Shown: positions 1-64,000 of the stretch, in pieces
How the letters are laid out: each line of letters starts with the position of its first letter
How positions within the stretch are numbered: position 1 is the stretch's first letter
NCBI RefSeq assembly: GCF_006874625.1
Contig: NZ_CP030034.1
Location: 186,001-250,000, forward strand
Origin: Bdellovibrio sp. NC01
GTDB lineage: Bacteria > Bdellovibrionota > Bdellovibrionia > Bdellovibrionales > Bdellovibrionaceae
Direction: 5' to 3'
Length of the DNA: 64,000 nt
Made by a program: the position numbers and the translations under genes
The notes under the pieces: generated by a model
The model's database searches: none
The model's input: the letters and a program-made list of their open reading frames with translations, nothing else
What the model was told of the DNA's origin: nothing

Positions 1-49
1 CATTGCGCGGTCAAGGCCAGCCGATCGGCGATGGCATGAGCGACGCCCT

Positions 50-466
50 TCAATAATAACTATTCGCCCGCAATTTCTTTTTCCAGGTTTTGAAGTGGCC
101 ATGATCGGCCATGCTAAAATATTTTTCATTCGAAAAGATCACGTGATCTTGCATTGGGATCTGCAACAATACGCCGGCACTATAAATTTTGCGAGTCAGG
201 ATAAGATCTTGATCGGAAGGTAGAATTTCCGAGCTGGGGTGATTGTGCGCTAAAATGAATGAGCTCGCGTTACGTGAAATCAGATAGCGAAAGATGTCGC
301 GCGGATGAATCAAACACTGATCGACCGTGCCTCTAAATATCATCTCAAGACCAATGACTTGTAAGTGCGAATTCAGGGCAATGACCCACACCTCTTCAGA
401 AAATGAATTGAAGTGTGGTTGAAGAAGAGCGAAGGCCTGTGCGCTGGAATTAACTTCGTTAGTCAT
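50..466 (-). CDS. RadC-like JAB/MPN domain protein
   Basis: A 138-residue protein that is almost entirely a RadC-type JAB/MPN domain. The metal-binding signature is intact: His74, His76, Ser84 and Asp87 fit the HxH-x7-S-x2-D pattern, with the family's HNHPSS stretch at 74-79. It is much shorter than full RadC (about 220 residues) and lacks the N-terminal helix-hairpin-helix region. RadC homologues are annotated as DNA repair proteins, but their biochemical role is unsettled, so the family call is firm and the function is not. It is transcribed away from the LpoB-like gene at 630; the 163 bp between them must hold both promoters. Confidence 0.85.
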   Translation of the reverse strand: MTNEVNSSAQAFALLQPHFNSFSEEVWVIALNSHLQVIGLEMIFRGTVDQCLIHPRDIFRYLISRNASSFILAHNHPSSEILPSDQDLILTRKIYSAGVLLQIPMQDHVIFSNEKYFSMADHGHFKTWKKKLRANSYY

Positions 467-567
467 AAGTTATGGCCTGGTGCAAAGCGATTACCAGCTC
501 AAATATAAAATGTGGACTGCTTTATATTCGAGATTAGGACGCCCGTCTTGAAACGGAGGACCATAGC

Positions 568-596
568 TTGCACCTCTTTAAACCTAGGCATAGACT
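568..596 (+). promoter_or_regulatory. Predicted sigma-70 promoter of the lpoB-like operon
   Basis: TTGCAC at 568-573 and TAGACT at 591-596 are separated by exactly 17 bases. The ATG at 630 follows about 27 bases after the expected start point, behind an AAGGAAGG Shine-Dalgarno sequence at 612-619. Confidence 0.55.
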
Positions 597-629
597 TTTC
601 TTTGTCGAAATAAAGGAAGGTAATTTTTT

Positions 630-1229
630 ATGAATACAAAGTGGATGCTAACTGCACTTGTTGCTTCAATGATGGCGCTTTCAGCGTGCGGACCGCAAGC
701 TTTCGTTAAAGGACAATACGACGACGTAGATCGCGAAAATAACTTGAACGATCAGTGGTCAGAAACTGACATGCAAAAAGCTGTACACGATCTAGTAGGC
801 AGTGCTTTGAATTCAGCTTCAATTTCTCAAGCTAAAAAAATGCCAGTTGTGATGGTGACGAACCTTCAAAATAAAACAAGCGAACACATCGACACTCAAA
901 GCATCATGGACATGGTTCGTGTTGAGTTGATGAAGTCAGGTCGCGTAGGTTTCATCGACAAAGAAGCTCGTGAAGATATCTCTAACGAATACGACTACCA
1001 AAACTCTGGTAAAGTTTCGCAAGAAACTAAAAAAGGCCCAGGTGGCCAAATTGGTGCTGACTACATCATCAACGGTCGTTTGGATTCAATCGTTCAAGAA
1101 GTTGGTAAAGACAAATCTGTGTACTACAAACTGACTATGAACATGACGAACCTTAAAACGAGCATGATCGTTTGGTCTGATCAAAAACAAATCCGCAAAA
1201 CATACAAAAAGAAAACTATCGGTCTGTAG
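630..1229 (+). CDS. lpoB: LpoB-like lipoprotein, penicillin-binding protein activator
   Basis: A 199-residue lipoprotein with a signal peptide ending in a lipobox (LSAC, Cys20). The body reads as an LpoB-type domain: a conserved 'VVMVTNLQNKTSEHID' strand region (about 71-87), a 'GADYIINGRLDSI' block (about 143-155) and a C-terminal strand with Trp (MIVWSDQKQIRK). In enterobacteria LpoB sits in the outer membrane and activates the peptidoglycan synthase PBP1b. The stop codon abuts the ATG of the next lipoprotein gene, so the two are co-transcribed. The same pairing with a COG3014 protein occurs in other bacteria, which supports a cell-wall role. The exact partner PBP here is inferred. Confidence 0.8.
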   Translation: MNTKWMLTALVASMMALSACGPQAFVKGQYDDVDRENNLNDQWSETDMQKAVHDLVGSALNSASISQAKKMPVVMVTNLQNKTSEHIDTQSIMDMVRVELMKSGRVGFIDKEAREDISNEYDYQNSGKVSQETKKGPGGQIGADYIINGRLDSIVQEVGKDKSVYYKLTMNMTNLKTSMIVWSDQKQIRKTYKKKTIGL

Positions 1230-2477
1230 ATGTCTGCTGATTTTTCGAAAAGACTCACGCTTGTCGTGGGTCTTTTTTTTAGTTTAAATCTCACTGCCTG
1301 CGCGACTTATCAGAATAAGGTGCAGGATGCTCGCCAAGCATTGGTCCGAGGAGATTACGACAAAGCCGTCAAAGATTTAGAACCTTTGGCGCAAAAGCAA
1401 GACGGGGATCAACTCGTTTATCTATTAGACTATGCGACTGCTTTAGAAATTTCTGGAAACTTCAAAGACAGCAATAGTGTTTTCTTAAAAGCCGATCGCT
1501 TGTCCGAACTGGTCGACTATCAATCCATCACTCGTCAAACCGGATCGTTGCTATTGAATGAAGAGATGGTTCAATACAAAGGCGACACTTTCGAAAAAAT
1601 CTTCATCAACGCTTATCTTGCGATGAACTATCTTCAATTAGGAATGCTTGATGATGCCTTGGTGGAAGCCCGTCGTATCAATGAAAAATATTTGAAATTC
1701 CGTCAGGAAGAAAAAAAGTTTTTCGAGATGAACTCATTCAGTAAGTATTTGTCTGCGGTGGTTTGGGAAGCCAGCCGCAACTATGACGATGCTTACATCG
1801 CTTACAACGAAGCTTATAAAATCGATCCAACAATTGGACCGATCCGCGAAGATTTAATTCGTTCCGCAAAACTTGCACGACGAACGGATACTTACAACTC
1901 GTGGAAGAAACAGTTCCCCGAAGTGAAAGAAGATCCATCGTGGTATGATAAATCCAAAGGGGAATTGGTGGTGATTTTCCAACAAGGTTGGGGTCCCCGC
2001 AAACAACCATCAAGCGGCTCTTATCGTTTGCCGATGTTGGTGCCTGTTCACAGTGCGACACGCTTAGCGCGCCTTGATATCGAAGGGCAAAGTTCTTACG
2101 GCAGTAAATTAATTTACGATGTTGAAAACGCGGCGATTCAAACTTTGAAAGATGACTATGGCATCTTAGTCGCAAAGCGCATGGCCGGTGTTGCCGCGAA
2201 AGCTGCTGCTGCAGATCAAGTTCGTCAAAAGAATCAGTTGTTGGGTGATTTAGCGTGGATCGCGATGAATCTTTCTGACCGCGCAGACTTGCGTCAATGG
2301 TCTTTGCTGCCACAAAGCATTCAAATGATCCGGGTGCGTCTGGCACCGGGTAAATACAAATTCAATCTTGAAGGTTTAGATTCAGTGGGAGCACCCACTG
2401 GAGAGAAACTTGAAAATCAAGAAGTCGAAATCAAAGCGGGACAGAAGAAGTTCGTCACGTGGAGATCTGTAAAATAA
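1230..2477 (+). CDS. COG3014-type TPR lipoprotein
   Basis: A 415-residue lipoprotein with lipobox LTAC (Cys24). The N-terminal half contains TPR-like helical repeats ('ARQALVRGDYDKAVKDLEPL', 'YLAMNYLQLGMLDDALVEAR', 'YDDAYIAYNEAYKIDP'). The C-terminal half is predicted beta-rich and ends with an extracytoplasmic-looking strand ('KYKFNLEGLDSVGAP'). It matches the COG3014 layout. The ATG directly follows the stop of the lpoB-like gene with no gap, so translational coupling is likely. It probably works with the upstream LpoB-like protein at the outer membrane, but no biochemical role is established for the family. A strong terminator follows at 2494. Confidence 0.75.
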   Translation: MSADFSKRLTLVVGLFFSLNLTACATYQNKVQDARQALVRGDYDKAVKDLEPLAQKQDGDQLVYLLDYATALEISGNFKDSNSVFLKADRLSELVDYQSITRQTGSLLLNEEMVQYKGDTFEKIFINAYLAMNYLQLGMLDDALVEARRINEKYLKFRQEEKKFFEMNSFSKYLSAVVWEASRNYDDAYIAYNEAYKIDPTIGPIREDLIRSAKLARRTDTYNSWKKQFPEVKEDPSWYDKSKGELVVIFQQGWGPRKQPSSGSYRLPMLVPVHSATRLARLDIEGQSSYGSKLIYDVENAAIQTLKDDYGILVAKRMAGVAAKAAAADQVRQKNQLLGDLAWIAMNLSDRADLRQWSLLPQSIQMIRVRLAPGKYKFNLEGLDSVGAPTGEKLENQEVEIKAGQKKFVTWRSVK

Positions 2478-2493
2478 TTCAGTCCCCGAAAAT

Positions 2494-2524
2494 AAAAAAG
2501 GCCCTGCTAATGCAGAGCCTTTTC
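2494..2524. terminator. Bidirectional rho-independent terminator
   Basis: The stem GGCCCTGC-TAAT-GCAGAGCC is flanked by an A-run on the left and TTTT on the right. It lies between convergent genes ending at 2477 (+) and 2550 (-) and can serve both. Confidence 0.8.
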
Positions 2525-2549
2525 ATGCTTGCTAATCTACTTTCGTAAA

Positions 2550-3098
2550 TTAGTTGTTCAAGCCAAGAGAAGAACCCGGAAGATTTGGAGTTTCTTCGTC
2601 TTGTTGCAAACCAGGAAGAACAGTCGCTTTTTCAGCAGCTACTTTAGCAGTAGTGTCTGTGTTGTAGCGAGTTGCAGCAGTAGCAACGCGGTTTTCCAAG
2701 TTTTGTTTCACGCTGTCAGTAGAAGCATTTTCAACAACTGTGTTTACTTGTTGTTTAGTCATGTAATCCTGAGGGAACGCGCCCAACTTAGCCAAGTAAC
2801 CAGAGATGCTTCCGTTACCGTTTTGGATGATCTCACGAAGTGTGAAAAGAGGAGCGTATTGAGATGCTTTCTTTTCTGCTTCGAAGATGATCTGTGTCAA
2901 AGTAGCAGCAGTGATATCGTTTTTAGATTTATTATCGATAACCATTACTTCTTCGTTTGTGCGGATCATCTTAGCGATGTCATCAAGAGTCACGTAGCAG
3001 CTTTGCTGAGTGTCGTACAATTTGCGGTTTTGATAGCGCTTGATGATTTTTACTTTAGAGTTTGGCTTAGATGTCATTGTTTCGTTTTGGTTGATCAA
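2550..3098 (-). CDS. phaR: PhaR-type polyhydroxyalkanoate synthesis regulator
   Basis: A 182-residue protein with the PhaR DNA-binding domain at the N terminus: 'IIKRYQNRKLYDT' (about 18-30), then 'YVTLDDIAKMIR' and 'FEAEKK'. A poly-beta-hydroxybutyrate accumulation (PHB_acc) type segment follows. In PHA producers PhaR represses phasin and its own gene and binds PHA granules. No phaC, phaP or other PHA gene is visible in this window, so it may act as a more general regulator here. The start is a TTG at 3098 behind a clear GGGAGG sequence with 5-base spacing. The C-terminal third is Ala/Thr rich and low in complexity. Confidence 0.82.
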   Translation of the reverse strand: MINQNETMTSKPNSKVKIIKRYQNRKLYDTQQSCYVTLDDIAKMIRTNEEVMVIDNKSKNDITAATLTQIIFEAEKKASQYAPLFTLREIIQNGNGSISGYLAKLGAFPQDYMTKQQVNTVVENASTDSVKQNLENRVATAATRYNTDTTAKVAAEKATVLPGLQQDEETPNLPGSSLGLNN

Positions 3099-3384
3099 AA
3101 GTGCCTCCCAATTTGAAATTTTCCCAAAAGTTCCAACAGATTATGTGCTAAAGTATTCAGCACGCCCCCTGTCGATGGGCGCAACCTATCCCCGGCGCCA
3201 CCCCTTGTCAAGCGGTCCTCAAATCAAAAGAAAAGACTCTAGGCGTCAGTTTTTCCAGCTTTGAGAATGCACTGCCGTACAAACCTTGGTTTGTTTTTCA
3301 AAGATTTTCAGACCTTTGTCTAAAGTACATTAAAAATCCTGCCGAAAGGTAAGTAAGGCAATCTACCTTGCGGGATTAAATTTA

Positions 3385-3873
3385 ATGAATAATGAGCAAA
3401 AACAAGAGTTTAAGTCATCTGGTGTTCTGACTTTGTTGGGACTGGTTGGCTTTTCAGCAGCGATCATTGCTGCTCCTTGGAATCGCCAATATCAGGATCA
3501 GCAAGTCGATGCAGCACTGCAGAAGGCTGAGGTCGTTGGTTACCAGGTCGTGCAAATTTACCGCGAGGCGGCAAAAACTTCAGCCCTGTCTTCTAACACA
3601 AACGGCCGTGCTCCCGCGTCTGTGGCCGGTGAAAACCCGCTAGAAAACCTACGCACAACAGGAACTATGGGCACGGATCCGTGGGGTCAGCCTTATCACT
3701 ACCGCATTCTTTCCGCGGAAAAATCAAAACCGATGCGCATCCTTGTTTGGTCAGGTGGGCCAAATCAGAAAACTGAAACTCCTGATTTAGATAACGAGGC
3801 TAAGAAAATCACAGCGCAACCAGTCTATGGCGGCGATGATATCGGCGTCGTGTTGAGCATGAATCAAAATTAG
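3385..3873 (+). CDS. Membrane-anchored protein with GspG-like pseudopilin C-terminal fold
   Basis: 162 residues. One hydrophobic segment near the N terminus (about 13-31) is followed by a helical stretch and then the type II secretion major-pseudopilin signature: 'TDPWGQPYHYRI' (about 97-108), a 'WSGGPN' turn and 'GDDIGVVL' near the end. The N terminus lacks a classical prepilin peptidase site (no G-F-T-L-x-E motif), so this is a GspG-like C-terminal domain on a plain membrane anchor and probably not a processed pseudopilin. No secretion genes adjoin it. Divergent from phaR; a large TPR lipoprotein gene follows after about 100 bp. Confidence 0.55.
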   Translation: MNNEQKQEFKSSGVLTLLGLVGFSAAIIAAPWNRQYQDQQVDAALQKAEVVGYQVVQIYREAAKTSALSSNTNGRAPASVAGENPLENLRTTGTMGTDPWGQPYHYRILSAEKSKPMRILVWSGGPNQKTETPDLDNEAKKITAQPVYGGDDIGVVLSMNQN

Positions 3874-3977
3874 ACGCTCCATCTTCTAGACCGCAGTCCG
3901 GATGAGGTCCTGAGTCCTTTTCTCTCATCAAGATAATCTCAAAAAGCGCCGATCAGCCTAGTGACTAAGGAGATTCC

Positions 3978-5852
3978 ATGCTTCCATTCACTAGGACCGC
4001 GTTATTGGCACCCATCCTTCTTTCTCTTACGGCCTGCGCGACTTTCACGACGAATGATAACGACAAAGCGCCTTACTTCGAAGCTTCCTTCGATGATAAG
4101 AACAGAGCTCCTGCGTCGTTAACTCCTCCACCGATTTCAAATAAAGATGGCGAAGCGACATTAGATCCAGTCTACATGCGCACGCAAGCTGACTATTATT
4201 TCTCAATGGGTGAAGCCTACAGCTTGGAAGGCAATCAGCAAAAAGCTATCGAAGCTTTCAAGATGGTTTTGATTTACGACCAGAACTCACCAACGGTGAA
4301 CATGCGTTTAGCTGGTGAGTACTTGAAGCAAGGCATGATCTCTGAGTCTTTGATGCAAGCTGAAGAAGCTGCGAAGAAAGATCCAAAGAACGTTGATGCG
4401 CACTTGTTGCTTGGCGGTTTGTATTCTTCGATGAAGATGTATCCAAAAGCGATGGATCAGTACAACTTGGTGCTGAAAATGAATCCATCGAACACCGAAG
4501 CTCCGTTGTACATTGGTGCGTTGTATTCTGAACAGAAACAACCAGACAAAGCGGTGAAGTACTTCGAAACTTTGGCGAAAAATTCTGATTATGCAACTCC
4601 GTACCTGGCACATTACTACATCGGTCGCGTGCGCATGGAGCAGCCAGAGGCGAAATACCAAAAGGCTGCAGAAGAGTCTTTCAAAAAGGCTTTATCTTTG
4701 AAAGCGGAATTCCCAGATGCAGTGTTGTCTTTGGGTGCGCTTTACATGAAGCAAAAAAATGAATCGAAAGCGATCACTTTGTATCGCAACTATCAAAAAG
4801 AAAACACGCCTTCTCCGAAAATCGCAGAAGTGTTAGCACAAACTTTCATTGAACAAGGTAAGTACGAACTTGCTTACGATCAATTGGAAGTGATGGAGCA
4901 GTCTTCAGACGAACCATTGAACGTTCGTATGAAAATGGCTTTGATCTTGATTGAGCAAAAGAAATATCCGCAAGCGACAGAGAAGCTAGAGCAAATCCTT
5001 AAGGAAGCTCCAGAGTCTGATAAAGTTCGCTTCTACTTGGGTGCAGTTTACGAAGAAACTCACCAAGGTGATAAAGCTGTTCGTGAATTTAAAAAGATTC
5101 CCGCAACAAGCACATTCTTTGGTGAAGCAACGGTTCATGCGGCCTATCTATTAAAAGGTATGAACAAGTTGGATGAAGCGGTTGAAGTGATCTCTAAAGG
5201 TTTGGCTGAAAGAAATGACCAACCACAGATCTATGCGATGTACGCTTCATTGCTTGATGAAAAAAATGATTTCAAAGGTGCCGCAAAAGTTCTTGAGCAA
5301 GGTTTGGCGAAATTCCCAGACAATGCACAATTAAGATTCTATTTCGGTACGATCAATGACCGTCTTGGTAAAAAAGACGTTGTTGTGAACGAAATGAAAA
5401 AAGTTTTGGAACTAGATCCAAATCACGTTCAAGGTTTGAACTACTTGGCTTTCACATGGGCCGAGATGAACCAAAATCTTCCTGATGCTGAAAAGCTAGC
5501 GCGTCGTGCTCTAGAGCTAGAACCACAAGATGGTTATGTTTTGGATACTTTGGGTTGGATCTTGTACAAACAGGCGAAATTCAATGAATCAATTAAGTTC
5601 CTTGAAGCCGCTTATAAATACCAAGGGACTGTGAGTGTTATCGCAGAACATTTGGGTGATGCTTACTACAAGCAATCAATGATCGAAAAAGCTAAAAAAA
5701 TGTATCGCAAAGCTGCGGACCTTGAAACGGACAAATCGAAAGTTCAAGAAATTCGCAACAAGATTACAGCAATCGAGAAACAGGAACTAAGTTCTCCTAG
5801 ACTTCCTGCTTCAGTGGAGGCGCCGCTGGCGGCTGAACACTCAAGTAAATAA
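3978..5852 (+). CDS. Large TPR-repeat outer-membrane lipoprotein
   Basis: 624 residues: lipobox LTAC (Cys20), then at least a dozen tetratricopeptide repeats across about 70-600 with the usual A/G/A/P pattern ('AYSLEGNQQKAIEAFKMVL', 'GALYSEQKQPDKAVKYFETL', 'LGWILYKQAKFNESIKFLEA'). The architecture matches tetratricopeptide lipoproteins that scaffold secretion, gliding or cell-envelope complexes. A specific partner is not visible. The next gene begins about 10 bases downstream and encodes an exported coiled-coil protein, so the two probably form a functional pair. A Shine-Dalgarno AAGGAG precedes the ATG. Confidence 0.8.
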   Translation: MLPFTRTALLAPILLSLTACATFTTNDNDKAPYFEASFDDKNRAPASLTPPPISNKDGEATLDPVYMRTQADYYFSMGEAYSLEGNQQKAIEAFKMVLIYDQNSPTVNMRLAGEYLKQGMISESLMQAEEAAKKDPKNVDAHLLLGGLYSSMKMYPKAMDQYNLVLKMNPSNTEAPLYIGALYSEQKQPDKAVKYFETLAKNSDYATPYLAHYYIGRVRMEQPEAKYQKAAEESFKKALSLKAEFPDAVLSLGALYMKQKNESKAITLYRNYQKENTPSPKIAEVLAQTFIEQGKYELAYDQLEVMEQSSDEPLNVRMKMALILIEQKKYPQATEKLEQILKEAPESDKVRFYLGAVYEETHQGDKAVREFKKIPATSTFFGEATVHAAYLLKGMNKLDEAVEVISKGLAERNDQPQIYAMYASLLDEKNDFKGAAKVLEQGLAKFPDNAQLRFYFGTINDRLGKKDVVVNEMKKVLELDPNHVQGLNYLAFTWAEMNQNLPDAEKLARRALELEPQDGYVLDTLGWILYKQAKFNESIKFLEAAYKYQGTVSVIAEHLGDAYYKQSMIEKAKKMYRKAADLETDKSKVQEIRNKITAIEKQELSSPRLPASVEAPLAAEHSSK

Positions 5853-5862
5853 AGGATAAGTG

Positions 5863-7983
5863 ATGAGATCGTACGTACTCGGGATTTTAATTTTACTTGG
5901 ATCTTCTGTAGGGTTTGCTAAATCAGCAAGCCCTAAAGCTTTATCGACTATCGAAAAACATTGGGCCTCATCGAATAATTACACAATCTCTGAAGATGGT
6001 GTCGAGGTCACAACGCAAGGAAGCCAGCGCTTCATTAATTTGCGTGGCAATATCATTCCTGTTGCGATGATGACTTCAGGTCACATCAAATCTAAGACGG
6101 GCAAAGGTATTCCAAAAGATTTAGCAGGACATCTTGCTAAACTGATGGGGATTAAAGAGTGGAAAAAAGATGATCGTGGTTCGTACATCGCTTATGAAGC
6201 GCCAGTACCGAATGAAGCGCGTCTGTTGAAACTTTTCGTTTCGAAAAATAAAACTGATTTTAAGTATTCCATTGCAAGCATCCGTATCGCTTACATGTTG
6301 CCAATGTATTACGAAGCAGAACTTCTGCAACGTAAGCAAGTTGAAGGCACGCAGTCGGTTGCAGCCTTGGAAACAAATAGCACGTGGGCGCGTGTGTTTG
6401 AATTTTTCGTAAGCCCGGCTTATGCCGCCGATGGTTTTTCATTGGCGGATTTGACAAGCAGCCTGAATGGCAATCTTCCGAATGTGAACGTTAACGTTGA
6501 TTCAAGTGCACTGTCTGGTATCCAAGGCTCTTTGACAAGCTTGGGTGGTCAGGTCAGTAGTGTTACGGGCTCTATTAATAACGTTGCCGGTGCGGGTAAT
6601 AATTTGGCGGGCGCAGGCAATAACATCGCAAGCTCCATCAACACGGCTTCAAGTTCCGTGGATCGTTTGACGGCTGAAGGTTCACGCATTCAACAACAGA
6701 TCGCTAGCACGACGGATACGATGAAAACATCAGTATCTGACATCAACAAAACTCTTCAAGGTTTCCAAGATCCTAAGACGTTCTTTAAAATCGGTCTTGC
6801 CAGTGGTTTTGGTTACACGTTGGGTTCGATGTTAGTGCAATTCGCTACTGACGGTGCTGCGACTCTCGTTAAAAAGATTTTTTATGAAGTGACGGGTCAG
6901 ATGGACCCAGCGATGCGCGAGCGTATTACGTCGCGTGGTCAAAAAGCTTGGGACGATCTGGAAAAACTTTCTGCGCGCGTGGCAGAGATTGATAAGAACG
7001 TCCAACTTCGTTTGGCAGTTCTTGCGGAACTTAAAGGTCGCGATCCATTGCAAGTAGCGAACGAGTTAGAAGACCGTCGTCTATTGTTGGAAAGTGATAT
7101 TCGTAAGATGAAAGATCAAATGGATAAAACTTCTGACTATCGCCAACGTATGCAATGTGCGTCTGCAATGCGTGAGATGAGCCAGCAAGTTGAGTTGCTA
7201 AAACAGATGGAACCTATTCTGCAACAGGAACAACCGCGTTCTCAAGCAGACCTGTGTGCTAGCTTCGATCGTATGTACCAACAATGGGCCAACGTAGAAC
7301 TACAAATGCACAATGCGCGTTCAATTCTGTTGAATGATATGGTGGCATTGGCAACGGGTGCTGAAAAGGCAACCCAAGCTGCGAATGAATCGATCGCTTC
7401 AGATCGTAAAAAACGCAATGAATGTAAAGACAGTAAGCTTGATGCAGTCAAAGATCTTTTGGATGATAATAACTGCTCGAAGTCTTCTGCGACCGTTTCG
7501 CAAAAGTGTCAGTACTTGGAAATGGAAAGAAAGAACTACGAAGATCATGAGAAAAGCTGTTTGAACATGATCGCGATGAGCAAAACTGTTGATAAAGACA
7601 CTGATAATTTGGTGGAAAGTGAATTGGTCCGTCAAAATACAACGATGCTAGAAGACTCTTACCGCAAGTTGACTAAATCATATTGCGTAGAAGGCGATAC
7701 AAGCGGCGTTTGTGATGGCAAAGACGGAAGTTTCTCTGCGATCCACAGCCGAATGCAGAATCAGTTCCAACAAATTCAAAAGGCCTGCGGATCTGACTCA
7801 GTCGTGTCTGCATCACCTCGTGATATTTTAGATGGCAAACGTAAAGCGGCAGCACTTGCAGCGTCGTCACAACCGATTGCTTCGGCACCGGTTTCAAGTT
7901 TGCCGACGTCATCACAAGGTGGCGGTTTCTTCAGTAATTTCTTTTCGAAAATCGGAAGTTTCTTTAAGGGGCTTTTCTCGTAA
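5863..7983 (+). CDS. Exported coiled-coil protein of unknown function
   Basis: 706 residues. A cleavable signal peptide (about 1-20) precedes a globular region (about 25-190, with a Pro-Ala-Tyr-Ala patch). A low-complexity Asn/Ser/Gly segment (about 195-290) then leads to a hydrophobic/glycine stretch ('GLASGFGYTLGSMLVQFA', about 310-328). A long charged coiled coil with paired cysteines (about 345-620) follows, and the tail is Ser/Pro rich ending in 'FFSNFFSKIGSFFKGLFS', an amphipathic aromatic end. The ATG at 5863 is preferred over the GTG at 5860 because AAAGGA lies at the right distance. I do not recognise the family. The 3' end overlaps the convergent gene at 7964 by 20 bases. Confidence 0.7.
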   Translation: MRSYVLGILILLGSSVGFAKSASPKALSTIEKHWASSNNYTISEDGVEVTTQGSQRFINLRGNIIPVAMMTSGHIKSKTGKGIPKDLAGHLAKLMGIKEWKKDDRGSYIAYEAPVPNEARLLKLFVSKNKTDFKYSIASIRIAYMLPMYYEAELLQRKQVEGTQSVAALETNSTWARVFEFFVSPAYAADGFSLADLTSSLNGNLPNVNVNVDSSALSGIQGSLTSLGGQVSSVTGSINNVAGAGNNLAGAGNNIASSINTASSSVDRLTAEGSRIQQQIASTTDTMKTSVSDINKTLQGFQDPKTFFKIGLASGFGYTLGSMLVQFATDGAATLVKKIFYEVTGQMDPAMRERITSRGQKAWDDLEKLSARVAEIDKNVQLRLAVLAELKGRDPLQVANELEDRRLLLESDIRKMKDQMDKTSDYRQRMQCASAMREMSQQVELLKQMEPILQQEQPRSQADLCASFDRMYQQWANVELQMHNARSILLNDMVALATGAEKATQAANESIASDRKKRNECKDSKLDAVKDLLDDNNCSKSSATVSQKCQYLEMERKNYEDHEKSCLNMIAMSKTVDKDTDNLVESELVRQNTTMLEDSYRKLTKSYCVEGDTSGVCDGKDGSFSAIHSRMQNQFQQIQKACGSDSVVSASPRDILDGKRKAAALAASSQPIASAPVSSLPTSSQGGGFFSNFFSKIGSFFKGLFS

Positions 7984-8590
7984 AAGCATTGCGTGTTTTC
8001 ATTTCAGAGAACACGTAATAAGTCGTATAGAACATCACGGGGAGTACCAGCACGAAGCCGACTCCTCGTAATAATCCACCGATCATTAATCCCACGCTTA
8101 AATAAAAACTTGCGACCACGTACAGCTTCATGTTTTTCACTGATGCTAGTGCCGAAACGTCTAATGCGCGTGCAATACCTTGTTGCGATTCTTGTTGCAC
8201 GTTGAATCCGTGGGACAAGATCATGAAGAAATAGATGCCAAGGATAAACAACGCAAGCGAAGTTGGTAGACTGCGCCAGTGATCTTGTGGATCTTGCAAT
8301 AAACCAAACGCAGAACCTAATAAAATTCCTGTCGGCATCAAAATCACTGCTGTAATTATTAAAGAAATCCAGTCGTGTTGAAAATGTGTCAGGTCCATTT
8401 TCCATTTGCCGGTTTTAAGGCGCACGTTTGTCAGCTCTTGAAAAATCAATAAGCCAAACGAAATAAGAAGTGCGCCAACAAAAGGAATGAATTGCGAAAA
8501 GAAAATATAAACAGTGGCTGCGGCGCCAAGATAAAGACTTTCTTTCCAATTCGCTTTAAATAACATCAATGCTTGTTTAACTGGATTCAT
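7964..8590 (-). CDS. Polytopic inner-membrane protein, unknown
   Basis: 208 residues with about five to six predicted membrane segments (about 20-38, 37-55, 75-98, 110-128, 150-175, 175-195) and short charged loops. Weak resemblance to EI24-like or DUF2189-like membrane proteins, not enough for a name. Its 5' end lies 18 bases from the divergent LolB-like lipoprotein start and its 3' end overlaps the preceding gene, so it is tightly packed between two unrelated units. Confidence 0.65.
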   Translation of the reverse strand: MNPVKQALMLFKANWKESLYLGAAATVYIFFSQFIPFVGALLISFGLLIFQELTNVRLKTGKWKMDLTHFQHDWISLIITAVILMPTGILLGSAFGLLQDPQDHWRSLPTSLALFILGIYFFMILSHGFNVQQESQQGIARALDVSALASVKNMKLYVVASFYLSVGLMIGGLLRGVGFVLVLPVMFYTTYYVFSEMKTRNAFTRKAP

Positions 8591-8608
8591 TTCATCTATG
8601 CTAAGGGA

Positions 8609-9235
8609 ATGATGAACAGGTTCAATCTCTTTTTTACGGCAGTTGTTGGTGTCCTGACTTTAAGTGCGTGTGCGACGAAGCCCGTGCAAGAAGGAACGTA
8701 CGAAAAGGCGCAGTGGGAAACCAAAGCGTTGATTCGCAATCTAAAAGAGCAGAAAACTCAGTCAGTTAATATAGACATCATGGCTATCAAAGACCAAAGA
8801 GCCCGATTTGAGATCACGGCTTTACTCGGATTTCAGGTAGCAAGTTTAGTTATGTCTCCCCAAGAAATCTCTTATGCCATCTATCCCGAAAAGAAATTTT
8901 ATTATGGAAAGAGTTCAGAGTCTGCAGTGGCGCGTATGATTGGTTTACCTCTGCATCCTATGAATTTGGCGTATATCGCATTTGATGAACCCATGCGTGG
9001 CGTTGGTTGGAAGTGTTATGCAGCATCTGGTGTTCTATTAAGATGTGAGAATCCTCAACGACAAATTAACATCGAATGGAAAGATCGAGAGCAAGGTCAG
9101 AAGAAAGTTGTAATTACTGCTCCGCAATTCGAGATGCAGTGGTTGTTTAAAGCTCCCCAGACAGAGGTCCAGTTTAAGAATGAGACATTTACTCTGAAAC
9201 AACCTGAAGGGTTTAAAGCAATACAAATAAATTAA
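8609..9235 (+). CDS. LolB-like outer-membrane lipoprotein
   Basis: About 208 residues: signal peptide with lipobox LSAC, then a single beta-rich domain resembling the LolB/DUF4292 fold ('VNIDIMAIKDQRARFEITAL' followed by 'LGFQVASLVMSPQEI', 'YPEKKFYYGK'). LolB accepts lipoproteins from the periplasmic carrier LolA and inserts them into the outer membrane. The many lipoproteins in this window make such a role plausible, but sequence identity by eye is low. Two ATGs are adjacent (8609 and 8612); AAGGGA at 8603-8608 suits the second slightly better. Upstream in-frame extension to 8573 has no ribosome site. Confidence 0.6.
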   Translation: MMNRFNLFFTAVVGVLTLSACATKPVQEGTYEKAQWETKALIRNLKEQKTQSVNIDIMAIKDQRARFEITALLGFQVASLVMSPQEISYAIYPEKKFYYGKSSESAVARMIGLPLHPMNLAYIAFDEPMRGVGWKCYAASGVLLRCENPQRQINIEWKDREQGQKKVVITAPQFEMQWLFKAPQTEVQFKNETFTLKQPEGFKAIQIN

Positions 9236-9312
9236 TTATCTCGTTAACCGTCTAGGATTGGGGCATAATCTAACGTAGTAGGTGTGTCACCCATCACCAC
9301 CGGGGAGATAAT

Positions 9313-11388
9313 ATGGCCTCTAAGTTCGACCTTCATTCGTTAGTCGCAAACTGGCAAAATTCCAGCGCAACTGCAAAGGCGCACTGGAGCGGCACCTTCG
9401 ACGAGTATCTCGACATCGTCAAAGCAAATCCCAAAGTCACTAGAAACGCCTACCAACGCATGTTTGACATGATCGTTGAGGAAGGCACTGAAGTTTATAT
9501 CGATTTCAAAAAAGAAGTCGTTCGTTATAAATTCTTCGACGACAAATTCAATAACGGTAAAGACGCTGTCTTCGGACTTGATGTTCAGTTGATGAAACTT
9601 GTGAATGTCTTGAAAGCCGCAGCTCTTGGTTACGGTACAGAGAAACGTGTGATTCTTCTGCATGGCCCAGTGGGAAGTGCGAAGTCTACGATCTGCCGTA
9701 TGTTGAAAAAAGGTCTTGAGCGCTACTCTTACTCTGATACGGGTGCACTGTATACGTTTGAATGGGTGGATGAAAAGTTAGAGCTTGATGGTCTACTTGG
9801 TAAAGGTGTGAAAGTTTTCCCGACGCCAATGAATGAAGAGCCGCTACTTCTGATTCCAGATGATTTGCGTGCTTCGGTGTTTGAGCAATTGAACAAAGGC
9901 CAAGAGGGGACATACCGCGTGAATGTTGATGGTGAGCTGAGTCCGCCATCGCGTTACATCTTTAAAGCCTTAATGGAAAAATATGACGGCGATTTGATGA
10001 GAGTGTTTAAACACGTTCGTGTAAAACGCTTGTTCTTGTCTGAAGCTGACCGTGTGGGTATTGGTACTTTCCAACCGAAAGACGAAAAGAACCAAGACTC
10101 GACAGAGCTTACTGGTGACATCAATTATCGCAAGATCGCTGAATACGGTTCCGATTCAGATCCACGCGCTTTCAATTTCGACGGTGAATTCAATATCGCG
10201 AATCGCGGTTTGATTGAATTCGTCGAGGTGTTGAAGTTGGACGTGGCGTTCTTGTATGACCTTTTGGGTGCATCACAAGAGCATCGCGTGAAACCAAAAA
10301 AATTCGCGCAAACTCATATCGATGAAGTGATCATCGGTCACACGAATGAGCCTGAGTACCGTCGTCTTCAAGACAACGAATTCATGGAAGCCCTTCGTGA
10401 CCGTACTGTGAAAATCGACATTCCTTACATCACTCGTTGGAGAGATGAAGTGAATATCTATAAGCGTGATTTCAACTCGCAAAAAGTTCGCGGTATTTCT
10501 ATCGCGCCTCACACAGTTGAAATGGCGGCAATGTGGGCGATTCTTACGCGTTTGGAAAAACCGAAGAAAGCAAATCTCACTCGTTTGCAAAAGCTAAAAC
10601 TATATAATGGTAAAACTTTGCCGAACTATACTGAAGACAACGTGCGTGAGCTTCGTAAAGAAACTCAACGTGAAGGTCTTGAAGGTATTTCTGCTCGTTA
10701 TATCCAAGACAAATTGTCGAATGCACTTGTGGCAGCTCAACAATCTAACAAAGGCTCTGTGAATCCGTTCATGGTCTTTAAAGAGTTGGAATCGGGTCTG
10801 AAGAGTCACTCGCTGATTTCTGATGAAGAAGTAAAAGCTGAATACCGCGAACTTCTGGGCGTGGTTATGCAGGAATACGAAGAGATTATTAAAGCCGAAG
10901 TGCAAAGAGCCATCAGTGCTGACGAAAGCGCGATGCAAAGACTTTGCGGTAACTACATCGACAATGTGAAAGCATACACGCAAAAAGAACGCGTAAGAAA
11001 TCAGTTCACAGGAAACGATGAGGAACCAGATGAGCGTTTGATGCGTTCGATCGAAGAAAAGATCGAAATTCCTGAATCTCGTAAAGACGATTTCCGTCGC
11101 GAGATCATGAATTACATCGGTGCTCTGGCTTTGGAAGGTAAGAAGTTTAACTATAAAATGAACGAACGCCTGCATAAGGCGATTGAGCTGAAACTTTTTG
11201 AAGATCAAAAAGACAGCATCAAGTTGACGACTCTTGTGAGCAACGTTGCTGACAAGGATACTCAAGAAAAGATCGACGTAGTTAAAACCCGTCTCATCAA
11301 AGACTTCGGTTACGATGAGATATCTGCGACGGACGTACTTCATTACGTAGCTAGTATCTTCGCTCGTGGGGATGTAAAGAGTAAATAA
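9313..11388 (+). CDS. prkA: PrkA family serine protein kinase / AAA+ protein
   Basis: 691 residues, usual PrkA length. The N-terminal AAA+ module has a Walker A 'GPVGSAKS' at 118-125 and the family's 'YTFEWVDE', '[11 protein letters not shown]'-type and '[20 protein letters not shown]'-type blocks. The C-terminal half carries the PrkA-specific helical domain. In Bacillus and E. coli (YeaG) these proteins act in sporulation or stress and nutrient-limitation responses, and kinase as well as protease activity has been reported. It heads a tight operon prkA-yhbH-spoVR-yciH (1-base overlap with the next gene). GGGGAG lies just upstream of the ATG. Confidence 0.93.
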
Positions 11389-12485
11389 TGTCAATTCGGG
11401 AAGATCAAAGCCGATTTAAAGACATCGTCAAAGGCAAGGTTAAAGAAGACCTTCGCAAGTACGTTTCCCAAGGCGAAATGATTGGGAAGCGCGAGGACGA
11501 GTTCGTTAAAATTCCACTTCCACGTATTGATATTCCAAATTTCCGTTATGGTCCGAAACAATCAGGCGGGGTTGGCCAAGGTGAAGGTCAGCCCGGTCAA
11601 GATGTTGGTGATCCAGGCGAAGGCGGACAAGGTCAAGCCGGTGAAGCTCCAGGCGAACACATGCTTGAAGTGGAACTGTCGATGGAAGAACTTGCGGATA
11701 TTCTAGGTGAAAAACTAGAACTTCCACGCATTCAACCTAAGGGCTCAAAAAATATTGAGGCCGTGAAAACGAAATTCACTGGATTAGCACCAGTGGGTCC
11801 CGAAGGTTTGCGCCATTTTAAATCTTCATACAAACAAGCGTTGAAAAGAAATATGTCTGCGGGAAGTTACAATCCCGAAAATCCAGTCGTATTGCCGATC
11901 AAACGCGACATGAAATATAAGTCCTTCAAGAAAGTCACAAAGCCACAAACTCAAGCTGTTGTGATCTATATGATGGACGTGTCTGGATCGATGGGTGACG
12001 AACAAAAAGAAATCGTTCGTTTGGAATCTTTCTGGATTAATACCTGGTTGAAAAAACATTATAAGGGCCTGGAAACTCGTTTCATCATTCACGATGCGGC
12101 AGCAAAGGAAGTTGATGAAGATACGTTCTTTAGAACGAGCGAGTCAGGCGGTACGCTGATCAGTTCTGCTTACAAACTTTGCCAAGAGATCATCCAAACG
12201 GATTATCCAACGAATGAGTGGAACATTTATCCATTCCATTTTTCTGATGGCGATAACTGGAGCGGCGAAGATACGCGTCTATGTGTTAAGATGTTGCAGG
12301 AGTTCTTCCTTCCGAACTGCAACGTGTTTGGATATGGCCAAGTCGAAAGTAAATACGGCAGTGGTCAGTTCCTGAAGGACTTGCAAAAGGAATTCGGCGA
12401 AGACGAGAGGATTACTCTGAGTCAGATCGAAAACCGCGACAAGATCCTTGATTCTATCAAAGACTTCTTAGGAAAAGGCCGCTAG
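11388..12485 (+). CDS. yhbH: YhbH/YeaH (DUF444) VWA-like protein
   Basis: 365 residues. A basic N-terminal region precedes a Gly/Gln-rich linker (about 58-88), then the DUF444 core with an apparent MIDAS motif DVSGSMG at 197-203, typical of von Willebrand A domains. Its ATG overlaps the prkA stop codon (TAATG). YeaH/YhbH always travels with PrkA/YeaG and is taken to work in the same stress pathway; its molecular action is not known. The Gly/Gln repeat (GEGQPGQ-like) is longer than I would expect. Confidence 0.92.
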
Positions 12486-12512
12486 GGCCTTTTCTACTAA
12501 AGGACGTGAGTC

Positions 12513-14032
<1,520 letters not shown>

Positions 14033-14036
<4 letters not shown>

Positions 14037-14395
14037 AAAATACTCGTCTCGTTTACAGCACAGACCCAAAAGACAATGTTGTCTGTGCTGACTGCAAAGA
14101 GCTCAAAGCAGAATGCCGCTGCAAGCCAGAGGAATCTGTTCAAGGAGCGAAATTCACAATTGTTTTCCGTCTAGAGAAGAACGGCCGTGGTGGCAAAACT
14201 GTCACGGTGCTCGACGGATTTCCCCGTAACGAAGCCTATTTGAAGGATCTCTCGAAAGAACTGAAAGCGAAATGTGGCGTCGGTGGGTCATTCCAATTGG
14301 GCGAAAAGCATGGCATGATTGAGATACAAGGGGATAAGCGTGAGGCGCTCAAGAAGATTCTTGATGCGAAGGGCCTACGCTATAAGGGCATGTAG
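14033..14395 (+). CDS. yciH: SUI1/YciH-type translation initiation factor homologue
   Basis: 120 residues. The N terminus has a small Cys cluster ('VVCADCKELKAECRC', about 17-31) that resembles the zinc-binding start of some YciH proteins; the SUI1/eIF1 domain follows ('KFTIVFRLEKNGRGGKTVTV' about 42-61, then 'LSKELKAKCGVGGSF', 'IEIQGDKREAL'). YciH affects start-site fidelity in E. coli. Four-base ATGA overlap with spoVR makes translational coupling likely and places this protein in the stress operon. Confidence 0.88.
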
Positions 14396-14501
14396 GTCCG
14401 TAAATCTGGACTTTTGGTAACTTGTATTTTTGTTCGATAACCGACATTCTTCAAATATGAACATGTTTATGCCCGAAATAGAGTCCCTAAGGAGAGTTAA
14501 C

Positions 14502-15179
14502 TTGGCTGCGAAAAAAATAGTGATCGTTGATGACTATGAAGAGAGTTGCAAACTCCTGGCTGAGATTTTGAGCTCAACATACGAATGCTCGTACACATCG
14601 GATAGTATGTCGGCTGTAAGTCTCATCAACGAGAAGCGCCCAGATCTTATTTTGTTAGATTATAAAATGCCGGGCTTGCTTGGCGTTGATGTTTGTCGCG
14701 AAGTGAAAGAAAACGAAGCGACAAAAAACACTCCGATCATTTTCGTATCGGGTGCAGCAACGATCGACGAGCGTATCAAAGCATTTGAAACAGGTGCAGA
14801 CGATTTCATCTCTAAGCCTTTCCACGTGAAAGAGCTTATTCTTAGAATCAAAGCTCGCTTGTCTGAAAAAGAACCAGAAGTTGCAGCGGAATTGACTGCT
14901 GCAAATTTGAAAATGAATTTGTTGTCTCGCCAAGTTTATGTTGATGGAGAAGAAGTAAATCTAACTCCAAAACAATTCGACATCTTGAAAATGCTTGTCG
15001 CTGCGAAGAACCACTTGGTGACACGCGAAAAGTGTTTGATGGAAATCTGGGGCGATACAGAAGTGACTTCTCGTAACGTCGATTCGCAGATCAACTACTT
15101 GAAACGTAAGATCCAAAAATTCAACGGCCGTATCGTGGCTGTTCCATCTTTGGGTTATCGTTTGGAAGCGCAAGAGTAG
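14502..15179 (+). CDS. OmpR/PhoB-family response regulator
   Basis: 225 residues: receiver domain (acidic pocket 'VIVDDYEES', phospho-acceptor Asp in 'LILLDYKMPG', Lys in 'FISKPFHVKEL') followed by a winged-helix Trans_Reg_C domain ('VNLTPKQFDILKMLVAAKNH', 'RNVDSQINYLKRKI', 'VPSLGYRL'). The start is a TTG at 14502 with a strong AAGGAG seven bases upstream; longer in-frame ATG starts (14430, 14457) lack a site. No kinase lies next to it, so it is an orphan in this window. Followed by a strong terminator. Confidence 0.88.
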   Translation: MAAKKIVIVDDYEESCKLLAEILSSTYECSYTSDSMSAVSLINEKRPDLILLDYKMPGLLGVDVCREVKENEATKNTPIIFVSGAATIDERIKAFETGADDFISKPFHVKELILRIKARLSEKEPEVAAELTAANLKMNLLSRQVYVDGEEVNLTPKQFDILKMLVAAKNHLVTREKCLMEIWGDTEVTSRNVDSQINYLKRKIQKFNGRIVAVPSLGYRLEAQE

Positions 15180-15204
15180 AACTGAATTTAGCTTTAATTA
15201 AGAC

Positions 15205-15241
15205 GAAAAAAGCGGAGTGAAAACTCCGCTTTTTTATTTTT
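15205..15241 (+). terminator. Rho-independent terminator
   Basis: Perfect 8-bp stem AGCGGAGT-GAAA-ACTCCGCT (15211-15230) followed by TTTTTT, with an A-run before it; serves the response regulator and possibly the convergent gene. Confidence 0.85.
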
Positions 15242-15269
15242 AAGATAATGGACGTCCTGGACGAGAATT

Positions 15270-16376
15270 TTATTTAAGCTTCGTCGCCGTGTCTTTGATG
15301 TCTTCTAATTTCTTGTCAAACTTCGCAAAGAACTCTCCTGAAACTGCTAAAGCACGCAGGCTTACTTTGTACATATAATTGGAAATCTCGGGATGTTCGC
15401 CGAAGTTCTTCTGGATTTTTTCAAGCGCCGCCGGATCTTTTTCGAAAGTATCGCGTAGTCCCACCATCTTGCCTTCGATCAACAACTCTTCGGGCGTCGC
15501 AAAGCCAAGTGATTTCATATCCAAAGTTTTCCAGATGCCTTCCAAGCCTTCTTTGTACTGTTTGTCGATTTGGTCTGTGTACGCTTTGAACTGCGGAGCT
15601 TTCGCAACGTCGATCGCTTGAATCACTTCGTTCGTTGTTTTCGCATGCAGATCCCAATTTAGCACCCACGGTTTGCCATTCGAAAACTGCTGCCAGAAAT
15701 CGGGCTTTTGCGCCAGCGAAACGTTTTCGCTTAAATTCGGCCAAGGCTCTTTGCCTTCTTTCATCGCGTTTGCTGACAACGCTGCGATGCTGACCATTTC
15801 AAAACGTAGACTTTCAGAAAGAATTTTTTCTGAACTTAAAGCCATGACTTGTTCGCGGAATGCTTGCAGACGAGCTTTATCGTCTTTTTTAATTTTTCTG
15901 TGGGGAATGGATTTTAAAAGATCTACGGATTCTTTCAACCATTCGGCACCGACGGCGTTCACAATAACGGGACCTTTACATTGAATCGTCGTTAAACCTA
16001 CGCGCGCAAGTTGCAAGGCTTTTGGAAACGAGGCTTCCTTTTTGATGCGCTCTTTCGTGACTTTGAAGGCTTTACTGAATTCAGTCAGATGCACACTTTC
16101 GTTCGCGCCCCATGAATAAGCGTTACAGCCTTGCAGAGTTAGCTCCGAAAATTTCAGAACTGCTTTTTCCATCGACGGAGGATTCGTTGGTGCCTTGAAA
16201 GAATCAAGATTGGAAAGGAACACGCGACTGCCTTGTGAAGGAACGATGATCTTTTGATCTTCGGGCAACGAGGCATTTAGTTTTGTTGCCGTCTCTGTCA
16301 ACGACAACGGTGCGACTTCAGGGGATGTTTCCGCAAAGGCAAATGAGAGAGCAAGTGATAGAAATAAATGAAGCAT
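15270..16376 (-). CDS. Exported protein of unknown function
   Basis: 368 residues with a short cleavable signal peptide ('LHLFLSLALSFAFA', about 2-15). The mature part is predicted all-helical, lysine rich, with scattered Trp and a cysteine pair. No motif is recognised. The ATG has a GGAGG site and starts only 7 bases after the tadA-nudix stop, so it is the second gene of that operon. Confidence 0.6.
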   Translation of the reverse strand: MLHLFLSLALSFAFAETSPEVAPLSLTETATKLNASLPEDQKIIVPSQGSRVFLSNLDSFKAPTNPPSMEKAVLKFSELTLQGCNAYSWGANESVHLTEFSKAFKVTKERIKKEASFPKALQLARVGLTTIQCKGPVIVNAVGAEWLKESVDLLKSIPHRKIKKDDKARLQAFREQVMALSSEKILSESLRFEMVSIAALSANAMKEGKEPWPNLSENVSLAQKPDFWQQFSNGKPWVLNWDLHAKTTNEVIQAIDVAKAPQFKAYTDQIDKQYKEGLEGIWKTLDMKSLGFATPEELLIEGKMVGLRDTFEKDPAALEKIQKNFGEHPEISNYMYKVSLRALAVSGEFFAKFDKKLEDIKDTATKLK

Positions 16377-16383
16377 AATCCTC

Positions 16384-17328
16384 CTACAGCCGTCGTTTCT
16401 TGGCCACCTTCATAAGTTTTTGCACAGCCCACAAAATATCCTTGTTGTAGGCGAAGACTTTATCAATTTTATTTGCATCAATCCATTCGACGCCTTTGTG
16501 ATAATCGGCATCTTTTATTTCCGTCGGTGCGTGCCACGGTTCCGCAAGTTCCGCCAAATAGAAAACTGTATCGCACGGATTTATTTTTCCATTCCACGGG
16601 AAATCATATTTTCTGCGGAATTCTGTTTCCGCAAAAATACGAATGCGATAGCCGGTTTCTTCAAGCGTTTCGCGCTCGGCACTGACGATCGGTGATTCGC
16701 CAGCTTCGATACCGCCACCAGGAACAAAGAAATATTTTGCACCTGAATGCGGATCGATTGCGTTGAATCCTAAAACTTTATTTTTATGAACCACTAAAAC
16801 TGAAGCGCGTTTGCGATAAACCTTTTCGGTTTTTTCTTTTTTAATTTCATCACGGCGTGATTGAAAAAAATCAGTGATCACTTGCGAACACTCTGTTTTC
16901 AACACACCAGCAGTGACTTGCACCTGATGATTTAAACGTGAATCTTGCAGAATTTGATAAAGACTTTCGACCGCGCCGGCCTTGGCATCGCTTGCTCCGT
17001 AAACCACGCGACCGATGCGTGCTTGTTGGATCGCACCTGCGCACATCACGCATGGTTCAAGGGTCACGTACAAAGTGCAGTCTTCTAAGCGCCATGAATT
17101 TAATTTTTTTGAACCACGATGAAGTGCTAACAGTTCGGCATGACCGATTGGGGTTGCCAAAGTTTCGCGAACGTTGGAAGCCTTGGCGAGCATTTCGCCA
17201 TCAGGGGATACGAGGATGGCTCCGACGGGAACTTCGCCTTTTTCGCCCGCTTTCACGGCCAATTTCAGCGCCCGGCGCATCCATTTTGAATCCGAATTTT
17301 GGTGGGGCGAAGAAAATTCACTATTCAT
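16384..17328 (-). CDS. tadA: Fused tRNA adenosine deaminase TadA + NUDIX hydrolase
   Basis: 314 residues, about twice the length of TadA. Residues about 15-155 are a complete TadA: His63-Ala-Glu65 and Cys93-x2-Cys96 form the zinc/catalytic site. A charged linker (about 156-172, KKEKTEK) leads to a complete NUDIX domain (about 175-305) with the Nudix box at about 205-226 (G-x5-E-x7-RE-x2-EE-x-G all present). TadA makes inosine at tRNA-Arg position 34; NUDIX enzymes hydrolyse nucleoside-diphosphate compounds. Both active sites look intact. The start could also be the TTG at 17337. It is divergent from the rpsU operon. Confidence 0.9.
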   Translation of the reverse strand: MNSEFSSPHQNSDSKWMRRALKLAVKAGEKGEVPVGAILVSPDGEMLAKASNVRETLATPIGHAELLALHRGSKKLNSWRLEDCTLYVTLEPCVMCAGAIQQARIGRVVYGASDAKAGAVESLYQILQDSRLNHQVQVTAGVLKTECSQVITDFFQSRRDEIKKEKTEKVYRKRASVLVVHKNKVLGFNAIDPHSGAKYFFVPGGGIEAGESPIVSAERETLEETGYRIRIFAETEFRRKYDFPWNGKINPCDTVFYLAELAEPWHAPTEIKDADYHKGVEWIDANKIDKVFAYNKDILWAVQKLMKVAKKRRL

Positions 17329-17434
17329 CCTGGCCAAAACCTTTCAAGTTCGCGCAAGCTCCGTTGTTAAGAAGCCCAATGAAATTAAATAGATAGCTAA
17401 ATAGAACCTTAGAATAAACCGGGTCGCTCTGAAA

Positions 17435-17500
17435 GGGCAGCACTACAGCGAAAAGATTCACTGCGTTAGGACCTCGAGAGGTTGCCCCAGTGCTGCCCGT
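17435..17500 (+). ncRNA. Structured RNA / rpsU leader candidate
   Basis: A perfect 10-bp terminal stem (GGGCAGCACT 17435-17444 with AGTGCTGCCC 17491-17500) encloses two inner hairpins: CAG-C-GAA/UUC-A-CUG and ACCU-CGAG-AGGU. The fold is a three-way junction ending 64 bases before the rpsU start. I tested it against bacterial SRP RNA because ffs often neighbours tadA; the conserved GGUCAGG...AGCAGC core is absent. It may be a ribosomal-protein leader or an independent small RNA. Confidence 0.45.
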
Positions 17501-17564
17501 TTGTTATACACTCTGTCTCTCTAAAACTCTTTTTTCGACCACATGAGAAGGGAAGGTGATTGTC

Positions 17565-17765
17565 GTGGCACTAGTTAAGATCAAAGACGGTGAGTCTTTC
17601 GAATCTGCGTTTAGAAAATTCAAAAAATCTTGCGAAAAAGCAGGCATTCTTTCTGAAGTTAAAAAACGTGAACACTTTGAAAAACCTTCTGTAAGACTTA
17701 AAAAGAAATCTATCGCTGCTCGTAAACGCGCAGTTAAGAAATCTAGAAAAGGTTGGAACGACTAA
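17565..17765 (+). CDS. rpsU: Ribosomal protein bS21
   Basis: 66 residues. Matches S21 along its length: '[20 protein letters not shown]' then 'SCEKAGI', and a basic helical tail rich in Lys/Arg. The GTG at 17565 is preferred to that at 17556: it gives the normal S21 N terminus and has GGGAAGG eight bases upstream. First gene of the macromolecular synthesis operon rpsU-yqeY-dnaG-rpoD. Confidence 0.93.
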
Positions 17766-17798
17766 TATCCCTTAGTGGACATTGGTATTTTCAAAGGA

Positions 17799-17822
17799 GG
17801 CGGCCCCTTAAAAGGTCGCCTT
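17799..17822 (+). terminator. Hairpin after rpsU, possible attenuator
   Basis: GGCGGCC (17799-17805) pairs with GGTCGCC (17814-17820), one G-U pair included. Only a weak T-run follows, so read-through into yqeY-dnaG-rpoD is expected, as at the partial terminator in the E. coli operon. Confidence 0.4.
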
Positions 17823-17864
17823 CGTTCTATAAAGCGGGCACCCTTCGCCCGTCGATTAAGACAC

Positions 17865-17892
17865 TCTACTCCGACGAAGTTGGAGTGTAGAC
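17865..17892 (+). repeat. Short hairpin repeat, copy A
   Basis: TCTAC-TCCGAC-GAA-GTTGGA-GTGTAGAC; seven paired positions around a GAA loop. Lies in the leader of yqeY, 10 bases before its ATG. One of six related copies in the window. Confidence 0.7.
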
Positions 17893-17902
17893 AGGAGCCC
17901 TT

Positions 17903-18349
17903 ATGGAATTAAGAGATAAAATTGCAGCTGACGTTAAAGCAGCGATGATCGCAAAAGAATCTGCTAAATTGGGAGCTCTTCGCATGCTCCAAGCGGCGAT
18001 CAAAAATCGTGAAATCGATATGCGTCCTGACCCAATCACTCCAGAAGAGGTCATGAACGTCGTAAAAAAATTAGTTAAACAACGTAAAGAATCTATCGAG
18101 CAATTCCAACAAGCGGGTCGCCAAGATCTAGTGGATCAAGAGAACGCGGAATTGAAAGTTCTTGAAGTTTATTTGCCAGCGCAAATGAGCCGTGAACAAA
18201 TCGAAGCTCTAGTGACAGAAGTAATTGCAGCATTGGGCGCGAAAACAGTTAAAGACATGGGTCCTGTGATGAAAGAAACCATCGCACGCTCAGGTGGCGC
18301 CGCAGACAACAAAGTCGTTAGCGAAGTTATTAAAGCTAAACTTGCTTAA
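17903..18349 (+). CDS. yqeY: GatB/YqeY domain protein
   Basis: 148 residues, standard YqeY length. Helical N-terminal domain ('KAAMIAKESAKLGALRMLQA', 'PDPITPEEVMNVVKKLVKQR') and C-terminal GatB-tail-like domain ('YLPAQMSREQIEALV', 'KDMGPVMKETIARSGG'). The C-terminal part resembles the tRNA-binding tail of GatB, but YqeY is not a subunit of the amidotransferase. Insertion between rpsU and dnaG is a common arrangement. Confidence 0.92.
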   Translation: MELRDKIAADVKAAMIAKESAKLGALRMLQAAIKNREIDMRPDPITPEEVMNVVKKLVKQRKESIEQFQQAGRQDLVDQENAELKVLEVYLPAQMSREQIEALVTEVIAALGAKTVKDMGPVMKETIARSGGAADNKVVSEVIKAKLA

Positions 18350-18391
18350 TGGTGTAGGGGTCTAAACCAGACCTTGCCAAAAGGCGAATCG

Positions 18392-18426
18392 ATCCCACGT
18401 TGATATAAGTAATCACGTGGGATTTT
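18392..18426 (+). terminator. Hairpin with short T-tail between yqeY and dnaG
   Basis: ATCCCACGT (18392-18400) pairs with ACGTGGGAT (18415-18423) across a 14-base loop, followed by TTT. Looks like a partial terminator that would lower dnaG expression relative to rpsU. Confidence 0.5.
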
Positions 18427-18456
18427 GATGTTTAAAAGACTTGAGTTGGAAGGTGC

Positions 18457-20325
18457 ATGAGATTTTCCCAAGACTTCATTGAGAGAGTGTCCGAGGCGAA
18501 CAACCTCGTAGACCTAATCTCTCAATACACTCAGTTAAAACCTAGTGGTAGCGGCCTTATGGGCCGTTGTCCGTTTCCAGATCACGCTGAAAAAACGGCG
18601 TCGTTTTCTGTATCGGAAACAAAACAGGTTTATCACTGCTTTGGTTGTCATAAGTCGGGAAATCTTTTTTCATTCCTTCGCGACTATCAAGGCATGAGTT
18701 TCCCGGAAGCGGTTGAGTATCTTGCAAATCGCGCAAGTATTCCAATTCCTGCTCCGGAAAATGATGACCCCAATCGTGATCAAATCGCTGATAAGAAAAA
18801 ACAGCTGATGAAGGTGAACAAGATTGCTGCTGATTATTTCGCAGAGCAATTGAAGCGCGTTTACAACGATCACCCTGTTAAAAAATATATTGAAAGCCGT
18901 GGTCTGTCCCAAGAAGTGATCGAAACGTTCGGTATCGGTTACGCTGTGGCAGAGTGGGATGGTTTAGAAAAGCATTTGCAGTATAAGCAAATCCCAATGC
19001 CTTTGGCTGAAGAAGCGCGCTTGGTGAAAGCACGAAATGGCAAACCAGGCTATTTCGACTTGTTCCGCGATCGCTTGATGTTCCCGATCTTTTCTCCAAT
19101 GGGTGAGCCCATTGCATTCGGTGGACGTTACTTAGAGAAAAAAGAAACCGAGCCTAAATATTTAAATTCTCCTGAAACGCCCGTGTTCATTAAAGGGAAA
19201 GTTCTGTACGGACTTTCGCAAACTGCGAAGTACATTCGTAGCGAAGACATGGCGTTGATCGTTGAAGGTTACATGGACCTGGTGTCGCTTTACCAAGCAG
19301 GCATTAGAAACTCTGTGGCCACAATGGGAACGGCTTTAACGCCTGAACACGGCAAGATGTTAAAGCGTATGACGAAGAACGTGGTCGCGCTTTTTGACGG
19401 CGATGGCGCGGGTATGGAAGCGGCTGAAAGAAGTCTACCAATCCTGCTTGCGGCTGATTTGTATCCGAAGGGTTTAACTCTACCAAATGGTATGGACCCC
19501 GATGATTACGTGAAGAAGTACGGTGCGGAAGCTTTGAAGGTCGAACTTGAGCGTGCTCCAGATTTGTTTGTGATGATTTTGGCGCGTTGGATGGAAGGTT
19601 ATCGCGGTGACGCCTCTGAAAAGGTGAAGCTGGCCGATAAAATGAAACCATTATTCGAGGTTATTCCAGATTTGCGTTTGCGTGATTTGTACTTGGCGGA
19701 AGCCGCTCAGAAGATGAGTGTGACGCTTCCATGGTTGCGTCAGGCTGTTGGTTTACAAAGTAGCGGCCCTGTTTATTCGCAGAACCGCTCTGGTCTTTCT
19801 AGGACGGTGCAGCCAAACGTAAATCAGACAAATGCTAACCCGGCACCCTCACAGCCTGTGTCAGACACTCGTGAGGACGGTAAAATTAGTCTGCAAGGAG
19901 CCTCCAAAGCAGAGGTATTGCTGATGGGACTTGTGCTCAAAAGTCGTGCCAACTTTGAGCAATTTGTGAATGAAAAATTGATCGATTCGATCAGCCATGT
20001 AGGAGTGAAAAAGATCCTGCAAAAAGCTCTCGATGTGTATGGACAAGATCTTAATAAGTTTGATAAATTGACCAGTCTGCTTGTCTCATACGTTGATCAT
20101 CCGGAATTATTATTTGTAGCAGAGCCTACTCCTGAGGCGGAGCCAGGGTTCGATGAAGAGAAAGAGACGAAGCTTCTGAGTGATTGCTTTATACGTGTGC
20201 GGAAAGATTTCTTCCGCGATCAAGCGAAGTCACTGACGAAGGACCTCAAAACCGAGTTGGACTCGGCTAAGTTGGAACAGATTATGAAAGCTCATAGAGA
20301 TCGACTCTCTCTGAACAAAGGGTAA
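18457..20325 (+). CDS. dnaG: DNA primase DnaG
   Basis: 622 residues. N-terminal CHC2 zinc finger with Cys38, His43, Cys61 and Cys64; primase core '[20 protein letters not shown]'; TOPRIM domain starting at '[17 protein letters not shown]' (about 267-283) with downstream '[13 protein letters not shown]' acidic residues. A Ser/Asn/Pro linker (about 432-475) precedes the C-terminal helicase-binding region. Synthesises RNA primers at the fork. SD GGAAGG at 18448-18453. Lies 13 bases upstream of rpoD. Confidence 0.96.
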
Positions 20326-20338
20326 AGGCGGGGTATTG

Positions 20339-22168
20339 ATGAAACAAAACCTACCAAACAAACAAGAGAAAGAACCAACAAAAGTTCTTTCACTGCAAGA
20401 ACAAGAATCTCTGATTAAAGAAGAAATTCAGAAGTTTCTGAAGCTTGCTAAGGAAAAAGGCGCGTTGACGATCGAAGAGATCAACGACCTTCTTCCTCCT
20501 GAAATTATCGCACCCCAAGCTCTTGATGCCTTCATGCAGGGCCTTGAGGCCGGTGGTGTAGTTATTTCAGACTTGTCTGAAACTTCGAAAGAGGAAGAAG
20601 GCGAAGGATCATTCCTTGAAAGCCCAGATTCTGATGACGAAGAAGTAGATGAAGAAGAAAAAGCTGAAAGCGAAGACGTTAAGGGTAACGATCCTGTTCG
20701 CTTATATTTGCGTAAAATGGGTTCCGTATCTCTACTTACTCGTGAGGGTGAGGTTGAGATCGCTCGTCGTATCGAAAAAGGGGAGCGTGAAATCGTTCGT
20801 GCGATCCTTTTGTCGCCTCTAGGTACATACGAGATCATTCAACTTGGTAAACGTCTTGATGAAGGCCGTATCAAAGTTAAATCGATCTTCCGTGGTCTTG
20901 AGGACGAAGATACTCAATACGACGAAAAGGAATACATCGATAAGATTCATGAGCTTATCGGTAAAGTAACTGAGTACCAAAAAGCAGCAGCGAAACATTT
21001 CGAAGTTCTTCGTAAAGAGGAAACGAACACTCCTGCTCGTCAAGCCGCTATGAAAGAACTTGTTGTGATGAACGATAAGTTGATGGCGAACTTTGAATCA
21101 GTGAACTTCAACCGTAAGACAATCAACCGTGTCGTAATCAAGTTCAAAAACTTGGTGAACCGTATCGGAACTCTTCGTCGTCGTATCAAAGACGGTGTCG
21201 AGCGCACGTTCTCTAAAGACGTGAACGCGATGGTTGAGCGCATGAAGCTTGTTGAATCGAATGAAAAAGAATTAACAAGAATGACTCGTGATACTGGCTT
21301 GAACTATCAAAAGTACAAGTCATACGTGATGCAAGCTCAAGAAGCTGAAATCCGTATCAAGCGTTTGGATTCAGAAACTGAAATGAATCACACTTGGGTG
21401 AAAGAAACATACACTGCCATCTGGAAAGGTGAGCGTGAGGCCGATGCTGCGAAATCTGAATTGGTTGAAGCAAACTTGCGTCTAGTTGTTTCTATCGCGA
21501 AGAAGTACACGAACCGCGGTTTGCAATTCTTGGATTTGATCCAAGAAGGTAACATCGGTTTGATGAAAGCCGTTGATAAGTTCGAATACCGTCGTGGTTA
21601 CAAATTCTCGACTTATGCGACTTGGTGGATTCGTCAGGCGATCACTCGTGCTATTGCCGATCAGGCGCGTACGATCCGTATCCCTGTGCACATGATCGAA
21701 ACGATCAACAAGCTTGTTCGTACATCTCGTTACTTGATCCAAGAGCTTGGTCGTGAACCAACTCCGGAAGAGATCGCAGATAAAATGGACATGCCGGTTG
21801 ATAAAGTTCGTAAAGTTTTGAAAATCGCGAAAGAGCCAATCTCTTTGGAAACTCCAGTGGGTGAAGAAGAAGATTCGCACTTGGGCGACTTTATCGAAGA
21901 CAAAAAGGTTATCAATCCTGCAGAAGCGATTGTTAACTTGAACTTGGCGGAACAAACTCGCCGTGTTCTTTCGACTTTGACTCCGCGTGAAGAAAAAGTT
22001 CTTCGTATGCGTTTCGGTATTGGTGAAGAATCGGATCACACTCTTGAAGAGGTTGGTCAGGACTTCAACGTAACTCGTGAACGTATCCGTCAGATCGAGG
22101 CGAAAGCTCTTCGTAAGCTTCGTCACCCTTCTCGCAGCAACAAGTTGAAAGCTTTTGTTGATAGCTAG
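20339..22168 (+). CDS. rpoD: Primary sigma factor RpoD (sigma-70)
   Basis: 609 residues. Region 1.1 (about 25-80) and an acidic stretch (about 85-118) precede region 1.2 ('[20 protein letters not shown]'), a non-conserved insert (about 180-370), regions 2.1-2.4 ('[20 protein letters not shown]'), region 3 and region 4.2 ('[20 protein letters not shown]'). This is the housekeeping sigma. The ATG at 20339 is preferred to the TTG three bases earlier. Terminates the macromolecular synthesis operon. Confidence 0.97.
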
Positions 22169-22171
22169 TAG

Positions 22172-22197
22172 CTACTCCGACTTCGTCGGAGAGTAAG
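22172..22197 (-). repeat. Short hairpin repeat, copy B
   Basis: CTACTCCGAC-TTC-GTCGGAGAGTAAG immediately after the rpoD stop. In minus orientation the loop is GAA as in the other copies. The outer arm is degenerate compared with copy A. Confidence 0.6.
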
Positions 22198-22228
22198 CCA
22201 GCAAAATTCAGATTAAATTTTGAATGAA

Positions 22229-22259
22229 AAAAGGGAACCGCAAGGTTCCCATTTTTTTT
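22229..22259 (+). terminator. Rho-independent terminator of the rpoD operon
   Basis: GGGAACC-GCAA-GGTTCCC (22233-22250) followed by A and eight T; an A-run precedes the stem. Confidence 0.88.
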
Positions 22260-22379
22260 GCGATCACTTTCAGTTGTTCCGTCTCTCGACCTTCGCCTAA
22301 GCAGCTCCAAATTAATCCAGAGTTTGGAATTCCTGAGCTATCATTCATATTGTTTAGTTCACAAATACATGGAGGTCTT

Positions 22380-23339
22380 GTGAAGTCTCTCGTTTTAGCG
22401 ACGGTACTTTGTTTTGGTGTTTCTGCTGTGGCCGCTGATGCTCAACCTGATTGGGCAGCGATTAATAAAAATATGGAATGCAACATGAAGCAGAACCAAG
22501 CTGCGATGGATATGTATGCGGGTATGGATCCAGATGGTGCGGCATTTGTATTCGGTGGTGATGGTAAAACTCAAGTTTTGGATTCTGGCCGTGTGATTTC
22601 ACGTGCGACAAATGGTGATACAGAAACAATCACTTATAAAACGAAAGAGCTTCGTTACGATTCCACTGGCAAGACAATGTACGAAACTGTGAAACGCACA
22701 GTGCAGGTAAAACGCGAAGGCGGAAAAATTGTTTCTGTTAGCAAGCTTTACGACGTTGCTCAACAAGCGGCTGATCAAGCGAGCTTCGCGAAAGCGTGCA
22801 AAGACTGTCAGAATTTTGGTAAGTGGCCTTTGATGAAAAGTGCTGAAACGACTTTCGCTTATGATGGTAAGAATGGTTGCGCAATCAATCAGAACGTTGT
22901 TCTGCAAATGAAGGATGAAAAAGCATCTCCTGAAGCAAAAGTAACTTTCGATAAAAAATTCTGTGACTCTTTGGGGCCAGTCATGAAGCAAATGGGCTCG
23001 CAAAATGCAGCTCAATGCGGAAACTTACTATCTATGGCGGAAGGATATTTTTCGCAACGTAGTGGCGAGTTGAAAAAAGAGGGTAAGTCTTTCTACGACT
23101 ACTCATTCCCAGGTGCAGACCAAAAAAATAAATCTCCGTTCTCAAATTCCAATATCTCTATGCAGATCGCGATGTGTGCTTCTGCAGAAAACCCTGTGAT
23201 GACAGGTGGAATGGGTGTTTATCCGGGCGGTACGGGCTTGATGATGGGCGGCGGCTTCGTCATCGGTGGCGGAGCGATGGGAATGCCAGCGGCTAAGCCA
23301 TCTTCTAACAAAGGGACTTCAAACTCGGCCGTTCAATAG
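22380..23339 (+). CDS. Exported protein of unknown function, Gly/Met-rich tail
   Basis: 319 residues. Start is a GTG at 22380 with GGAGG four bases upstream; this gives an immediate signal peptide ('KSLVLATVLCFGVSAVAADA'). The mature part has about eight cysteines, suggesting disulfides, and ends with a Gly/Met-rich low-complexity tail ('GGMGVYPGGTGLMMGGGFVI'). No family recognised. Monocistronic, followed by a tRNA gene. Confidence 0.65.
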   Translation: MKSLVLATVLCFGVSAVAADAQPDWAAINKNMECNMKQNQAAMDMYAGMDPDGAAFVFGGDGKTQVLDSGRVISRATNGDTETITYKTKELRYDSTGKTMYETVKRTVQVKREGGKIVSVSKLYDVAQQAADQASFAKACKDCQNFGKWPLMKSAETTFAYDGKNGCAINQNVVLQMKDEKASPEAKVTFDKKFCDSLGPVMKQMGSQNAAQCGNLLSMAEGYFSQRSGELKKEGKSFYDYSFPGADQKNKSPFSNSNISMQIAMCASAENPVMTGGMGVYPGGTGLMMGGGFVIGGGAMGMPAAKPSSNKGTSNSAVQ

Positions 23340-23368
23340 GCCCTGATGCAGCGGCTCAACCTCTGTTT

Positions 23369-23397
23369 TTGCTCTCCCGCTTCATCTTTGCTAAGTT
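23369..23397 (+). promoter_or_regulatory. Predicted tRNA promoter
   Basis: TTGCTC (23369-23374), 17-base spacer, TAAGTT (23392-23397); the mature tRNA begins 11 bases later. Confidence 0.45.
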
Positions 23398-23407
23398 GAA
23401 GGTGAGT

Positions 23408-23484
23408 GGGGGGCTAGCTTAGTTGGTTAAAGCACGGTGCTCATAACACTGGGATCGGGGGTTCAAGTCCCTCGCCCCCTACCA
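23408..23484 (+). tRNA. tRNA with CAT anticodon (tRNA-Met, or Ile2)
   Basis: Complete cloverleaf with encoded CCA. Acceptor GGGGGGC/GCCCCCT, D-loop AGTTGGTTA, anticodon arm CGGTG-CTCATAA-CACTG, T-arm GGGGG-TTCAAGT-CCCTC, discriminator A. First acceptor pair is G-U. The CAT anticodon means elongator Met, or Ile2 if C34 becomes lysidine; the D-arm and variable loop look more like elongator Met. Not an initiator, since G1 pairs with U72. Confidence 0.9.
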
Positions 23485-23683
23485 TCTCTTCTTTCCTACT
23501 TAATGCCGTTCTAATTTTTATTCAGTTTATTTGTTGCTAGCTTTGACGGGATGTAAATGAACCGCCATTGAGGCGAACGACCTCGCCCTCTATCATTTAA
23601 GTCTCAATACTGGACCTCAATATATTAATATTTTCAGCTGCTTAGTTTGAAGAAGCGTTCATGGGTTGGTGCTTTGTTGACTA

Positions 23684-23722
23684 AAAATCTATCTCGGACA
23701 ATAATTATCCGAGATAGATTTT
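23684..23722 (+). promoter_or_regulatory. 15-bp palindromic operator upstream of ahpD-like/rrf2
   Basis: AAAATCTATCTCGGA (23684-23698) and TCCGAGATAGATTTT (23708-23722) are perfect inverted repeats around a 9-base AT-rich spacer. It lies 34 bases before the AhpD-like ATG. Size and symmetry suit a dimeric repressor; the Rrf2 protein encoded second in the operon is the natural candidate. A role as hairpin RNA cannot be excluded. Confidence 0.7.
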
Positions 23723-23756
23723 GTGAAAGTCATTCTAAAAGACAGGAGTTCACTAA

Positions 23757-24233
23757 ATGCAACGAATCAACTATTTCGCTCTCGCAATGCCCGCCTTCCA
23801 ACACCTCGGAGCAGTTGACCAATACTGCAAGAAAAGTTCTGTTGACCCTTCGATACTGCGCCTAGTTCAGATTTACGCCTCGCAAATAAATGGATGTGCT
23901 TTTTGCGTCGACATTCATTGTAAAGAAGCTAAAATTGCTGGAGAGCGTGAGTTAAGAATCTATCACGTACCTATTTGGGAAGAGTCACCACTTTTCACTG
24001 AAAAAGAAAAGGCCGCTTTTGAGTGGACAAGAGCGGTGACCCTGATCAATCAGGGACCGGTTTCTGATGAGTTGTTTCGAAAGATGCAACAGCACTTTAG
24101 TGATCAAGAGATTGTGGATCTGAATATGCAAATTGCATTCATTAATCTTTTTAATCGTTTTGCGGCAACTTTTAGATCAGTCCCAGGAGACAGAGATAAA
24201 GTTTTGGGATTGGAGAAAGCGAATCTTTCGTGA
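23757..24233 (+). CDS. AhpD-like carboxymuconolactone decarboxylase family protein
   Basis: 158 residues, all helical. The AhpD-type redox motif is complete: Cys47-x2-Cys50 within 'NGCAFCVDIH' and His54. Proteins of this class act as peroxidase-like or reductase-like enzymes in oxidative and nitrosative defence. It is translated just ahead of an Rrf2 regulator (stop and start overlap), with a strong palindrome in the leader, so it is probably the target of that regulator. Confidence 0.88.
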   Translation: MQRINYFALAMPAFQHLGAVDQYCKKSSVDPSILRLVQIYASQINGCAFCVDIHCKEAKIAGERELRIYHVPIWEESPLFTEKEKAAFEWTRAVTLINQGPVSDELFRKMQQHFSDQEIVDLNMQIAFINLFNRFAATFRSVPGDRDKVLGLEKANLS

Positions 24234-24715
24234 TTTTGGGTAATCAAGTTGAATGGGCTTTGCACTGTATGATGATTTTGGCGAGCGCGCCTCAAGGAAA
24301 GCTTCTAAATGCTAAGGCGCTAGCTGAGTTTCATGGAGTTCCTAAAGAGTACCTTTCAAAATGTCTTCAAATGCTATCACAGGCTGGTCTCGTTAAAACG
24401 ACGACCGGCCCGTATGGTGGATATAGCATTGCAAAATCAGCCGATAAGATTACTTTTCTGGATATCGTCGAAGCTATCGAAGGAAAAGTAAAAACTTTTA
24501 AGTGTAATGAAATTCGCCGAAATAATCCCTGCCTTGCAAAGTCAGATCGTAAGTTCAGACATTTATGCGACATAGCAAGTGTGATGTACGAAGCCGATGA
24601 GGCTTGGAGAAAATCTCTTCGCGAGAAGAAGCTTTCTGATATCACCAATCATCTTACGGAAGGTTTAACCAAAGAGACGGTTAATAATTTTACCGAATGG
24701 CTTGAAGAAAATTAG
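24230..24715 (+). CDS. Rrf2 family transcriptional regulator
   Basis: 161 residues. Winged helix-turn-helix of the Rrf2 family ('EWALHCMMILASAPQGKLLN', 'ALAEFHGVPKEYLSKCLQML' and 'GPYGGYSIAKSADKI'). Three cysteines, Cys92, Cys101 and Cys113, fall in the loop where IscR and NsrR bind an Fe-S cluster, but with wider spacing (x8, x11). GTG start at 24230 overlaps the previous TGA. Probably senses redox or nitric oxide and represses the operon through the palindrome at 23684. Confidence 0.9.
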   Translation: MILGNQVEWALHCMMILASAPQGKLLNAKALAEFHGVPKEYLSKCLQMLSQAGLVKTTTGPYGGYSIAKSADKITFLDIVEAIEGKVKTFKCNEIRRNNPCLAKSDRKFRHLCDIASVMYEADEAWRKSLREKKLSDITNHLTEGLTKETVNNFTEWLEEN

Positions 24716-24840
24716 AAAAACCTTAATGCTTTGCCGTGGTCCCACATTCATTTTGGCTGGCGTTTCGCGCTTCTCTTTTGGACTCATGACCGTGAAAAAT
24801 ATGTGAGATGTGAGTGCCAAGTCGGCGGTGTTCGATCTGT

Positions 24841-24875
24841 GCCAGTTTGTTGAATATTTCAGAATATAAACTGGC
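24841..24875. other. Inverted repeat in the rrf2 to RRM gap
   Basis: GCCAGTTT (24841-24848) and AAACTGGC (24868-24875) enclose AATATT...AATAT, giving an imperfect 35-base palindrome about 110 bases upstream of the RRM gene. Could be an operator or a weak terminator; only a loose T/A-rich tail follows. The rest of the 268-base gap shows no gene. Confidence 0.35.
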
Positions 24876-24983
24876 TATTAAAAATTATGTGTGTTGAATG
24901 GAGATAACTAAGTCGTTCTCGTCGATCATCAGATGGTCTTTTGTCTTCTTGAATGGCCCCTAAAGCTTTATCGGAGGCAAAAT

Positions 24984-25295
24984 ATGGGAAAAAAAATCTA
25001 CGTTGGTAATCTTTCATACGCTATGGACGACCAATCTCTTACAAATCTATTCGCACAATACGGACAAGTTGAATCAGCTCGCATCGTAATGGATCGCGAT
25101 TCTGGTCGCAGCAAAGGTTTCGCGTTTGTTGAAATGTCGACTGATGCTGAAGCTTCAACTGCAATCGATAAATTGAATGGCACTGATCAAAATGGTCGCG
25201 CTATCAATGTAAGCGAAGCAAAACCAATGGCACCTCGTGAAGGTGGCGGCCGCGGTCAATCTCGCGGTGGTTTCAGCAATCGTTCTCGTTACTAA
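24984..25295 (+). CDS. RRM-domain RNA-binding protein
   Basis: 103 residues: one RRM (about 1-82) with RNP2 'KIYVGNLS' and RNP1 'KGFAFVEM', then a short Gly/Arg tail ('GGGRGQSRGGFSNRSRY'). Bacterial glycine-rich RRM proteins of this kind are often cold-induced RNA chaperones. The ATG at 24984 follows a CGGAGG site; an upstream in-frame start at 24933 lacks one. The long AT-rich leader suits a cold-shock-type 5' UTR, by analogy only. Confidence 0.9.
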   Translation: MGKKIYVGNLSYAMDDQSLTNLFAQYGQVESARIVMDRDSGRSKGFAFVEMSTDAEASTAIDKLNGTDQNGRAINVSEAKPMAPREGGGRGQSRGGFSNRSRY

Positions 25296-25327
25296 GAAGT
25301 TTCCACCTTTCTCTGAAAGGGGAGCTT

Positions 25328-25549
25328 GTGCCTAAAGACGATCTTGTAAACGTCGAAGGTAAAATTTCAAATCTTTCTGGTGGTGGTGTTTATAGCATCA
25401 CTCTGGAAAATGGACTCGAGATTTCGGCGCGACTTTGTGGAAAAATGAAGAGATTCAAAATCAAAGTCGTCGTTGGTGATCGTGTAACTGTTGGAGTTTC
25501 ACCTTACGATCCAACACATGGATTGATATTACATCGACATAAATTTTAG
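25328..25549 (+). CDS. infA: Translation initiation factor IF-1 (paralogue)
   Basis: 73 residues, S1/OB fold: 'VEGKISNLSGGGVYSITLEN' and 'KIKVVVGDRVTVGVSPYDPT'. GTG start with AAAGGGGAG upstream. It lies 32 bases after the RRM gene and not beside ribosomal protein genes, so it may be a second infA copy co-expressed with the RNA-binding protein. The C terminus (HRHKF) differs from the usual basic tail. Confidence 0.85.
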   Translation: MPKDDLVNVEGKISNLSGGGVYSITLENGLEISARLCGKMKRFKIKVVVGDRVTVGVSPYDPTHGLILHRHKF

Positions 25550-25553
25550 ATAG

Positions 25554-25580
25554 GGCAGGAGTAATCCTGCCTTATTTTTT
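25554..25580 (+). terminator. Rho-independent terminator after infA
   Basis: GGCAGGA-GTAA-TCCTGCC followed by TTATTTTTT. Confidence 0.85.
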
Positions 25581-26433
25581 AGGCAGCATCGTTTTGTTGC
25601 GAGGCTTTGATAAAAGCTTTTCCCGATTCGCTTAAGTGCGTGAACTTCACACCGTAGCGTAAGTAAACTTGGTCTGAACCTGGCAAGCGTACTTTTCTAA
25701 CAGAAACAACAATGCCTTTTGCATCGAATTTATTTTCTGTGACTTTGTTAGCAAACTTTAAGATCACCTGATCATTCAAAGAACATTTTTGTTCGCGCAC
25801 CAAGAAGGCTAATCCTGATTTGGAAATATCAGGGCAGAATACTTGAAAGCCTTTGTTGTGAGCGATCGCTACGAATACCGAACCCACCGTATAGCGTGGG
25901 AATTTTCTTCTGATATTTACGTCTGGCAAGTTCACCGTGGAAGCTTGTTTGTATTTTTCTAAGCTTGCTGGTGAAAACTCATCCCAGTCGATCAAACGTT
26001 GCCATGGGCCTGACGGTTGTTTCGCTAGCATACTTTGTTCAGACAACTTATGCGCGTGAATCAACGATAGCACGTCCAAATACTTCAAACGTTTATTGTT
26101 GTTATCTTTTTCGTACCAGTACACGGGCTCAAGTGACGGAAAGTTTTCTGCCAAAATATTTGCGGGCACCAAAGTGTGTTCATCATCCATGCGATCAGAG
26201 ATAAGACCGACTGCTAAGTGGCCTTGATTTTTAGAGTTTGCATCGTCATCATCACCGGCGTCCAAATCAGAAAAATCGGGATGCTGCATAAGCATCACCC
26301 ATTCATTGCTTTGATGATTGAAGATCATATCGAACAGACTGATTTTTCCGGCGCGAATGCCGTCGTGAATTGCTTTCTCGGAAAGCGGACCGATCTTTTG
26401 ATTCCCTGTTGTAAGATAATACTGTGCTGCCAT
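25579..26433 (-). CDS. GYF_2 + PilZ domain protein (c-di-GMP effector)
   Basis: 284 residues. N-terminal GYF_2-type domain (about 3-55, 'YYLTTGNQKIGPLSEKAIHD'), a second degenerate GYF-like region (about 100-160, 'YWYEKDNNN...GPWQRLIDWDE') and a C-terminal PilZ domain (about 175-275). The PilZ signature is present as RKFPR (RxxxR) and DISKSG (D-x-S-x-x-G), so it should bind c-di-GMP. Start at 26433 is chosen over 26439 because AGAGGAG then has normal spacing. c-di-GMP control of motility and predation is known in Bdellovibrio; which output this one controls is not visible. Confidence 0.8.
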   Translation of the reverse strand: MAAQYYLTTGNQKIGPLSEKAIHDGIRAGKISLFDMIFNHQSNEWVMLMQHPDFSDLDAGDDDDANSKNQGHLAVGLISDRMDDEHTLVPANILAENFPSLEPVYWYEKDNNNKRLKYLDVLSLIHAHKLSEQSMLAKQPSGPWQRLIDWDEFSPASLEKYKQASTVNLPDVNIRRKFPRYTVGSVFVAIAHNKGFQVFCPDISKSGLAFLVREQKCSLNDQVILKFANKVTENKFDAKGIVVSVRKVRLPGSDQVYLRYGVKFTHLSESGKAFIKASQQNDAA

Positions 26434-26557
26434 TAGCATCTCCTCTGGAACGAACGGGTAGAGTTGCTCTATTCTGATATTATATACTTCGGAAGCGTTC
26501 TTAGAAAGGTCAAACGCATTTAGGTTTGCTAAGCGAGATTCTCAATTTGAGACGCTC

Positions 26558-28408
26558 TTAGCGTACGCCTTGTTGAGTTGTACCACTCGACGAAGGATTG
26601 CCGCCGGATGAATTGTTAAATTTTTGCGAGGAGCCGGTGCCACAGATGCCGCCTAGTTCTGGTTCGTTAGGCGAACGTTTCTTACATGATTGCCCAGCGA
26701 ATTTAGCTCCGGCCGAGTGTTGCGCTTCTGTCCATTTGAAATCGACGTCCCACGTAGCTAAACGTTGCGATGCTTTTTCGTAGCGGTCTTTGCCCCAGTC
26801 ATCGGGCTTCGATAAATTACCAAAGAATGATTCCGTCGGTTTGGTTAAATCAGCAGGGCCCCATACGCGAATGTCGGTGCAGGGTACGGTCTTACCAGCC
26901 ACTGTTTCGCCACCGATGTACCACTTATTGTAAAGCTCAGCAGCATCACCGTTGATCATGTGATTGTCCACTTTGTTTGCGATCTGTTCATCCGTCATAT
27001 CAAATTCATCTGACGTGATCATTTGCACCGGAATACTATGGCGAGAAAGAAACGCGCATTCTTTCGCAAGTTTATTTGCAAACTGTGGATCGAAATTATC
27101 GACGTCACAGTGAATTTTTCCCGAACGAATGTCTTTAACAATCGCCAAAGTTAATTGCTTTGGATCGTTGATTTTATATTTCAAAATTAAAGGCGCCATC
27201 GCTGACTTATAGTCTTTCATGTCACCAAGATATTCCTGATTCGAACCGCACATGCGAATACCGCGATACAAACGGGCTGCCTGGGTCTGAATAAGTTCCG
27301 CTTGTGAAGGGGAAATTCCATTTTGCACCAACTGACACGCCATAAAGGCTGCGCCGTAAACGTGATAGTACTTGCTAGGAATCTTTTTAGCTCCGCCAAT
27401 ATCACCTTGCACGCGCTGAATTTCATCTTTCACTGATTTTGGAATATCGGCCTTTAGACCCAATGATCCCGGCGTGTAAAAACCCGAAGCTGCCGACGGG
27501 CAGTTCATTTGTCTTTGCACGGACGAAGTATTCTGCAATTGAGAGATTTGCATATTCAGAACCGTCGAAGTCGACTTTGCAAACGCAATTTGGGTCGCGT
27601 TGGTATCAGGATGCGCTGACAATTCTTTGATCTCGTTATCGTAGAGTTTCTTTTGTTTTTTCAGTTCTGCACATTGCTCGCGAATTTCATCTAGAGCAGC
27701 GGGAGAGTTATCGTCCCACGAAAACTCTCCTTGAGCTGTATCGTCATGTCCACACATGCCAATTAAGAACATCGCCGAGTTCGGATCGTTCTTTGAGTGC
27801 TCCATCGCAAGCTTCCACAGCCAACCTGGTTCTAAATTTTTAAAACGATCTGCACCGACAGTCGCGTAAAGTCCCGCGCGATCAGGTTCTGCACACGATG
27901 TTGCTGTATCCGTCGTGGAAACTGATTTACCAGCGACAATCATATTGCCTGGTAATGGTTTGCAATTCGCATCTTGGGGGAGTTTTGCCTTCAAATACTT
28001 TTCAACATCGCGATAAAACGAAAGCGCAGCATCGCGTACACAAGAATTTTTCGGATCAGAAAACTTGCGCGAGAAAAATGCCGCAATACCAGCGTTGGTT
28101 GTGCCAACAGCATTGTCACCTTCGTAAGCGTCAGCACCCACGATATCAACGTACTGTTGTAAGCCACGTTTGGTGTCACCGTTAGGAAGATAATTAATAA
28201 TTCTTTGCGCGGCTTCGCCAGTGGAAGTTAGTGCAGACTTTCCGGCACCAACTTCGGTATTTGTTTGAAATGAATTTGGAATGGCAGCACAGGTAGGGCA
28301 TGAAGTATCTTGCATGACCGGCGAAACAGCCAATGCCTTTTCATCAGCAGCATGAAGCACGCTACTGCAAATCAGGATTATCAAGAAAGTGAAAGCTTTC
28401 GCCAGCAT
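26558..28408 (-). CDS. Large exported Cys-rich protein, unknown
   Basis: 616 residues. The start at 28408 gives a signal peptide ('LAKAFTFLIILICSSVLHA'). The mature protein contains about 17 cysteines, a C-P-T-C pair near the N terminus, a Lys/Glu-rich helical segment (about 235-285) and a Gly/Ser/Thr/Gln-rich tail. Proteins with this combination are usually periplasmic or surface located. No family recognised. Divergent from the small secreted gene at 28494. Confidence 0.65.
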   Translation of the reverse strand: MLAKAFTFLIILICSSVLHAADEKALAVSPVMQDTSCPTCAAIPNSFQTNTEVGAGKSALTSTGEAAQRIINYLPNGDTKRGLQQYVDIVGADAYEGDNAVGTTNAGIAAFFSRKFSDPKNSCVRDAALSFYRDVEKYLKAKLPQDANCKPLPGNMIVAGKSVSTTDTATSCAEPDRAGLYATVGADRFKNLEPGWLWKLAMEHSKNDPNSAMFLIGMCGHDDTAQGEFSWDDNSPAALDEIREQCAELKKQKKLYDNEIKELSAHPDTNATQIAFAKSTSTVLNMQISQLQNTSSVQRQMNCPSAASGFYTPGSLGLKADIPKSVKDEIQRVQGDIGGAKKIPSKYYHVYGAAFMACQLVQNGISPSQAELIQTQAARLYRGIRMCGSNQEYLGDMKDYKSAMAPLILKYKINDPKQLTLAIVKDIRSGKIHCDVDNFDPQFANKLAKECAFLSRHSIPVQMITSDEFDMTDEQIANKVDNHMINGDAAELYNKWYIGGETVAGKTVPCTDIRVWGPADLTKPTESFFGNLSKPDDWGKDRYEKASQRLATWDVDFKWTEAQHSAGAKFAGQSCKKRSPNEPELGGICGTGSSQKFNNSSGGNPSSSGTTQQGVR

Positions 28409-28493
28409 AGAGTACTTTTCGGAATACAAAGATCTGAAGTGAACTAGACCAAGATCTGTTTTGTTTACGCACCTAAGTTCCGAAAAGAAACCT

Positions 28494-28877
28494 ATGAAGT
28501 TTAAATCTTTGATCTGCATTTTAATTTTGTCAGCAATGCCTGCACACGGCTTTGATAAAGTTCTATGCGACTCAACGCTCGACGACTGGAGTGTTCACAA
28601 CGGCACAGGCAAAAAAAACCTGATCCTCAATAAACTTCAGAACTCCGCCTTCATGAGCAAAAAACAAAGCCAAATGCTCATAGTAAAAGATCGTAAAAAC
28701 CGCCAAATTGCCTCGGTCCTTCCATGGGACGGCATCACATTGCTACAATCCAAAACCGCAAAAAAAGAAAACTACAAATTCACCTACCAAAGCGACAACT
28801 ACAGTTGGTTCACTCTACAAATCGAATCCCCAGCCACAAAAGCAAAACACAACCTAAACTGCCGCCTAACGTTCTAA
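28494..28877 (+). CDS. Small exported protein, unknown
   Basis: 127 residues from the ATG at 28494: signal peptide ('KFKSLICILILSAMPAHG') followed by a basic, Asn/Lys/Gln-rich beta-type domain with two cysteines (near both ends, 'VLCDSTLDD' and 'LNCRLTF'). Its base composition is visibly richer in A and C than the neighbours', which may indicate separate origin. Confidence 0.6.
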   Translation: MKFKSLICILILSAMPAHGFDKVLCDSTLDDWSVHNGTGKKNLILNKLQNSAFMSKKQSQMLIVKDRKNRQIASVLPWDGITLLQSKTAKKENYKFTYQSDNYSWFTLQIESPATKAKHNLNCRLTF

Positions 28878-28937
28878 TCCCAAACGCAAAAAACATTCTG
28901 CATCGGGACCTCTCATCCTCTATTTCTCGAAGGCAAA

Positions 28938-29075
28938 TTTTCTGGATCTAAGATTTTAGGCGTTAGCGTATGAGGCCTTCGCGGGGCCTGGATGGCCCTC
29001 ACCGCAAAGCGGTGAAGCGACGAGGCAGGAGGCCGTGCCGAAGCAGCTAAGGCCTAAAATCTTAGAGCCAGAAAA
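28938..29075 (+). repeat. Long palindrome-armed repeat element, copy 1
   Basis: 138 bp between convergent gene ends. Left arm 28938-28967 and right arm 29046-29075 are inverted repeats of 30 nt with two mismatches. They enclose a 78-nt core (28968-29045) that is nearly identical to the inverse complement of the core of copy 2 (51429-51568). The core contains an internal hairpin ACCGC-AAA-GCGGT (29001-29013) that is replaced by a different but still paired hairpin in copy 2. The 320-base gap from 28878 to 29197 holds only this element and the hairpin at 29111. Confidence 0.9.
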
Positions 29076-29110
29076 CCCCGCACTACGATAAACCAAAAAA
29101 AATGAGAGCC

Positions 29111-29146
29111 CCGAACACAGCAAGCAAGGTATGCAACTGTGTTCGG
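29111..29146 (-). terminator. Hairpin terminator of the 29198 gene
   Basis: CCGAACACAG (29111-29120) pairs with CTGTGTTCGG (29137-29146). On the minus strand a T-rich run (about 29097-29104, complement of the A-run) follows within 10 bases. Confidence 0.55.
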
Positions 29147-29197
29147 AGCGGGGAGGAGTTCGAAGACTGTGGTGAGTCTTCGAATCATGGGAGGGGA

Positions 29198-29812
29198 CTA
29201 AATTGAAACTGGGAATGATACGCTAAAGATCCAACTTTTATCGTGGCCGTTGATATCATCTGTTGTTCCAGAGATAGGGCCAGCTTTTTCGACTGTCGTT
29301 GAATCATATTTGGCGTCTTGGTATTCAGCATTCAAGCTGACGACGCCAAGGTAAATACCTGCACCGATGCGGTACCCCTTAAGATCGTTGAATTTCACAT
29401 CGACGCCACCGATCTCTTCAGGATTTAAAGTTCCGCCAAGAATGTAAGTACCCCACACGCGCAAACCCGCAACAGGTGTTTGTGCGCCAAGAGTGACACC
29501 GCCATCCCACGAATCAGCGGAAGCTTTGCCGCCTAATGCAGACGAATCATAATCAGGTCGAGAGTAACGACCATCGAGTCCTAAGAAAATAGATTCGTAA
29601 ACATGAAAGCCTAAACGCAATCCTAATCCGAAACCTTTTAAGTCTTCTTTGGAATCGGAAAAGGGTGCGGGATAACTAACATCAACGTCGCCAGTTTGGT
29701 AAGTGACCATAGGTTCAACAAACAAACCGGCGCGGCTAAGTTCTTCAGCGGATGCGAAGCTTGTGCATGCAAATAGAATCAACGAAAATGTTAAGCCAGA
29801 AAGTAACTTCAC
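29198..29812 (-). CDS. Small outer-membrane beta-barrel protein
   Basis: 204 residues: signal peptide (cleavage after about 'CTSFASA', residue 22), then alternating amphipathic strands with Gly/aromatic pattern ('FGLGLRLGFHVYESIFLGLD', 'GYRIGAGIYLGVVSLNAEYQ') and a final strand 'SWIFSVSFPVSI'. Looks like an 8-stranded OmpW/OmpX-type barrel. GTG start with GGAGG. It lies 14 bases after the small exported gene at 29827 and should be in the same sigma-54 transcript. Confidence 0.75.
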   Translation of the reverse strand: MKLLSGLTFSLILFACTSFASAEELSRAGLFVEPMVTYQTGDVDVSYPAPFSDSKEDLKGFGLGLRLGFHVYESIFLGLDGRYSRPDYDSSALGGKASADSWDGGVTLGAQTPVAGLRVWGTYILGGTLNPEEIGGVDVKFNDLKGYRIGAGIYLGVVSLNAEYQDAKYDSTTVEKAGPISGTTDDINGHDKSWIFSVSFPVSI

Positions 29813-29826
29813 AAGAAACCTCCATG

Positions 29827-30072
29827 TTAATTCGCCATATCTTTGACTTCGTCTTTTACTTCTTCAGCGCGATTTTTAATTTTCTTATCAAGACACTCGA
29901 GTTTACCGTTCACCATTTCACAGGCTTTTTCTTCAACTCGGTGAGTTCCTTTTTTGATTTCTTTTTTTGCGTCTGACGCCACTTCGCGAGTGGTTTCGCT
30001 AACGCCAGCGTAAGAAGAGATGATGGGTGTAATAAAAAATCCTGCTACAAGCAGTGCGAACAATGCCTTCAT
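29827..30072 (-). CDS. Small exported charged helical protein
   Basis: 81 residues: signal peptide (about 1-22) and a Lys/Glu-rich helix with two cysteines ('KACEMVNGKLECLDKKIKNR'). Suggests a periplasmic helical stress protein. AAGGAG precedes the ATG, and a -24/-12 promoter lies 65 bases upstream. Confidence 0.65.
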   Translation of the reverse strand: MKALFALLVAGFFITPIISSYAGVSETTREVASDAKKEIKKGTHRVEEKACEMVNGKLECLDKKIKNRAEEVKDEVKDMAN

Positions 30073-30137
30073 TTAATCTCCTTGGTGAGCTTCTGCCTGA
30101 AACCATTTTTCCCTGTTTCAAGCGACACAGGATTACA

Positions 30138-30156
30138 TTGCAAGCCTGTGGCCAAA
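30138..30156 (-). promoter_or_regulatory. Predicted sigma-54 (-24/-12) promoter
   Basis: On the minus strand: TTTGGCCACAGGCTTGCAA. GG (complement of 30152-30153) and GC (complement of 30140-30141) are exactly 10 bases apart, and the TTGGC...TTGCA match to the RpoN consensus is near perfect. Drives the 30072-29198 pair. Confidence 0.75.
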
Positions 30157-30307
30157 GATGAATTCAAATATATTTGAAAAGAGCGTGTTTTATGTGTTTT
30201 GCGGGGCAAATCTCCCTGTATGCTAGAAATTTTCCCCTATAAGTTTGATAAACATTTAACCTGTTTTGGACTTGCTGTCGAAAGGCAACTCACCTAAAAG
30301 AGTTTAT

Positions 30308-33094
30308 ATGAAGAGATTGAAGAGAGTCTTTATTTTGTCCCATGAATGGAATGTCTTTGTCGTTCTCATCATTATTATTACGATCAGCTTGCTGAGCTGG
30401 TGGGTCGTAAAAATCCATTTGGAAAAAGAATGGAATGCACGTCTTTCTTATGAGGTCGAAAAAGTAACATCGTCAATTAATCGTGAATTGTATGGCTATG
30501 GCGATGCCTTGTTGGATACGCGCGCTTATTTCAAACAAAGTGGTGTGCCTTCACCAAAAGATTTCCAAGACTATATGGATTCGGCGCAAGTCTTCAGACG
30601 TTTCCCTGGTTTGCAGGGGATCGGTTTTGCGCAAGCGTTGCCTACGAAAGAAGATGTTCACGCGCTTGAAAATAAAATGCACTCGTTTGGCTATGAGGAA
30701 TTCAAACATTGGCCAGATGGTGAACGCAGTCTTTATACCGCTATCACAATGATCCAACCTGAAGACTGGCGTAATAAAAAAGGATTGGGTTACGACATGA
30801 TGTCGGACCTGATTCGTAAAGACGCCATGGTAAAGGCGTCGGAAGAAAATATCGTCACGATTACAGAACCCGTTGTTCTTATTCAGGACGATAACGAAAA
30901 AGATCAAAAAGGTTTCTTGATCTATGCACCGTTGTACAAAAATGCCGATAATACCGATCAAAAAGCATTGCGCGGTCCACTATTGGGGTTCGTGCATTCT
31001 GTCGTGCGCATTTATCGTTTCTTTAATGGCGGTTTAGGCGTTCCGCAGTTTTATAATGAAAAAGTAAATTATCAGATCCAAGCTTTCGATCAAAAAACAA
31101 ATCGCTCTGTTCCTATTTACGAGCGCTTCCCTGCAAAAGATGTCGAGCGTCCTACGACCGATATCTATATTGAAAAAGAATTGAAAGTTTTCGATAAGGT
31201 TTGGAAATTCCGTTTCGAACCACTTCCGCATTTCTTTAACTGGTATGAACGTTACGTGCCGATCTTATTCGCGTTTGTGACACTGGTAATGCTGTCAGTG
31301 ATCTTCTTGGCGCTGTGGTCAACACAACAATTCTTGAAATTCAGTGAACGTCATAAGGAATCGTTAGCACAAATTTCAAAAAGCAAATCGACGGAGATTT
31401 TATTATTTAGAAAATTAAATTCGATGCTTGCTGATATTTCTTCGGCCATTGAAAGTAACACGCTGTTTGAAAAGCTGTGTCAGCATTTAAGTGAAACTTT
31501 CAATGTCGATGACGTAGTCGTTTACGTGCAAGACCAGAATGGCACTTTCGAAAGACGTTTCCAAAAGGAACTTGAATCGTTCCCGCTAATTTTAAATCTG
31601 TCGACTGAATTCCAAGATTTGCAAATGGAAGGCCTGTTGCCACTGGCTTCAGATTTAGAAGTCGCACATAAATTTAAAGCGATGGTTCCTGATGATTTCT
31701 TTAAAATCGCCAGCGAACACAATTTGTATGTCACTGAAACTGTTCTGCATGAGTCTGGTAAGAAGACGTCGGTCTTAGTATTGCTACAAGCGCCGCAAAG
31801 TTTGTTAGATACGAATATTAAAGAATACGCTCTGCTAAGTCTTATCAAACAATTCGCGATGTCTTACGATAAAGCGATTCTTTTAAGAAAAGCAGAAGAC
31901 GCAAATCTAATGAAGAGTTCATTCTTGGCAAACATGAGTCACGAAATCAGAACTCCATTGGGCGTGATCGTTGGTTTTTCCGAAATCCTTGCGCAAGATG
32001 ATTTGGAACCTGAAGACAAACAAAACATCGTCAGCAGCGTAAAACGTAACGGTAAAGAGCTAGCGCGTCTTATTGACGACATCTTGGATATTTCTAAAGT
32101 GGAAGCAGGAATGTTGCACTTTGAAATGGCGCAAGTGAATTTGGAAGGTTTGATTTCGGAGATCAAATCGGTGATGGATGTGCGTGCGAAAGAAAAACAC
32201 ATTCAATTTAACATCGCTCGTTTAAGTAATATTCCAAATTACGTTGTGACTGATGATATTCGTTTGAAACAGATCTTAGTGAATATCGTGGGTAACGCCA
32301 TTAAGTTTACTGATAAAGGCAGCGTGAAGCTTTTGTATCGCACATCAAATGGCGATGATGGCGCTGAATATTTGGAATTCCAAGTCCAAGATACCGGCAC
32401 GGGCATTAGCGAAAAAAATCGCATCAATCTGTTTAAACCGTTTTCACAAGGTGATGTGACGACGACACGTAAGTACGGCGGTACTGGCCTGGGTTTAGCG
32501 CTGTCAAAACGTTTGGCGGAACTTCTTGGTGGTGAGTTGTTCTTGCAAGAAACATCACTGGGTAAAGGTTCAACGTTCTGTTTGCGAATTCCGTTGAAAG
32601 GGGTGGCTGGTCAGCAAACTCTTTCAATTAAAGATGTCGAGCCAGTTTCGTCGGTGGAGTCTTCATTGGTACAGGCTACAAAAACCGATATTGATTGGGC
32701 CAGCATGGATTTGCGCAACATTTTAAGAGGCGTCAGAGTCTTGCTTGTGGAGGACTCTGTGGATAATCAGGAAATCTACGAACACTTCCTGATGGCTGCG
32801 GGCGCTGATGTGAAAATCGCAGAAGACGGCGAAAAGGCGATTGAGTCGGCATTTAAATATTCACCAGACATCGTCTTAATGGACATTCAAATTCCAAAGA
32901 TTGATGGCAAAGAGGCTACAAAAAAATTAAGACAGCGCGGATTTACTCAGCCGATCGTTGCTTTGACGGCGCATGCTTTGAATGAAGAAGTGCGTAGCTG
33001 TTTGGCGGCAGGTTGTAACGGTCAGATCACGAAGCCTGTGTCTGGCGAGCTGTTAGTGCAAGAAGTGTATTTTTATCTGAATCATCGAGGTTAG
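30308..33094 (+). CDS. CHASE-domain hybrid sensor histidine kinase
   Basis: 928 residues from the ATG at 30308 (a TTG at 30266 is a weaker choice). First membrane helix (about 15-32); periplasmic CHASE domain (about 75-240, 'PGLQGIGFAQALP', 'RKDAMVKASEENIVTITEPV'); second helix (about 315-338); GAF-like region (about 375-525); HisKA with His545 in 'MSHEIRTPLG'; HATPase ('DDIRLKQILVNIVGNAIKFT', 'GTGLGLALSKRL'); C-terminal receiver with Asp859 in 'IVLMDIQIPKIDG'. CHASE domains bind small extracellular ligands. A separate Hpt gene follows by one base, so phosphoryl flow His-Asp-His-Asp is expected, ending at the NtrC-type regulator at 34914. Confidence 0.93.
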   Translation: MKRLKRVFILSHEWNVFVVLIIIITISLLSWWVVKIHLEKEWNARLSYEVEKVTSSINRELYGYGDALLDTRAYFKQSGVPSPKDFQDYMDSAQVFRRFPGLQGIGFAQALPTKEDVHALENKMHSFGYEEFKHWPDGERSLYTAITMIQPEDWRNKKGLGYDMMSDLIRKDAMVKASEENIVTITEPVVLIQDDNEKDQKGFLIYAPLYKNADNTDQKALRGPLLGFVHSVVRIYRFFNGGLGVPQFYNEKVNYQIQAFDQKTNRSVPIYERFPAKDVERPTTDIYIEKELKVFDKVWKFRFEPLPHFFNWYERYVPILFAFVTLVMLSVIFLALWSTQQFLKFSERHKESLAQISKSKSTEILLFRKLNSMLADISSAIESNTLFEKLCQHLSETFNVDDVVVYVQDQNGTFERRFQKELESFPLILNLSTEFQDLQMEGLLPLASDLEVAHKFKAMVPDDFFKIASEHNLYVTETVLHESGKKTSVLVLLQAPQSLLDTNIKEYALLSLIKQFAMSYDKAILLRKAEDANLMKSSFLANMSHEIRTPLGVIVGFSEILAQDDLEPEDKQNIVSSVKRNGKELARLIDDILDISKVEAGMLHFEMAQVNLEGLISEIKSVMDVRAKEKHIQFNIARLSNIPNYVVTDDIRLKQILVNIVGNAIKFTDKGSVKLLYRTSNGDDGAEYLEFQVQDTGTGISEKNRINLFKPFSQGDVTTTRKYGGTGLGLALSKRLAELLGGELFLQETSLGKGSTFCLRIPLKGVAGQQTLSIKDVEPVSSVESSLVQATKTDIDWASMDLRNILRGVRVLLVEDSVDNQEIYEHFLMAAGADVKIAEDGEKAIESAFKYSPDIVLMDIQIPKIDGKEATKKLRQRGFTQPIVALTAHALNEEVRSCLAAGCNGQITKPVSGELLVQEVYFYLNHRG

Positions 33095-33095
33095 T

Positions 33096-33386
33096 ATGGC
33101 TGAAGGTTTTGCGGTTCCTAAAGGATCACAGATTAAATACTTGCAGCGTCGCTTAGACGAATTGCAGAAGTTAGAAGAAAGTTTTAAGTCGGAAGTGAAC
33201 TTTGAGTTGGCTCACAAAATGGGCCATCAAATCAAAGGCAATGCTTCGACGTTTAATTTACAGTCGCTTGAATCATTTGGTTTAAGATTAGAAAAGGCAG
33301 CACAAAGAAAAGATTCCGCTGCCGTTCGTGAAGAGCTTATTGGTCTAACAGGTATCGTTGCTGATCTTCTTAAAGAGTTAATTTAA
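33096..33386 (+). CDS. Stand-alone Hpt phosphotransfer protein
   Basis: 96 residues, four-helix Hpt fold with the H-x-x-K-G motif at His44 ('GHQIKGNASTFNL'). Starts 1 base after the kinase stop, so co-translated. It is the expected shuttle between the kinase's receiver and a downstream regulator. Its end overlaps the convergent gene at 33378 by 9 bases. Confidence 0.88.
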   Translation: MAEGFAVPKGSQIKYLQRRLDELQKLEESFKSEVNFELAHKMGHQIKGNASTFNLQSLESFGLRLEKAAQRKDSAAVREELIGLTGIVADLLKELI

Positions 33387-33632
33387 CTGAGTTGTTTTGC
33401 GCAGAAGATAGCTGTAAAGAGCCAAAACGAAACTTGCGCCTAGTAAAGACACAATAATCGCGAGCGGTTCATAAGGCAGGAAGATTCCTGCTTTCGCTCC
33501 GATGAAGTAACTGAAGAACGATCCTGTTACACCTAAAAGCAGAGTAATGACCCAACCGCCGACGTTCTTACTGCGCGCATAAGTTTTCACTGCGACTGCA
33601 ACTAAAACGCCTAAAAAAACTGCTGTGATCAT
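33378..33632 (-). CDS. YeaQ/GlsB-like small membrane protein
   Basis: 84 residues with three hydrophobic segments (about 2-16, 27-47, 57-78) and a glycine-rich middle ('VGGWVITLLLGVTGSFFSYF'). Resembles the GlsB/YeaQ/YmgE transglycosylase-associated family, which is stress induced. Last of the small stress genes on this strand; AAGGAGG precedes the start. Confidence 0.65.
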   Translation of the reverse strand: MITAVFLGVLVAVAVKTYARSKNVGGWVITLLLGVTGSFFSYFIGAKAGIFLPYEPLAIIVSLLGASFVLALYSYLLRKTTQLN

Positions 33633-33658
33633 ATTTTCCTCCTTTCGGTGTTAATAAT

Positions 33659-33694
33659 TTAAAAAGACGAAGCCGAATTTCTTCGGCCGTCTGT
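33659..33694 (-). terminator. Rho-independent terminator of the YqjD-like gene
   Basis: On the minus strand: GACGGCCGAAG-AAA-TTCGGCTTCGTC followed by TTTTT. Separates the YqjD-like gene from the YeaQ-like gene. Confidence 0.75.
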
Positions 33695-33701
33695 GAATGT
33701 C

Positions 33702-33971
33702 TTATTTTCTTTTTCTTAAAGCCACCAGACCGCCAACAAGAAGCCCGATACCAGCAACACCCAGGGCCACATATAATGGATTTTTTCGAGCAAAGCTCGT
33801 CGCAGATTTCGCATACTCTTGAGCTTTGTCTGCCGCGATACTGACTCCGTGTTGAAGTTCAGATTTGATTTCATCGACATCAATGTTGCCTCTGGAAAAT
33901 GTATCCTTCAAATCGTTCAAAGATTTTTTACCGTTCATACTGTTTTGCAGTTGGTTACTTGGTGTAGCCAT
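33702..33971 (-). CDS. YqjD/ElaB-like (DUF883-type) protein
   Basis: 89 residues: charged helix (about 15-65) and one C-terminal membrane helix with a glycine zipper ('YVALGVAGIGLLVGGLVAL') and a basic end (RKRK). Matches the YqjD/ElaB layout; those proteins anchor ribosomes to the inner membrane in stationary phase in E. coli, under RpoS. Its leader carries a long hairpin. Confidence 0.72.
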   Translation of the reverse strand: MATPSNQLQNSMNGKKSLNDLKDTFSRGNIDVDEIKSELQHGVSIAADKAQEYAKSATSFARKNPLYVALGVAGIGLLVGGLVALRKRK

Positions 33972-34008
33972 TTGAAACTCCTTTGTTGGAAGTTGTTTTG
34001 TTAAGGAA

Positions 34009-34043
34009 GACTGCTCTTTCGCGGAAGACCGGAAAGAGCAGTC
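34009..34043 (-). other. Hairpin in the yqjD-like leader
   Basis: Perfect 12-bp inverted repeat GACTGCTCTTTC/GAAAGAGCAGTC with an 11-base loop. No T-run follows on either strand, so it is not a standard terminator. A weak GG-N10-GC match (CGG...CTGC, 34038-34051 on the minus strand) overlaps its right arm. Confidence 0.5.
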
Positions 34044-34091
34044 GCTAAACCGTAAGCGGACTTAATACCGCGAACGATTAATTTGTTTCGA

Positions 34092-34334
34092 TTAGTGAGG
34101 GCGCTCTGGTTTGTCGAGATCTTCACGAGTTGAAGAAAGGTATTTGTCCATCACTGCTGAAACTTTTTGCGAGGCTTCTTCTTTCGCCATGCCATATTTT
34201 TGTTGAAGCACGCCTGCGATTGCTGTGGCATCACCTTTGGTTTTTTCCCACTCATCGTCAGTGACGTTGCCCCACGCTTTGCGAAGGTCGCCTTTGATCT
34301 CTTTCCATTTTCCTTGGATAAAGTCGTTATTCAT
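34092..34334 (-). CDS. CsbD family stress protein
   Basis: 80 residues, typical CsbD: 'IQGKWKEIKGDLRKAWGNVT' then 'DDEW...KGDATAIAGVLQQKYG'. CsbD-like proteins are highly induced under general stress, function unknown. AGGAGG before the ATG; a -24/-12 promoter lies 34 bases upstream. Confidence 0.9.
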   Translation of the reverse strand: MNNDFIQGKWKEIKGDLRKAWGNVTDDEWEKTKGDATAIAGVLQQKYGMAKEEASQKVSAVMDKYLSSTREDLDKPERPH

Positions 34335-34366
34335 TGTGAACCTCCTAGTTGTTACCTAAAAGTAAA

Positions 34367-34383
34367 GCAACGCTGAGGCCAAC
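34367..34383 (-). promoter_or_regulatory. Predicted sigma-54 promoter of the csbD gene
   Basis: Minus strand TTGGCCTCAGCGTTGCT: GG (complement of 34380-34381) and GC (complement of 34368-34369) spaced by 10. Confidence 0.7.
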
Positions 34384-34433
34384 CGTGAGATCAAATCTAC
34401 CAGGGAAAGAAGGTCCAGCGTTGCGATGAATAG

Positions 34434-34458
34434 GGCATAATGCCCCGCTCGACGGGGA
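34434..34458. promoter_or_regulatory. Two short overlapping palindromes, candidate activator site
   Basis: GGGCAT-A-ATGCCC (34434-34446) overlaps CCCCG-CTCGA-CGGGG (34444-34458). They sit about 55-75 bases upstream of the csbD -24 element, in the region where enhancer sites for NtrC-type proteins are found. Could instead be a transcript-end hairpin. Confidence 0.35.
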
Positions 34459-34471
34459 GATGTTCCTGTTT

Positions 34472-34508
34472 AAAAAAAGAGGAGGAAGCTTTATCAGCTT
34501 CCTCCTCT
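34472..34508 (-). terminator. Terminator of the DUF1328 gene
   Basis: 13-bp stem AGAGGAGGAAGCT/AGCTTCCTCCTCT (34479-34508) followed on the minus strand by a T-run (complement of 34472-34478). Confidence 0.85.
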
Positions 34509-34542
34509 AAAAATTCGAGACGTGTAAGCACAAACAACAACC

Positions 34543-34719
34543 TCAAATTTTTGGCGATTTACCTCTAAATAAACTAATCAAGTAGCTGGCGATCGCTAAA
34601 ACCAAGAAGACAAAAAGTAATGTCTTACCGATTTCCATCGATACGCCGGCAATTCCTGTCGCGCCTAAAACGAAAGCTACGAGTGCGATCACGAAGAATG
34701 TTATTGCTGCGCTAACCAT
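34543..34719 (-). CDS. DUF1328 (YtjA-like) small membrane protein
   Basis: 58 residues, two membrane helices ('SAAITFFVIALVAFVLGATG' and 'TLLFVFLVLAIASYLISLF'), ending with a short basic tail. DUF1328/YtjA proteins are stress associated. Starting at 34719 (AAGGAG six bases upstream) rather than at the upstream in-frame codon 34791. Confidence 0.85.
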   Translation of the reverse strand: MVSAAITFFVIALVAFVLGATGIAGVSMEIGKTLLFVFLVLAIASYLISLFRGKSPKI

Positions 34720-34766
34720 GATGAACTCCTTTTCCGCATTATTACAAACGGGACATTTTAGTACTA

Positions 34767-34783
34767 TGCAATTGAAGGTCCAG
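34767..34783 (-). promoter_or_regulatory. Predicted sigma-54 promoter of the DUF1328 gene
   Basis: Minus strand CTGGACCTTCAATTGCA: GG (complement of 34780-34781), GC (complement of 34768-34769), 10-base spacing, 48 bases before the ATG. Confidence 0.65.
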
Positions 34784-34913
34784 ATCAACAATGTCTTATA
34801 ATGCGATATATTGCTTATTAGATGCGTTGTATGACAAATGAGGCAAAAATACCTAAAAAACTTGCGGAATTCTGCCCCCTGGGTTTAAAAAGGACAAAGA
34901 CAAAGGAAACTCT

Positions 34914-36317
34914 ATGGATAAGCCAAAGACTATTCTTCTGATTGAAGACGATATCGATTTAGCAGAACTGATCACGGCCTTCTTTCGTCAAAAAAATATA
35001 TCCGTGATTCATTTAGAAGATCCAATGCAGGCGATGAAAGATGTGACGTCGGGTGCGATCAAGTGTGACGCGATCATCACTGACTTGAATCTGCCAAAGA
35101 TGTCGGGTCTTGATTTCATCAAACAACTTCGCGCTGATGGTCTTTTGATTCCGATTATTTTAATCACAGTTTCAAATGACGTTGATACTGCGGCAGAAGC
35201 TATTGAAGCCGGGGCTTATGACTTCGTGGTGAAGCCATTGCATTTCCCACAATTATTAATTTCAGCACAACGTGCATTTAAATATTCAATTCTAAACGCC
35301 GAAAATCAAAACTTGCGTGAAACTTTGGATTCAACAAAAGGTCTGAATCCAGAAGGTATCATCGGTAAAAGCGAAGGCATTCGCCGTCTGATGGAGCTTT
35401 CAAAACGTGTCGCCAAATCCGCAGCAACTGTTTCAATCACAGGGGAAAGTGGTTCGGGAAAAGAAGTTTTTGCTCGTGCTATTCATAACTGGAGTCCGCG
35501 CGCGAAAAAACCTTTTATTGCGATTAACTGTTCTGCCATTCCCGAAAATCTTTTAGAGTCGGAATTATTCGGTCATGCGAAAGGTTCATTCACAGGGGCC
35601 TCTGATAAAAAGATCGGTTTATTTGAAGAGGCAGACGGCGGGACTTTGTTCCTTGATGAAATCGGCGATTTGAACTTGGCTCTGCAAGCGAAGTTACTGC
35701 GTGTGTTGCAGGAAAAAGAAATCAAACGTGTCGGTGAAAATCAAAGTCGTTCGATTGACGTGCGCGTGATTGCGGCGACCCATAAAGATTTGCGCCAAGA
35801 AGTGGCGGCGAAACGATTCCGCGAAGACTTATTCTTCCGTCTGAATGTTATTCCGATCAAAATTCCGCCTTTGCGTGATCGTCGTGAAGACATCATGCCA
35901 TTGGCAGAATTCTTCTTAAAGAAATACAACAATCTTAACGGTACAAAAATCACGGGCTTTAAAAAGAATGCGAAAGAGTTTTTATTAACTCATCCGTGGC
36001 GCGGGAATGTGCGTGAACTTGAAAACGCTATCGAGCGCGCGGTAGTTCTGACGACGGGACCTGAAATTGAGTTGGGTTCATTCTTATTATTTGATGAATC
36101 AAATCCTGCAGAGCTTGAATCGCATGAAGATAAAAAGAACACGTTCGTGTTTCGCTTCGGTGATGAAGTGGAACCGTTGCGCGAAGTTGAAAAGAAATAT
36201 GTGCAGTTCGTTTACGAGCGTCACAATCGCGCTAAGGAATTAACAGCGAAAGCTTTGGGTATTGATCGTAAGACCTTGTACCGTAAGCTTCAGGAAATTG
36301 ACCCCGCTCTGCCATAA
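34914..36317 (+). CDS. NtrC-family sigma-54-dependent response regulator
   Basis: 467 residues: receiver (Asp57 in 'AIITDLNLPKMSG', Lys in 'VVKPLHF'), AAA+ sigma-54 activator domain (Walker A GESGSGKE at 177-184; sigma-54 contact loop as GSFTGA instead of GAFTGA; 'DGGTLFLDEIGDL' Walker B; 'HPWRGNVRELENAIERAV') and C-terminal Fis-type helix-turn-helix ('AKALGIDRKTLYRKLQEI'). Likely end point of the phosphorelay from the kinase at 30308 and Hpt at 33096, and activator of the -24/-12 promoters at 30138, 34367, 34767 and 36397. Confidence 0.93.
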   Translation: MDKPKTILLIEDDIDLAELITAFFRQKNISVIHLEDPMQAMKDVTSGAIKCDAIITDLNLPKMSGLDFIKQLRADGLLIPIILITVSNDVDTAAEAIEAGAYDFVVKPLHFPQLLISAQRAFKYSILNAENQNLRETLDSTKGLNPEGIIGKSEGIRRLMELSKRVAKSAATVSITGESGSGKEVFARAIHNWSPRAKKPFIAINCSAIPENLLESELFGHAKGSFTGASDKKIGLFEEADGGTLFLDEIGDLNLALQAKLLRVLQEKEIKRVGENQSRSIDVRVIAATHKDLRQEVAAKRFREDLFFRLNVIPIKIPPLRDRREDIMPLAEFFLKKYNNLNGTKITGFKKNAKEFLLTHPWRGNVRELENAIERAVVLTTGPEIELGSFLLFDESNPAELESHEDKKNTFVFRFGDEVEPLREVEKKYVQFVYERHNRAKELTAKALGIDRKTLYRKLQEIDPALP

Positions 36318-36322
36318 GATTT

Positions 36323-36359
36323 GGGGTGAAAGTCATCCCTTGGTAGGGAATTTCACCCC
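36323..36359 (+). terminator. Nested hairpin after the sigma-54 regulator
   Basis: GGGGTGAAA (36323-36331) pairs with TTTCACCCC (36351-36359), with an inner TCCC-TTGGTA-GGGA. No T-run follows, so it could also be a protein site for the dps promoter 40 bases on. Confidence 0.5.
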
Positions 36360-36396
36360 GTAAAATTGTTAAAACGCAATAAAGAGCATTTGATAG

Positions 36397-36413
36397 TTGG
36401 TTTCCCATTTGCA
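36397..36413 (+). promoter_or_regulatory. Predicted sigma-54 promoter of dps
   Basis: TTGGTTTCCCATTTGCA: GG 36399-36400 and GC 36411-36412 with 10 bases between; ATG at 36442. Confidence 0.75.
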
Positions 36414-36441
36414 CTTCCTCTTCAGCAGAAGGGGAAACATT

Positions 36442-36942
36442 ATGCTAGATCCAAAACCGACACTGCAAAGATACCACGAAAATTTTTTGGGTTTATCTTC
36501 GATTGAACGAATCAGAAACGCCGACATCTTGTCGAATTTGTTGTCTGATTCCTACTTCATGCTTTTAAAAACTCAAAACTGTCATTGGAACGTCACAGGT
36601 CCAACCTTCAAATCTCTTCATCAGCTTTTTGAAGAACAATATAAAGAGTTATTCAAGGCGATTGATGAAATCGCAGAACGTATTCGCGGCTTGGGCGAAT
36701 ACACTCCGGCAAGTTTTATTGATTTTTCAGAACGTTCGCAAATCAAAGAACGTCGCGAGCATGCTGATTATATGGATATGTTGCGTGATTTGGGTGTGTC
36801 GACTCAGATTATGATCAATCGCTTGCGCGACTTCATTCGTGATATCGACACTTCTGAAGATTCAGTGACACATGATTTGTTAGTGCGTCGCTTGGCCGTC
36901 CATGAGAAGAATCTGTGGATGATTCAATCTTTCACGAGCTAA
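36442..36942 (+). CDS. dps: Dps-family ferritin-like protein
   Basis: 166 residues, one four-helix bundle. Dps ferroxidase residues are present: 'LKTQNCHWNVTGPTFKSLHQ' then 'LFEEQYKELFKAIDEIAERI', including the conserved His, Asp and Glu. Binds iron and protects DNA from peroxide. ATG at 36442 with AGGGG; longer in-frame start at 36397 overlaps the promoter and is rejected. Confidence 0.92.
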   Translation: MLDPKPTLQRYHENFLGLSSIERIRNADILSNLLSDSYFMLLKTQNCHWNVTGPTFKSLHQLFEEQYKELFKAIDEIAERIRGLGEYTPASFIDFSERSQIKERREHADYMDMLRDLGVSTQIMINRLRDFIRDIDTSEDSVTHDLLVRRLAVHEKNLWMIQSFTS

Positions 36943-36947
36943 AAAGA

Positions 36948-37679
36948 TCAAGCGACTTCAAATTCGATTTCAATTTGTTTTTGTACGTCCTGCATAGACG
37001 TGCGGGGAGCTCTGCCCGATTTCGGGTGGAGCTTCTCTTTTAGATAGTCCTTCCACAAACGCTTGACCCAGAAATGGGTGACTTCATTGCTGAAATGTCT
37101 GCGCGTTTGTTTTTCAAAAAGAACCACGGCACATTCGTACTTCATTTTTTTAATCGGCGGTTGAATTTCCTTCGCACCCAAGCGATAGCACATCTGATCA
37201 ACTTTGATATCGGTGCGCGGAGTTCCCAATACACCGTTCGCTGGGGAATAATCCAAATACTGTAAACCTAAGCCGGTTAGAATTTCGGCCCACGGCACGT
37301 CACGATATTTGCGGCGCCATGAAAAACCAACCGTGAAATATTCCATCGTCATTAAGCGTGTGCAGTGACGACCTTGCAGATATGCGACGGTCGTGGGACT
37401 TAATTCGCTGACATAGGGATGGCGCAAGTGCGACGTTAAACTAAAATCGAAAATCGTGAATAGATTAAAACCGACGATTTCTTCTTTATAGCGAATCACG
37501 CCCGCAGCGTGACAGCGGCAGAAGTCGGAAAAATCAAGCTCGTGACCTTTGTCATTTAAAACAGAGCCGAATGTCTGTTCCCACATAGAGAACACTTGGT
37601 TTAGTAACTCACGTTTGGATTCACATACATGATGAAGTGGTAGAATTTCGTAGTGGAAGTCTTGCATACGTGAAAGCAT
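36948..37679 (-). CDS. Unknown protein, possibly GNAT-like
   Basis: 243 residues, cytoplasmic, no membrane segment. The order of strands ('CHAAGVIRYKEEIVGFNLFT' and a later 'LMTMEYFTVGFSWRR') is reminiscent of an acetyltransferase or autoinducer-synthase fold, but no acetyl-CoA loop (Q/RxxGxG/A) is found. Convergent with dps (6-base gap). Confidence 0.5.
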   Translation of the reverse strand: MLSRMQDFHYEILPLHHVCESKRELLNQVFSMWEQTFGSVLNDKGHELDFSDFCRCHAAGVIRYKEEIVGFNLFTIFDFSLTSHLRHPYVSELSPTTVAYLQGRHCTRLMTMEYFTVGFSWRRKYRDVPWAEILTGLGLQYLDYSPANGVLGTPRTDIKVDQMCYRLGAKEIQPPIKKMKYECAVVLFEKQTRRHFSNEVTHFWVKRLWKDYLKEKLHPKSGRAPRTSMQDVQKQIEIEFEVA

Positions 37680-37853
37680 CTATCATTCAGCATAGAATTC
37701 AGAGTCCTGTTTTGTGATGAAGCACTTAACATAAAAAATCCAACAAAAAGTCACGGCTAGTTTATGTGTCACAACATACTTGCTCAGATTGATTAACATC
37801 AAATCGAACCAAAACGCATCCGCTGCGAGATTTGAGAATGTTATGATTTAGAA

Positions 37854-38732
37854 ATGGTAGGAATAAAAGAAGGCTTTCATCGCCTTACCTCAAAAGAATT
37901 TTTCGAAAAGATGTCCCGCGACGATATTTTGGAAATGTCGGCGTCATTGGCCTTTTACACAGCTTTATCCCTGGCTCCCTTATTGGTGCTGCTGCTGACG
38001 TTTGTTTCTTTAATCAACGTGGAATTTCGCGAAGAGCTCTTAACGCAAATCCAAGGCTTAGTTGGCGCAAAGGCCAGTGAGCTTATTCGTGAGATCGCGC
38101 GTAACGTTGATCAACGTCCTGACATTCGCGACATGGCGGGAATCTTCGGTTTATTAGTTCTGCTGTTTTCGGCCGGCGCTATCTTCGGCGACATGCGGGG
38201 TGCCTTAAATCGCATCTTCGAAGTGCACAAAAAAGAAGAGTCGAATGAAGAAACTATTCTGCAAAGCACATGGCAGTTATTGAAAACGAAACTTTTTAAC
38301 ATGGGGATGGTGTTAACCTTCGTATTCATTTCTATTATTTCTTTAATAGTATCGACGGGTTTGTCTTTTTATTTAGACGGTAGTGATCAGTGGTTTGGGC
38401 AGTTGATAAATTTTGGCGTTTCGCTGGCGGTGTTCTGGATTTTATTTTCAGCGCTTTATTATTTTCTGCCAGAAACGGATGTTTCGAAGAGAGTTGCCGG
38501 AACATCGGGTTTAGTCACCGCGATTTTATTTTCGCTGGGAAAAACAGCGATCGGACTTTATTTAGGGCAGAGTGCAGCTGCTTCTTTATATGGTGCCGCC
38601 GGGTCTTTTATCGTTCTTTTAATGTGGGTCTATTATTCTTCCGCTGTCATTTTTCTCAGCGCTGAAATTGCCTACCAGTTTAACAGAAAGGAAGATCATG
38701 AAGAATCTGCTGCACAGCCTAAGCCGCGTTAG
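37854..38732 (+). CDS. YihY/BrkB family membrane protein
   Basis: 292 residues, six membrane helices. Family blocks: 'MSASLAFYTALSLAPLLVLL' near the start and 'GAAGSFIVLLMWVYYSSAVI' near the end. Function unproven (not RNase BN, as once annotated). Its last 35 bases overlap the next gene. Confidence 0.9.
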   Translation: MVGIKEGFHRLTSKEFFEKMSRDDILEMSASLAFYTALSLAPLLVLLLTFVSLINVEFREELLTQIQGLVGAKASELIREIARNVDQRPDIRDMAGIFGLLVLLFSAGAIFGDMRGALNRIFEVHKKEESNEETILQSTWQLLKTKLFNMGMVLTFVFISIISLIVSTGLSFYLDGSDQWFGQLINFGVSLAVFWILFSALYYFLPETDVSKRVAGTSGLVTAILFSLGKTAIGLYLGQSAAASLYGAAGSFIVLLMWVYYSSAVIFLSAEIAYQFNRKEDHEESAAQPKPR

Positions 38733-39786
38733 CAAAACGGTGTGGATCATTATCCTTTTACTTGTGGGCATTCGGATCTTGCTTCCCTATGGATGCAAAT
38801 ACGCCATCAATTGGTATTTGGGCAACAAGATGGAAAGTTATAAAGGACATATCGATGATTTCGACCTGGCTTTATATCGGGGGGCCTATCAAATCCAAGA
38901 TTTGAAAATATGGAAAAAGACCTTAACGCCAAAAAATTCCTTCGTTGAAGTGAAGAACATTGATTTGTCTTTAGCGTGGCGTGCGCTTTTTAAAATGAAA
39001 CTGCTGGGTGATTTGGAAATCGATGGCGCAAAAATCGATTTGGTAGATAGTGACAATAAAAAGAAAAAACAATTAGGCAAGGGTGAAGAAGATTGGAAAA
39101 CGATCGTTGGCAAGTTGGTGCCTATTGAGCTTGAGTCATTTAAAATGACCAGAAGCGAACTGCATCTTATCAACCGCGACTTCAAAGCGCCCGTCGACGT
39201 TGTTTTAGATCGAATCGAAATTCATGCGACGAATATCAAAAACACCGATGATTCAAAAGAAGTTCTGCCAAGTACTGTGACCGCTTCTGCGCGTCTGATG
39301 AAGAATGCACCTGTACATGCGGATGCCAAGATTAATTTAATCTCGAAAGTCCCCGCTTTCGAAGCGAAGTTGAAAATGGACAAACTTGACCTGACGAAGC
39401 TGAATGATTTCTTTTTAGCTTACGGACCGTTTACGTTTACGTCGGGTAAATTCAGTATTTATTCAGAGGTCACAACTAAAGATAATAAAATTAAAGGTTA
39501 CGTCAAACCGTTCTTTGAAAATATTGACGTGATTAGCGACCAAGAGCATTTCGATTCTGCACAGAGATTTTTCAATGAAGTTGGTTTGGCCATGGCGAAT
39601 CTTATCCTTCGCAATCGCAACAATAAAACGGTCGCGACGAAAATTGAATTCGAGGGCGCATCCCATGGGCCCGATGTCGATAAGTGGGGAGCGGTGTGGA
39701 CTTCGTTGCGTAACGGTTTTGTCGAAGCGCTAAGAAAAACGTTGGACAATACAATTTCAATTAAAGATGTCGAGCGTAAAAAATGA
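38698..39786 (+). CDS. AsmA/DUF748-like membrane-anchored protein
   Basis: 362 residues: an N-terminal membrane helix ('TVWIIILLLVGIRILL') followed by a long periplasmic beta-rich region ('YQIQDLKIWKKT', 'KMKLLGDLEIDGAKIDLVDS', 'ELESFKMTRSELHLINRDFK'). This resembles DUF748/AsmA-like envelope proteins, some of which move lipids. Start at 38698 (AAAGGAAG upstream), inside the brkB gene. Confidence 0.7.
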   Translation: MKNLLHSLSRVSKTVWIIILLLVGIRILLPYGCKYAINWYLGNKMESYKGHIDDFDLALYRGAYQIQDLKIWKKTLTPKNSFVEVKNIDLSLAWRALFKMKLLGDLEIDGAKIDLVDSDNKKKKQLGKGEEDWKTIVGKLVPIELESFKMTRSELHLINRDFKAPVDVVLDRIEIHATNIKNTDDSKEVLPSTVTASARLMKNAPVHADAKINLISKVPAFEAKLKMDKLDLTKLNDFFLAYGPFTFTSGKFSIYSEVTTKDNKIKGYVKPFFENIDVISDQEHFDSAQRFFNEVGLAMANLILRNRNNKTVATKIEFEGASHGPDVDKWGAVWTSLRNGFVEALRKTLDNTISIKDVERKK

Positions 39787-39790
39787 AGAA

Positions 39791-39807
39791 GGAGGCTTGT
39801 GGCCTCC
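39791..39807. terminator. Bidirectional hairpin between convergent genes
   Basis: GGAGGC-TTGTG-GCCTCC; on the minus strand TTCTTCATTTTTT follows. Confidence 0.6.
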
Positions 39808-39842
39808 CTCTGCATAGTCGTGATTAAATACCGGAACAGCAA

Positions 39843-40889
39843 TTAAGCTAACGATTTCATATCGATGACGAAGCGATATTTAACGTCGCTTTTCACCATA
39901 CGATCATAAGCTTCATTGATTTTTTGAATTGGAATCATTTCGATATCAGAAACGATGTTGTGCTTACCACAGAAATCCAACATCTCTTGTGTTTCTTTGA
40001 TACCACCGATCAATGAACCGCCTAATTTACGACGACCCATAATCAAGCTTCCCGCATACAATTCTGGTGGCTTGTCAGGAAGACCGACAAGGACCATGTT
40101 GCCATCGCGGTGAAGTAAAGACAGATACAAATTATAATCATGCGGAGCCGACACTGTATCGATAATGAAATCGAAAGAGTTCGAATGCGATTTCATTTGC
40201 TCCATATCCTTAGAAATAATCACTTCATGCGCGCCCAGGCGTTTTGCATCTTCCACTTTCGAAGGGGACGTTGTGAATACCACGACGTGTGCGCCCATAG
40301 CGTTTGCAAGTTTCACAGCCATGTGACCCAAGCCGCCCAAACCAACAACGCCGACTTTTTGTCCCTTATCGACTTTCCAGTGACGAAGTGGTGAGTAAGT
40401 TGTGATGCCCGCGCACAATAACGGTGCGACGGCCGCAAGATCTAGATTTTTAGGAATGTTGAGGCAGAATTCTTCACGCACAACGATCGCGTTTGAATAG
40501 CCGCCGTATGTTGGTGCGCCATCTGATTTTTCGTGACTGTTGTAAGTGCCGACGAAACCGTTTTCGCAATATTGTTCAAGACCTTCGTTGCATGAACGGC
40601 AGTCAAGACAAGCATCGACCATGCAGCCGACACCCGCAAGATCGCCGACTTTAAAGTTCTTAACGTTTTTTCCTACGGCGACAACTTTACCTACGATCTC
40701 GTGACCCGGAACCATTGGGAAAGTGCCACGGCCCCATTCATCACGCGCTTGATGCACATCCGAATGACAAACGCCGCAATACTGAATGTCGATTTGTACG
40801 TCATTATCGCGAAGATCGCGACGCTCAAAAGAAAAGGGAGCAAGTGGAGCTTTTGGTTGAGGAGCTGCAAAACCTTTAACCTTAATCAT
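39843..40889 (-). CDS. Zinc-dependent NAD(P) alcohol dehydrogenase (YahK/cinnamyl type)
   Basis: 348 residues, medium-chain dehydrogenase. Catalytic zinc ligands in 'YCGVCHSDVH' and 'GHEIVG', structural zinc in 'CLDCRSCNEGLEQYC', Rossmann motif 'VVGLGGLGHMAVKLA'. Reduces aldehydes with NADPH in YahK relatives. GGAGG before the ATG. A hairpin repeat (copy C) lies in the leader. Confidence 0.92.
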   Translation of the reverse strand: MIKVKGFAAPQPKAPLAPFSFERRDLRDNDVQIDIQYCGVCHSDVHQARDEWGRGTFPMVPGHEIVGKVVAVGKNVKNFKVGDLAGVGCMVDACLDCRSCNEGLEQYCENGFVGTYNSHEKSDGAPTYGGYSNAIVVREEFCLNIPKNLDLAAVAPLLCAGITTYSPLRHWKVDKGQKVGVVGLGGLGHMAVKLANAMGAHVVVFTTSPSKVEDAKRLGAHEVIISKDMEQMKSHSNSFDFIIDTVSAPHDYNLYLSLLHRDGNMVLVGLPDKPPELYAGSLIMGRRKLGGSLIGGIKETQEMLDFCGKHNIVSDIEMIPIQKINEAYDRMVKSDVKYRFVIDMKSLA

Positions 40890-40905
40890 GAATTCCTCCG
40901 GGGTT

Positions 40906-40935
40906 GTCTACACTCCAACTTCGCTGGAGTAAAAC
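40906..40935 (-). repeat. Short hairpin repeat, copy C
   Basis: Minus strand: TACTCCAGC-GAA-GTTGGAGTGTAGAC. Lies 16 bases upstream of the adh ATG. Confidence 0.65.
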
Positions 40936-41007
40936 ATGATTATAGGACTGTGTTGCAGCTGTTGGGAAGAATGCGATTTTGCAGTTGCATCGCATTCTTC
41001 TATGTCC

Positions 41008-41487
41008 TTAGTTCTTTTTTAGAACATAAGATTTTTGTATTGATGAATTCGTTGTGCCGTTTACTTCAGAGTGATTAGAAATCAACGTGTAGCGATCCGT
41101 TTGTTTTTGCAGACGCACAGTGCCCTGCTGATAGATTGGCTGATGACGAGCAGACAATGTGTATTGGTAATCCAACATAGTTGGGGTGATGTGGGCCGTT
41201 TTCAGAACGTCAGCAAGCCAGCCATTAGAATCATCAATAACCTGGTAGGTGCCTTCTTTAAAACAGTACTGCGTGTAAGTGTGGTCGAATTTGTTTTCAC
41301 GAATGCAAATCTGATTCTGCGCAAAGAAAACCTCAACACTTTTACCCCATGGATGATCGGTCGTAGGTTCGCCATTGTGTTTATAGTTCAATGCTAGAAC
41401 TTTGTAAGTTCCGATAAGGCCCTGACGATCTGTGTTTGCGAAACTCAATGCGGGAAGAAGGAAAAGTAAAAGACTTAAGAATTTCAT
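41008..41487 (-). CDS. Exported lipocalin-like small protein, unknown
   Basis: 159 residues: signal peptide ('KFLSLLLFLLPALSFA') and a compact beta-rich domain ('LIGTYKVLALNYKHNG', 'TYTQYCFKEGTYQV', 'RLQKQTDRYTLISNH'). The pattern suggests a small beta-barrel, but no signature fits. Start at 41487 with AGGAGT upstream. Confidence 0.55.
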   Translation of the reverse strand: MKFLSLLLFLLPALSFANTDRQGLIGTYKVLALNYKHNGEPTTDHPWGKSVEVFFAQNQICIRENKFDHTYTQYCFKEGTYQVIDDSNGWLADVLKTAHITPTMLDYQYTLSARHQPIYQQGTVRLQKQTDRYTLISNHSEVNGTTNSSIQKSYVLKKN

Positions 41488-41593
41488 GCGCACTCCTTTG
41501 CTTATGAATATTCTTGGATCTTTAGTTCGCATTCGCAAGACCACCACGATTGCAATGGAATATGTCTGTTTCATCTAGTACAATAAGTGTTCT

Positions 41594-41866
41594 ATGAAGA
41601 AAGTTAATGTCAGTCATATTTTGGTCGACAAAGAATTCGAAGCACAAGATCTGTTGCGCGCTTTGAAAGACGGAAAGTCATTTGAAGATCTTGCGAAAAG
41701 GTATTCAAAATGTCCGTCGGCAGCACAAGGCGGAAACCTTGGCGAGGTCGCGCTTTCACGTTTGGACGAAGACTTCGCAGATGCGACGATGTTACTGAAA
41801 ACGGGCGAGATTTCTAGCAAACCCGTTCGCACAAAATTCGGCTATCATTTGATCAAAAGAAATTAA
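41594..41866 (+). CDS. ppiC: Parvulin-type peptidyl-prolyl isomerase (PpiC)
   Basis: 90 residues, exactly one rotamase domain: 'VSHILVDKEFEAQDLL', 'FEDLAKRYSKCPSAAQGGNL' and 'KPVRTKFGYHLIKRN'. No signal peptide, so cytoplasmic. Overlaps the convergent gene by 4 bases. Confidence 0.94.
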   Translation: MKKVNVSHILVDKEFEAQDLLRALKDGKSFEDLAKRYSKCPSAAQGGNLGEVALSRLDEDFADATMLLKTGEISSKPVRTKFGYHLIKRN

Positions 41867-42744
41867 GCCTTCTTCGCTGAAGGCTTTTTCAAAGTCAGAA
41901 TATTTCCCAACAAACACAAAAGAACGCCCACACCAATATATGGTGTCCATTTGAAGTTTTCGTAAAAGCTTGAAAGGGTCAGCGCGATCACTGGCGATAG
42001 CACGCTGGTGTAAGCGGCTTTTTCCGCACCAATTCTTCCAGCCAAAGTTAAATAGGCACCGAACGCAATCACCGAACCAAACAAAGAAAGATACAAAAGT
42101 GATAATAAGAACTGCGAAGTCATTGGAATTGCTAGGTCTTGGCGGAACAGCAGGGCCACCAATAAAGTGAAAACACTTCCATAGAACATGCCGAAAGTGT
42201 TGGTCACAACGATGGGAATTCCTTTTTTATAAGTCACTTGCGACAAAAGATTCCCGCATGAAGCTGACAACGTCGCGATGAAACTAATCAACAAACCCAG
42301 GATCGTCTTTTGACCACCAGTGAGGTTCGTAATTTCATCTAGGAACAGAAATAAAATACCGACGCCGCCAATTAAAGAACCGATGATCACGTTCTTAGTG
42401 ATCGGCTTTTTAAAGAAAATCCACATGCCCAGCATATTGTAGTAAACCAAGCTGGTGAAGGCGACGGCGGTCATTCCTGAACTCACCATCGTTTCGGAAA
42501 TATAGAACAGCATGTAGTTCACTGAAAACATGAACACGCCTTGACCCGCAAAAAGCAGATGATCTTTTTTCGGATAACGCATTTTCTTTTTTGTTACGAA
42601 AGCAAAGATCGCAAGCATCACGGCGCTCAAAAGAAAACGCCAGAAAACCGAAGTGATCGGTGACGCGCCACCAACTTGAAAAGTAATCACTAACCAAGTG
42701 GAGCCCCAGATAATCGTACAAATTGCGTAAAGCAGAAGATTCAT
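41863..42744 (-). CDS. EamA-family (DMT) transporter
   Basis: 293 residues, ten hydrophobic helices in two EamA repeats ('IWGSTWLVITFQVGGASPIT', 'VYYNMLGMWIFFKKPI'; second repeat after about 150). Exports small metabolites in characterised members; substrate unknown. Confidence 0.88.
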   Translation of the reverse strand: MNLLLYAICTIIWGSTWLVITFQVGGASPITSVFWRFLLSAVMLAIFAFVTKKKMRYPKKDHLLFAGQGVFMFSVNYMLFYISETMVSSGMTAVAFTSLVYYNMLGMWIFFKKPITKNVIIGSLIGGVGILFLFLDEITNLTGGQKTILGLLISFIATLSASCGNLLSQVTYKKGIPIVVTNTFGMFYGSVFTLLVALLFRQDLAIPMTSQFLLSLLYLSLFGSVIAFGAYLTLAGRIGAEKAAYTSVLSPVIALTLSSFYENFKWTPYIGVGVLLCLLGNILTLKKPSAKKA

Positions 42745-42794
42745 TCGTACAAGCTAACATGAAAGCGGACCGCACGTTATCGCTGAAAATAAAA

Positions 42795-42821
42795 AACCCG
42801 CAGTGTCAGCCACCGCGGGTT
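42795..42821 (-). terminator. Terminator of the glnB-glnA-gcvH-like operon
   Basis: AACCCGC...GCGGGTT; the minus strand continues with TTTTTATTTTC. Confidence 0.8.
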
Positions 42822-42857
42822 TAAATATGAACTTAAATCGTTCTTAGGATTCGACGA

Positions 42858-43268
42858 CTAGTCTTCGTCGTCTTCGTAATCCTCATCGTCCTCATCTTCA
42901 TCATCATCGTCGTCGTCATCTTCATCGTCTTCATCTTCGTCATCGTAGTCTTCATCAGCTTCGATGCGAACAAGCCAACCCTCTTCATAAGGGTCTTCCA
43001 TAACGATTGAAGGATCATCAACAACTTGTGAATTCACTTCGATCACAGTGCCGTCTACAGGAGCGTAAATATCAAGTGGACCATCATCAGTTTCAATTGT
43101 ACCGATCACTGACTCTGCATCAACTTTTTCATGCTCAGCAGGAAGTTCGATTGAATTGATAGATTCAAAATCCTCAAGACCATCTTCGTTGATACCAATA
43201 GTGATAATACCGTCTTCTTGACGGAACCACATGTGGCCTAAAAAATTCTTTACGTCATCAGATGCCAT
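42858..43268 (-). CDS. GcvH-like protein without lipoyl lysine, with acidic tail
   Basis: 136 residues. Residues about 10-105 follow the glycine-cleavage H fold: 'IITIGINEDGLEDFESI', 'LDIYAPVDGTVIEVNSQVVD', 'DPYEEGWLVRIE'. The lipoylated lysine of GcvH (ESVKAAS context) aligns with Asp62 in 'IETDDGPLDIYAPV', so it cannot carry lipoate. From about 104 the chain is almost only Asp/Glu with a few Tyr. Third gene after glnB and glnA, which suggests a nitrogen-linked role; the function is unknown. Confidence 0.8.
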   Translation of the reverse strand: MASDDVKNFLGHMWFRQEDGIITIGINEDGLEDFESINSIELPAEHEKVDAESVIGTIETDDGPLDIYAPVDGTVIEVNSQVVDDPSIVMEDPYEEGWLVRIEADEDYDDEDEDDEDDDDDDDEDEDDEDYEDDED

Positions 43269-43286
43269 TTACTCTCCTAAAACTTT

Positions 43287-43314
43287 CCTACTCCGGCAAC
43301 GCCGGAGTGCAGAC
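43287..43314 (+). repeat. Short hairpin repeat, copy D
   Basis: CTACTCCGGC-AAC-GCCGGAGTGCAGAC between glnA and the gcvH-like gene. Stem bases differ from copy A but remain paired. Confidence 0.65.
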
Positions 43315-43322
43315 TCGTGATG

Positions 43323-44738
43323 CTAGCAATCGTAATACAAATGGAACTCATAAGGAACTGGTCTTTGTTGTACTGGTCGAACTTCTTTGTCGATTTTGTA
43401 CTGAACCCAAGTTTCGATCAAGTCATCTGAGAATACATCGCCTTTTTTCAGGAAGCTGCAGTTATTCATCAAATTATTCAATGACTCTTCCAAAGTTCCC
43501 GGAACAGAAGGGATCGCAGCGGCTTCTTGTGGAGGAAGGCCGTAGATATCTTTATCTAGTGGATCACCTGGGTGAATCTTGTTGATGATACCATCAAGAC
43601 CCGCCATCAAGATCGCAGCTTCTGCCAAATAAATGTTAGCGCCTGGATCTGGCGTACGGAATTCAATACGTTTTGCTTTTGGGTTTGGACCTGAGTTCGG
43701 GATACGCATCGCTGCCGAACGATTCTTAAAGCTGTAAGCCAATTTCGTTGGAGCTTCGAAACCAGGAACCAAGCGTTTATAAGAGTTCGTCAATGGATTG
43801 ATGATACCGCACAACGCTGGAGCATGTTTCAACACACCACCGATGTAGTACAAGGCCATTTCAGAAAGACCTGCGTATTTGTTACCTGCAAAAAGGTTTT
43901 TGCCATCTTTCCATAGAGACATATGGATGTGCATGCCTGAACCGTTATCGCCGTAAAGAGGCTTCGGCATGAACGTCGCTGTTTTACCATGACGAGCACA
44001 CACGTTTTTCACGATGTATTTGAACCACATCATTTTATCGCCCATGTTCAACGCTGTATCGTATTGGAAATTGATTTCACACTGACCAGCAGAAGCAACT
44101 TCATGGTGATGACGTTCTACTTTCATTCCGCATCTTTCCATCTCTAGACAGATTTCAGAACGAATGTCTTGCAAAGTATCTGTTGGAAGAGCAGGGAAGT
44201 AACCCTCTTTAGGACGGATTTTGTAGCCAAGATTGTTGCCACCTTCATCGCGACCTGTGTTCCAAGCAGCTTCGTTGCTGTCGATCATGTAGAAGCCAGA
44301 GTTCGTTGTTTGTTCATAACGAACGTCATCAAAGATAAAGAATTCAGCTTCAGGACCGAAGTAAGCCGTGTCAGCAATGCCCGTTGACTGCATGTAGGCG
44401 ATCGCTTTTTTAACAACCTGACGTGGGTCACGATTGTAAGCTTGAAGAGTTTCCGGCAAGCACACATCACAGATCAATGAAAGAGTCGGAACTTCCATGA
44501 ACGGGTCCATCATCGCAGTTGCAGGATCTGGCTTGATGATCATGTCTGATTCTTCAATGCCTCTCCAGCCGCGGATCGAACTTCCGTCGAAACCGTAACC
44601 GTTTTCAAATGAATCTTCCTCTAGTTGGTGCAGAGGAATTGTTAGATGTTGCCAAGTTCCGACCATGTCACAGAACTTTAGATCAACCATTTTAGCGCCT
44701 TTTTCGTGCGCAAACTTCAGAGCTTCTTTCGCAGTCAT
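43323..44738 (-). CDS. glnA: Glutamine synthetase type I
   Basis: 471 residues. Beta-grasp N terminus ('[20 protein letters not shown]'), Mg-binding '[13 protein letters not shown]', ATP loop 'NRSAAMRIP', and '[11 protein letters not shown]'. The conserved Tyr in '[12 protein letters not shown]' matches the adenylylation site of GSI-beta. Makes glutamine from glutamate and ammonia. ATG at 44738 with AAGGAGA; the in-frame 44777 start lacks a site. Lies 79 bases after glnB. Confidence 0.96.
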
Positions 44739-44785
44739 TTTGCTGTCTCCTTGCAAAATTGTATTTTCAAAAATCAAAATTTAAA

Positions 44786-44813
44786 TCTACTCCAACAAAG
44801 TCAGAGTGTAGAC
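44786..44813 (+). repeat. Short hairpin repeat, copy E
   Basis: TCTACTCCAACAAAGTCAGAGTGTAGAC between glnB and glnA. The outer arms TCTAC/GTAGA pair; the inner stem is imperfect. Confidence 0.6.
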
Positions 44814-44816
44814 AAA

Positions 44817-45176
<360 letters not shown>

Positions 45177-45424
45177 TTACTTACTTCATGTAAGTGGTAC
45201 GACTTCGAAAGAATAGCAAACGTCCGCAAGAAAGCAAAAAATCGTTAAATGAATTTTATTTATTTAATTGCCATTAACGCAAAACAGTAAGTGTCACCAA
45301 TTTGGTAAAATCGAAAAAATACTCTAGAAAAGTGAAAGAACCTGTTGAGGTGGTATGTGGTTTTTGGTACACACGGGCTCGCTTTTTAGGAAAAACCAAT
45401 ATTGTTGTCTGACCGGGGGGGATA

Positions 45425-46027
45425 ATGACTACAACACGTTTTTTCATCTACGGCTCGTTGACCGAGGGGATGATCCATTACGCTAAGATCCAGAACTTCG
45501 TGGAATCATTAGCTTTTGCAAGAATCAAAGGAACAGCATATCGCTTGAAAGTAGGCTTCCCTGCGCTAGTTAAGGGTGGCAGTGACCTTGTTCCGGGTCA
45601 GTTAGTAGAACTTAAAGGTTCTGAACTTTTGAAGGCTCTTTTGGATGAGTTTTACGGTTTTAATCCGCTAGATCCAGACAAGAGCTTGTATGCGCGCGAA
45701 GAAGTCGACGTTTATGTCGAAGGCTCATCAGAACCTATCAAAGCTTGGACATATTTTTTGAACCCTCTGAAATTGCCTGTTAACGCAGCGGTAATTCCGG
45801 GTGGTGATTGGAAAAAGTCGATTGAAGATCAGCCAGCTTTAACTTCGAAGCTGACAGAAAAGCAAATGACCTATATTCAACGTCTGGGACGCTCAACTGG
45901 CCGCGAGATTGTTCCCATTGATCTGACTCTTTACCGCGAATTGATGAATCTTGAATTGATCGTGGATAAGGGGCGCAGACTTGCATTGTCTAAGCTCGGC
46001 CAAGAGGTTTTCAGACATCTTGCCTAA
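45425..46027 (+). CDS. Gamma-glutamylcyclotransferase (AIG2/GGCT)-like protein
   Basis: 200 residues. The YGSL motif near the N terminus ('RFFIYGSLTEGM') and 'GFPALVKGGSDLVPGQLVEL' fit the GGCT fold (about 1-110). The C-terminal 85 residues are an added helical domain. The catalytic Glu may be in 'LDEFYGFNPLDPDKSLYARE'. Substrate unknown. Overlaps trmL slightly. Confidence 0.75.
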   Translation: MTTTRFFIYGSLTEGMIHYAKIQNFVESLAFARIKGTAYRLKVGFPALVKGGSDLVPGQLVELKGSELLKALLDEFYGFNPLDPDKSLYAREEVDVYVEGSSEPIKAWTYFLNPLKLPVNAAVIPGGDWKKSIEDQPALTSKLTEKQMTYIQRLGRSTGREIVPIDLTLYRELMNLELIVDKGRRLALSKLGQEVFRHLA

Positions 46028-46499
46028 TACTCAGAAACTTTTCCGAATTGTTCTAATTGAGCCCGAAATTCCACAAAACACGGGGAATATCGGGCGCACG
46101 TGTGTAGCGACTAACTGTGAACTTCACATCGTCGGAAAAATGGGTTTCGAGATCAATGATACAAATCTAAAAAGAGCGGGGCTGGATTACTGGCCTCACT
46201 TAACTTATCACCGCCATCTGACTTTTGAAGATTGGTGGAACAAAGTTGAAGATCCATCACGCGTGTGGTTATTCACGACGAAAACAAAACGAACATATTT
46301 TGAGCCGCAATATCAATCGGGCGATTGGTTCGTTTTTGGTAAAGAGACGAAAGGTCTTGATCCAGATTTGCTTGCGAAATTTCCAAATCAAACTGTGACT
46401 ATTCCTATGATTGGCGAAGGCGCGCGCAGTCTGAATTTGGCGACGAGTGTCGCTATTGCTGCCTACGAAGGACTTCGTCAGCAAAACTATTCAAAATAA
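46020..46499 (+). CDS. trmL: tRNA (cytidine(34)-2'-O)-methyltransferase TrmL
   Basis: About 159 residues, SpoU class. Signature blocks: 'IVLIEPEIPQNTGNIGRTCV', 'FVFGKETKGLDPDLLAK', 'TIPMIGEGARSLNLATSVAI' (knotted AdoMet site). Methylates the wobble base of tRNA-Leu. The start is uncertain: TTG at 46020 gives the normal N terminus, an ATG at 45981 would add 13 residues and overlap the previous gene by 47 bases. Confidence 0.9.
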   Translation: MPNTQKLFRIVLIEPEIPQNTGNIGRTCVATNCELHIVGKMGFEINDTNLKRAGLDYWPHLTYHRHLTFEDWWNKVEDPSRVWLFTTKTKRTYFEPQYQSGDWFVFGKETKGLDPDLLAKFPNQTVTIPMIGEGARSLNLATSVAIAAYEGLRQQNYSK

Positions 46500-46619
46500 C
46501 TACGTCAGAGCGCGTAGGATTTTAATTCTGTAAGGCTTTAGTCTGGGTGCGACTTGTGAGGGCTGAAAAACGCGCAAGTACTTGCAGGCATTATTGATTT
46601 GAGGCTATCCTCAGAGCCT

Positions 46620-49295
46620 ATGGTAACACAGATCCTCACAAAAATTTTTGGTACGAAGCACGATCGTGAAATGAAAAAGATCCAACCACTTGTGGATCAA
46701 ATCAATGCTCTTGAACCGGGCATGAAAGCTCTTTCCGATGAACAATTAAAAGCTAAAACACCTGAGTTCCAAGAGCGCCTCAGAAAAGGTGAGACTGTCG
46801 AAGACATCTTGCCTGAAGCCTTCGCGGTTTGTCGTGAAGCTGCGATCCGAGTGCTTGGCATGCGCCATTATGACGTACAGATGATCGGTGGTATCGTTCT
46901 TAATCGCGGTTCTATCGCAGAGATGAGAACGGGTGAAGGTAAAACCCTGGTTGCGACTCTTCCTGTTTATTTGAATGCCCTTACTGGTAAAGGTGTTCAC
47001 GTTGTGACAGTGAATGATTACTTGGTTCGTCGTGACGCTGAAGAGATGGGCCGTCTTTACGGATGGTTGGGTCTTACAACGGGTATCATCGTTCACGGTT
47101 TGAATGACCAAGAACGTAAGCAAATGTACGCTTGCGATATCACTTACTGCACGAACAATGAAATTGGTTTCGACTATCTTCGTGACAACATGAAGTTTGA
47201 TTTGAACGATTACGTGCAACGTGGTCACAACTTCGCAATCGTGGATGAGTGTGACTCGATCCTTGTCGACGAAGCACGTACGCCACTTATCATTTCTGGT
47301 CCTGCGGAAGCTTCGACGGAAAAATATCAAGTCGTAAACTCGATCATCCCGCACTTGAAACGCGACACCCACTTCACAATGGAAGAAAAGTCTAAGACTG
47401 TTTCTTTGACTGATGAAGGTAATGCGAAAGTTGAAGAGTTGTTGGGCGTAGGCAATCTTTACGATCCACAAAACATCGAACTTCTTCACCACGTGTACCA
47501 AGGTTTGAAAGCTCACAACTTGTACCGTCTTGATGTTGAATACATGATCAAAGATGGCGAAATCGTTATCGTCGATGAATTCACGGGTCGTTTGATGCCG
47601 GGTCGTCGTTGGTCAGATGGTCTTCACCAAGCGATCGAAGCAAAAGAAAACGTTGAAGTGAAGTCAGAGAATCAAACTCTTGCGACAATCACGTTCCAAA
47701 ACTATTTCCTTATGTACAACAAGCTTTCGGGCATGACAGGTACAGCGGATACAGAGGCGGTTGAGTTCCAAAAGATCTACAAACTTGCCGTAAACGTGAT
47801 CCCAACGAATAAACCAATTCAACGTCAAGACCAAGAAGACGTGGTTTATAAATCTGAGAAAGCGAAATTCAAAGCGATCACTGCTGACATCAAGGAAAGA
47901 TCTGCAAAAGGTCAACCAGTGCTTGTCGGTACAGCGTCGATTGAAAAATCTGAAGCCCTTAGCCGCTTCCTTCGTAACGAAGGTATCCGCCATGAAGTTT
48001 TGAATGCAAAACACCATGAGCGTGAAGCCGAAATCGTTGCGCAAGCAGGTCGTAAAGGTGCCGTAACGATCGCTACAAATATGGCGGGTCGTGGTACTGA
48101 CATTAAATTGGGTGGTAACGCCGAAATGTTGGCGAAGGCTCAAGTAGGTAACGATGACACTCCAGAATACACTGAAGCACTAGCGAAAATTAAACCGCAA
48201 GTTGAAGCTGAACGTGAAGAAGTACGTAAAGCCGGTGGTTTATATATCGTGGGTACTGAACGCCATGAATCGCGTCGTATCGACAATCAGTTGCGTGGTC
48301 GTTCAGGTCGTCAAGGTGACCCGGGTGAATCTCGTTTCTATTTGTCTCTTGAAGACAACTTGATGCGTATCTTCAATGGTGAACGTATCCAAAAAATCAT
48401 GGAGATGTTGAACATCCCTGAAGACGAACCAATCACTGCAAAAATGGTTACGAATGCTATCGAAGGTGCGCAACGTAAAGTTGAAGGTCACAACTTTGAT
48501 ATTCGTAAAAATTTGATGGAATACGACTCTGTCATGAATGCGCAAAGAAATGCGATCTATGGAATGCGTCGCCGCGTTCTTGAAGGTCAGGAAATCGAGC
48601 GCACTGTTCTTGATATGTTAGGCGATGTTGTTTCTAACTTGCTTGATACTTACATGCCAGAAGACGGTAAAAAAGAAGACTGGAGCATGGAAGGTTTGAA
48701 CAATTCATTAACTCAAACTTTCGGTTTCAAAATCGATTTAGATAACATGGCTGTGAATTCAGACACTGTTCTTGAAGCTGTGAAAAATGGCGTTAAAGAA
48801 GTGTATGAAAAACAAAAATCATCAATGGGCCCATTCTTTGAACAGGTTCAAAAAATGATTCTTCTTCAATCGATCGACCATCACTGGAAAATGCATTTGG
48901 CAGTGATCGATAAATTGAAAGAAGGTATTGGTCTTCGTGGTTATGCTCAAAAAGATCCTTTGATTGAGTATAAAAAAGAAGCCTTCATGACTTTCGAAAA
49001 ATTGAACAACACGATCAAATCTGACGCCGTTGAAAAAATCATGCGCGTGCAGTTGGTTGCTCAACAATCTGAAGCAGATATCATGGAAAGCTTTCGCCCA
49101 GAAGAACCAGAATTGGATGAGTTGAATTACTCTTCGCCTTCTGAGGCTGACATTGGTCATTCTTTGCCGGACGTTTCAGGTCCTGCAGAGCCGCCAAAAC
49201 GTAAAATGACTTTCCAAAGTGGTCCTGCGGAATCTCCAAACATGAACCGTGAAGAGCGTCGTCGTTTGGAAAAGCAAGGTAAAGGAAAACGCTAA
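46620..49295 (+). CDS. secA: Protein translocase ATPase SecA
   Basis: 891 residues. Nucleotide-binding fold 1 with 'MRTGEGKT' and 'TPLIISG', '[17 protein letters not shown]', pre-protein region, NBF2 '[13 protein letters not shown]', '[20 protein letters not shown]', helical scaffold. The C-terminal zinc tail (CxCx8CH) of E. coli SecA is absent; it ends with the basic '[16 protein letters not shown]'. ATG at 46620 chosen by homology; ribosome site is weak. Confidence 0.96.
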
Positions 49296-50213
49296 TTGCT
49301 GGCCTGTCCGAGTTGCCAAAAACCGGTAGAGATTCTTGATAAACACTTGGGGACCTTGTTTACATGTCCCCATTGTGGCGCAGTTTACTTTATCGATTTT
49401 AACGGACAGCCTGAAATGGCAAATCACGAAGCCGAGCCGGATGAAACACCGGCTCAGTCTTTCGAAACTCCAGTCTCTGAGCAACCTGCCGATTTTTCTG
49501 ACGGTCAGGATTTCGCGAATCAAGGTTCACAAGATTTCGGTCAAAGCCCCGTCGCAACGGATTTTTCTGCGGAAACTAATTACTCAACCGATCAGAACTT
49601 CCAACAGCAAGGCGACTTCCAATCGCAAGATGGATTTCAACAAAACGGTTTCGAACAAAATAATGTTGAGCAAAGTGCTGATCAATTTGGTTCGCCAGCA
49701 TCGGTCTATAATAACGACTCTCACGGAGTCGGAGGACAAGCAGTTGAGCAGAATTTTGGCGGGGAGCAATCTTATCAAGATTCTTCTGCGGAATACGCGG
49801 ACTCTGCCGATCAAGAAGCACCGGTTGCCGAAGCTCCTGTGGAGGAAGCACCTTTTGATTTCAATGCGACCTTGGATCAACAACCGATGCAAGCGCCGCC
49901 CCCAGCATGCGTTTCAGACAGCGCGGATTTTTCTGACGTTACTGATTTTGCGAATGCTGATACGACGGCGGGGCCGCTTACATATGTTGTGATTATTGAT
50001 GGGATCGAGTCTAGTCAGCTTCTGTATCAGCTTAAAGAAGCGATGACGGATTCACGCTTTGGTTGGGATGTGAATGAACTCTTAACTCAAGTTGGTGGCG
50101 GCAGATTGGTTATTCCAGGACTGAATCCCGCTAAAGCATCGGTGCTAATCGGCCGAATTAAATATCTGCCTTTTAAAATTTCTTGGAGACAAGATGTTCT
50201 TTCCGGTTCCTAA
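49296..50213 (+). CDS. Zinc-ribbon protein with Gln/Asn-rich linker
   Basis: 305 residues. N-terminal zinc ribbon: Cys4-Pro-Ser-Cys7 and Cys24-Pro-His-Cys27. A long low-complexity Gln/Asn/Glu/Ala region (about 45-220) leads to a C-terminal folded domain ('LTYVVIIDGIESSQLLYQLK'). TTG start immediately after the secA stop. Function unknown; co-transcribed with secA. Overlaps the next gene by 20 bases. Confidence 0.7.
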   Translation: MLACPSCQKPVEILDKHLGTLFTCPHCGAVYFIDFNGQPEMANHEAEPDETPAQSFETPVSEQPADFSDGQDFANQGSQDFGQSPVATDFSAETNYSTDQNFQQQGDFQSQDGFQQNGFEQNNVEQSADQFGSPASVYNNDSHGVGGQAVEQNFGGEQSYQDSSAEYADSADQEAPVAEAPVEEAPFDFNATLDQQPMQAPPPACVSDSADFSDVTDFANADTTAGPLTYVVIIDGIESSQLLYQLKEAMTDSRFGWDVNELLTQVGGGRLVIPGLNPAKASVLIGRIKYLPFKISWRQDVLSGS

Positions 50214-50835
50214 GTTTTTGCCAATCTTTTTGACAGTCCTTGCTCTGCTTTCGAGCGGCTCTTTTGCATTCGCAAATGAGGGCGGCGGCCACGGTGGTGG
50301 TGAAAAGAAAGAAGAGGGGGGAGAGAAAAAAGAAGGCGGTGGCGAAGAAAAGAAAGAAGTAAAATCGTCTGAAGAAAGCTTTTCGGTCGTCGCAGCGCGC
50401 GTGCAAGCGCTTGAAGCCAAAGTTCATTCTGGCAAAGAAGAACTAGAAAAACTGATCGAAGAAAAGCAGCACGAAAAAGACCCAGCAAAAGTAAACGAAA
50501 TTGTGAAACAGATGTTGGGCATTCATAAAGAACTTGAAAAAAATGCTAAGGAATATGATCAGCAGCGTGCTTTGTTGAAATACCGCTACCCTGAAAAAGG
50601 TCAGACAGAAAAGCGCGAATACGAACGCATTGACGTTAAATCCATTGAAGACATGGAAACGCAGATGAGCCTTACCAGCTCAGTCAATCACACCCTACGC
50701 AAAGTCCGCACGCAGTACGAAACGGCGGAAGATGTGAAGGCCCGTGAAGAGAAGAAGAATGTGGAAGGTCATGGCAAAAAGTCGTCTAAACCTTCGTCAC
50801 CATCTTTGACAGATCCAGTAATTCTAAAAAAATAG
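50194..50835 (+). CDS. Exported coiled-coil protein with Gly/Glu/Lys-rich N-terminus
   Basis: 213 residues: signal peptide (about 1-27), a Gly/His then Glu/Lys/Gly repeat region (about 29-60), then coiled coil (about 65-190). GGAG before the ATG. Periplasmic, unknown role. Confidence 0.65.
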   Translation: MFFPVPKFLPIFLTVLALLSSGSFAFANEGGGHGGGEKKEEGGEKKEGGGEEKKEVKSSEESFSVVAARVQALEAKVHSGKEELEKLIEEKQHEKDPAKVNEIVKQMLGIHKELEKNAKEYDQQRALLKYRYPEKGQTEKREYERIDVKSIEDMETQMSLTSSVNHTLRKVRTQYETAEDVKAREEKKNVEGHGKKSSKPSSPSLTDPVILKK

Positions 50836-50955
50836 AAACTCAGAGTGGCGAAAAGAGTGACAGGCTTAAAAATTCCTGTTTCGCTTTGATACACAGTGCT
50901 GGGGCTTTCTTTCGAAGATCCGAGTAAACTGGTATCTTTTAAAGATGGGGGAAGT

Positions 50956-51399
50956 ATGCTCCGACATTTGGCGATTCCAATCACGCTAATGGCTTTATTG
51001 ACGTCAGCCTGTCAGACTTCAATGGTAAAGCAATTCGAAGAAGTGAAGCCTGGGATGGAAAAGGCAGAAGTGCTGTCCATCATGGGTAGCCCCCAACAAA
51101 CTCGCCGTATTCATGGCAAGGACCGTTGGTTCTATAATTTCTATGAAAATAAAATCCGCTTTCAAAAAGAAATCCAATTCTTTGAGGGTAGCGCTGTTTA
51201 CGTAGGCGATATTTCGCAACCGGAAGTCGCGCAGACTGCGGCGGCTATCGACGCTAAGAATGCTAAAAAGAATCAAGAGATCGACGATCAAATCGCAGCG
51301 GATATCGAAAAACACAGACGCGATTATCAAAACTTTGAATCCCAATCCAAAGGCGAAGACAAAGTTCGCTACGTACCCGATTTCGAACCGATTCGTTAA
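50956..51399 (+). CDS. BamE/SmpA-like lipoprotein
   Basis: 147 residues: lipobox near 'LLTSACQ' (Cys19), then a SmpA/OmlA-type core ('VKPGMEKAEVLSIMGSPQQT', 'WFYNFYE') and a charged tail. BamE is an accessory lipoprotein of the outer-membrane barrel assembly complex. The tail (about 95-147) is longer than usual, so a BamE paralogue is more likely than the canonical subunit. Confidence 0.75.
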   Translation: MLRHLAIPITLMALLTSACQTSMVKQFEEVKPGMEKAEVLSIMGSPQQTRRIHGKDRWFYNFYENKIRFQKEIQFFEGSAVYVGDISQPEVAQTAAAIDAKNAKKNQEIDDQIAADIEKHRRDYQNFESQSKGEDKVRYVPDFEPIR

Positions 51400-51428
51400 T
51401 CTTCAACTAGGTCTGTCGTGATGCGGGG

Positions 51429-51568
51429 ATTTGCTAGAGCGTAGAATTTAGCTTTAGCTTCTTCGGCACGGCATCCTGCCTCGTCGCTTCGACGCCGTTG
51501 GCGTCGAGGGCCATCCAGGCCCCGCGAAGGCCTCATACGCAAAAGCTAAATTCTACGCTCTAGCAAAT
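51429..51568 (-). repeat. Long palindrome-armed repeat element, copy 2
   Basis: 140 bp between convergent gene ends (51399 and 51664). Arms 51429-51458 and 51539-51568 form a 30-nt inverted repeat with one mismatch. The core 51459-51538, read on the minus strand, matches copy 1 at all but the internal hairpin (GACGCC-AAC-GGCGTC here) and two single bases. The arms are unrelated in sequence to those of copy 1, apart from the inner TTAGC/GCTAA edge. Confidence 0.9.
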
Positions 51569-51663
51569 TATGCCTTCGACTGATCTATTTAAATTTACGA
51601 ATGGATTAGAGAGTGGGGCGTAGTGAATTTGTTGGTGTGGGGTGGTTGGTTGGTGCTTTGGGG

Positions 51664-52266
51664 TTAGCGGATTTCTTCGATGGCGATTGTTTGGCCCAGG
51701 ACGGATTTGATTTCGTTGGCGTCGACTTCTAAGTAGTCTTGCTTGTTGTTGTCGCTGACTAATTTTACGTCTGTGATTTTTAGGTTTTCGCGGCCTTCGA
51801 AATTGATTACTGAGGCTTCGATATGGTTTTGGTCGTCGCTGATATTGCAGGGGCTTTCGATGACTTTTAAGCCCTTGTCGGATTTCACTGTCACTTGGAT
51901 GTTTGAGAATCTATCGCACACGAAAACTTTTGTACCGCTTTCGTTTTTTACATAGAACAATCCCAACGACAAATTGATTGAGTCTTTGAATCTTGTCGCG
52001 TGGACGTCGCGCAGAAGTTGATATTTGAAAGCTTTCTTAAGTTCTTCGGTATTTAGTTCAGAAAGATCTTGTGAATCGACGTCGATGATTGGTAGTTGCA
52101 CGTTTTCTTCGCTGACTGAAGCGATGCCACGAGCTTGTTGAACATTCATCGCGATGGAATTTTTCTTAAAAGCAGAAATGGAGAAAACGGCGATTGGTGT
52201 CACAATCAGAATGGCTACGATGGTTCGTAACTGCCATGAAAGTTTGAGCTTTCTCGTGCTCGACAT
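51664..52266 (-). CDS. Single-pass membrane protein, periplasmic domain, unknown
   Basis: 200 residues: membrane helix (about 15-34) then a beta-rich periplasmic domain with Cys pair ('VFVCDRFSNIQVTV', 'VIESPCNISDD'). No signature recognised. GGAGGAG just before the ATG at 52266 (GTG at 52278 also possible). Confidence 0.6.
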   Translation of the reverse strand: MSSTRKLKLSWQLRTIVAILIVTPIAVFSISAFKKNSIAMNVQQARGIASVSEENVQLPIIDVDSQDLSELNTEELKKAFKYQLLRDVHATRFKDSINLSLGLFYVKNESGTKVFVCDRFSNIQVTVKSDKGLKVIESPCNISDDQNHIEASVINFEGRENLKITDVKLVSDNNKQDYLEVDANEIKSVLGQTIAIEEIR

Positions 52267-52364
52267 CAACTCCTCCACTCTTATAAGTTTAGCTTAAGTA
52301 AGGGAGTTACGCGAAAAAAACTCAGGGAATCCTGGACGAAAGTTTCGGAATGTCTCGTTTTAAA

Positions 52365-52393
52365 ACAAAGGGCCTCGCTTACGCGAAGCCCTT
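52365..52393 (-). terminator. Terminator of the acyl-CoA ligase operon
   Basis: AAGGGC-C-TCGC-TTAC-GCGA-A-GCCCTT, minus strand followed by TGTTTTAAAA. Confidence 0.7.
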
Positions 52394-52424
52394 ATTTAAT
52401 GAATCTTTACAGAGGGGAAATTGG

Positions 52425-53924
52425 TTATACGTACTCTTGAAGTTTGCGCTTCAAGATTTTTCCGCTGTCACCTTTTGGAAGTGCGTCTAAGAAAATGAAG
52501 TGCTTAGGAATTTTGAACTTCGCCAAATTCTTTAAGCAGTGATTCATCACTTGGTTTAATTCCAATTCTTCTTTTTTAACGATGAAGGCTTTACCGACCT
52601 CACCCCATTTTTCATCTGGAACGCCGATAACGGCCACTTCCAAAATGCCTGGGCAAGTACGTAAAACTTGTTCAAGCTCAACCGGGTAAACGTTTTCGCC
52701 GCCAGAGATGAACATCTCTTTTTTGCGACCGACAACGTAGTAATAACCTTCAGCATCGCGACGAACAAGATCGCCTGTGTACAACCAGCCGTCACGAATC
52801 GTTTCTTTCGTGGCTTTTTCGTTGTGCCAGTAACCTTGCATGCATGCGGGGCCTTTTAAGATCAATTCGCCGATTTGTTCAGCGCCCAGTTCGCGACCTT
52901 CATTGTCGACAACTTTCGCTTCGACATAAAAGTTTGGAAAACCAATCGAACCAATTTTTCTTAAAGCGTCTTCTTCGTTTAAAGAAAATACCGAAGGACC
53001 GAATTCAGTCAGGCCGTAGCCTTGACGAACTGGAATGCCTTTCGCGTCCCAAACTTTGATCAGTTCAAGCGGCATCGGTTCGCCACCAACGATCGCATAA
53101 CGAACAGACGACAAATCACACTTCGTAAACAAAGGCGATTTCGTCATCATATCCATTGTCGTAGGAACGCCGAACATCACTGTCGCTTTTTCTTTTTCAG
53201 ACAAAGCAAGAATTTGATCTGCATCGAATTTTTTTAAGATCACAACTTTCGCGCCACGGTGAAGGAATGGATTTGTTAAAACATTCCAGCCGCCCGTGTG
53301 GAAGAACGGCAAGAAACTGACTGTGACGTCGTTCTGTGACACGTTCAAACGGAAAGAGGTATTGATCGAATTCCAGAAAATCATTTTGTGTGTCAGGACC
53401 GCGCCCTTAGGAGAGCCCGTTGTACCTGACGTGTACAGAATCATGGCTGGATCAAGCTCTTCAGGGACAAACGGATAAACTTCAGCAGAAGCTTTCAAAA
53501 TATTTTCTGCAAAGCTGTTTGCACCTTGCAGAAGCAATCGCTCTGCACGAACCGCGACCGGAAGATTTTCGATGATTGAACCGAAAACTTCTTGGTGAAT
53601 AACTAATTTCGGAGCGGAATCCGTGATGATGTGATCCACCTCACGTTGAGTAAGGCGGAAGTTCACTGGAACCATGATCGCGCCAAGTCTTTGCAATGCA
53701 AAGAACAGTGTCACGTACTCAAGTTCATTTGTTGCTAGCACCGCAACGCGATCGCCTTTGCTGATGCCGAATTGCCCGCGAAGATAGTTGGCACCACGAT
53801 TAGCCAGCTCGTAAAGCTTTGCATATGACAGTTCCTGCCCAGTTTCGCCATCTTTGATAGCGATCTTACCAGGTGAATACAGGTTCCATCTTTTTAGCCA
53901 ATCGAGTTCCATATTAGGTGTCAT
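52425..53924 (-). CDS. AMP-dependent acyl-CoA synthetase/ligase
   Basis: 499 residues, ANL superfamily. P-loop 'ILYTSGTTGSPKGAV' (about 157-171), 'YGLTEFGPSVFSL', 'YTGDLVRRDAEGYYYVVGRK' and C-terminal 'KGDSGKILKRKLQE' with the catalytic Lys. Activates a fatty or related acid to acyl-AMP and then CoA ester. Start is ambiguous (53924 or 53912) because it overlaps the upstream gene stop. Co-transcribed with the KAS III homologue. Confidence 0.9.
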   Translation of the reverse strand: MTPNMELDWLKRWNLYSPGKIAIKDGETGQELSYAKLYELANRGANYLRGQFGISKGDRVAVLATNELEYVTLFFALQRLGAIMVPVNFRLTQREVDHIITDSAPKLVIHQEVFGSIIENLPVAVRAERLLLQGANSFAENILKASAEVYPFVPEELDPAMILYTSGTTGSPKGAVLTHKMIFWNSINTSFRLNVSQNDVTVSFLPFFHTGGWNVLTNPFLHRGAKVVILKKFDADQILALSEKEKATVMFGVPTTMDMMTKSPLFTKCDLSSVRYAIVGGEPMPLELIKVWDAKGIPVRQGYGLTEFGPSVFSLNEEDALRKIGSIGFPNFYVEAKVVDNEGRELGAEQIGELILKGPACMQGYWHNEKATKETIRDGWLYTGDLVRRDAEGYYYVVGRKKEMFISGGENVYPVELEQVLRTCPGILEVAVIGVPDEKWGEVGKAFIVKKEELELNQVMNHCLKNLAKFKIPKHFIFLDALPKGDSGKILKRKLQEYV

Positions 53925-54912
53925 AGCCCCATTCCATCGCAAGAGCGGCCATGCTCATACCACCGCCAGAGCCCAACATAAATACCAAATCACCTTTTTT
54001 CATTTTCTTTTGGCGAGCAGCGTCCGCAATGGCCATGCCAATTGACGCAGAACCCGTATAACCGAAGCGATCCATGACGTAATGGGCACGATCACGAGAA
54101 AGCTCCAATTTATCCAATGTCTCGTAAATGCTTTGGACGTTGAACTGAGTGATGAAGAAGTGATTGATGTCATTTGCACGTTTTTGCAAACGATCTAAAA
54201 GAACGTTCGTCAAACGTGGCCAGTGAATACCATTCGTTTCAGGTGGAATACGTTTAGGGAATGCCAACAAGTGCTGCTTGTTTTCGACAACTGAATGAGT
54301 GACTGGCTGAGCCGTACCACCTGCGTAGATGCCCATATAGTCGTGATATTGACCGTCAGTGTACATTTGGCTGTCGATGAAGCCAGAGTTGTCTTTAGAA
54401 GGTTGAATCACAACAGCGCCAGCGCCGTCGGCGAACAACGATGCGATTTTATAATCGTCGAAGTTCAAATATTTACTCATGCCGTAAGCGCCAACAACCA
54501 ATACGTTTTTGTATTTCGCATCAGCAGCGATGTACTTGCTTGCCATATCACAACCAACAACGAAACCAGCGCAAGCTGTGTTGATGTCGAATGTGCCTGC
54601 GTTCACTGCGCCCATACGATACGCCACGACTGACGCTGTCGAAGGAGAAAGATAGTCAGGAGTATCAGTAGATACGATGATCAAATCCAAATCTTTTGCT
54701 GTGATGCCAGCGGTTTTCATCGCTTCTTCAGCAGCAGGAATAATAAGATCAGACGTGCGTTGATCTTCGCGCATCCAACGACGTTCTTTAATATTACGAG
54801 AAGACTCCAAGAAAGTTCCGATATCTTTTTTGTATAGCTCATCGAAATATTTATTTGTTACCACACGCTCTGGTGCGTACATTCCGGTGCCAACAATTAC
54901 TGCGCGTCTCAT
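53914..54912 (-). CDS. KAS III (FabH)-like ketoacyl synthase, atypical active site
   Basis: 332 residues, thiolase fold. Nucleophile Cys in 'NTACAGFVVG' is present. The FabH His of the HQAN motif is replaced: the site reads 'FFITQFNVQ', and the Asn of 'YGNTSAAS' reads 'FGYTGSAS'. Two of the Cys-His-Asn triad residues are thus lost, so standard malonyl decarboxylation is doubtful. GGAGG before the ATG at 54912. Confidence 0.85.
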   Translation of the reverse strand: MRRAVIVGTGMYAPERVVTNKYFDELYKKDIGTFLESSRNIKERRWMREDQRTSDLIIPAAEEAMKTAGITAKDLDLIIVSTDTPDYLSPSTASVVAYRMGAVNAGTFDINTACAGFVVGCDMASKYIAADAKYKNVLVVGAYGMSKYLNFDDYKIASLFADGAGAVVIQPSKDNSGFIDSQMYTDGQYHDYMGIYAGGTAQPVTHSVVENKQHLLAFPKRIPPETNGIHWPRLTNVLLDRLQKRANDINHFFITQFNVQSIYETLDKLELSRDRAHYVMDRFGYTGSASIGMAIADAARQKKMKKGDLVFMLGSGGGMSMAALAMEWGYDT

Positions 54913-54930
54913 AGTTTTTTCCTCCGTTAC

Positions 54931-54958
54931 TCTACTTCGACGAAGTCGAAGTGCAGAT
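54931..54958 (+). repeat. Short hairpin repeat, copy F
   Basis: TCTACTTCGAC-GAA-GTCGAAGTGCAGAT, 18 bases upstream of the KAS III-like start. Stem base changes are compensated relative to copy A. Confidence 0.65.
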
Positions 54959-55090
54959 AGATTTGCCATCTACAAAATATTTTCGCCACTTTTGCAAGCA
55001 CTAAAAAATAGTGTATTTGCTCTATACTCCGAGCGAAAAACTCCTTTTTGCATTGACGGGTAAGGGGTTAGGCGAGGTACGACATATGTC

Positions 55091-55840
55091 ATGAGCAACA
55101 TTAATTATAATTTCAAAAACAAAAATGCTGTCGTTACTGGTGGTGCATCAGGTATCGGCTTTCAAATCACAAAAAGTTTTCTTGAAGCAGGCGGAAACGT
55201 TTCTGTTTGGGATTACTCTGAACAAGCTTTGCAAACTGCGAAAGCTGAATTCGGCAAGTACGCTGCGCAAATTCACTTTGCACAAGTGAATGTTGGCGAT
55301 CGCGATTCAGTTGCAAAAGCGGCTGCTTCATTGCCATGGGCGGTGGACGTTCTTGTGAACAACGCGGGTATCACACGCGATAAATCTTTTGCGAAAATGG
55401 CACCTGAAGATTGGGATGCTGTTATTTCTACAAACCTAACTGGGTTGTTTAATGTTACAAAGACTTTGTTAGAAAAATTTAACGCCTCTTCTTCACACAA
55501 ACGTATTATCAGCATCTCTTCAGTTGTTGGATTGTACGGAAACTTTGGTCAGACAAACTATGCGGCTGCGAAAGCGGGCGTCATCGGTATGACGAAGACT
55601 TGGGGTAAAGAATTGGGTCGTAAAGGCTTCACGGCAAATGCGATCGCTCCAGGCTTCATTGCAACGGCGATGACGAAGGCTATGCCTAAAGAAGTTATCG
55701 ATAGTATGGCAGCTAAAGTTCCTGTGGCGCGCTTGGGCGAAGTTGAAGATATTGCCAATGCCGTTTTGTTCTTGGCAAGTGAGCAGGCTTCTTATATCAA
55801 CGGCGCAACTATCAGCGTTGATGGTGGCATTGTACTTTAA
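55091..55840 (+). CDS. Short-chain dehydrogenase (FabG-like)
   Basis: 249 residues, classical SDR: 'VTGGASGIGFQITKSF' cofactor motif, 'NNAG', catalytic Ser in 'RIISISSVVGLYG' and Tyr-x3-Lys in 'NYAAAKAGVIGMTK'. Closest in style to 3-oxoacyl-ACP or acetoacetyl-CoA reductases. Divergent from the KAS III/ligase pair. Confidence 0.92.
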   Translation: MSNINYNFKNKNAVVTGGASGIGFQITKSFLEAGGNVSVWDYSEQALQTAKAEFGKYAAQIHFAQVNVGDRDSVAKAAASLPWAVDVLVNNAGITRDKSFAKMAPEDWDAVISTNLTGLFNVTKTLLEKFNASSSHKRIISISSVVGLYGNFGQTNYAAAKAGVIGMTKTWGKELGRKGFTANAIAPGFIATAMTKAMPKEVIDSMAAKVPVARLGEVEDIANAVLFLASEQASYINGATISVDGGIVL

Positions 55841-55895
55841 TAAGTAACGACATCGTGGATTCAGCAACAGCGAAGCTTTTCAAAAAGGGGATTCT

Positions 55896-56897
55896 ATGAA
55901 GGCTTTATTTTCTGTACTGACGGTTTTGGTTTTATCGGCCGTCTCCTTGAGCTCTGTTGCGAATGCTAAATCCGTGAAGGGTTTCGTTGCGATCAGTTCG
56001 CAGCGCAGTCTTTATGTCGATTACGTAGAACCTAAAGCAGGAATGCCGACGGTTATTTTGTTGAACGGTTTGACGTATAGCACTCTTCAATGGGAACGCT
56101 TCGCTCAAACTTTGTTGGCAAAAGGTGTTGGCGTTCTTCGTTACGATCCTTATGGCATGGGGCAGACGCTTTTAAGATATGCTCCAGTGCTTGCGGTGAT
56201 CCCTATTGAAGATCAAATCCGCGATCTTCATGCGCTTCTTCAAACAATGAATATTAAAGGCCCTTATAATTTAGCTGGGCTCTCTTACGGTGGCGGCTTA
56301 GCCGCAGGCTATGCCGCTGCTTATCCATCCGAGATCAACAAGCTGATCATGATGGCTCCATTTACTCGTCCTCTTGATGGACAAGATACGTGGATCAAGG
56401 CGCAGATCTGGGCGACTCGTCAAATGTTCCCTTACAACCAATATTCTGACGAAGAATTGTATGACTATTTCTTGCACCAAATCGTTTACGCGACTTATCC
56501 GTCTGCGGAGCCGATCGTGTTGGAAAACCCATTCAAGCTTGAGGCGGTTTATCGCTTGGCTCAAGGTATCCGTCACTTCAACACGGAAGTTCTTGCGGAT
56601 CGCTTGCCAGCAGGCACTGTGCACTTGATGGTGGCTCGCCAAGATCAATACATCCCAGCGAATGTGCTTGAAGATTATTGGAGCAAAATTCCAGCGGATG
56701 CGAAAGTAAGCCGTCTGTTTGTGAATGGCTCTGAACATAAAATGGTTGAAGCTGTTCCGTTGTTCACGGCTTCTTGGGTTTACGAAATTTTAATGGGCAA
56801 TCCGCAAATCTCTGGTGGAAAAACTTTTGAAGGTTATCCACTTCTTGGTGAAGTTGATTCTGAAGATGACAGCGTAAAAATCAAGGTTGGCGAATGA
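55896..56897 (+). CDS. Exported alpha/beta hydrolase
   Basis: 333 residues: signal peptide (about 1-24), alpha/beta hydrolase core with nucleophile elbow 'GLSYGGG' and 'YGMGQTLLRY' oxyanion region, later Asp and His. Probably periplasmic lipase or esterase. Last 4 bases overlap the next hydrolase gene. Confidence 0.82.
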   Translation: MKALFSVLTVLVLSAVSLSSVANAKSVKGFVAISSQRSLYVDYVEPKAGMPTVILLNGLTYSTLQWERFAQTLLAKGVGVLRYDPYGMGQTLLRYAPVLAVIPIEDQIRDLHALLQTMNIKGPYNLAGLSYGGGLAAGYAAAYPSEINKLIMMAPFTRPLDGQDTWIKAQIWATRQMFPYNQYSDEELYDYFLHQIVYATYPSAEPIVLENPFKLEAVYRLAQGIRHFNTEVLADRLPAGTVHLMVARQDQYIPANVLEDYWSKIPADAKVSRLFVNGSEHKMVEAVPLFTASWVYEILMGNPQISGGKTFEGYPLLGEVDSEDDSVKIKVGE

Positions 56898-57673
56898 TGA
56901 TTAACTACGAAATTATCGAAGGTGTAGTTCCAGAAAACGTTCTTTTTGTTCACGGCAATCTTGCTTCGAATCGTTGGTGGTATCCAGCGACTGAAGTTTG
57001 GAAGAAACAAGCTGCGGGTAAAAAGCTGCCTGGTTCTTTGATCTTCGCTGAATTTCGTGGTTGCGGAAAAAGTTCTGCTCCAAAAGACTCGAGCGAAGTG
57101 AACATGCACACATTTGCTCAAGACTTTATCTCATTGGTTAAGAAATTAGATAGGGGACCTGTGCACTTGGTGGGTCACTCAACCGGGGGTTTAATCGTCG
57201 CTTTGATGCTTGCCAAAGAACCGACTCTTTTCAAAAAGGCGATTCTTTTGGATCCAGTGGGTGCTCAAGGGGTGACGTTTGACAAAGCGATGATCGCGGC
57301 ATTTGAGCAAATGAAGGTCGATCGCAATCTGACGGCGGCCGTGATCGGATCTACGATTCATAATAATAATCCACAATCGGATTTCTTTAATAACGTCATT
57401 GTTGAAGATGCATTTCACTCTGTAAAAGCCGTTGGTCATTGGGTGCTTGAAGCCCTTGATGGACTTGATGTTCGCGCCGATTTGGCTGACGTAAAAAATG
57501 AAGTTTTGGTTTTGCATGGAGAACACGACAAGCTTCTTCCGCAGGCCGATTCTGAAGCTCTTGCGCAGCTTTTTTCCCGAGGAAAATTTCAAGTTATTGA
57601 AGGCCAAGGCCACTGCGCGAACGTTGAATCGCCAGAAAAATTCGTAGCAATTACGAATTCGTTTTTATTTTAG
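56894..57673 (+). CDS. Alpha/beta hydrolase
   Basis: 259 residues, cytoplasmic. HGN oxyanion motif ('VLFVHGNLAS'), nucleophile 'GHSTGG' (Ser about 97), 'LHGEHDKLLP' Asp, and 'GQGHCANVESP' His. ATGA overlap with the previous gene. Confidence 0.9.
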   Translation: MMINYEIIEGVVPENVLFVHGNLASNRWWYPATEVWKKQAAGKKLPGSLIFAEFRGCGKSSAPKDSSEVNMHTFAQDFISLVKKLDRGPVHLVGHSTGGLIVALMLAKEPTLFKKAILLDPVGAQGVTFDKAMIAAFEQMKVDRNLTAAVIGSTIHNNNPQSDFFNNVIVEDAFHSVKAVGHWVLEALDGLDVRADLADVKNEVLVLHGEHDKLLPQADSEALAQLFSRGKFQVIEGQGHCANVESPEKFVAITNSFLF

Positions 57674-57818
57674 TCTCCATTCGTTTTGCGCCGCAATAAA
57701 AGTATCTCGTCGAGGTGAGGTGTAATTTGTTGCGGTCCCTAGCGTTTTCCGGTACTTATCGAACATTATTACAATATTGTGACAAAACTATTTTGCATCC
57801 CCTTGGGAGTGTCAGCCT

Positions 57819-58352
57819 ATGTCTGAAAATAGAGATCATTATAATCGTGGTGGATTACTTGCGTTCGGCTTTTCAATGGCCTTCGTATTTGTATTCTTCA
57901 TTTACATCGTGTTCGTGAACAAGGGTGTGGATCTTGGTGAAAACGTTGTTGATCCAAATGCGGCGAAAGGCCCTGCGGGTCCTGCGTTTGATATCACGAC
58001 TGTGAAAGAGCCATGGGTTTCTTCTCCTGAATTGGTTGCTTACGGTAAGAAATTCTTCATGACAAACTGTGCGATGTGCCACGGTAACGAAGGTAAAGGT
58101 GACGGTGCTGCGGGTGCGGCTTTGAATCCAAAACCACGTAACTTCGTTGAAGGTAAATGGACTCAAGGTGAAGGTATCATCGCTCACTACAAAGTGTTGC
58201 AACATGGTATCCCTGGTTCATCAATGGCTGCTTTCGGTCACTTCAAACCAGCTGATCGTTGGGCTGTTCTTCAGTTCATCGAATCTATCACAAATAACAA
58301 ATCTAAAGACGATCCTGCTAAAGTTGCTGAGTTTGCGAAAACTGCACAGTAA
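57819..58352 (+). CDS. Membrane-anchored cytochrome c
   Basis: 177 residues: one membrane helix (about 13-32) and a class I cytochrome c domain with heme motif CAMCH (about 85-89) and Met ligand in 'GIPGSSMAAFG'. First gene of the oxidase operon; likely electron donor to, or part of, the caa3 oxidase. Confidence 0.92.
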   Translation: MSENRDHYNRGGLLAFGFSMAFVFVFFIYIVFVNKGVDLGENVVDPNAAKGPAGPAFDITTVKEPWVSSPELVAYGKKFFMTNCAMCHGNEGKGDGAAGAALNPKPRNFVEGKWTQGEGIIAHYKVLQHGIPGSSMAAFGHFKPADRWAVLQFIESITNNKSKDDPAKVAEFAKTAQ

Positions 58353-58367
58353 TTAGGAAGTTAGTAA

Positions 58368-59249
58368 ATGCTTACGACGAAGCTTGTTTTGAAATCAAAA
58401 ACAAACGGAGCGGCTCTGCTTACAGCCGCTTTTGTCGTTTTGTTTTCAACAGCTTCTTTTGCCTACAACGGTCCTGAAGCGGGCATGGCTGCAAGTGATA
58501 AAGCGCCAGAGCTTCAAGGTATCGGTATCGATGAGCATCTTGGTAAAAAAATCGATTTGAATACTTCGTTCAAAGACGAAAACGGACAAACAGTAACATT
58601 GGGTTCTTACTTTGATGGTAAACACCCAGTGATTATCTCGCCTGTGTATTTTGCTTGTCCTGGTCTTTGCAACTTCCATCTTAACGGTTTGACTGATGCT
58701 CTTAAGCTTATGGACAAAGAGTGGACGGTCGGCAAGAAATACAAAATCTTGTCTGTGAGTTTCGATTCGAAAGAAACTCCGGATCTCGCTTTACATAAAA
58801 AAGACACTTACATGAAGTTGTATGGTCGCGAAGGTGCAGAAAAATCTTGGCACTTCCTTACTGGCAACGAAGCTTCTGTTCAAGCAATCACAAAAGAACT
58901 TGGTTTTAAATTCAGATGGGATGAGCAATCTAAAGAGTGGGCACATGCTTCAGCAGCAGTTGTGATCTCTCCAGATGGCACAATTTCCCGCTACCTTCCT
59001 GGGATCATGTTTCAACCTCAGGATATCAAAATCGCATTGAATGAAGCAGCGGAAGGCAAGATTGGTTCTTTCGTAGATTCTTTAGTGCTCTATTGTTTTA
59101 AGTATGACCCACATCAGAGCAAATTCGTGTTAGCTGCCGTTCAAGTTATGAAACTTGGTGGCGCATTGATGGTTCTGTTGATGGTTTTATGGTTATTGCC
59201 GGTTTATATCCGCTCGCGCAGAGCTAAGAATAATTCGGCGGGGAGATAA
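58368..59249 (+). CDS. sco: SCO1/SenC family copper chaperone
   Basis: 293 residues: signal peptide, thioredoxin-like domain with Cys-x3-Cys in 'YFACPGLCNFH' and a His in 'EWAHASAAVVISPDG', C-terminal membrane helix ('VMKLGGALMVLLMVLWLLPV'). Delivers copper to the CuA centre of subunit II, encoded next. Confidence 0.9.
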   Translation: MLTTKLVLKSKTNGAALLTAAFVVLFSTASFAYNGPEAGMAASDKAPELQGIGIDEHLGKKIDLNTSFKDENGQTVTLGSYFDGKHPVIISPVYFACPGLCNFHLNGLTDALKLMDKEWTVGKKYKILSVSFDSKETPDLALHKKDTYMKLYGREGAEKSWHFLTGNEASVQAITKELGFKFRWDEQSKEWAHASAAVVISPDGTISRYLPGIMFQPQDIKIALNEAAEGKIGSFVDSLVLYCFKYDPHQSKFVLAAVQVMKLGGALMVLLMVLWLLPVYIRSRRAKNNSAGR

Positions 59250-59255
59250 AGGTAC

Positions 59256-60218
59256 ATGATGTGGTTTAATTTAGCGAAGGCCCAATCCTTCATGCCAACA
59301 GAAGGGACCGAGATTGCCAAGCAGGTGGACAATCTTTATGGTTTCTTGCTGATTACAAGTTTCATCGCCTGCGTGCTCGTTATCGGCGGCATGATCTACT
59401 TCGTTTATAAATATAAACGTAAGTCAGACAACGACAAAACAGCATACATCTCTCACAACACAGCGTTGGAGTTCTTGTGGTCATTCATTCCACTTGTGAT
59501 CTTCTTGGCGGTGTTCGCTTGGGGTTGGTACATCTACCACGGCATGAGAACTATGCCGAAGAATGCTCTAGAGATTAACGTTCTTGGTAAACAATGGGCT
59601 TGGGAAATCGAATACAAAAACGGTTTCAAAGCAGTTAACGAAGTTGTTGTTCCAGTAAACACAGACGTTAAACTTCTTTTGACTTCTCAAGACGTGATCC
59701 ACTCTTTCTTCGTACCAAGCTTCCGTATCAAACAAGACGCGGTTCCAGGTCGTTACACAGCTTTATGGTTCAATGCGACTAAATTGGGTGAATTCCATAT
59801 CTTCTGCGCAGAATATTGCGGAACTTCTCACTCAGGCATGATCGGTAAATTGCGTGTTGTAACTCAAGAAGAGTTCAACAAGTACCTTGAAGAGGGACAA
59901 GAAGAAGGCCAACTTCCATTGGCTAAACGTGGTGAAAAGCTTTTTGCTTTGAAAGCCTGCGCATCTTGCCACTCTGTTGATAGCCCTGCTGTAAAAGTAG
60001 GTCCTTCATTGTTCAAAAAATTCGGAACGGAAGAAGTTCTTGAAGGCGGCGCAAAAGTGGTGGTTGACGAAAACTATCTTCGTGAATCGATCCTTCAGCC
60101 AAATGCGAAGATCGTGAATGGCTTCCCTCACGGTGTGATGCCAACGTTCCAAGGTCAAATTAACGAAAACGAGCTAAACGCACTTGTTGAGTACGTTAAA
60201 AGCTTGAGTGGTAAATAA
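59256..60218 (+). CDS. coxB: Cytochrome c oxidase subunit II with fused cytochrome c
   Basis: 320 residues: two membrane helices, CuA site 'CAEYCGTSHSGM' (about 187-198), then a cytochrome c domain with CASCH (about 237-241) and Met in 'HGVMPTFQG'. The fusion defines a caa3-type enzyme. ATG at 59256 or 59259. Confidence 0.95.
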   Translation: MMWFNLAKAQSFMPTEGTEIAKQVDNLYGFLLITSFIACVLVIGGMIYFVYKYKRKSDNDKTAYISHNTALEFLWSFIPLVIFLAVFAWGWYIYHGMRTMPKNALEINVLGKQWAWEIEYKNGFKAVNEVVVPVNTDVKLLLTSQDVIHSFFVPSFRIKQDAVPGRYTALWFNATKLGEFHIFCAEYCGTSHSGMIGKLRVVTQEEFNKYLEEGQEEGQLPLAKRGEKLFALKACASCHSVDSPAVKVGPSLFKKFGTEEVLEGGAKVVVDENYLRESILQPNAKIVNGFPHGVMPTFQGQINENELNALVEYVKSLSGK

Positions 60219-60230
60219 GGAGAGTAGCTA

Positions 60231-61841
60231 ATGGGAAATCATTCATCAGCTGCCGGCGAAAATTATTTGAATCATGAAAAAGGCTTGTGGTCTTGGTTGA
60301 CGACTGTCGACCATAAACGTATCGGCCTTATGTACATGATCACAGTTATGTTCTTCTTCTTGGTGGGCGGTATCATGGCCCTTCTACTTCGTTTGGAACT
60401 TTTTGCTCCAAATACAGTACAAGGTGTTGGCCAAGTTTTGAAAAACGGCGATATCTACAACCAAGTTCTTACGTACCACGGTGCGATCATGGTCTTCATG
60501 GTTATCGTTCCTGGTATCCCTGCGATCCTTGGTAACTTCTTCCTTCCAATTCACTTGGGTGCGAAGGACGTTGCGTTCCCGAAAATCAATCTTCTAAGCT
60601 GGTACTGCTTCATGGCGGGTGCGGCTTTGGCGATTGCAACTTTCTTCACGCACAAGATTGATACAGGTTGGACGTTCTATACTCCGTACTCTATCCGTAC
60701 TGGTACATCGACTGTGTTGATGGTTCTTGGTGCGTTCATCATGGGTATGTCGTCAGTATTGACGGGTTTGAACTTCATCGTAACGGTTCACAAATTGAGA
60801 GCTCCAGGTATGACAATGCACCGTATGCCATTGTTCGTATGGGCGCTTTACTCAACTGCGATCCTTCAGATGTTGGCGACTCCGGTTCTTGCGATCACAT
60901 TGTTGTTGTTGGCTGCTGAGAAAATCTTCGGTGTTGGTATCTTCGATCCAGCGCTTGGTGGTGACCCGGTATTGTTCCAACATTTCTTCTGGTTCTATTC
61001 GCATCCAGCGGTTTACATCATGATCCTTCCAGCAATGGGTATCGTGTCTGAGCTGATCGCGACGTTCTCTAGAAAAGTGATCTTCGGTTACACGGCGATT
61101 GCTTACTCTTCACTAGGTATCGCAGCGGTGTCCTTCTTCGTTTGGGGTCACCATATGTTCGTATCTGGTCAATCAGCAACTGCAGGTATCATCTTCTCGT
61201 TCATCACGATGCTAGTTGGTGTTCCTACAGCGATCAAAATGTTCAACTGGGTAGCGACAATCTACAAAGGTTCAGTACGTTTTGATTCTCCAATGTTGTT
61301 CGCTTTGGGCTTCTTGTTCTTGTTCGCCATCGGTGGTGTGACAGGTATCATGCTAGCAGTTCTTCCAATCGACGTTCACTTCCACGATACTTACTTCGTG
61401 GTAGCTCACTTCCACTACGTAATGGTGGGTGGTACTTTGATGGCGTTGATGGGTGGTTTCTACTACTGGTTCCCAAAAATGTTCGGCAAGATGTTCAACG
61501 AATCACTAGCTCGCTTGTCTTTCGTGTTCATCTTCGTTGGTTTCAACGTGACGTTCTTCCCTCAATTCGTATTGGGTGCGATGGGTATGCCACGTCGTTA
61601 CTTCGACTACATCCCTGCATACGAAACTTTGAATAAGATTTCGACTGTAGGTTCTTGGTTGATTCTAACTGGTTTCTTGTTCGGTCTTTACACAATCGTT
61701 CAAGGTATCAGAAAAGGTGAGAAAGCTCCGATGAACCCTTGGGGTGCAAAAACTCTTGAGTGGCAAACGTCTTCTCCACCTCCTCACTTTAACTTTGATG
61801 TTGAACCAGTAGTAACTGCGGGGCCTTATGAGTACAGATAA
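60231..61841 (+). CDS. coxA: Cytochrome c oxidase subunit I (A2 type)
   Basis: 536 residues, twelve membrane helices; heme and CuB ligands in '[10 protein letters not shown]' and '[12 protein letters not shown]'. The D-channel Glu motif is replaced by '[12 protein letters not shown]', the hallmark of A2-type oxidases, where Tyr-Ser takes the place of Glu. Overlaps coxC by 14 bases. Confidence 0.96.
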
Positions 61842-62490
61842 CGTAGCACATCCACATTCAGCTCACGTGTCACATCACTTTAAAGATGCGACACAAGAGT
61901 ACGACAGCGGTAAGCAAGGTATTTGGTTGTTCATGGTAACTGAGATCCTGATGTTCGGTGCGATCTTGGTTGGCTATGGTATCTTCCACGTTCTTTATCC
62001 TGCGATGTTCGCTGAAGGCGCAAGAGAGTTAGATTGGAGATTGGGTTTCGTAAATACCCTTGTTCTTATCTTCTCTTCTTTCACAATGGCTCTTTCGATC
62101 CAATTGATCCAAAGAAATAAAACGAAGCAAGCGGCTCTTGCCTTGGCAACGACTGTTCTTTGCGGCGCGATTTTCATGGTGATCAAATACTTCGAGTGGA
62201 CTCATAAATTCCATTTGGGTTTCTACCCAGGTCGTTTCTTAGACGTAGCTAAAACTCACGCTGAGCATGCGAACCTTGGTATGTACTTCGGATTCTACTA
62301 CTGCATGACAGGTCTTCACGGTCTTCACGTATTGATCGGTATGGGCTTGATCGTATGGTTGTTGATCAGAACGATCCGCGGTGATTTCCACTCTCAATAC
62401 TGGATCCCGGTAGAGGGCGTTGGTATCTTCTGGCATATCGTCGACTTGATCTGGATCTTCCTATTCCCTCTTCTTTATTTGGTGGGTTAA
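61828..62490 (+). CDS. coxC: Cytochrome c oxidase subunit III
   Basis: 220 residues, five or more membrane helices; family blocks '[20 protein letters not shown]', '[19 protein letters not shown]' and '[20 protein letters not shown]'. The start overlaps coxA by 14 bases. Confidence 0.95.
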
Positions 62491-62492
62491 AC

Positions 62493-62834
62493 ATGGCAAG
62501 CAATCATAACGAAAAAAACGATCTTAACGTTCTTCACCCGCACATCTCTCCAACTTCAATGTACTTGAAAGTTGCAGCAGCTTTGTTCGCGTTGACGATC
62601 TTGACTGTCGTAGCTCACCAATTCCATGAAGCTTTGGGATCATTTGCTGGTCCAATCGCGTTTGCAATTGCAGCGGTAAAAGCGTGTCTTGTTCTTTTGT
62701 ACTTCATGCACTTGAAGGACGATAACAACATGAACCGCGCGATCTTTGCTTCTGGTTTCTTCTTCCTAGTAGTTCTTCTCCTCTTTAGCGTGATCGATAT
62801 CGCGACTCGCGTTCTTGAGGTTAGTCCTCTATAA
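62493..62834 (+). CDS. Cytochrome c oxidase subunit IV family protein
   Basis: 113 residues, three membrane helices, 'KACLVLLYFMHLKDDNNMNR' characteristic of the small caa3/bo3 subunit IV family. Fits between subunit III and the heme-modifying enzyme. Confidence 0.88.
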   Translation: MASNHNEKNDLNVLHPHISPTSMYLKVAAALFALTILTVVAHQFHEALGSFAGPIAFAIAAVKACLVLLYFMHLKDDNNMNRAIFASGFFFLVVLLLFSVIDIATRVLEVSPL

Positions 62835-62838
62835 GACC

Positions 62839-63717
62839 GTGTTAAAAACATACGCGGATCTTACTAAGTTTGGCATAGTCGTTTTTTCAGTTCTGACGGG
62901 ACTGGCCGGCTATGCCACTGGTTTTCAAATCGAACACTCCTTTGACTGGAAAATCTTTCTTGAAACCTTGCTTGGGATTTATTTCCTAAGCTCTGGTTCA
63001 TTGGCGTTGAACCAAGTTCAAGATTGGAAGCTTGATCAAAAGATGGCGCGCACTTCAAAGCGTCCCATTGCCTCTGGAAAAATCAAACCTGCTGCCGGTG
63101 GAATTCTTTCCGTTGCATTTATCTTTGTTGGTTTGCAGTTGTTGTTTGGTATCGAGCCTGTTGCGGGTTGGGTAGGACTTGTTTGCGTTGTGTTCTACAA
63201 CGGACCGTACACTCTTTATTTGAAAAAGAAATGGGCTTACGGAGCTGTTCCTGGTGCGTTCCCTGGTGCTTTGCCAGTGACGATCGGCTATGCGGCAGCG
63301 AATCCTGATATCTTTAATTCTGAATCGTTGTACTTGTTCTTAATCATGTTCTTGTGGCAAATGCCGCACTTCTGGGTTTTGGCGATTAAGTACAAAGACG
63401 ACTATGCAGCGGGTGGCATTCCTGTTTTGCCTGTGGCCAAAGGTTTGAAAGAAACTCTTTTCCAAATCAATTTGTACACGTTGGCATATGTCGGTGTTGC
63501 GGTGGCGGCGCCATTGTTCGTTCACGCAAGCTGGTTGTATGTGTTGTTAACGGTGCCGTTCGTATTCAAAGTCTTGCAAGAGGCTTATCGTTATACAAAA
63601 TCAAATGCGCAAGAGCGTTTCCTTGCGTTCTTCATGTGGTTGAACGTTTCGATGCTGGTGTTTTTAGTGATCCCAGTAATCGACAAATGGAACTTCCTCT
63701 TCATCGGTTCCAATTAA
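62839..63717 (+). CDS. ctaB: Protoheme IX farnesyltransferase-type UbiA prenyltransferase
   Basis: 292 residues, nine membrane helices. Prenyl-binding motif reads 'NQVQDWKLDQKMARTSKRPI' (a variant of N-D-x2-D-x3-D-x2-M-x-R-T). Converts heme B to heme O. GTG at 62839 preferred; a TTG at 62815 would overlap subunit IV. Confidence 0.9.
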   Translation: MLKTYADLTKFGIVVFSVLTGLAGYATGFQIEHSFDWKIFLETLLGIYFLSSGSLALNQVQDWKLDQKMARTSKRPIASGKIKPAAGGILSVAFIFVGLQLLFGIEPVAGWVGLVCVVFYNGPYTLYLKKKWAYGAVPGAFPGALPVTIGYAAANPDIFNSESLYLFLIMFLWQMPHFWVLAIKYKDDYAAGGIPVLPVAKGLKETLFQINLYTLAYVGVAVAAPLFVHASWLYVLLTVPFVFKVLQEAYRYTKSNAQERFLAFFMWLNVSMLVFLVIPVIDKWNFLFIGSN

Positions 63718-63748
63718 AAAAAAGGCGGTCTTGAAACCGCCTTTTTTT
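63716..63748. terminator. Bidirectional terminator
   Basis: GGCGGT-CTTGAA-ACCGCC between an A-run and a T-run; ends the oxidase operon and the convergent GST gene. Confidence 0.88.
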
Positions 63749-64000
63749 ATTTCGCGCGAAGCTCTTCGGGTGTGTCGATTTGTCGACTGAAGTGTGCCTT
63801 CATAAATTCCGGATGCTTGTGGCAATTGTCGTAGATTTTTCTGATCGTTGGATACGGAGTTAAATCCGTGTTGAAACGCTGACACGTAATGATCTGTGGA
63901 TACAGATAAATATCTGCCATTGTCAGTTGGTCGCCGATGCAGTACGTGCCTGACGTCTGTGACAACACTTTTTCCAATGCGACTAATCCCTCGCCAATCC
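63747..64000 (-). CDS. Zeta-class glutathione S-transferase, partial
   Basis: Runs off the right edge, about 84 C-terminal residues visible and in frame to 64000. 'CIGDQLTMADIYLYPQI' followed by 'RFNTDLTPYPTIRKIYDNC' matches maleylacetoacetate isomerase. The start and N-terminal thioredoxin domain lie outside. Confidence 0.75.
   Translation of the reverse strand, partial: IGEGLVALEKVLSQTSGTYCIGDQLTMADIYLYPQIITCQRFNTDLTPYPTIRKIYDNCHKHPEFMKAHFSRQIDTPEELRAK

Follow-up and report, generated by a model that had tools for sequence, protein, structure and literature searches.

Palindromic repeats of bacterial chromosomes are usually viewed as passive debris or as targets of gyrase or transposase. 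REP/BIME/REPIN elements, which go together with RAYT (TnpA-REP), are dispersed intergenic palindromes that are recognised on one strand and occur singly or as inverted pairs; a REP is a hairpin of 20-40 nt with a 5' GTAG-type tetranucleotide. ERIC and NEMIS/Correia elements are 100-160 bp long and intergenic, fold over their full length, avoid promoters, and are conserved in sequence throughout. At the attC sites of integrons, the structure of the folded strand outweighs its sequence. Csr/Rsm-type RNAs carry hairpins with GGA loops. In animal mitochondrial DNA, asymmetric single-stranding raises A and C and lowers G and T on one strand, in a gradient from a start point.

Here we analysed an element that occurs twice in a 64-kb stretch of DNA (hereafter the window) from Bdellovibrio sp. 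NC01. Like REP/BIME/REPIN elements, it is a dispersed intergenic palindrome, single or in inverted pairs, in which one strand is the object of recognition. Its length of ~160 nt, its several helices and its ~30-bp arms without fixed sequence set it apart from them; it is a 160-nt nested structure in which no GTAG-type foot was recognised. It shares size, intergenic position, folding over the full length and avoidance of promoters with ERIC and NEMIS/Correia, but its arms covary and have no fixed sequence. As in attC, the structure of the folded strand outweighs sequence, whereas the arms are fully complementary, the elements are not placed between gene cassettes, and inspection by eye showed neither attC core sites nor an integron.

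Results

Both copies that had been predicted in the window were found at 28938-29075 and 51429-51568, on opposite strands and, as predicted, between convergent gene ends. The whole element spans 28927..29088 (+ strand) in copy 1, with the borders TCGAAGGCAAA ... CCCCGCACTACGA, which are kept in most copies of this genome, and 51416..51579 (- strand) in copy 2, with the borders TCGAAGGCA ... CCCCGCATCACGA. The layout over ~160 nt is TCGAAGGCAAA, a 30-nt 5' arm, a core of ~80 nt, a 30-nt 3' arm and CCCCGCACTACGA, and the conserved borders outside the arms are TCGAAGGCAAA and CCCCGCAC(T)ACGA. The full element is longer than the ~140 bp of the original prediction, as the conserved borders lie beyond the arms. 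In copy 1 (all parts on the + strand), the 5' arm of stem P1 (30 nt) lies at 28938..28967 and the 3' arm at 29046..29075, a stem supported by covariation. The conserved core between them (28968..29045; P2, P3, P4, P5 and P6) contains the P4 hairpin GGGCC-TGGAT-GGCCC (28984-28998), the variable hairpin P5 (28999-29015) and the P6 hairpin GGC-AGGAG-GCC (29024-29034). In copy 2 (- strand), the 5' arm lies at 51539..51568, the core at 51459..51538 and the 3' arm at 51429..51458. The two cores begin with ~35 identical nucleotides, followed by the variable hairpin and ~34 nt with two differences, in agreement with the predicted shared core, and the 30-nt arms of both copies pair almost perfectly. 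That the arms are unrelated between copies is mostly right, except at the arm ends, where TTTGC...TTTGC is semi-conserved. The fold z-scores are -6.5 for copy 1 and -7.6 for copy 2, and no shuffled sequence was equally stable. At the inspected loci with convergent genes, an apparent outer stem beyond the borders consists of a terminator's T-run opposite the A-run of the facing terminator, and we left it out of the element.

Further copies were searched for with a covariance model (R1) built from ten copies. At E < 1e-6, the 3.976-Mb single contig of the own genome contains 26 copies. The model also showed that 22 of 24 Bdellovibrio genomes carry the family, with 3 to 31 copies each (12 in B. 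bacteriovorus HD100), and a few more distant genomes match as well. In HD100, a c-di-GMP-I riboswitch lies within the coordinates published for merRNA, in agreement with this assignment of the genome. The arms were complementary in all further copies examined. One hit (L014) was discarded as a chance match. In the own chromosome, the first half of the contig (0.07-1.6 Mb) contains 20 of the 26 copies, while the distribution in G015 and G017, two closely related species, looks more even. Three draft genomes from another family of the phylum (G342, G343 and G345) have 3-8 copies; in G343 and G345 the arms are 30-40 bp long, almost perfectly paired and unrelated in sequence. These copies could reflect horizontal transfer, deep ancestry or misbinned contigs. 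Rfam gave only a tRNA in the window, nothing at the element and no match to copy 1 up to E 10, and the family had no match in collections of phages, plasmids and viral contigs. We found no described Bdellovibrio repeat family of this kind in the literature covered, which mostly excludes subscription papers. The absence of a named family, already presumed from the two copies, thus holds in Rfam and in this literature, and the family is very likely new.

Pairing is kept in this family while sequence is replaced. In an alignment of 79 distinct copies, standard pairs make up 95.3% of the pair cells (62% in shuffles), two-sided compensatory cells number 659 (190 +/- 13 in shuffles) and the covariation score is 0.79 (0.17 in shuffles). 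In P1, all 16 modelled arm pairs vary on both sides, 15 of the 16 occur as all four Watson-Crick types, and the covariation collapses in slid controls. The alignment was fitted to a model of the same structure, and stem counts on raw sequences agree with it. Covariation thus exceeds both shuffles and slid controls, as is asked of a structured RNA. Comparison of G015 and G017 led to the same result. At the 24 element loci that they have in common, arms range from identical to nearly all replaced but are paired in every case, and 78 double Watson-Crick changes (32 of them transversions) stand against 22 one-sided G.U changes. Some loci are common to distant species (own genome, G015/G017, G016 and G023). 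The idea that lost sequence with preserved pairing marks a selected structure is therefore borne out by covariation, by turnover at orthologous loci and by the strand-specific tolerance of mismatches described below. The family is old and largely vertically inherited, and its core-bearing strand must fold (P1 of 30 bp plus the core P2-P6). In addition, two pairs of copies (L050/L066 and L049/L059) have identical cores, including the variable hairpin, yet unrelated arms, which suggests that the cores undergo homogenisation or copying without their arms.

The two conserved hairpins, P4 and P6, carry [C/G]GA loops. The P6 loop is mostly NGGAN and the P4 loop mostly ACGAT, as compared with ANGGA of Csr/Rsm RNA. 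These loops can be interrupted. In G015, a double-hairpin insert of ~65-75 nt, CAAAAATAGCA...TGCTATTTTTG...GGGCAGGAGCCC, is found in two elements (L243 10000-10480 and L244 9850-10370), once in the P4 loop and once in the P6 loop, each time directly after 'GGA', and appears to be a second, REP-like element inserting into hairpin loops. One copy of the own genome (L068, 2549030-2549171) has an additional hairpin in the P4 loop, whose sequence is unlike the G015 inserts.

A cruciform working on both strands would give equal numbers of mismatches on each. In an alignment with symmetric scoring, mismatches in the 30-bp stem, read on the core-bearing strand, were G.U 95 times and A.C 15 times, and G.A 206 times and C.U 6 times. 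Elements with an antisense upstream gene showed the same asymmetry (26:4 and 54:2). Because the counts are biased to one strand, the functional object is a single folded strand, the core-bearing one, as RNA or ssDNA, and not a symmetric cruciform. The cruciform proposed in the original prediction is accordingly disfavoured, as G.U and G.A are tolerated on one strand only. This preference for G.U over A.C is that of a structured RNA, and ssDNA is also compatible with it.

The original prediction described the element correctly but did not include a one-sided gradient of strand composition beside it. On the + strand 5' of the element, A and C are enriched and G and T depleted. Within 400 nt on this side, A+C at third codon positions is 0.73 in same-orientation genes and 0.69 in antisense genes, versus 0.48-0.50 on the 3' side. 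The excess declines almost linearly and reaches zero at about 1.1-1.2 kb, while the 3' side has none; this gradient is seen in the own genome, in G015/G017 and in the pooled other genomes. The 5' side is richer in A+C at 114 of 121 loci (p about 1e-20, the loci being not all independent), and the footprint is equal in size whichever way the 5' or 3' genes point. Both copies in the window show it. The footprint of copy 1 covers 27930..28926 (+), with A+C 0.62 overall and 0.71 at third codon positions, and that of copy 2 covers 51580..52580, A/C-rich on the - strand, the outer limits 27930 and 52580 being family averages and not values of these copies. Among 500-nt windows, the ten highest in A+C all start at 28301-28751, 5' of copy 1, and 8 of the 12 lowest, among them the five lowest, start at 51351-51701, at and 5' of the opposite-strand copy 2. 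No sequence motif beyond composition and codon constraint was found in the footprint. For the + strand of the 5' flank, less structure is predicted than for its complement.

The gene 5' of copy 2 (51664-52278) has a third-position A+C of 0.71-0.73, whereas its orthologues in 20 genomes, with no element within the fetched flanks, have 0.44-0.56. Loci whose element is missing from the sister species show weak bias, about 0.52 versus about 0.60 for all loci; at several of them the sister keeps a relic from which the core and one arm are gone, as in the loss of palindromes. In L053, a copy of the own genome, the element is intact and the bias absent (0.418); this copy is perhaps a young insertion. 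From the orthologue, sister-species and L053 data, we conclude that the bias goes with long residence of the element and not with the genes or the target. An insertion preference for A/C-rich DNA is disfavoured, as lineage-specific loci have little bias and element-free orthologues none. An effect of the replication strand was rejected because both directions gave nearly the same value (0.590 and 0.595, with the origin assumed at base 1). Leftward transcription of the 3'-side gene was rejected as the source, since a gene that points away goes with an equal bias. The directional footprint is an association with strong controls, and it suggests a strand-specific nucleic-acid process starting at the element. 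Separately, in L060/L062 (own genome 588959-589476) and similar inverted pairs, overlap of the two 5' flanks cancels the bias (A+C 0.52 and 0.48).

We also compared fourfold sites between G015 and G017. In the first 600 nt upstream, their composition is about A 0.39, C 0.38, G 0.11 and T 0.12. A-C differences are about 2.7-fold more frequent upstream than downstream, but transitions show no clear rise next to the element. Plain hypermutation is disfavoured, since the pattern is better explained by fixation biased against G and T or by weak selection against them; the comparison is not decisive, as genes and their orientations differ between the two sides and the normalisation is imperfect.

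Elements are rare at gene 5' ends. They lie at gene 3' ends, several adjoining terminators, and often between convergent genes. Where the neighbouring genes are co-directional, orientation of the element is random (27 versus 26), which excludes a cis-acting element of mRNAs. Inverted pairs with facing 5' ends are common, mostly spaced by 100-600 bp, and no transposase ORF was seen between them (two pairs examined by ORF lists, others by reading the sequence), so an autonomous or composite transposon was rejected. No nuclease, transposase or polymerase was linked to the element. The suggested small mobile palindromic element is only partly supported: it agrees with the turnover of some loci, but not with the vertical stability of many others, with losses that at several loci are palindrome deletions, or with the unlinked transposase.

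Discussion

The element is real and selected, and its family is apparently undescribed. As for mechanism, we infer either a DNA-processing site or a structured RNA. We tentatively favour the former, with the chances still somewhat against it: the element may be a strand-specific processing or entry site on DNA, from which an activity leaves in the 5' direction. The + strand would be folded, or recognised when folded, and then nicked or loaded, and the activity would travel from the element over as much as about 1 kb towards the 5' side, for instance by digesting the + strand 3'-to-5' and then refilling the gap, or by repeated strand exchange. Repeated action would bias base fixation and leave the one-sided gradient. 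The arms would need pairing alone, and could drift by compensatory change or by hairpin-templated copying. This reading is favoured over a structured RNA that requires an unstructured upstream, but it is not proven against it, as G.T and G.A mismatches are tolerated by RNA and ssDNA alike. Under the RNA alternative, which we consider doubtful, the elements are genes of structured ncRNAs: the + strand is transcribed, a core with GGA/CGA loops binds a protein, and a G/U-poor upstream RNA is selected. The upstream RNA, made earlier, must not invade the fold, and this would produce, with the same doubt, both the one-sidedness and the decay with distance. The strand-specific tolerance of G.U and G.A with purine-rich mismatches, the conserved hairpin loops, substitutions that resemble hypermutation less than they do weak selection against G and T, and the lower predicted structure of the 5' flank all suit such genes. 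They are harder to reconcile with the lack of a conserved promoter upstream of the element and of an Rfam match, and with random orientation, by which the ~1 kb of upstream + RNA would often be antisense. In addition, the only published small RNA of HD100 that overlaps an element, APsRNA6 (PMC3627812), crosses it on the antisense strand. The APsRNA6 locus (L250, HD100 1338787-1339441, +) has a 92-codon ORF near its 5' end, and APsRNA6 may be an mRNA rather than an sRNA.

A miniature REP/BIME-like element that a Y1/HUH (RAYT-like) transposase moves as ssDNA, with the footprint as the trace of its repeated nicks, is improbable. Dispersed intergenic positions, avoidance of gene 5' ends, frequent inverted pairs and turnover of some loci agree with it, recognition of an ssDNA hairpin would account for strand-specific folding, and Y1_Tnp genes occur in 21 of 24 genomes. 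Nevertheless, three element-bearing genomes lack Y1_Tnp (G004, with 14 copies, G014 and G016) and the footprint is also found in such genomes, albeit at the few loci read; copy number does not follow Y1_Tnp, no element was found around 10 Y1_Tnp loci, the element is about 5 times as long as a REP, and many loci are vertically stable. One Y1_Tnp (RAYT-like) gene of the own genome (1181412-1181753, -) lies 1.8 kb from a copy (L063), a linkage that other checked Y1_Tnp loci do not show. Lower still we place a zone of Rho-dependent (C>G, rut-like) termination followed by an RNA structure protecting the 3' end. A C-rich, G-poor upstream + strand and elements at gene 3' ends, several beside terminators, would fit; yet the bias reaches ~1.1 kb into translated ORFs, antisense genes included, T is lost as much as G, orientation to transcription is not fixed (27 versus 26 in co-directional contexts), and the 3' ends of facing genes have no such bias. 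Error-prone reverse transcription or targeted, DGR-like diversification of the upstream gene is hardly credible and was dropped. Its polarity and the G>A and T>C direction suit copying of the + strand from the element upstream. But at the level of RVT_1, the reverse transcriptase expected with retrons, DGRs and group II introns is absent from the complete own genome and from most element-bearing genomes, the upstream genes are mixed and include housekeeping ones (rsmG-like and murA-like, assigned by eye), and transitions are not clearly raised.

Put more generally, the family may be a new kind of chromosomal site, an idea for which we hold a guarded hope short of an even chance: a folded strand-specific element would recruit an enzyme that works in one direction along as much as ~1 kb of adjacent DNA and, over evolutionary time, changes or constrains its composition. 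The DNA-processing reading would, if true, give bacteria a directional system of DNA processing that is locus-specific and has dozens of sites in each genome. Presence of the element predicts base composition of the neighbouring kilobase on one side only, and the family keeps its structure over long evolutionary times despite sequence turnover. This means that a predatory bacterium has either an undescribed system of DNA processing or recombination, or a structured RNA constraining synonymous sites across a kilobase. Either would be new and can be tested in B. bacteriovorus HD100, which is genetically tractable. It is also a warning that neither expression level nor horizontal transfer need lie behind a local anomaly of codon usage, which a neighbouring element can cause.

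Besides length and layout, further features separate the element from the described systems. Its loops carry GGA in many copies, as in Csr/Rsm RNAs, but the first loop is CGA in many copies. Unlike in REP/RAYT systems, Y1_Tnp is unlinked and the 3-31 copies per genome are in many cases vertically stable. The element is also flanked by a one-sided base bias of 1 kb, and we know of no report of such a bias beside REP/BIME/REPIN elements. The footprint resembles the mitochondrial gradient in being graded at silent sites and in affecting genes of both orientations. It differs in that it is local (1 kb), is defined by an element at dozens of chromosomal sites, and comes with a transition rate that is not clearly raised.

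Follow-up and report, generated by a model that had tools for sequence, protein, structure and literature searches.

MITEs and the intergenic repeat units of the ERIC/RU type are non-coding palindromes of approximately 130-170 bp that lie between genes. Mitochondrial double-hairpin elements, GC clusters and the RHEs of sponges are mobile hairpin modules. Such modules increase in number within intergenic DNA, where they may become joined or nested (PMC2800124). In Pseudomonas fluorescens and E. coli, REPINs are short intergenic palindromes that are present in many copies per genome and are probably moved in trans (PMC3116915).

Here, a dispersed repeat of Bdellovibrio was compared with these systems. 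Like MITEs and ERIC/RU units (PMC2759123), the element is non-coding, palindromic, in the same range of length and located between genes. Unlike in MITEs, its outer arms differ completely among copies, the copies are mostly dissimilar outside the core and the ends, and no clear target duplication was seen at the one clean empty site. With the mitochondrial double-hairpin elements, GC clusters and sponge RHEs it shares the character of an apparently mobile hairpin module that multiplies and nests; it differs from them in its bacterial chromosomal setting, its three-hairpin core and its link to an IS1-like sequence. Its likeness to the REPIN/RAYT system (PMC3116915) lies in non-coding intergenic palindromes, putative single-stranded DNA hairpins and inverted doublets. 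Unlike REPINs, however, the element is approximately 160 nt long, has several hairpins in its core where REPINs have two conserved REPs, is free in its stem sequence and was not found next to Y1 transposases at the loci that were tested.

RESULTS AND DISCUSSION

Layout of the element in the window

Two copies of the element were compared in the window, which is the whole 64,000-nucleotide stretch of Bdellovibrio sp. NC01 that was analysed (Table 1). The element has short conserved ends and a long stem, of some 27-30 pairs, that carries a core. In this core, the three-pair stem S1 encloses the hairpin hpA, and the stem S2 branches into the hairpins hpB and hpC.

TABLE 1 Positions of the element, its parts and associated features (window coordinates unless a locus is named)
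Feature	Position	Strand	Basis
Copy 2, whole element, 164 nt, TCGTGATGCGGGGATTTGC to GCAAATTATGCCTTCGA	51416-51579	+	
Copy 2, 5' outer arm, 27 pairs with 51542-51568	51429-51455	+	fold
Copy 2, 3' outer arm	51542-51568	+	fold
Core stem S1, GGC:GCC	51465-51467 / 51530-51532	+	covariation among copies, fold
Hairpin hpA, GGCA-TCC-TGCC	51470-51480	+	covariation, fold
Stem S2, TCGC:GCGA	51484-51487 / 51524-51527	+	covariation, fold
Hypervariable hairpin hpB (internal hairpin of the preliminary description), TCGACGCC-GTT-GGCGTCGA	51489-51507	+	
Hairpin hpC, GGGCC-ATCCA-GGCCC	51508-51522	+	covariation, fold
Copy 1, whole element, 162 nt	28927-29088	-	
hpB of copy 1, TCACCGC-TTT-GCGGTGA	28999-29015	-	
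ORF upstream of copy 2, 167 aa	50896-51399	+	
Convergent ORF downstream of copy 2, 204 aa	51664-52278	-	
IS1-like insertion sequence, ~1.2 kb, ends near AAACTGATCC, 290-aa transposase	L396 1266-2494; also L403, L383, L384, L385, L386		
66-nt unit inside element loops, G011	L228 5020-5260; L230 7120-7380; L231 5020-5290		

The preliminary description, whose interval of 51429-51568 omits the short conserved ends of copy 2, had proposed an internal hairpin that differs between the two copies and is paired in both, a length shift of two, and outer arms that differ entirely yet pair with one mismatch. All of these observations were confirmed. On the + strand, hpB of copy 1 reads CACCGC-AAA-GCGGTG at 29000-29014, and the AAC loop given for copy 2 is the GTT loop read on the opposite strand. 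The core measures 83 nt in copy 2 and 81 nt in copy 1, and the arms of copy 2 form 27 perfect pairs, followed by one A.A mismatch and two further pairs. The core was also found to be common to both copies, as had been supposed. When 23-mers from the two sides of the core were searched with up to 3 mismatches, 2 matches were obtained in the window and 0 in 100 dinucleotide shuffles; thus, the shared core blocks are not due to chance. DNA folding of the copy 2 element gave -53 kcal/mol, compared with -25.2 kcal/mol (standard deviation, 3.2) for shuffles (z, -8.8).

No T-run was found directly 3' of the stem in copy 2, where TATGCCTTCGACTG comes next, and a Rho-independent terminator, which calls for a T-run at this place, was therefore rejected for this window copy, the only one judged. 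In Rfam, the element had no match at the gathering score or at E values up to 10. The sole Rfam match in the window was a tRNA gene at 23408-23481 on the + strand.

A dispersed intergenic repeat family of the genus

BLAST detected 15 copies in this genome at E < 0.1 (a further row among the 16 obtained is copy 2 matching its own other strand), and 26 copies were found with R1, a covariance model built from 13 copies. R1 matched in 22 of the 24 genomes of the genus and in none of 20 genomes outside it. With a second model, R2, matches were obtained in 15 of 40 genomes of the taxonomic family, 6 of them inside the genus and 9 (of 34) outside it. The matches outside the genus were weak, except for four in G035 (best E, 3e-9), which are possibly the nearest relatives of the element family. 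A pattern scan of a genome contig collection returned at least 119 stretches, 80 of which were taken as loci; the pattern was too loose for use across the collection, and most of these were chance matches in GC-rich genomes. Among the 80 loci listed, strong R2 matches were confined to L305 and L310, two contigs that belong to a single Bdellovibrio metagenome genome, and weaker ones were seen at L299 (E, 0.0012), L290 (0.047) and L279 (0.075). No match to the element was present in the phage and plasmid collections. As to distribution within a chromosome, this genome has 26 copies on a contig of 3.98 Mb, and 19 of them lie in its initial 1.2 Mb; the copies in G022 look evenly spread.

The copies are intergenic and mostly near the 3' ends of genes. 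By simple ORF calls, with orthologous copies counted separately, 155 copies fell into 70 convergent, 38 and 33 tandem (the two orientations) and 8 divergent contexts, with 4 over a crude ORF and 2 at contig ends. Where two copies were neighbours, they were convergent in 21 of 21 pairs, with cores 130-633 nt apart; 12 loci were fetched for holding such pairs, and several of the pairs are orthologues of each other. Orthologues of the 167-aa ORF upstream of copy 2 were found in 22 of the 24 genus genomes (this one included), and the element stood beside it at only one of these 22 loci, the window's own. Relatives were seen by eye to have this convergent gene pair at the window site as well, with little space between the genes.

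The element forms a new family of dispersed intergenic repeat of a known, REPIN/MITE-like kind. A search of titles and abstract openings, confined to journals outside subscription, returned no report on such repeats in Bdellovibrio.

Stems vary while loops are conserved

An alignment of 83 cores, 79 of them distinct, had 97.1% of its cells paired, and 19 of the 21 core pairs had changes on both sides somewhere. Cells changed on both sides numbered 205, compared with a shuffle mean of 53 and with 5-26 in slid controls; since the alignment had been made to follow the structure model, these counts are inflated in its favor. The conserved structure that had been argued from two copies is therefore supported by many more, and the one-sided, unpaired changes that would speak against it were rare at the core pairs.

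The hypervariable hairpin hpB had 45 distinct stems among 151 of the 155 copies (4 copies yielded none). Its loop was TTT, TTC or TGC in 127 of the 151 and one of the reverse complements AAA, GAA or GCA in 4. Among the 155 copies, the hpA loop was TCC in 131, TCG in 18 and undetected in 6, and the hpC loop was TCG in 76, TCC in 75 and undetected in 4. The core loops are thus strand-specific (TCC, TNY and TCS) while the stems vary. Two cores of this genome, L002 and L003, have an identical hpB stem with the loops TTT and AAA, respectively, as loop inversion would give. Beyond the core, a 5' end motif was found near 51 of the 155 copies and a 3' motif near 16 (controls, 3 and 0), and the arms were not conserved.

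Placement in an insertion sequence and nesting of a second hairpin unit

We favor, with a probability of roughly 0.55, the reading that the element is a non-coding, dispersed, DNA-level hairpin element, about 160 nt long and belonging to Bdellovibrio and its close relatives, that is kept paired partly by template switching and has spread non-autonomously. Its functional form would be single-stranded DNA or a cruciform, in which the loops may be the features recognised by a protein. Template switching in replication would copy changes from one arm to the other and probably helps to match the arms. The copies would have spread as a non-autonomous mobile element, partly by riding in an insertion sequence.

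In one subfamily of IS1-like insertion sequences, whose transposase is about 290 aa long, the right end contains the element. This transposase scored 44.1 and 37.0 bits against NF033558 (IS1 family), short of the curated cut-off of 100 for membership of that family, and was present in 14 of the 24 genus genomes. The element also occurs solo in genomes without such a transposase, including this one, from which the transposase is absent. The element was found at 8 of 25 transposase loci, always 3' of the transposase and in the opposite orientation. Sorted by transposase identity, it was present at seven of the eight loci with at least 57% identity, at one fragmentary locus (L406), and at none of the 16 others. 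At the eighth close locus, L386, paired arms surround another core: 3' of the transposase ORF (minus strand), the arms and ends follow the plan of the element, but the core that they enclose is unrelated and looks like the result of an exchange. G012 holds two near-identical copies of the element in broken copies of the insertion sequence. Direct repeats of about 8-9 bp were seen by eye at the outer ends of L383 and L386; none was clear in the other loci inspected.

The end of the insertion sequence, AAACTGATCC, was found with at most one mismatch beside 1 of the 155 copies, a count equal to one control window. Thus, the IS transposase does not account for the solo copies. The terminal inverted repeats that MITE copies would have in common with one another and with an autonomous partner were thus not found: the count was 1/155, and the arms are unshared between copies.

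In addition, a 66-nt unit with three small hairpins forms a second dispersed hairpin family, and 19 of the 24 genus genomes match it. Three of its four places in G011 (five rows) are inside a core of the element, and the G022 orthologues of these three loci (L228, L230 and L231) are without the unit. A more far-reaching version of the favored reading would be that these are layered bacterial hairpin mobile elements that recognise structure and not stem sequence, insert into the loops of one another, build up nested hairpins whose stem sequence changes, form the folded right ends of IS1-like sequences and have stems kept paired by template switching. We put this forward only tentatively.

Mismatch types point to DNA rather than RNA

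The element might instead be a structured RNA that forms the 3'-untranslated end of the upstream gene and serves in mRNA protection, in termination or through a protein such as CsrA, with selection maintaining the RNA fold. We consider this unlikely, even though several observations agree with it. In 74 convergent contexts (defined with a stricter ORF length than the 70 counted above), the 5' end of the element was nearer the upstream stop codon in 56 and the 3' end was the nearer one in 15, with 3 ties, which a sense 3'-UTR role would likewise predict. The covariation is strong, the orientation of the loops is kept, GGA occurs in hairpin loops of the opposite strand, and CsrA was found in every one of the 24 genus genomes.

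Were selection to act on a folded transcript, the transcribed strand would be expected to keep G.U more readily than A.C. The arms were paired in 153 of the 155 copies, with 6,025 Watson-Crick pairs, 155 G.T, 175 A.C, 595 other mismatches and 208 gaps, and neither strand was preferred in the mismatches. The arms are extended outward in many copies, and part of this mismatch count is background, since the outer part of extended arms includes unpaired flanks. Core pairs comprised 3,093 Watson-Crick, 27 G.T (18 of them at one pair), 17 A.C and 35 others. Tolerance of G.U over A.C was absent both in the arms (155 versus 175) and between orthologues (44 versus 36), although RNA would tolerate G.U. 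The two orientations were also about equally frequent in tandem contexts (38 and 33), the hpC loop TCG in 76 of the 155 copies leaves no GGA on the other strand, and neither a T-run after the stem of the window copy nor an Rfam match even at an E value of 10 was found. Judged from these sequence comparisons, the pairing apparently does not resemble selection on RNA, and we read the element as a DNA-level hairpin.

A CsrB-like sponge for CsrA, which would have GGA in all loops, was considered as a separate candidate and judged weak: the other strand of the hpC loop reads CGA in 76 and GGA in 75 of the 155 copies.

Orthologous copies in two collinear genomes

G011 and G022 are collinear, with approximately 90% identity. 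A site shared with a G022 copy was found for 23 of the 28 G011 copies, so movement is slow. Among the predicted pairs of these 23 orthologous copies, 1,328 were unchanged, 124 had changed on both sides and were still paired, and 188 were unpaired by a one-sided change; one-sided changes, rare at the core pairs of the aligned family, were thus not rare between orthologues. These 188 losses led to G.T in 44 cases, to A.C in 36 and to other mismatches in 108. With tighter flanks, 130 double Watson-Crick changes were counted, compared with a permutation mean of 31 and a maximum of 42. Double changes next to each other numbered 36, compared with 14 in permutations (maximum, 23). Half of the double changes (66 of 130) were of the transition type, and 64 of 130 were unreachable through G.U.

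In several orthologue pairs, the element diverged far beyond its flanks (for example, 0.327 versus 0.081); in others, it was nearly identical or less diverged than the flanks. This unevenness suggests discrete events. Template switching has been described as a source of compensated stems (PMC8794818), and it explains the clustered, G.U-bypassing double changes at least as well as selection on RNA does. The preliminary description had taken compensation as a strong argument for a conserved structure. The step from compensation to a selected RNA structure is not supported: the double changes are clustered, half of them bypass G.U, and G.T is no commoner than A.C.

Eleven copies were unshared between G011 and G022. 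One of them (L165) was a clean absence without a clear target duplication; three (L171, L162 and L200) were deletion remnants, partly deleted in the partner genome; and three (L150, L164 and L180) were whole in G022 and split in G011, where the 66-nt unit interrupts the loop of hpA or hpC. Four others (L153, L157, L169 and L189) made up the remainder. No clean whole-element insertion with target duplication was present among the 11.

A passive palindrome would offer another account, in which an old inverted repeat is paired only as a by-product of template-switch mutation, is free of selection for folding and has no present mobility. The clustering of double changes, the outward extension of arms in many copies, the sites mostly common to G011 and G022, and the partial deletions would all be in keeping with it. 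However, loops and core bases stay fixed while the stems change, the copy number and the strict convergent order (21/21) need a mechanism, and insertion sequences that have diverged from one another retain the element at a constant place. As a passive palindrome does not readily account for the conserved loops and the convergent order, we judge it quite improbable.

The Y1 transposases

In a further alternative, the element would be a REPIN of large size, and its movement would be due to a Y1 (HUH) transposase that works on hairpins of single-stranded DNA. This is very improbable, although Y1_Tnp genes occur in 21 of the 24 genus genomes and the 66-nt unit resembles REP hairpins: an R1 match lay within about 3 kb in only 1 of 40 Y1_Tnp loci, the 66-nt unit was absent from 48 such loci, and G007, G012 and G016, which are without Y1_Tnp, have 7-14 elements. 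The hairpin ends, the intergenic position and the inverted doublets resemble those of REPINs (PMC3116915). A scan of 18 Y1_Tnp loci for GTAG hairpins gave two chance-like matches. Since a Y1_Tnp neighbor was tested and not found, REPIN membership is not claimed, and Y1_Tnp/RAYT was ruled out as the neighboring partner by the 1 of 40 loci. Of the 24 genus genomes searched, G011 and G022 have the highest numbers of Y1_Tnp genes (10 and 12, respectively).

Implications

Compensated changes are usually taken to prove a selected RNA structure. Here, compensation is very strong, yet the mismatch pattern points to DNA, and caution is advisable, since covariation alone is insufficient to call such loci non-coding RNAs. 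The stem sequence of the element changes quickly while the folded shape is kept, which makes it a good natural test of the origin of paired changes. With more than 100 copies and 23 orthologous pairs, selection by way of G.U and one-event template switching can be tested directly against each other. On the favored reading, Bdellovibrio, a little-studied genus of predators, would gain a mobile repeat family of its own.
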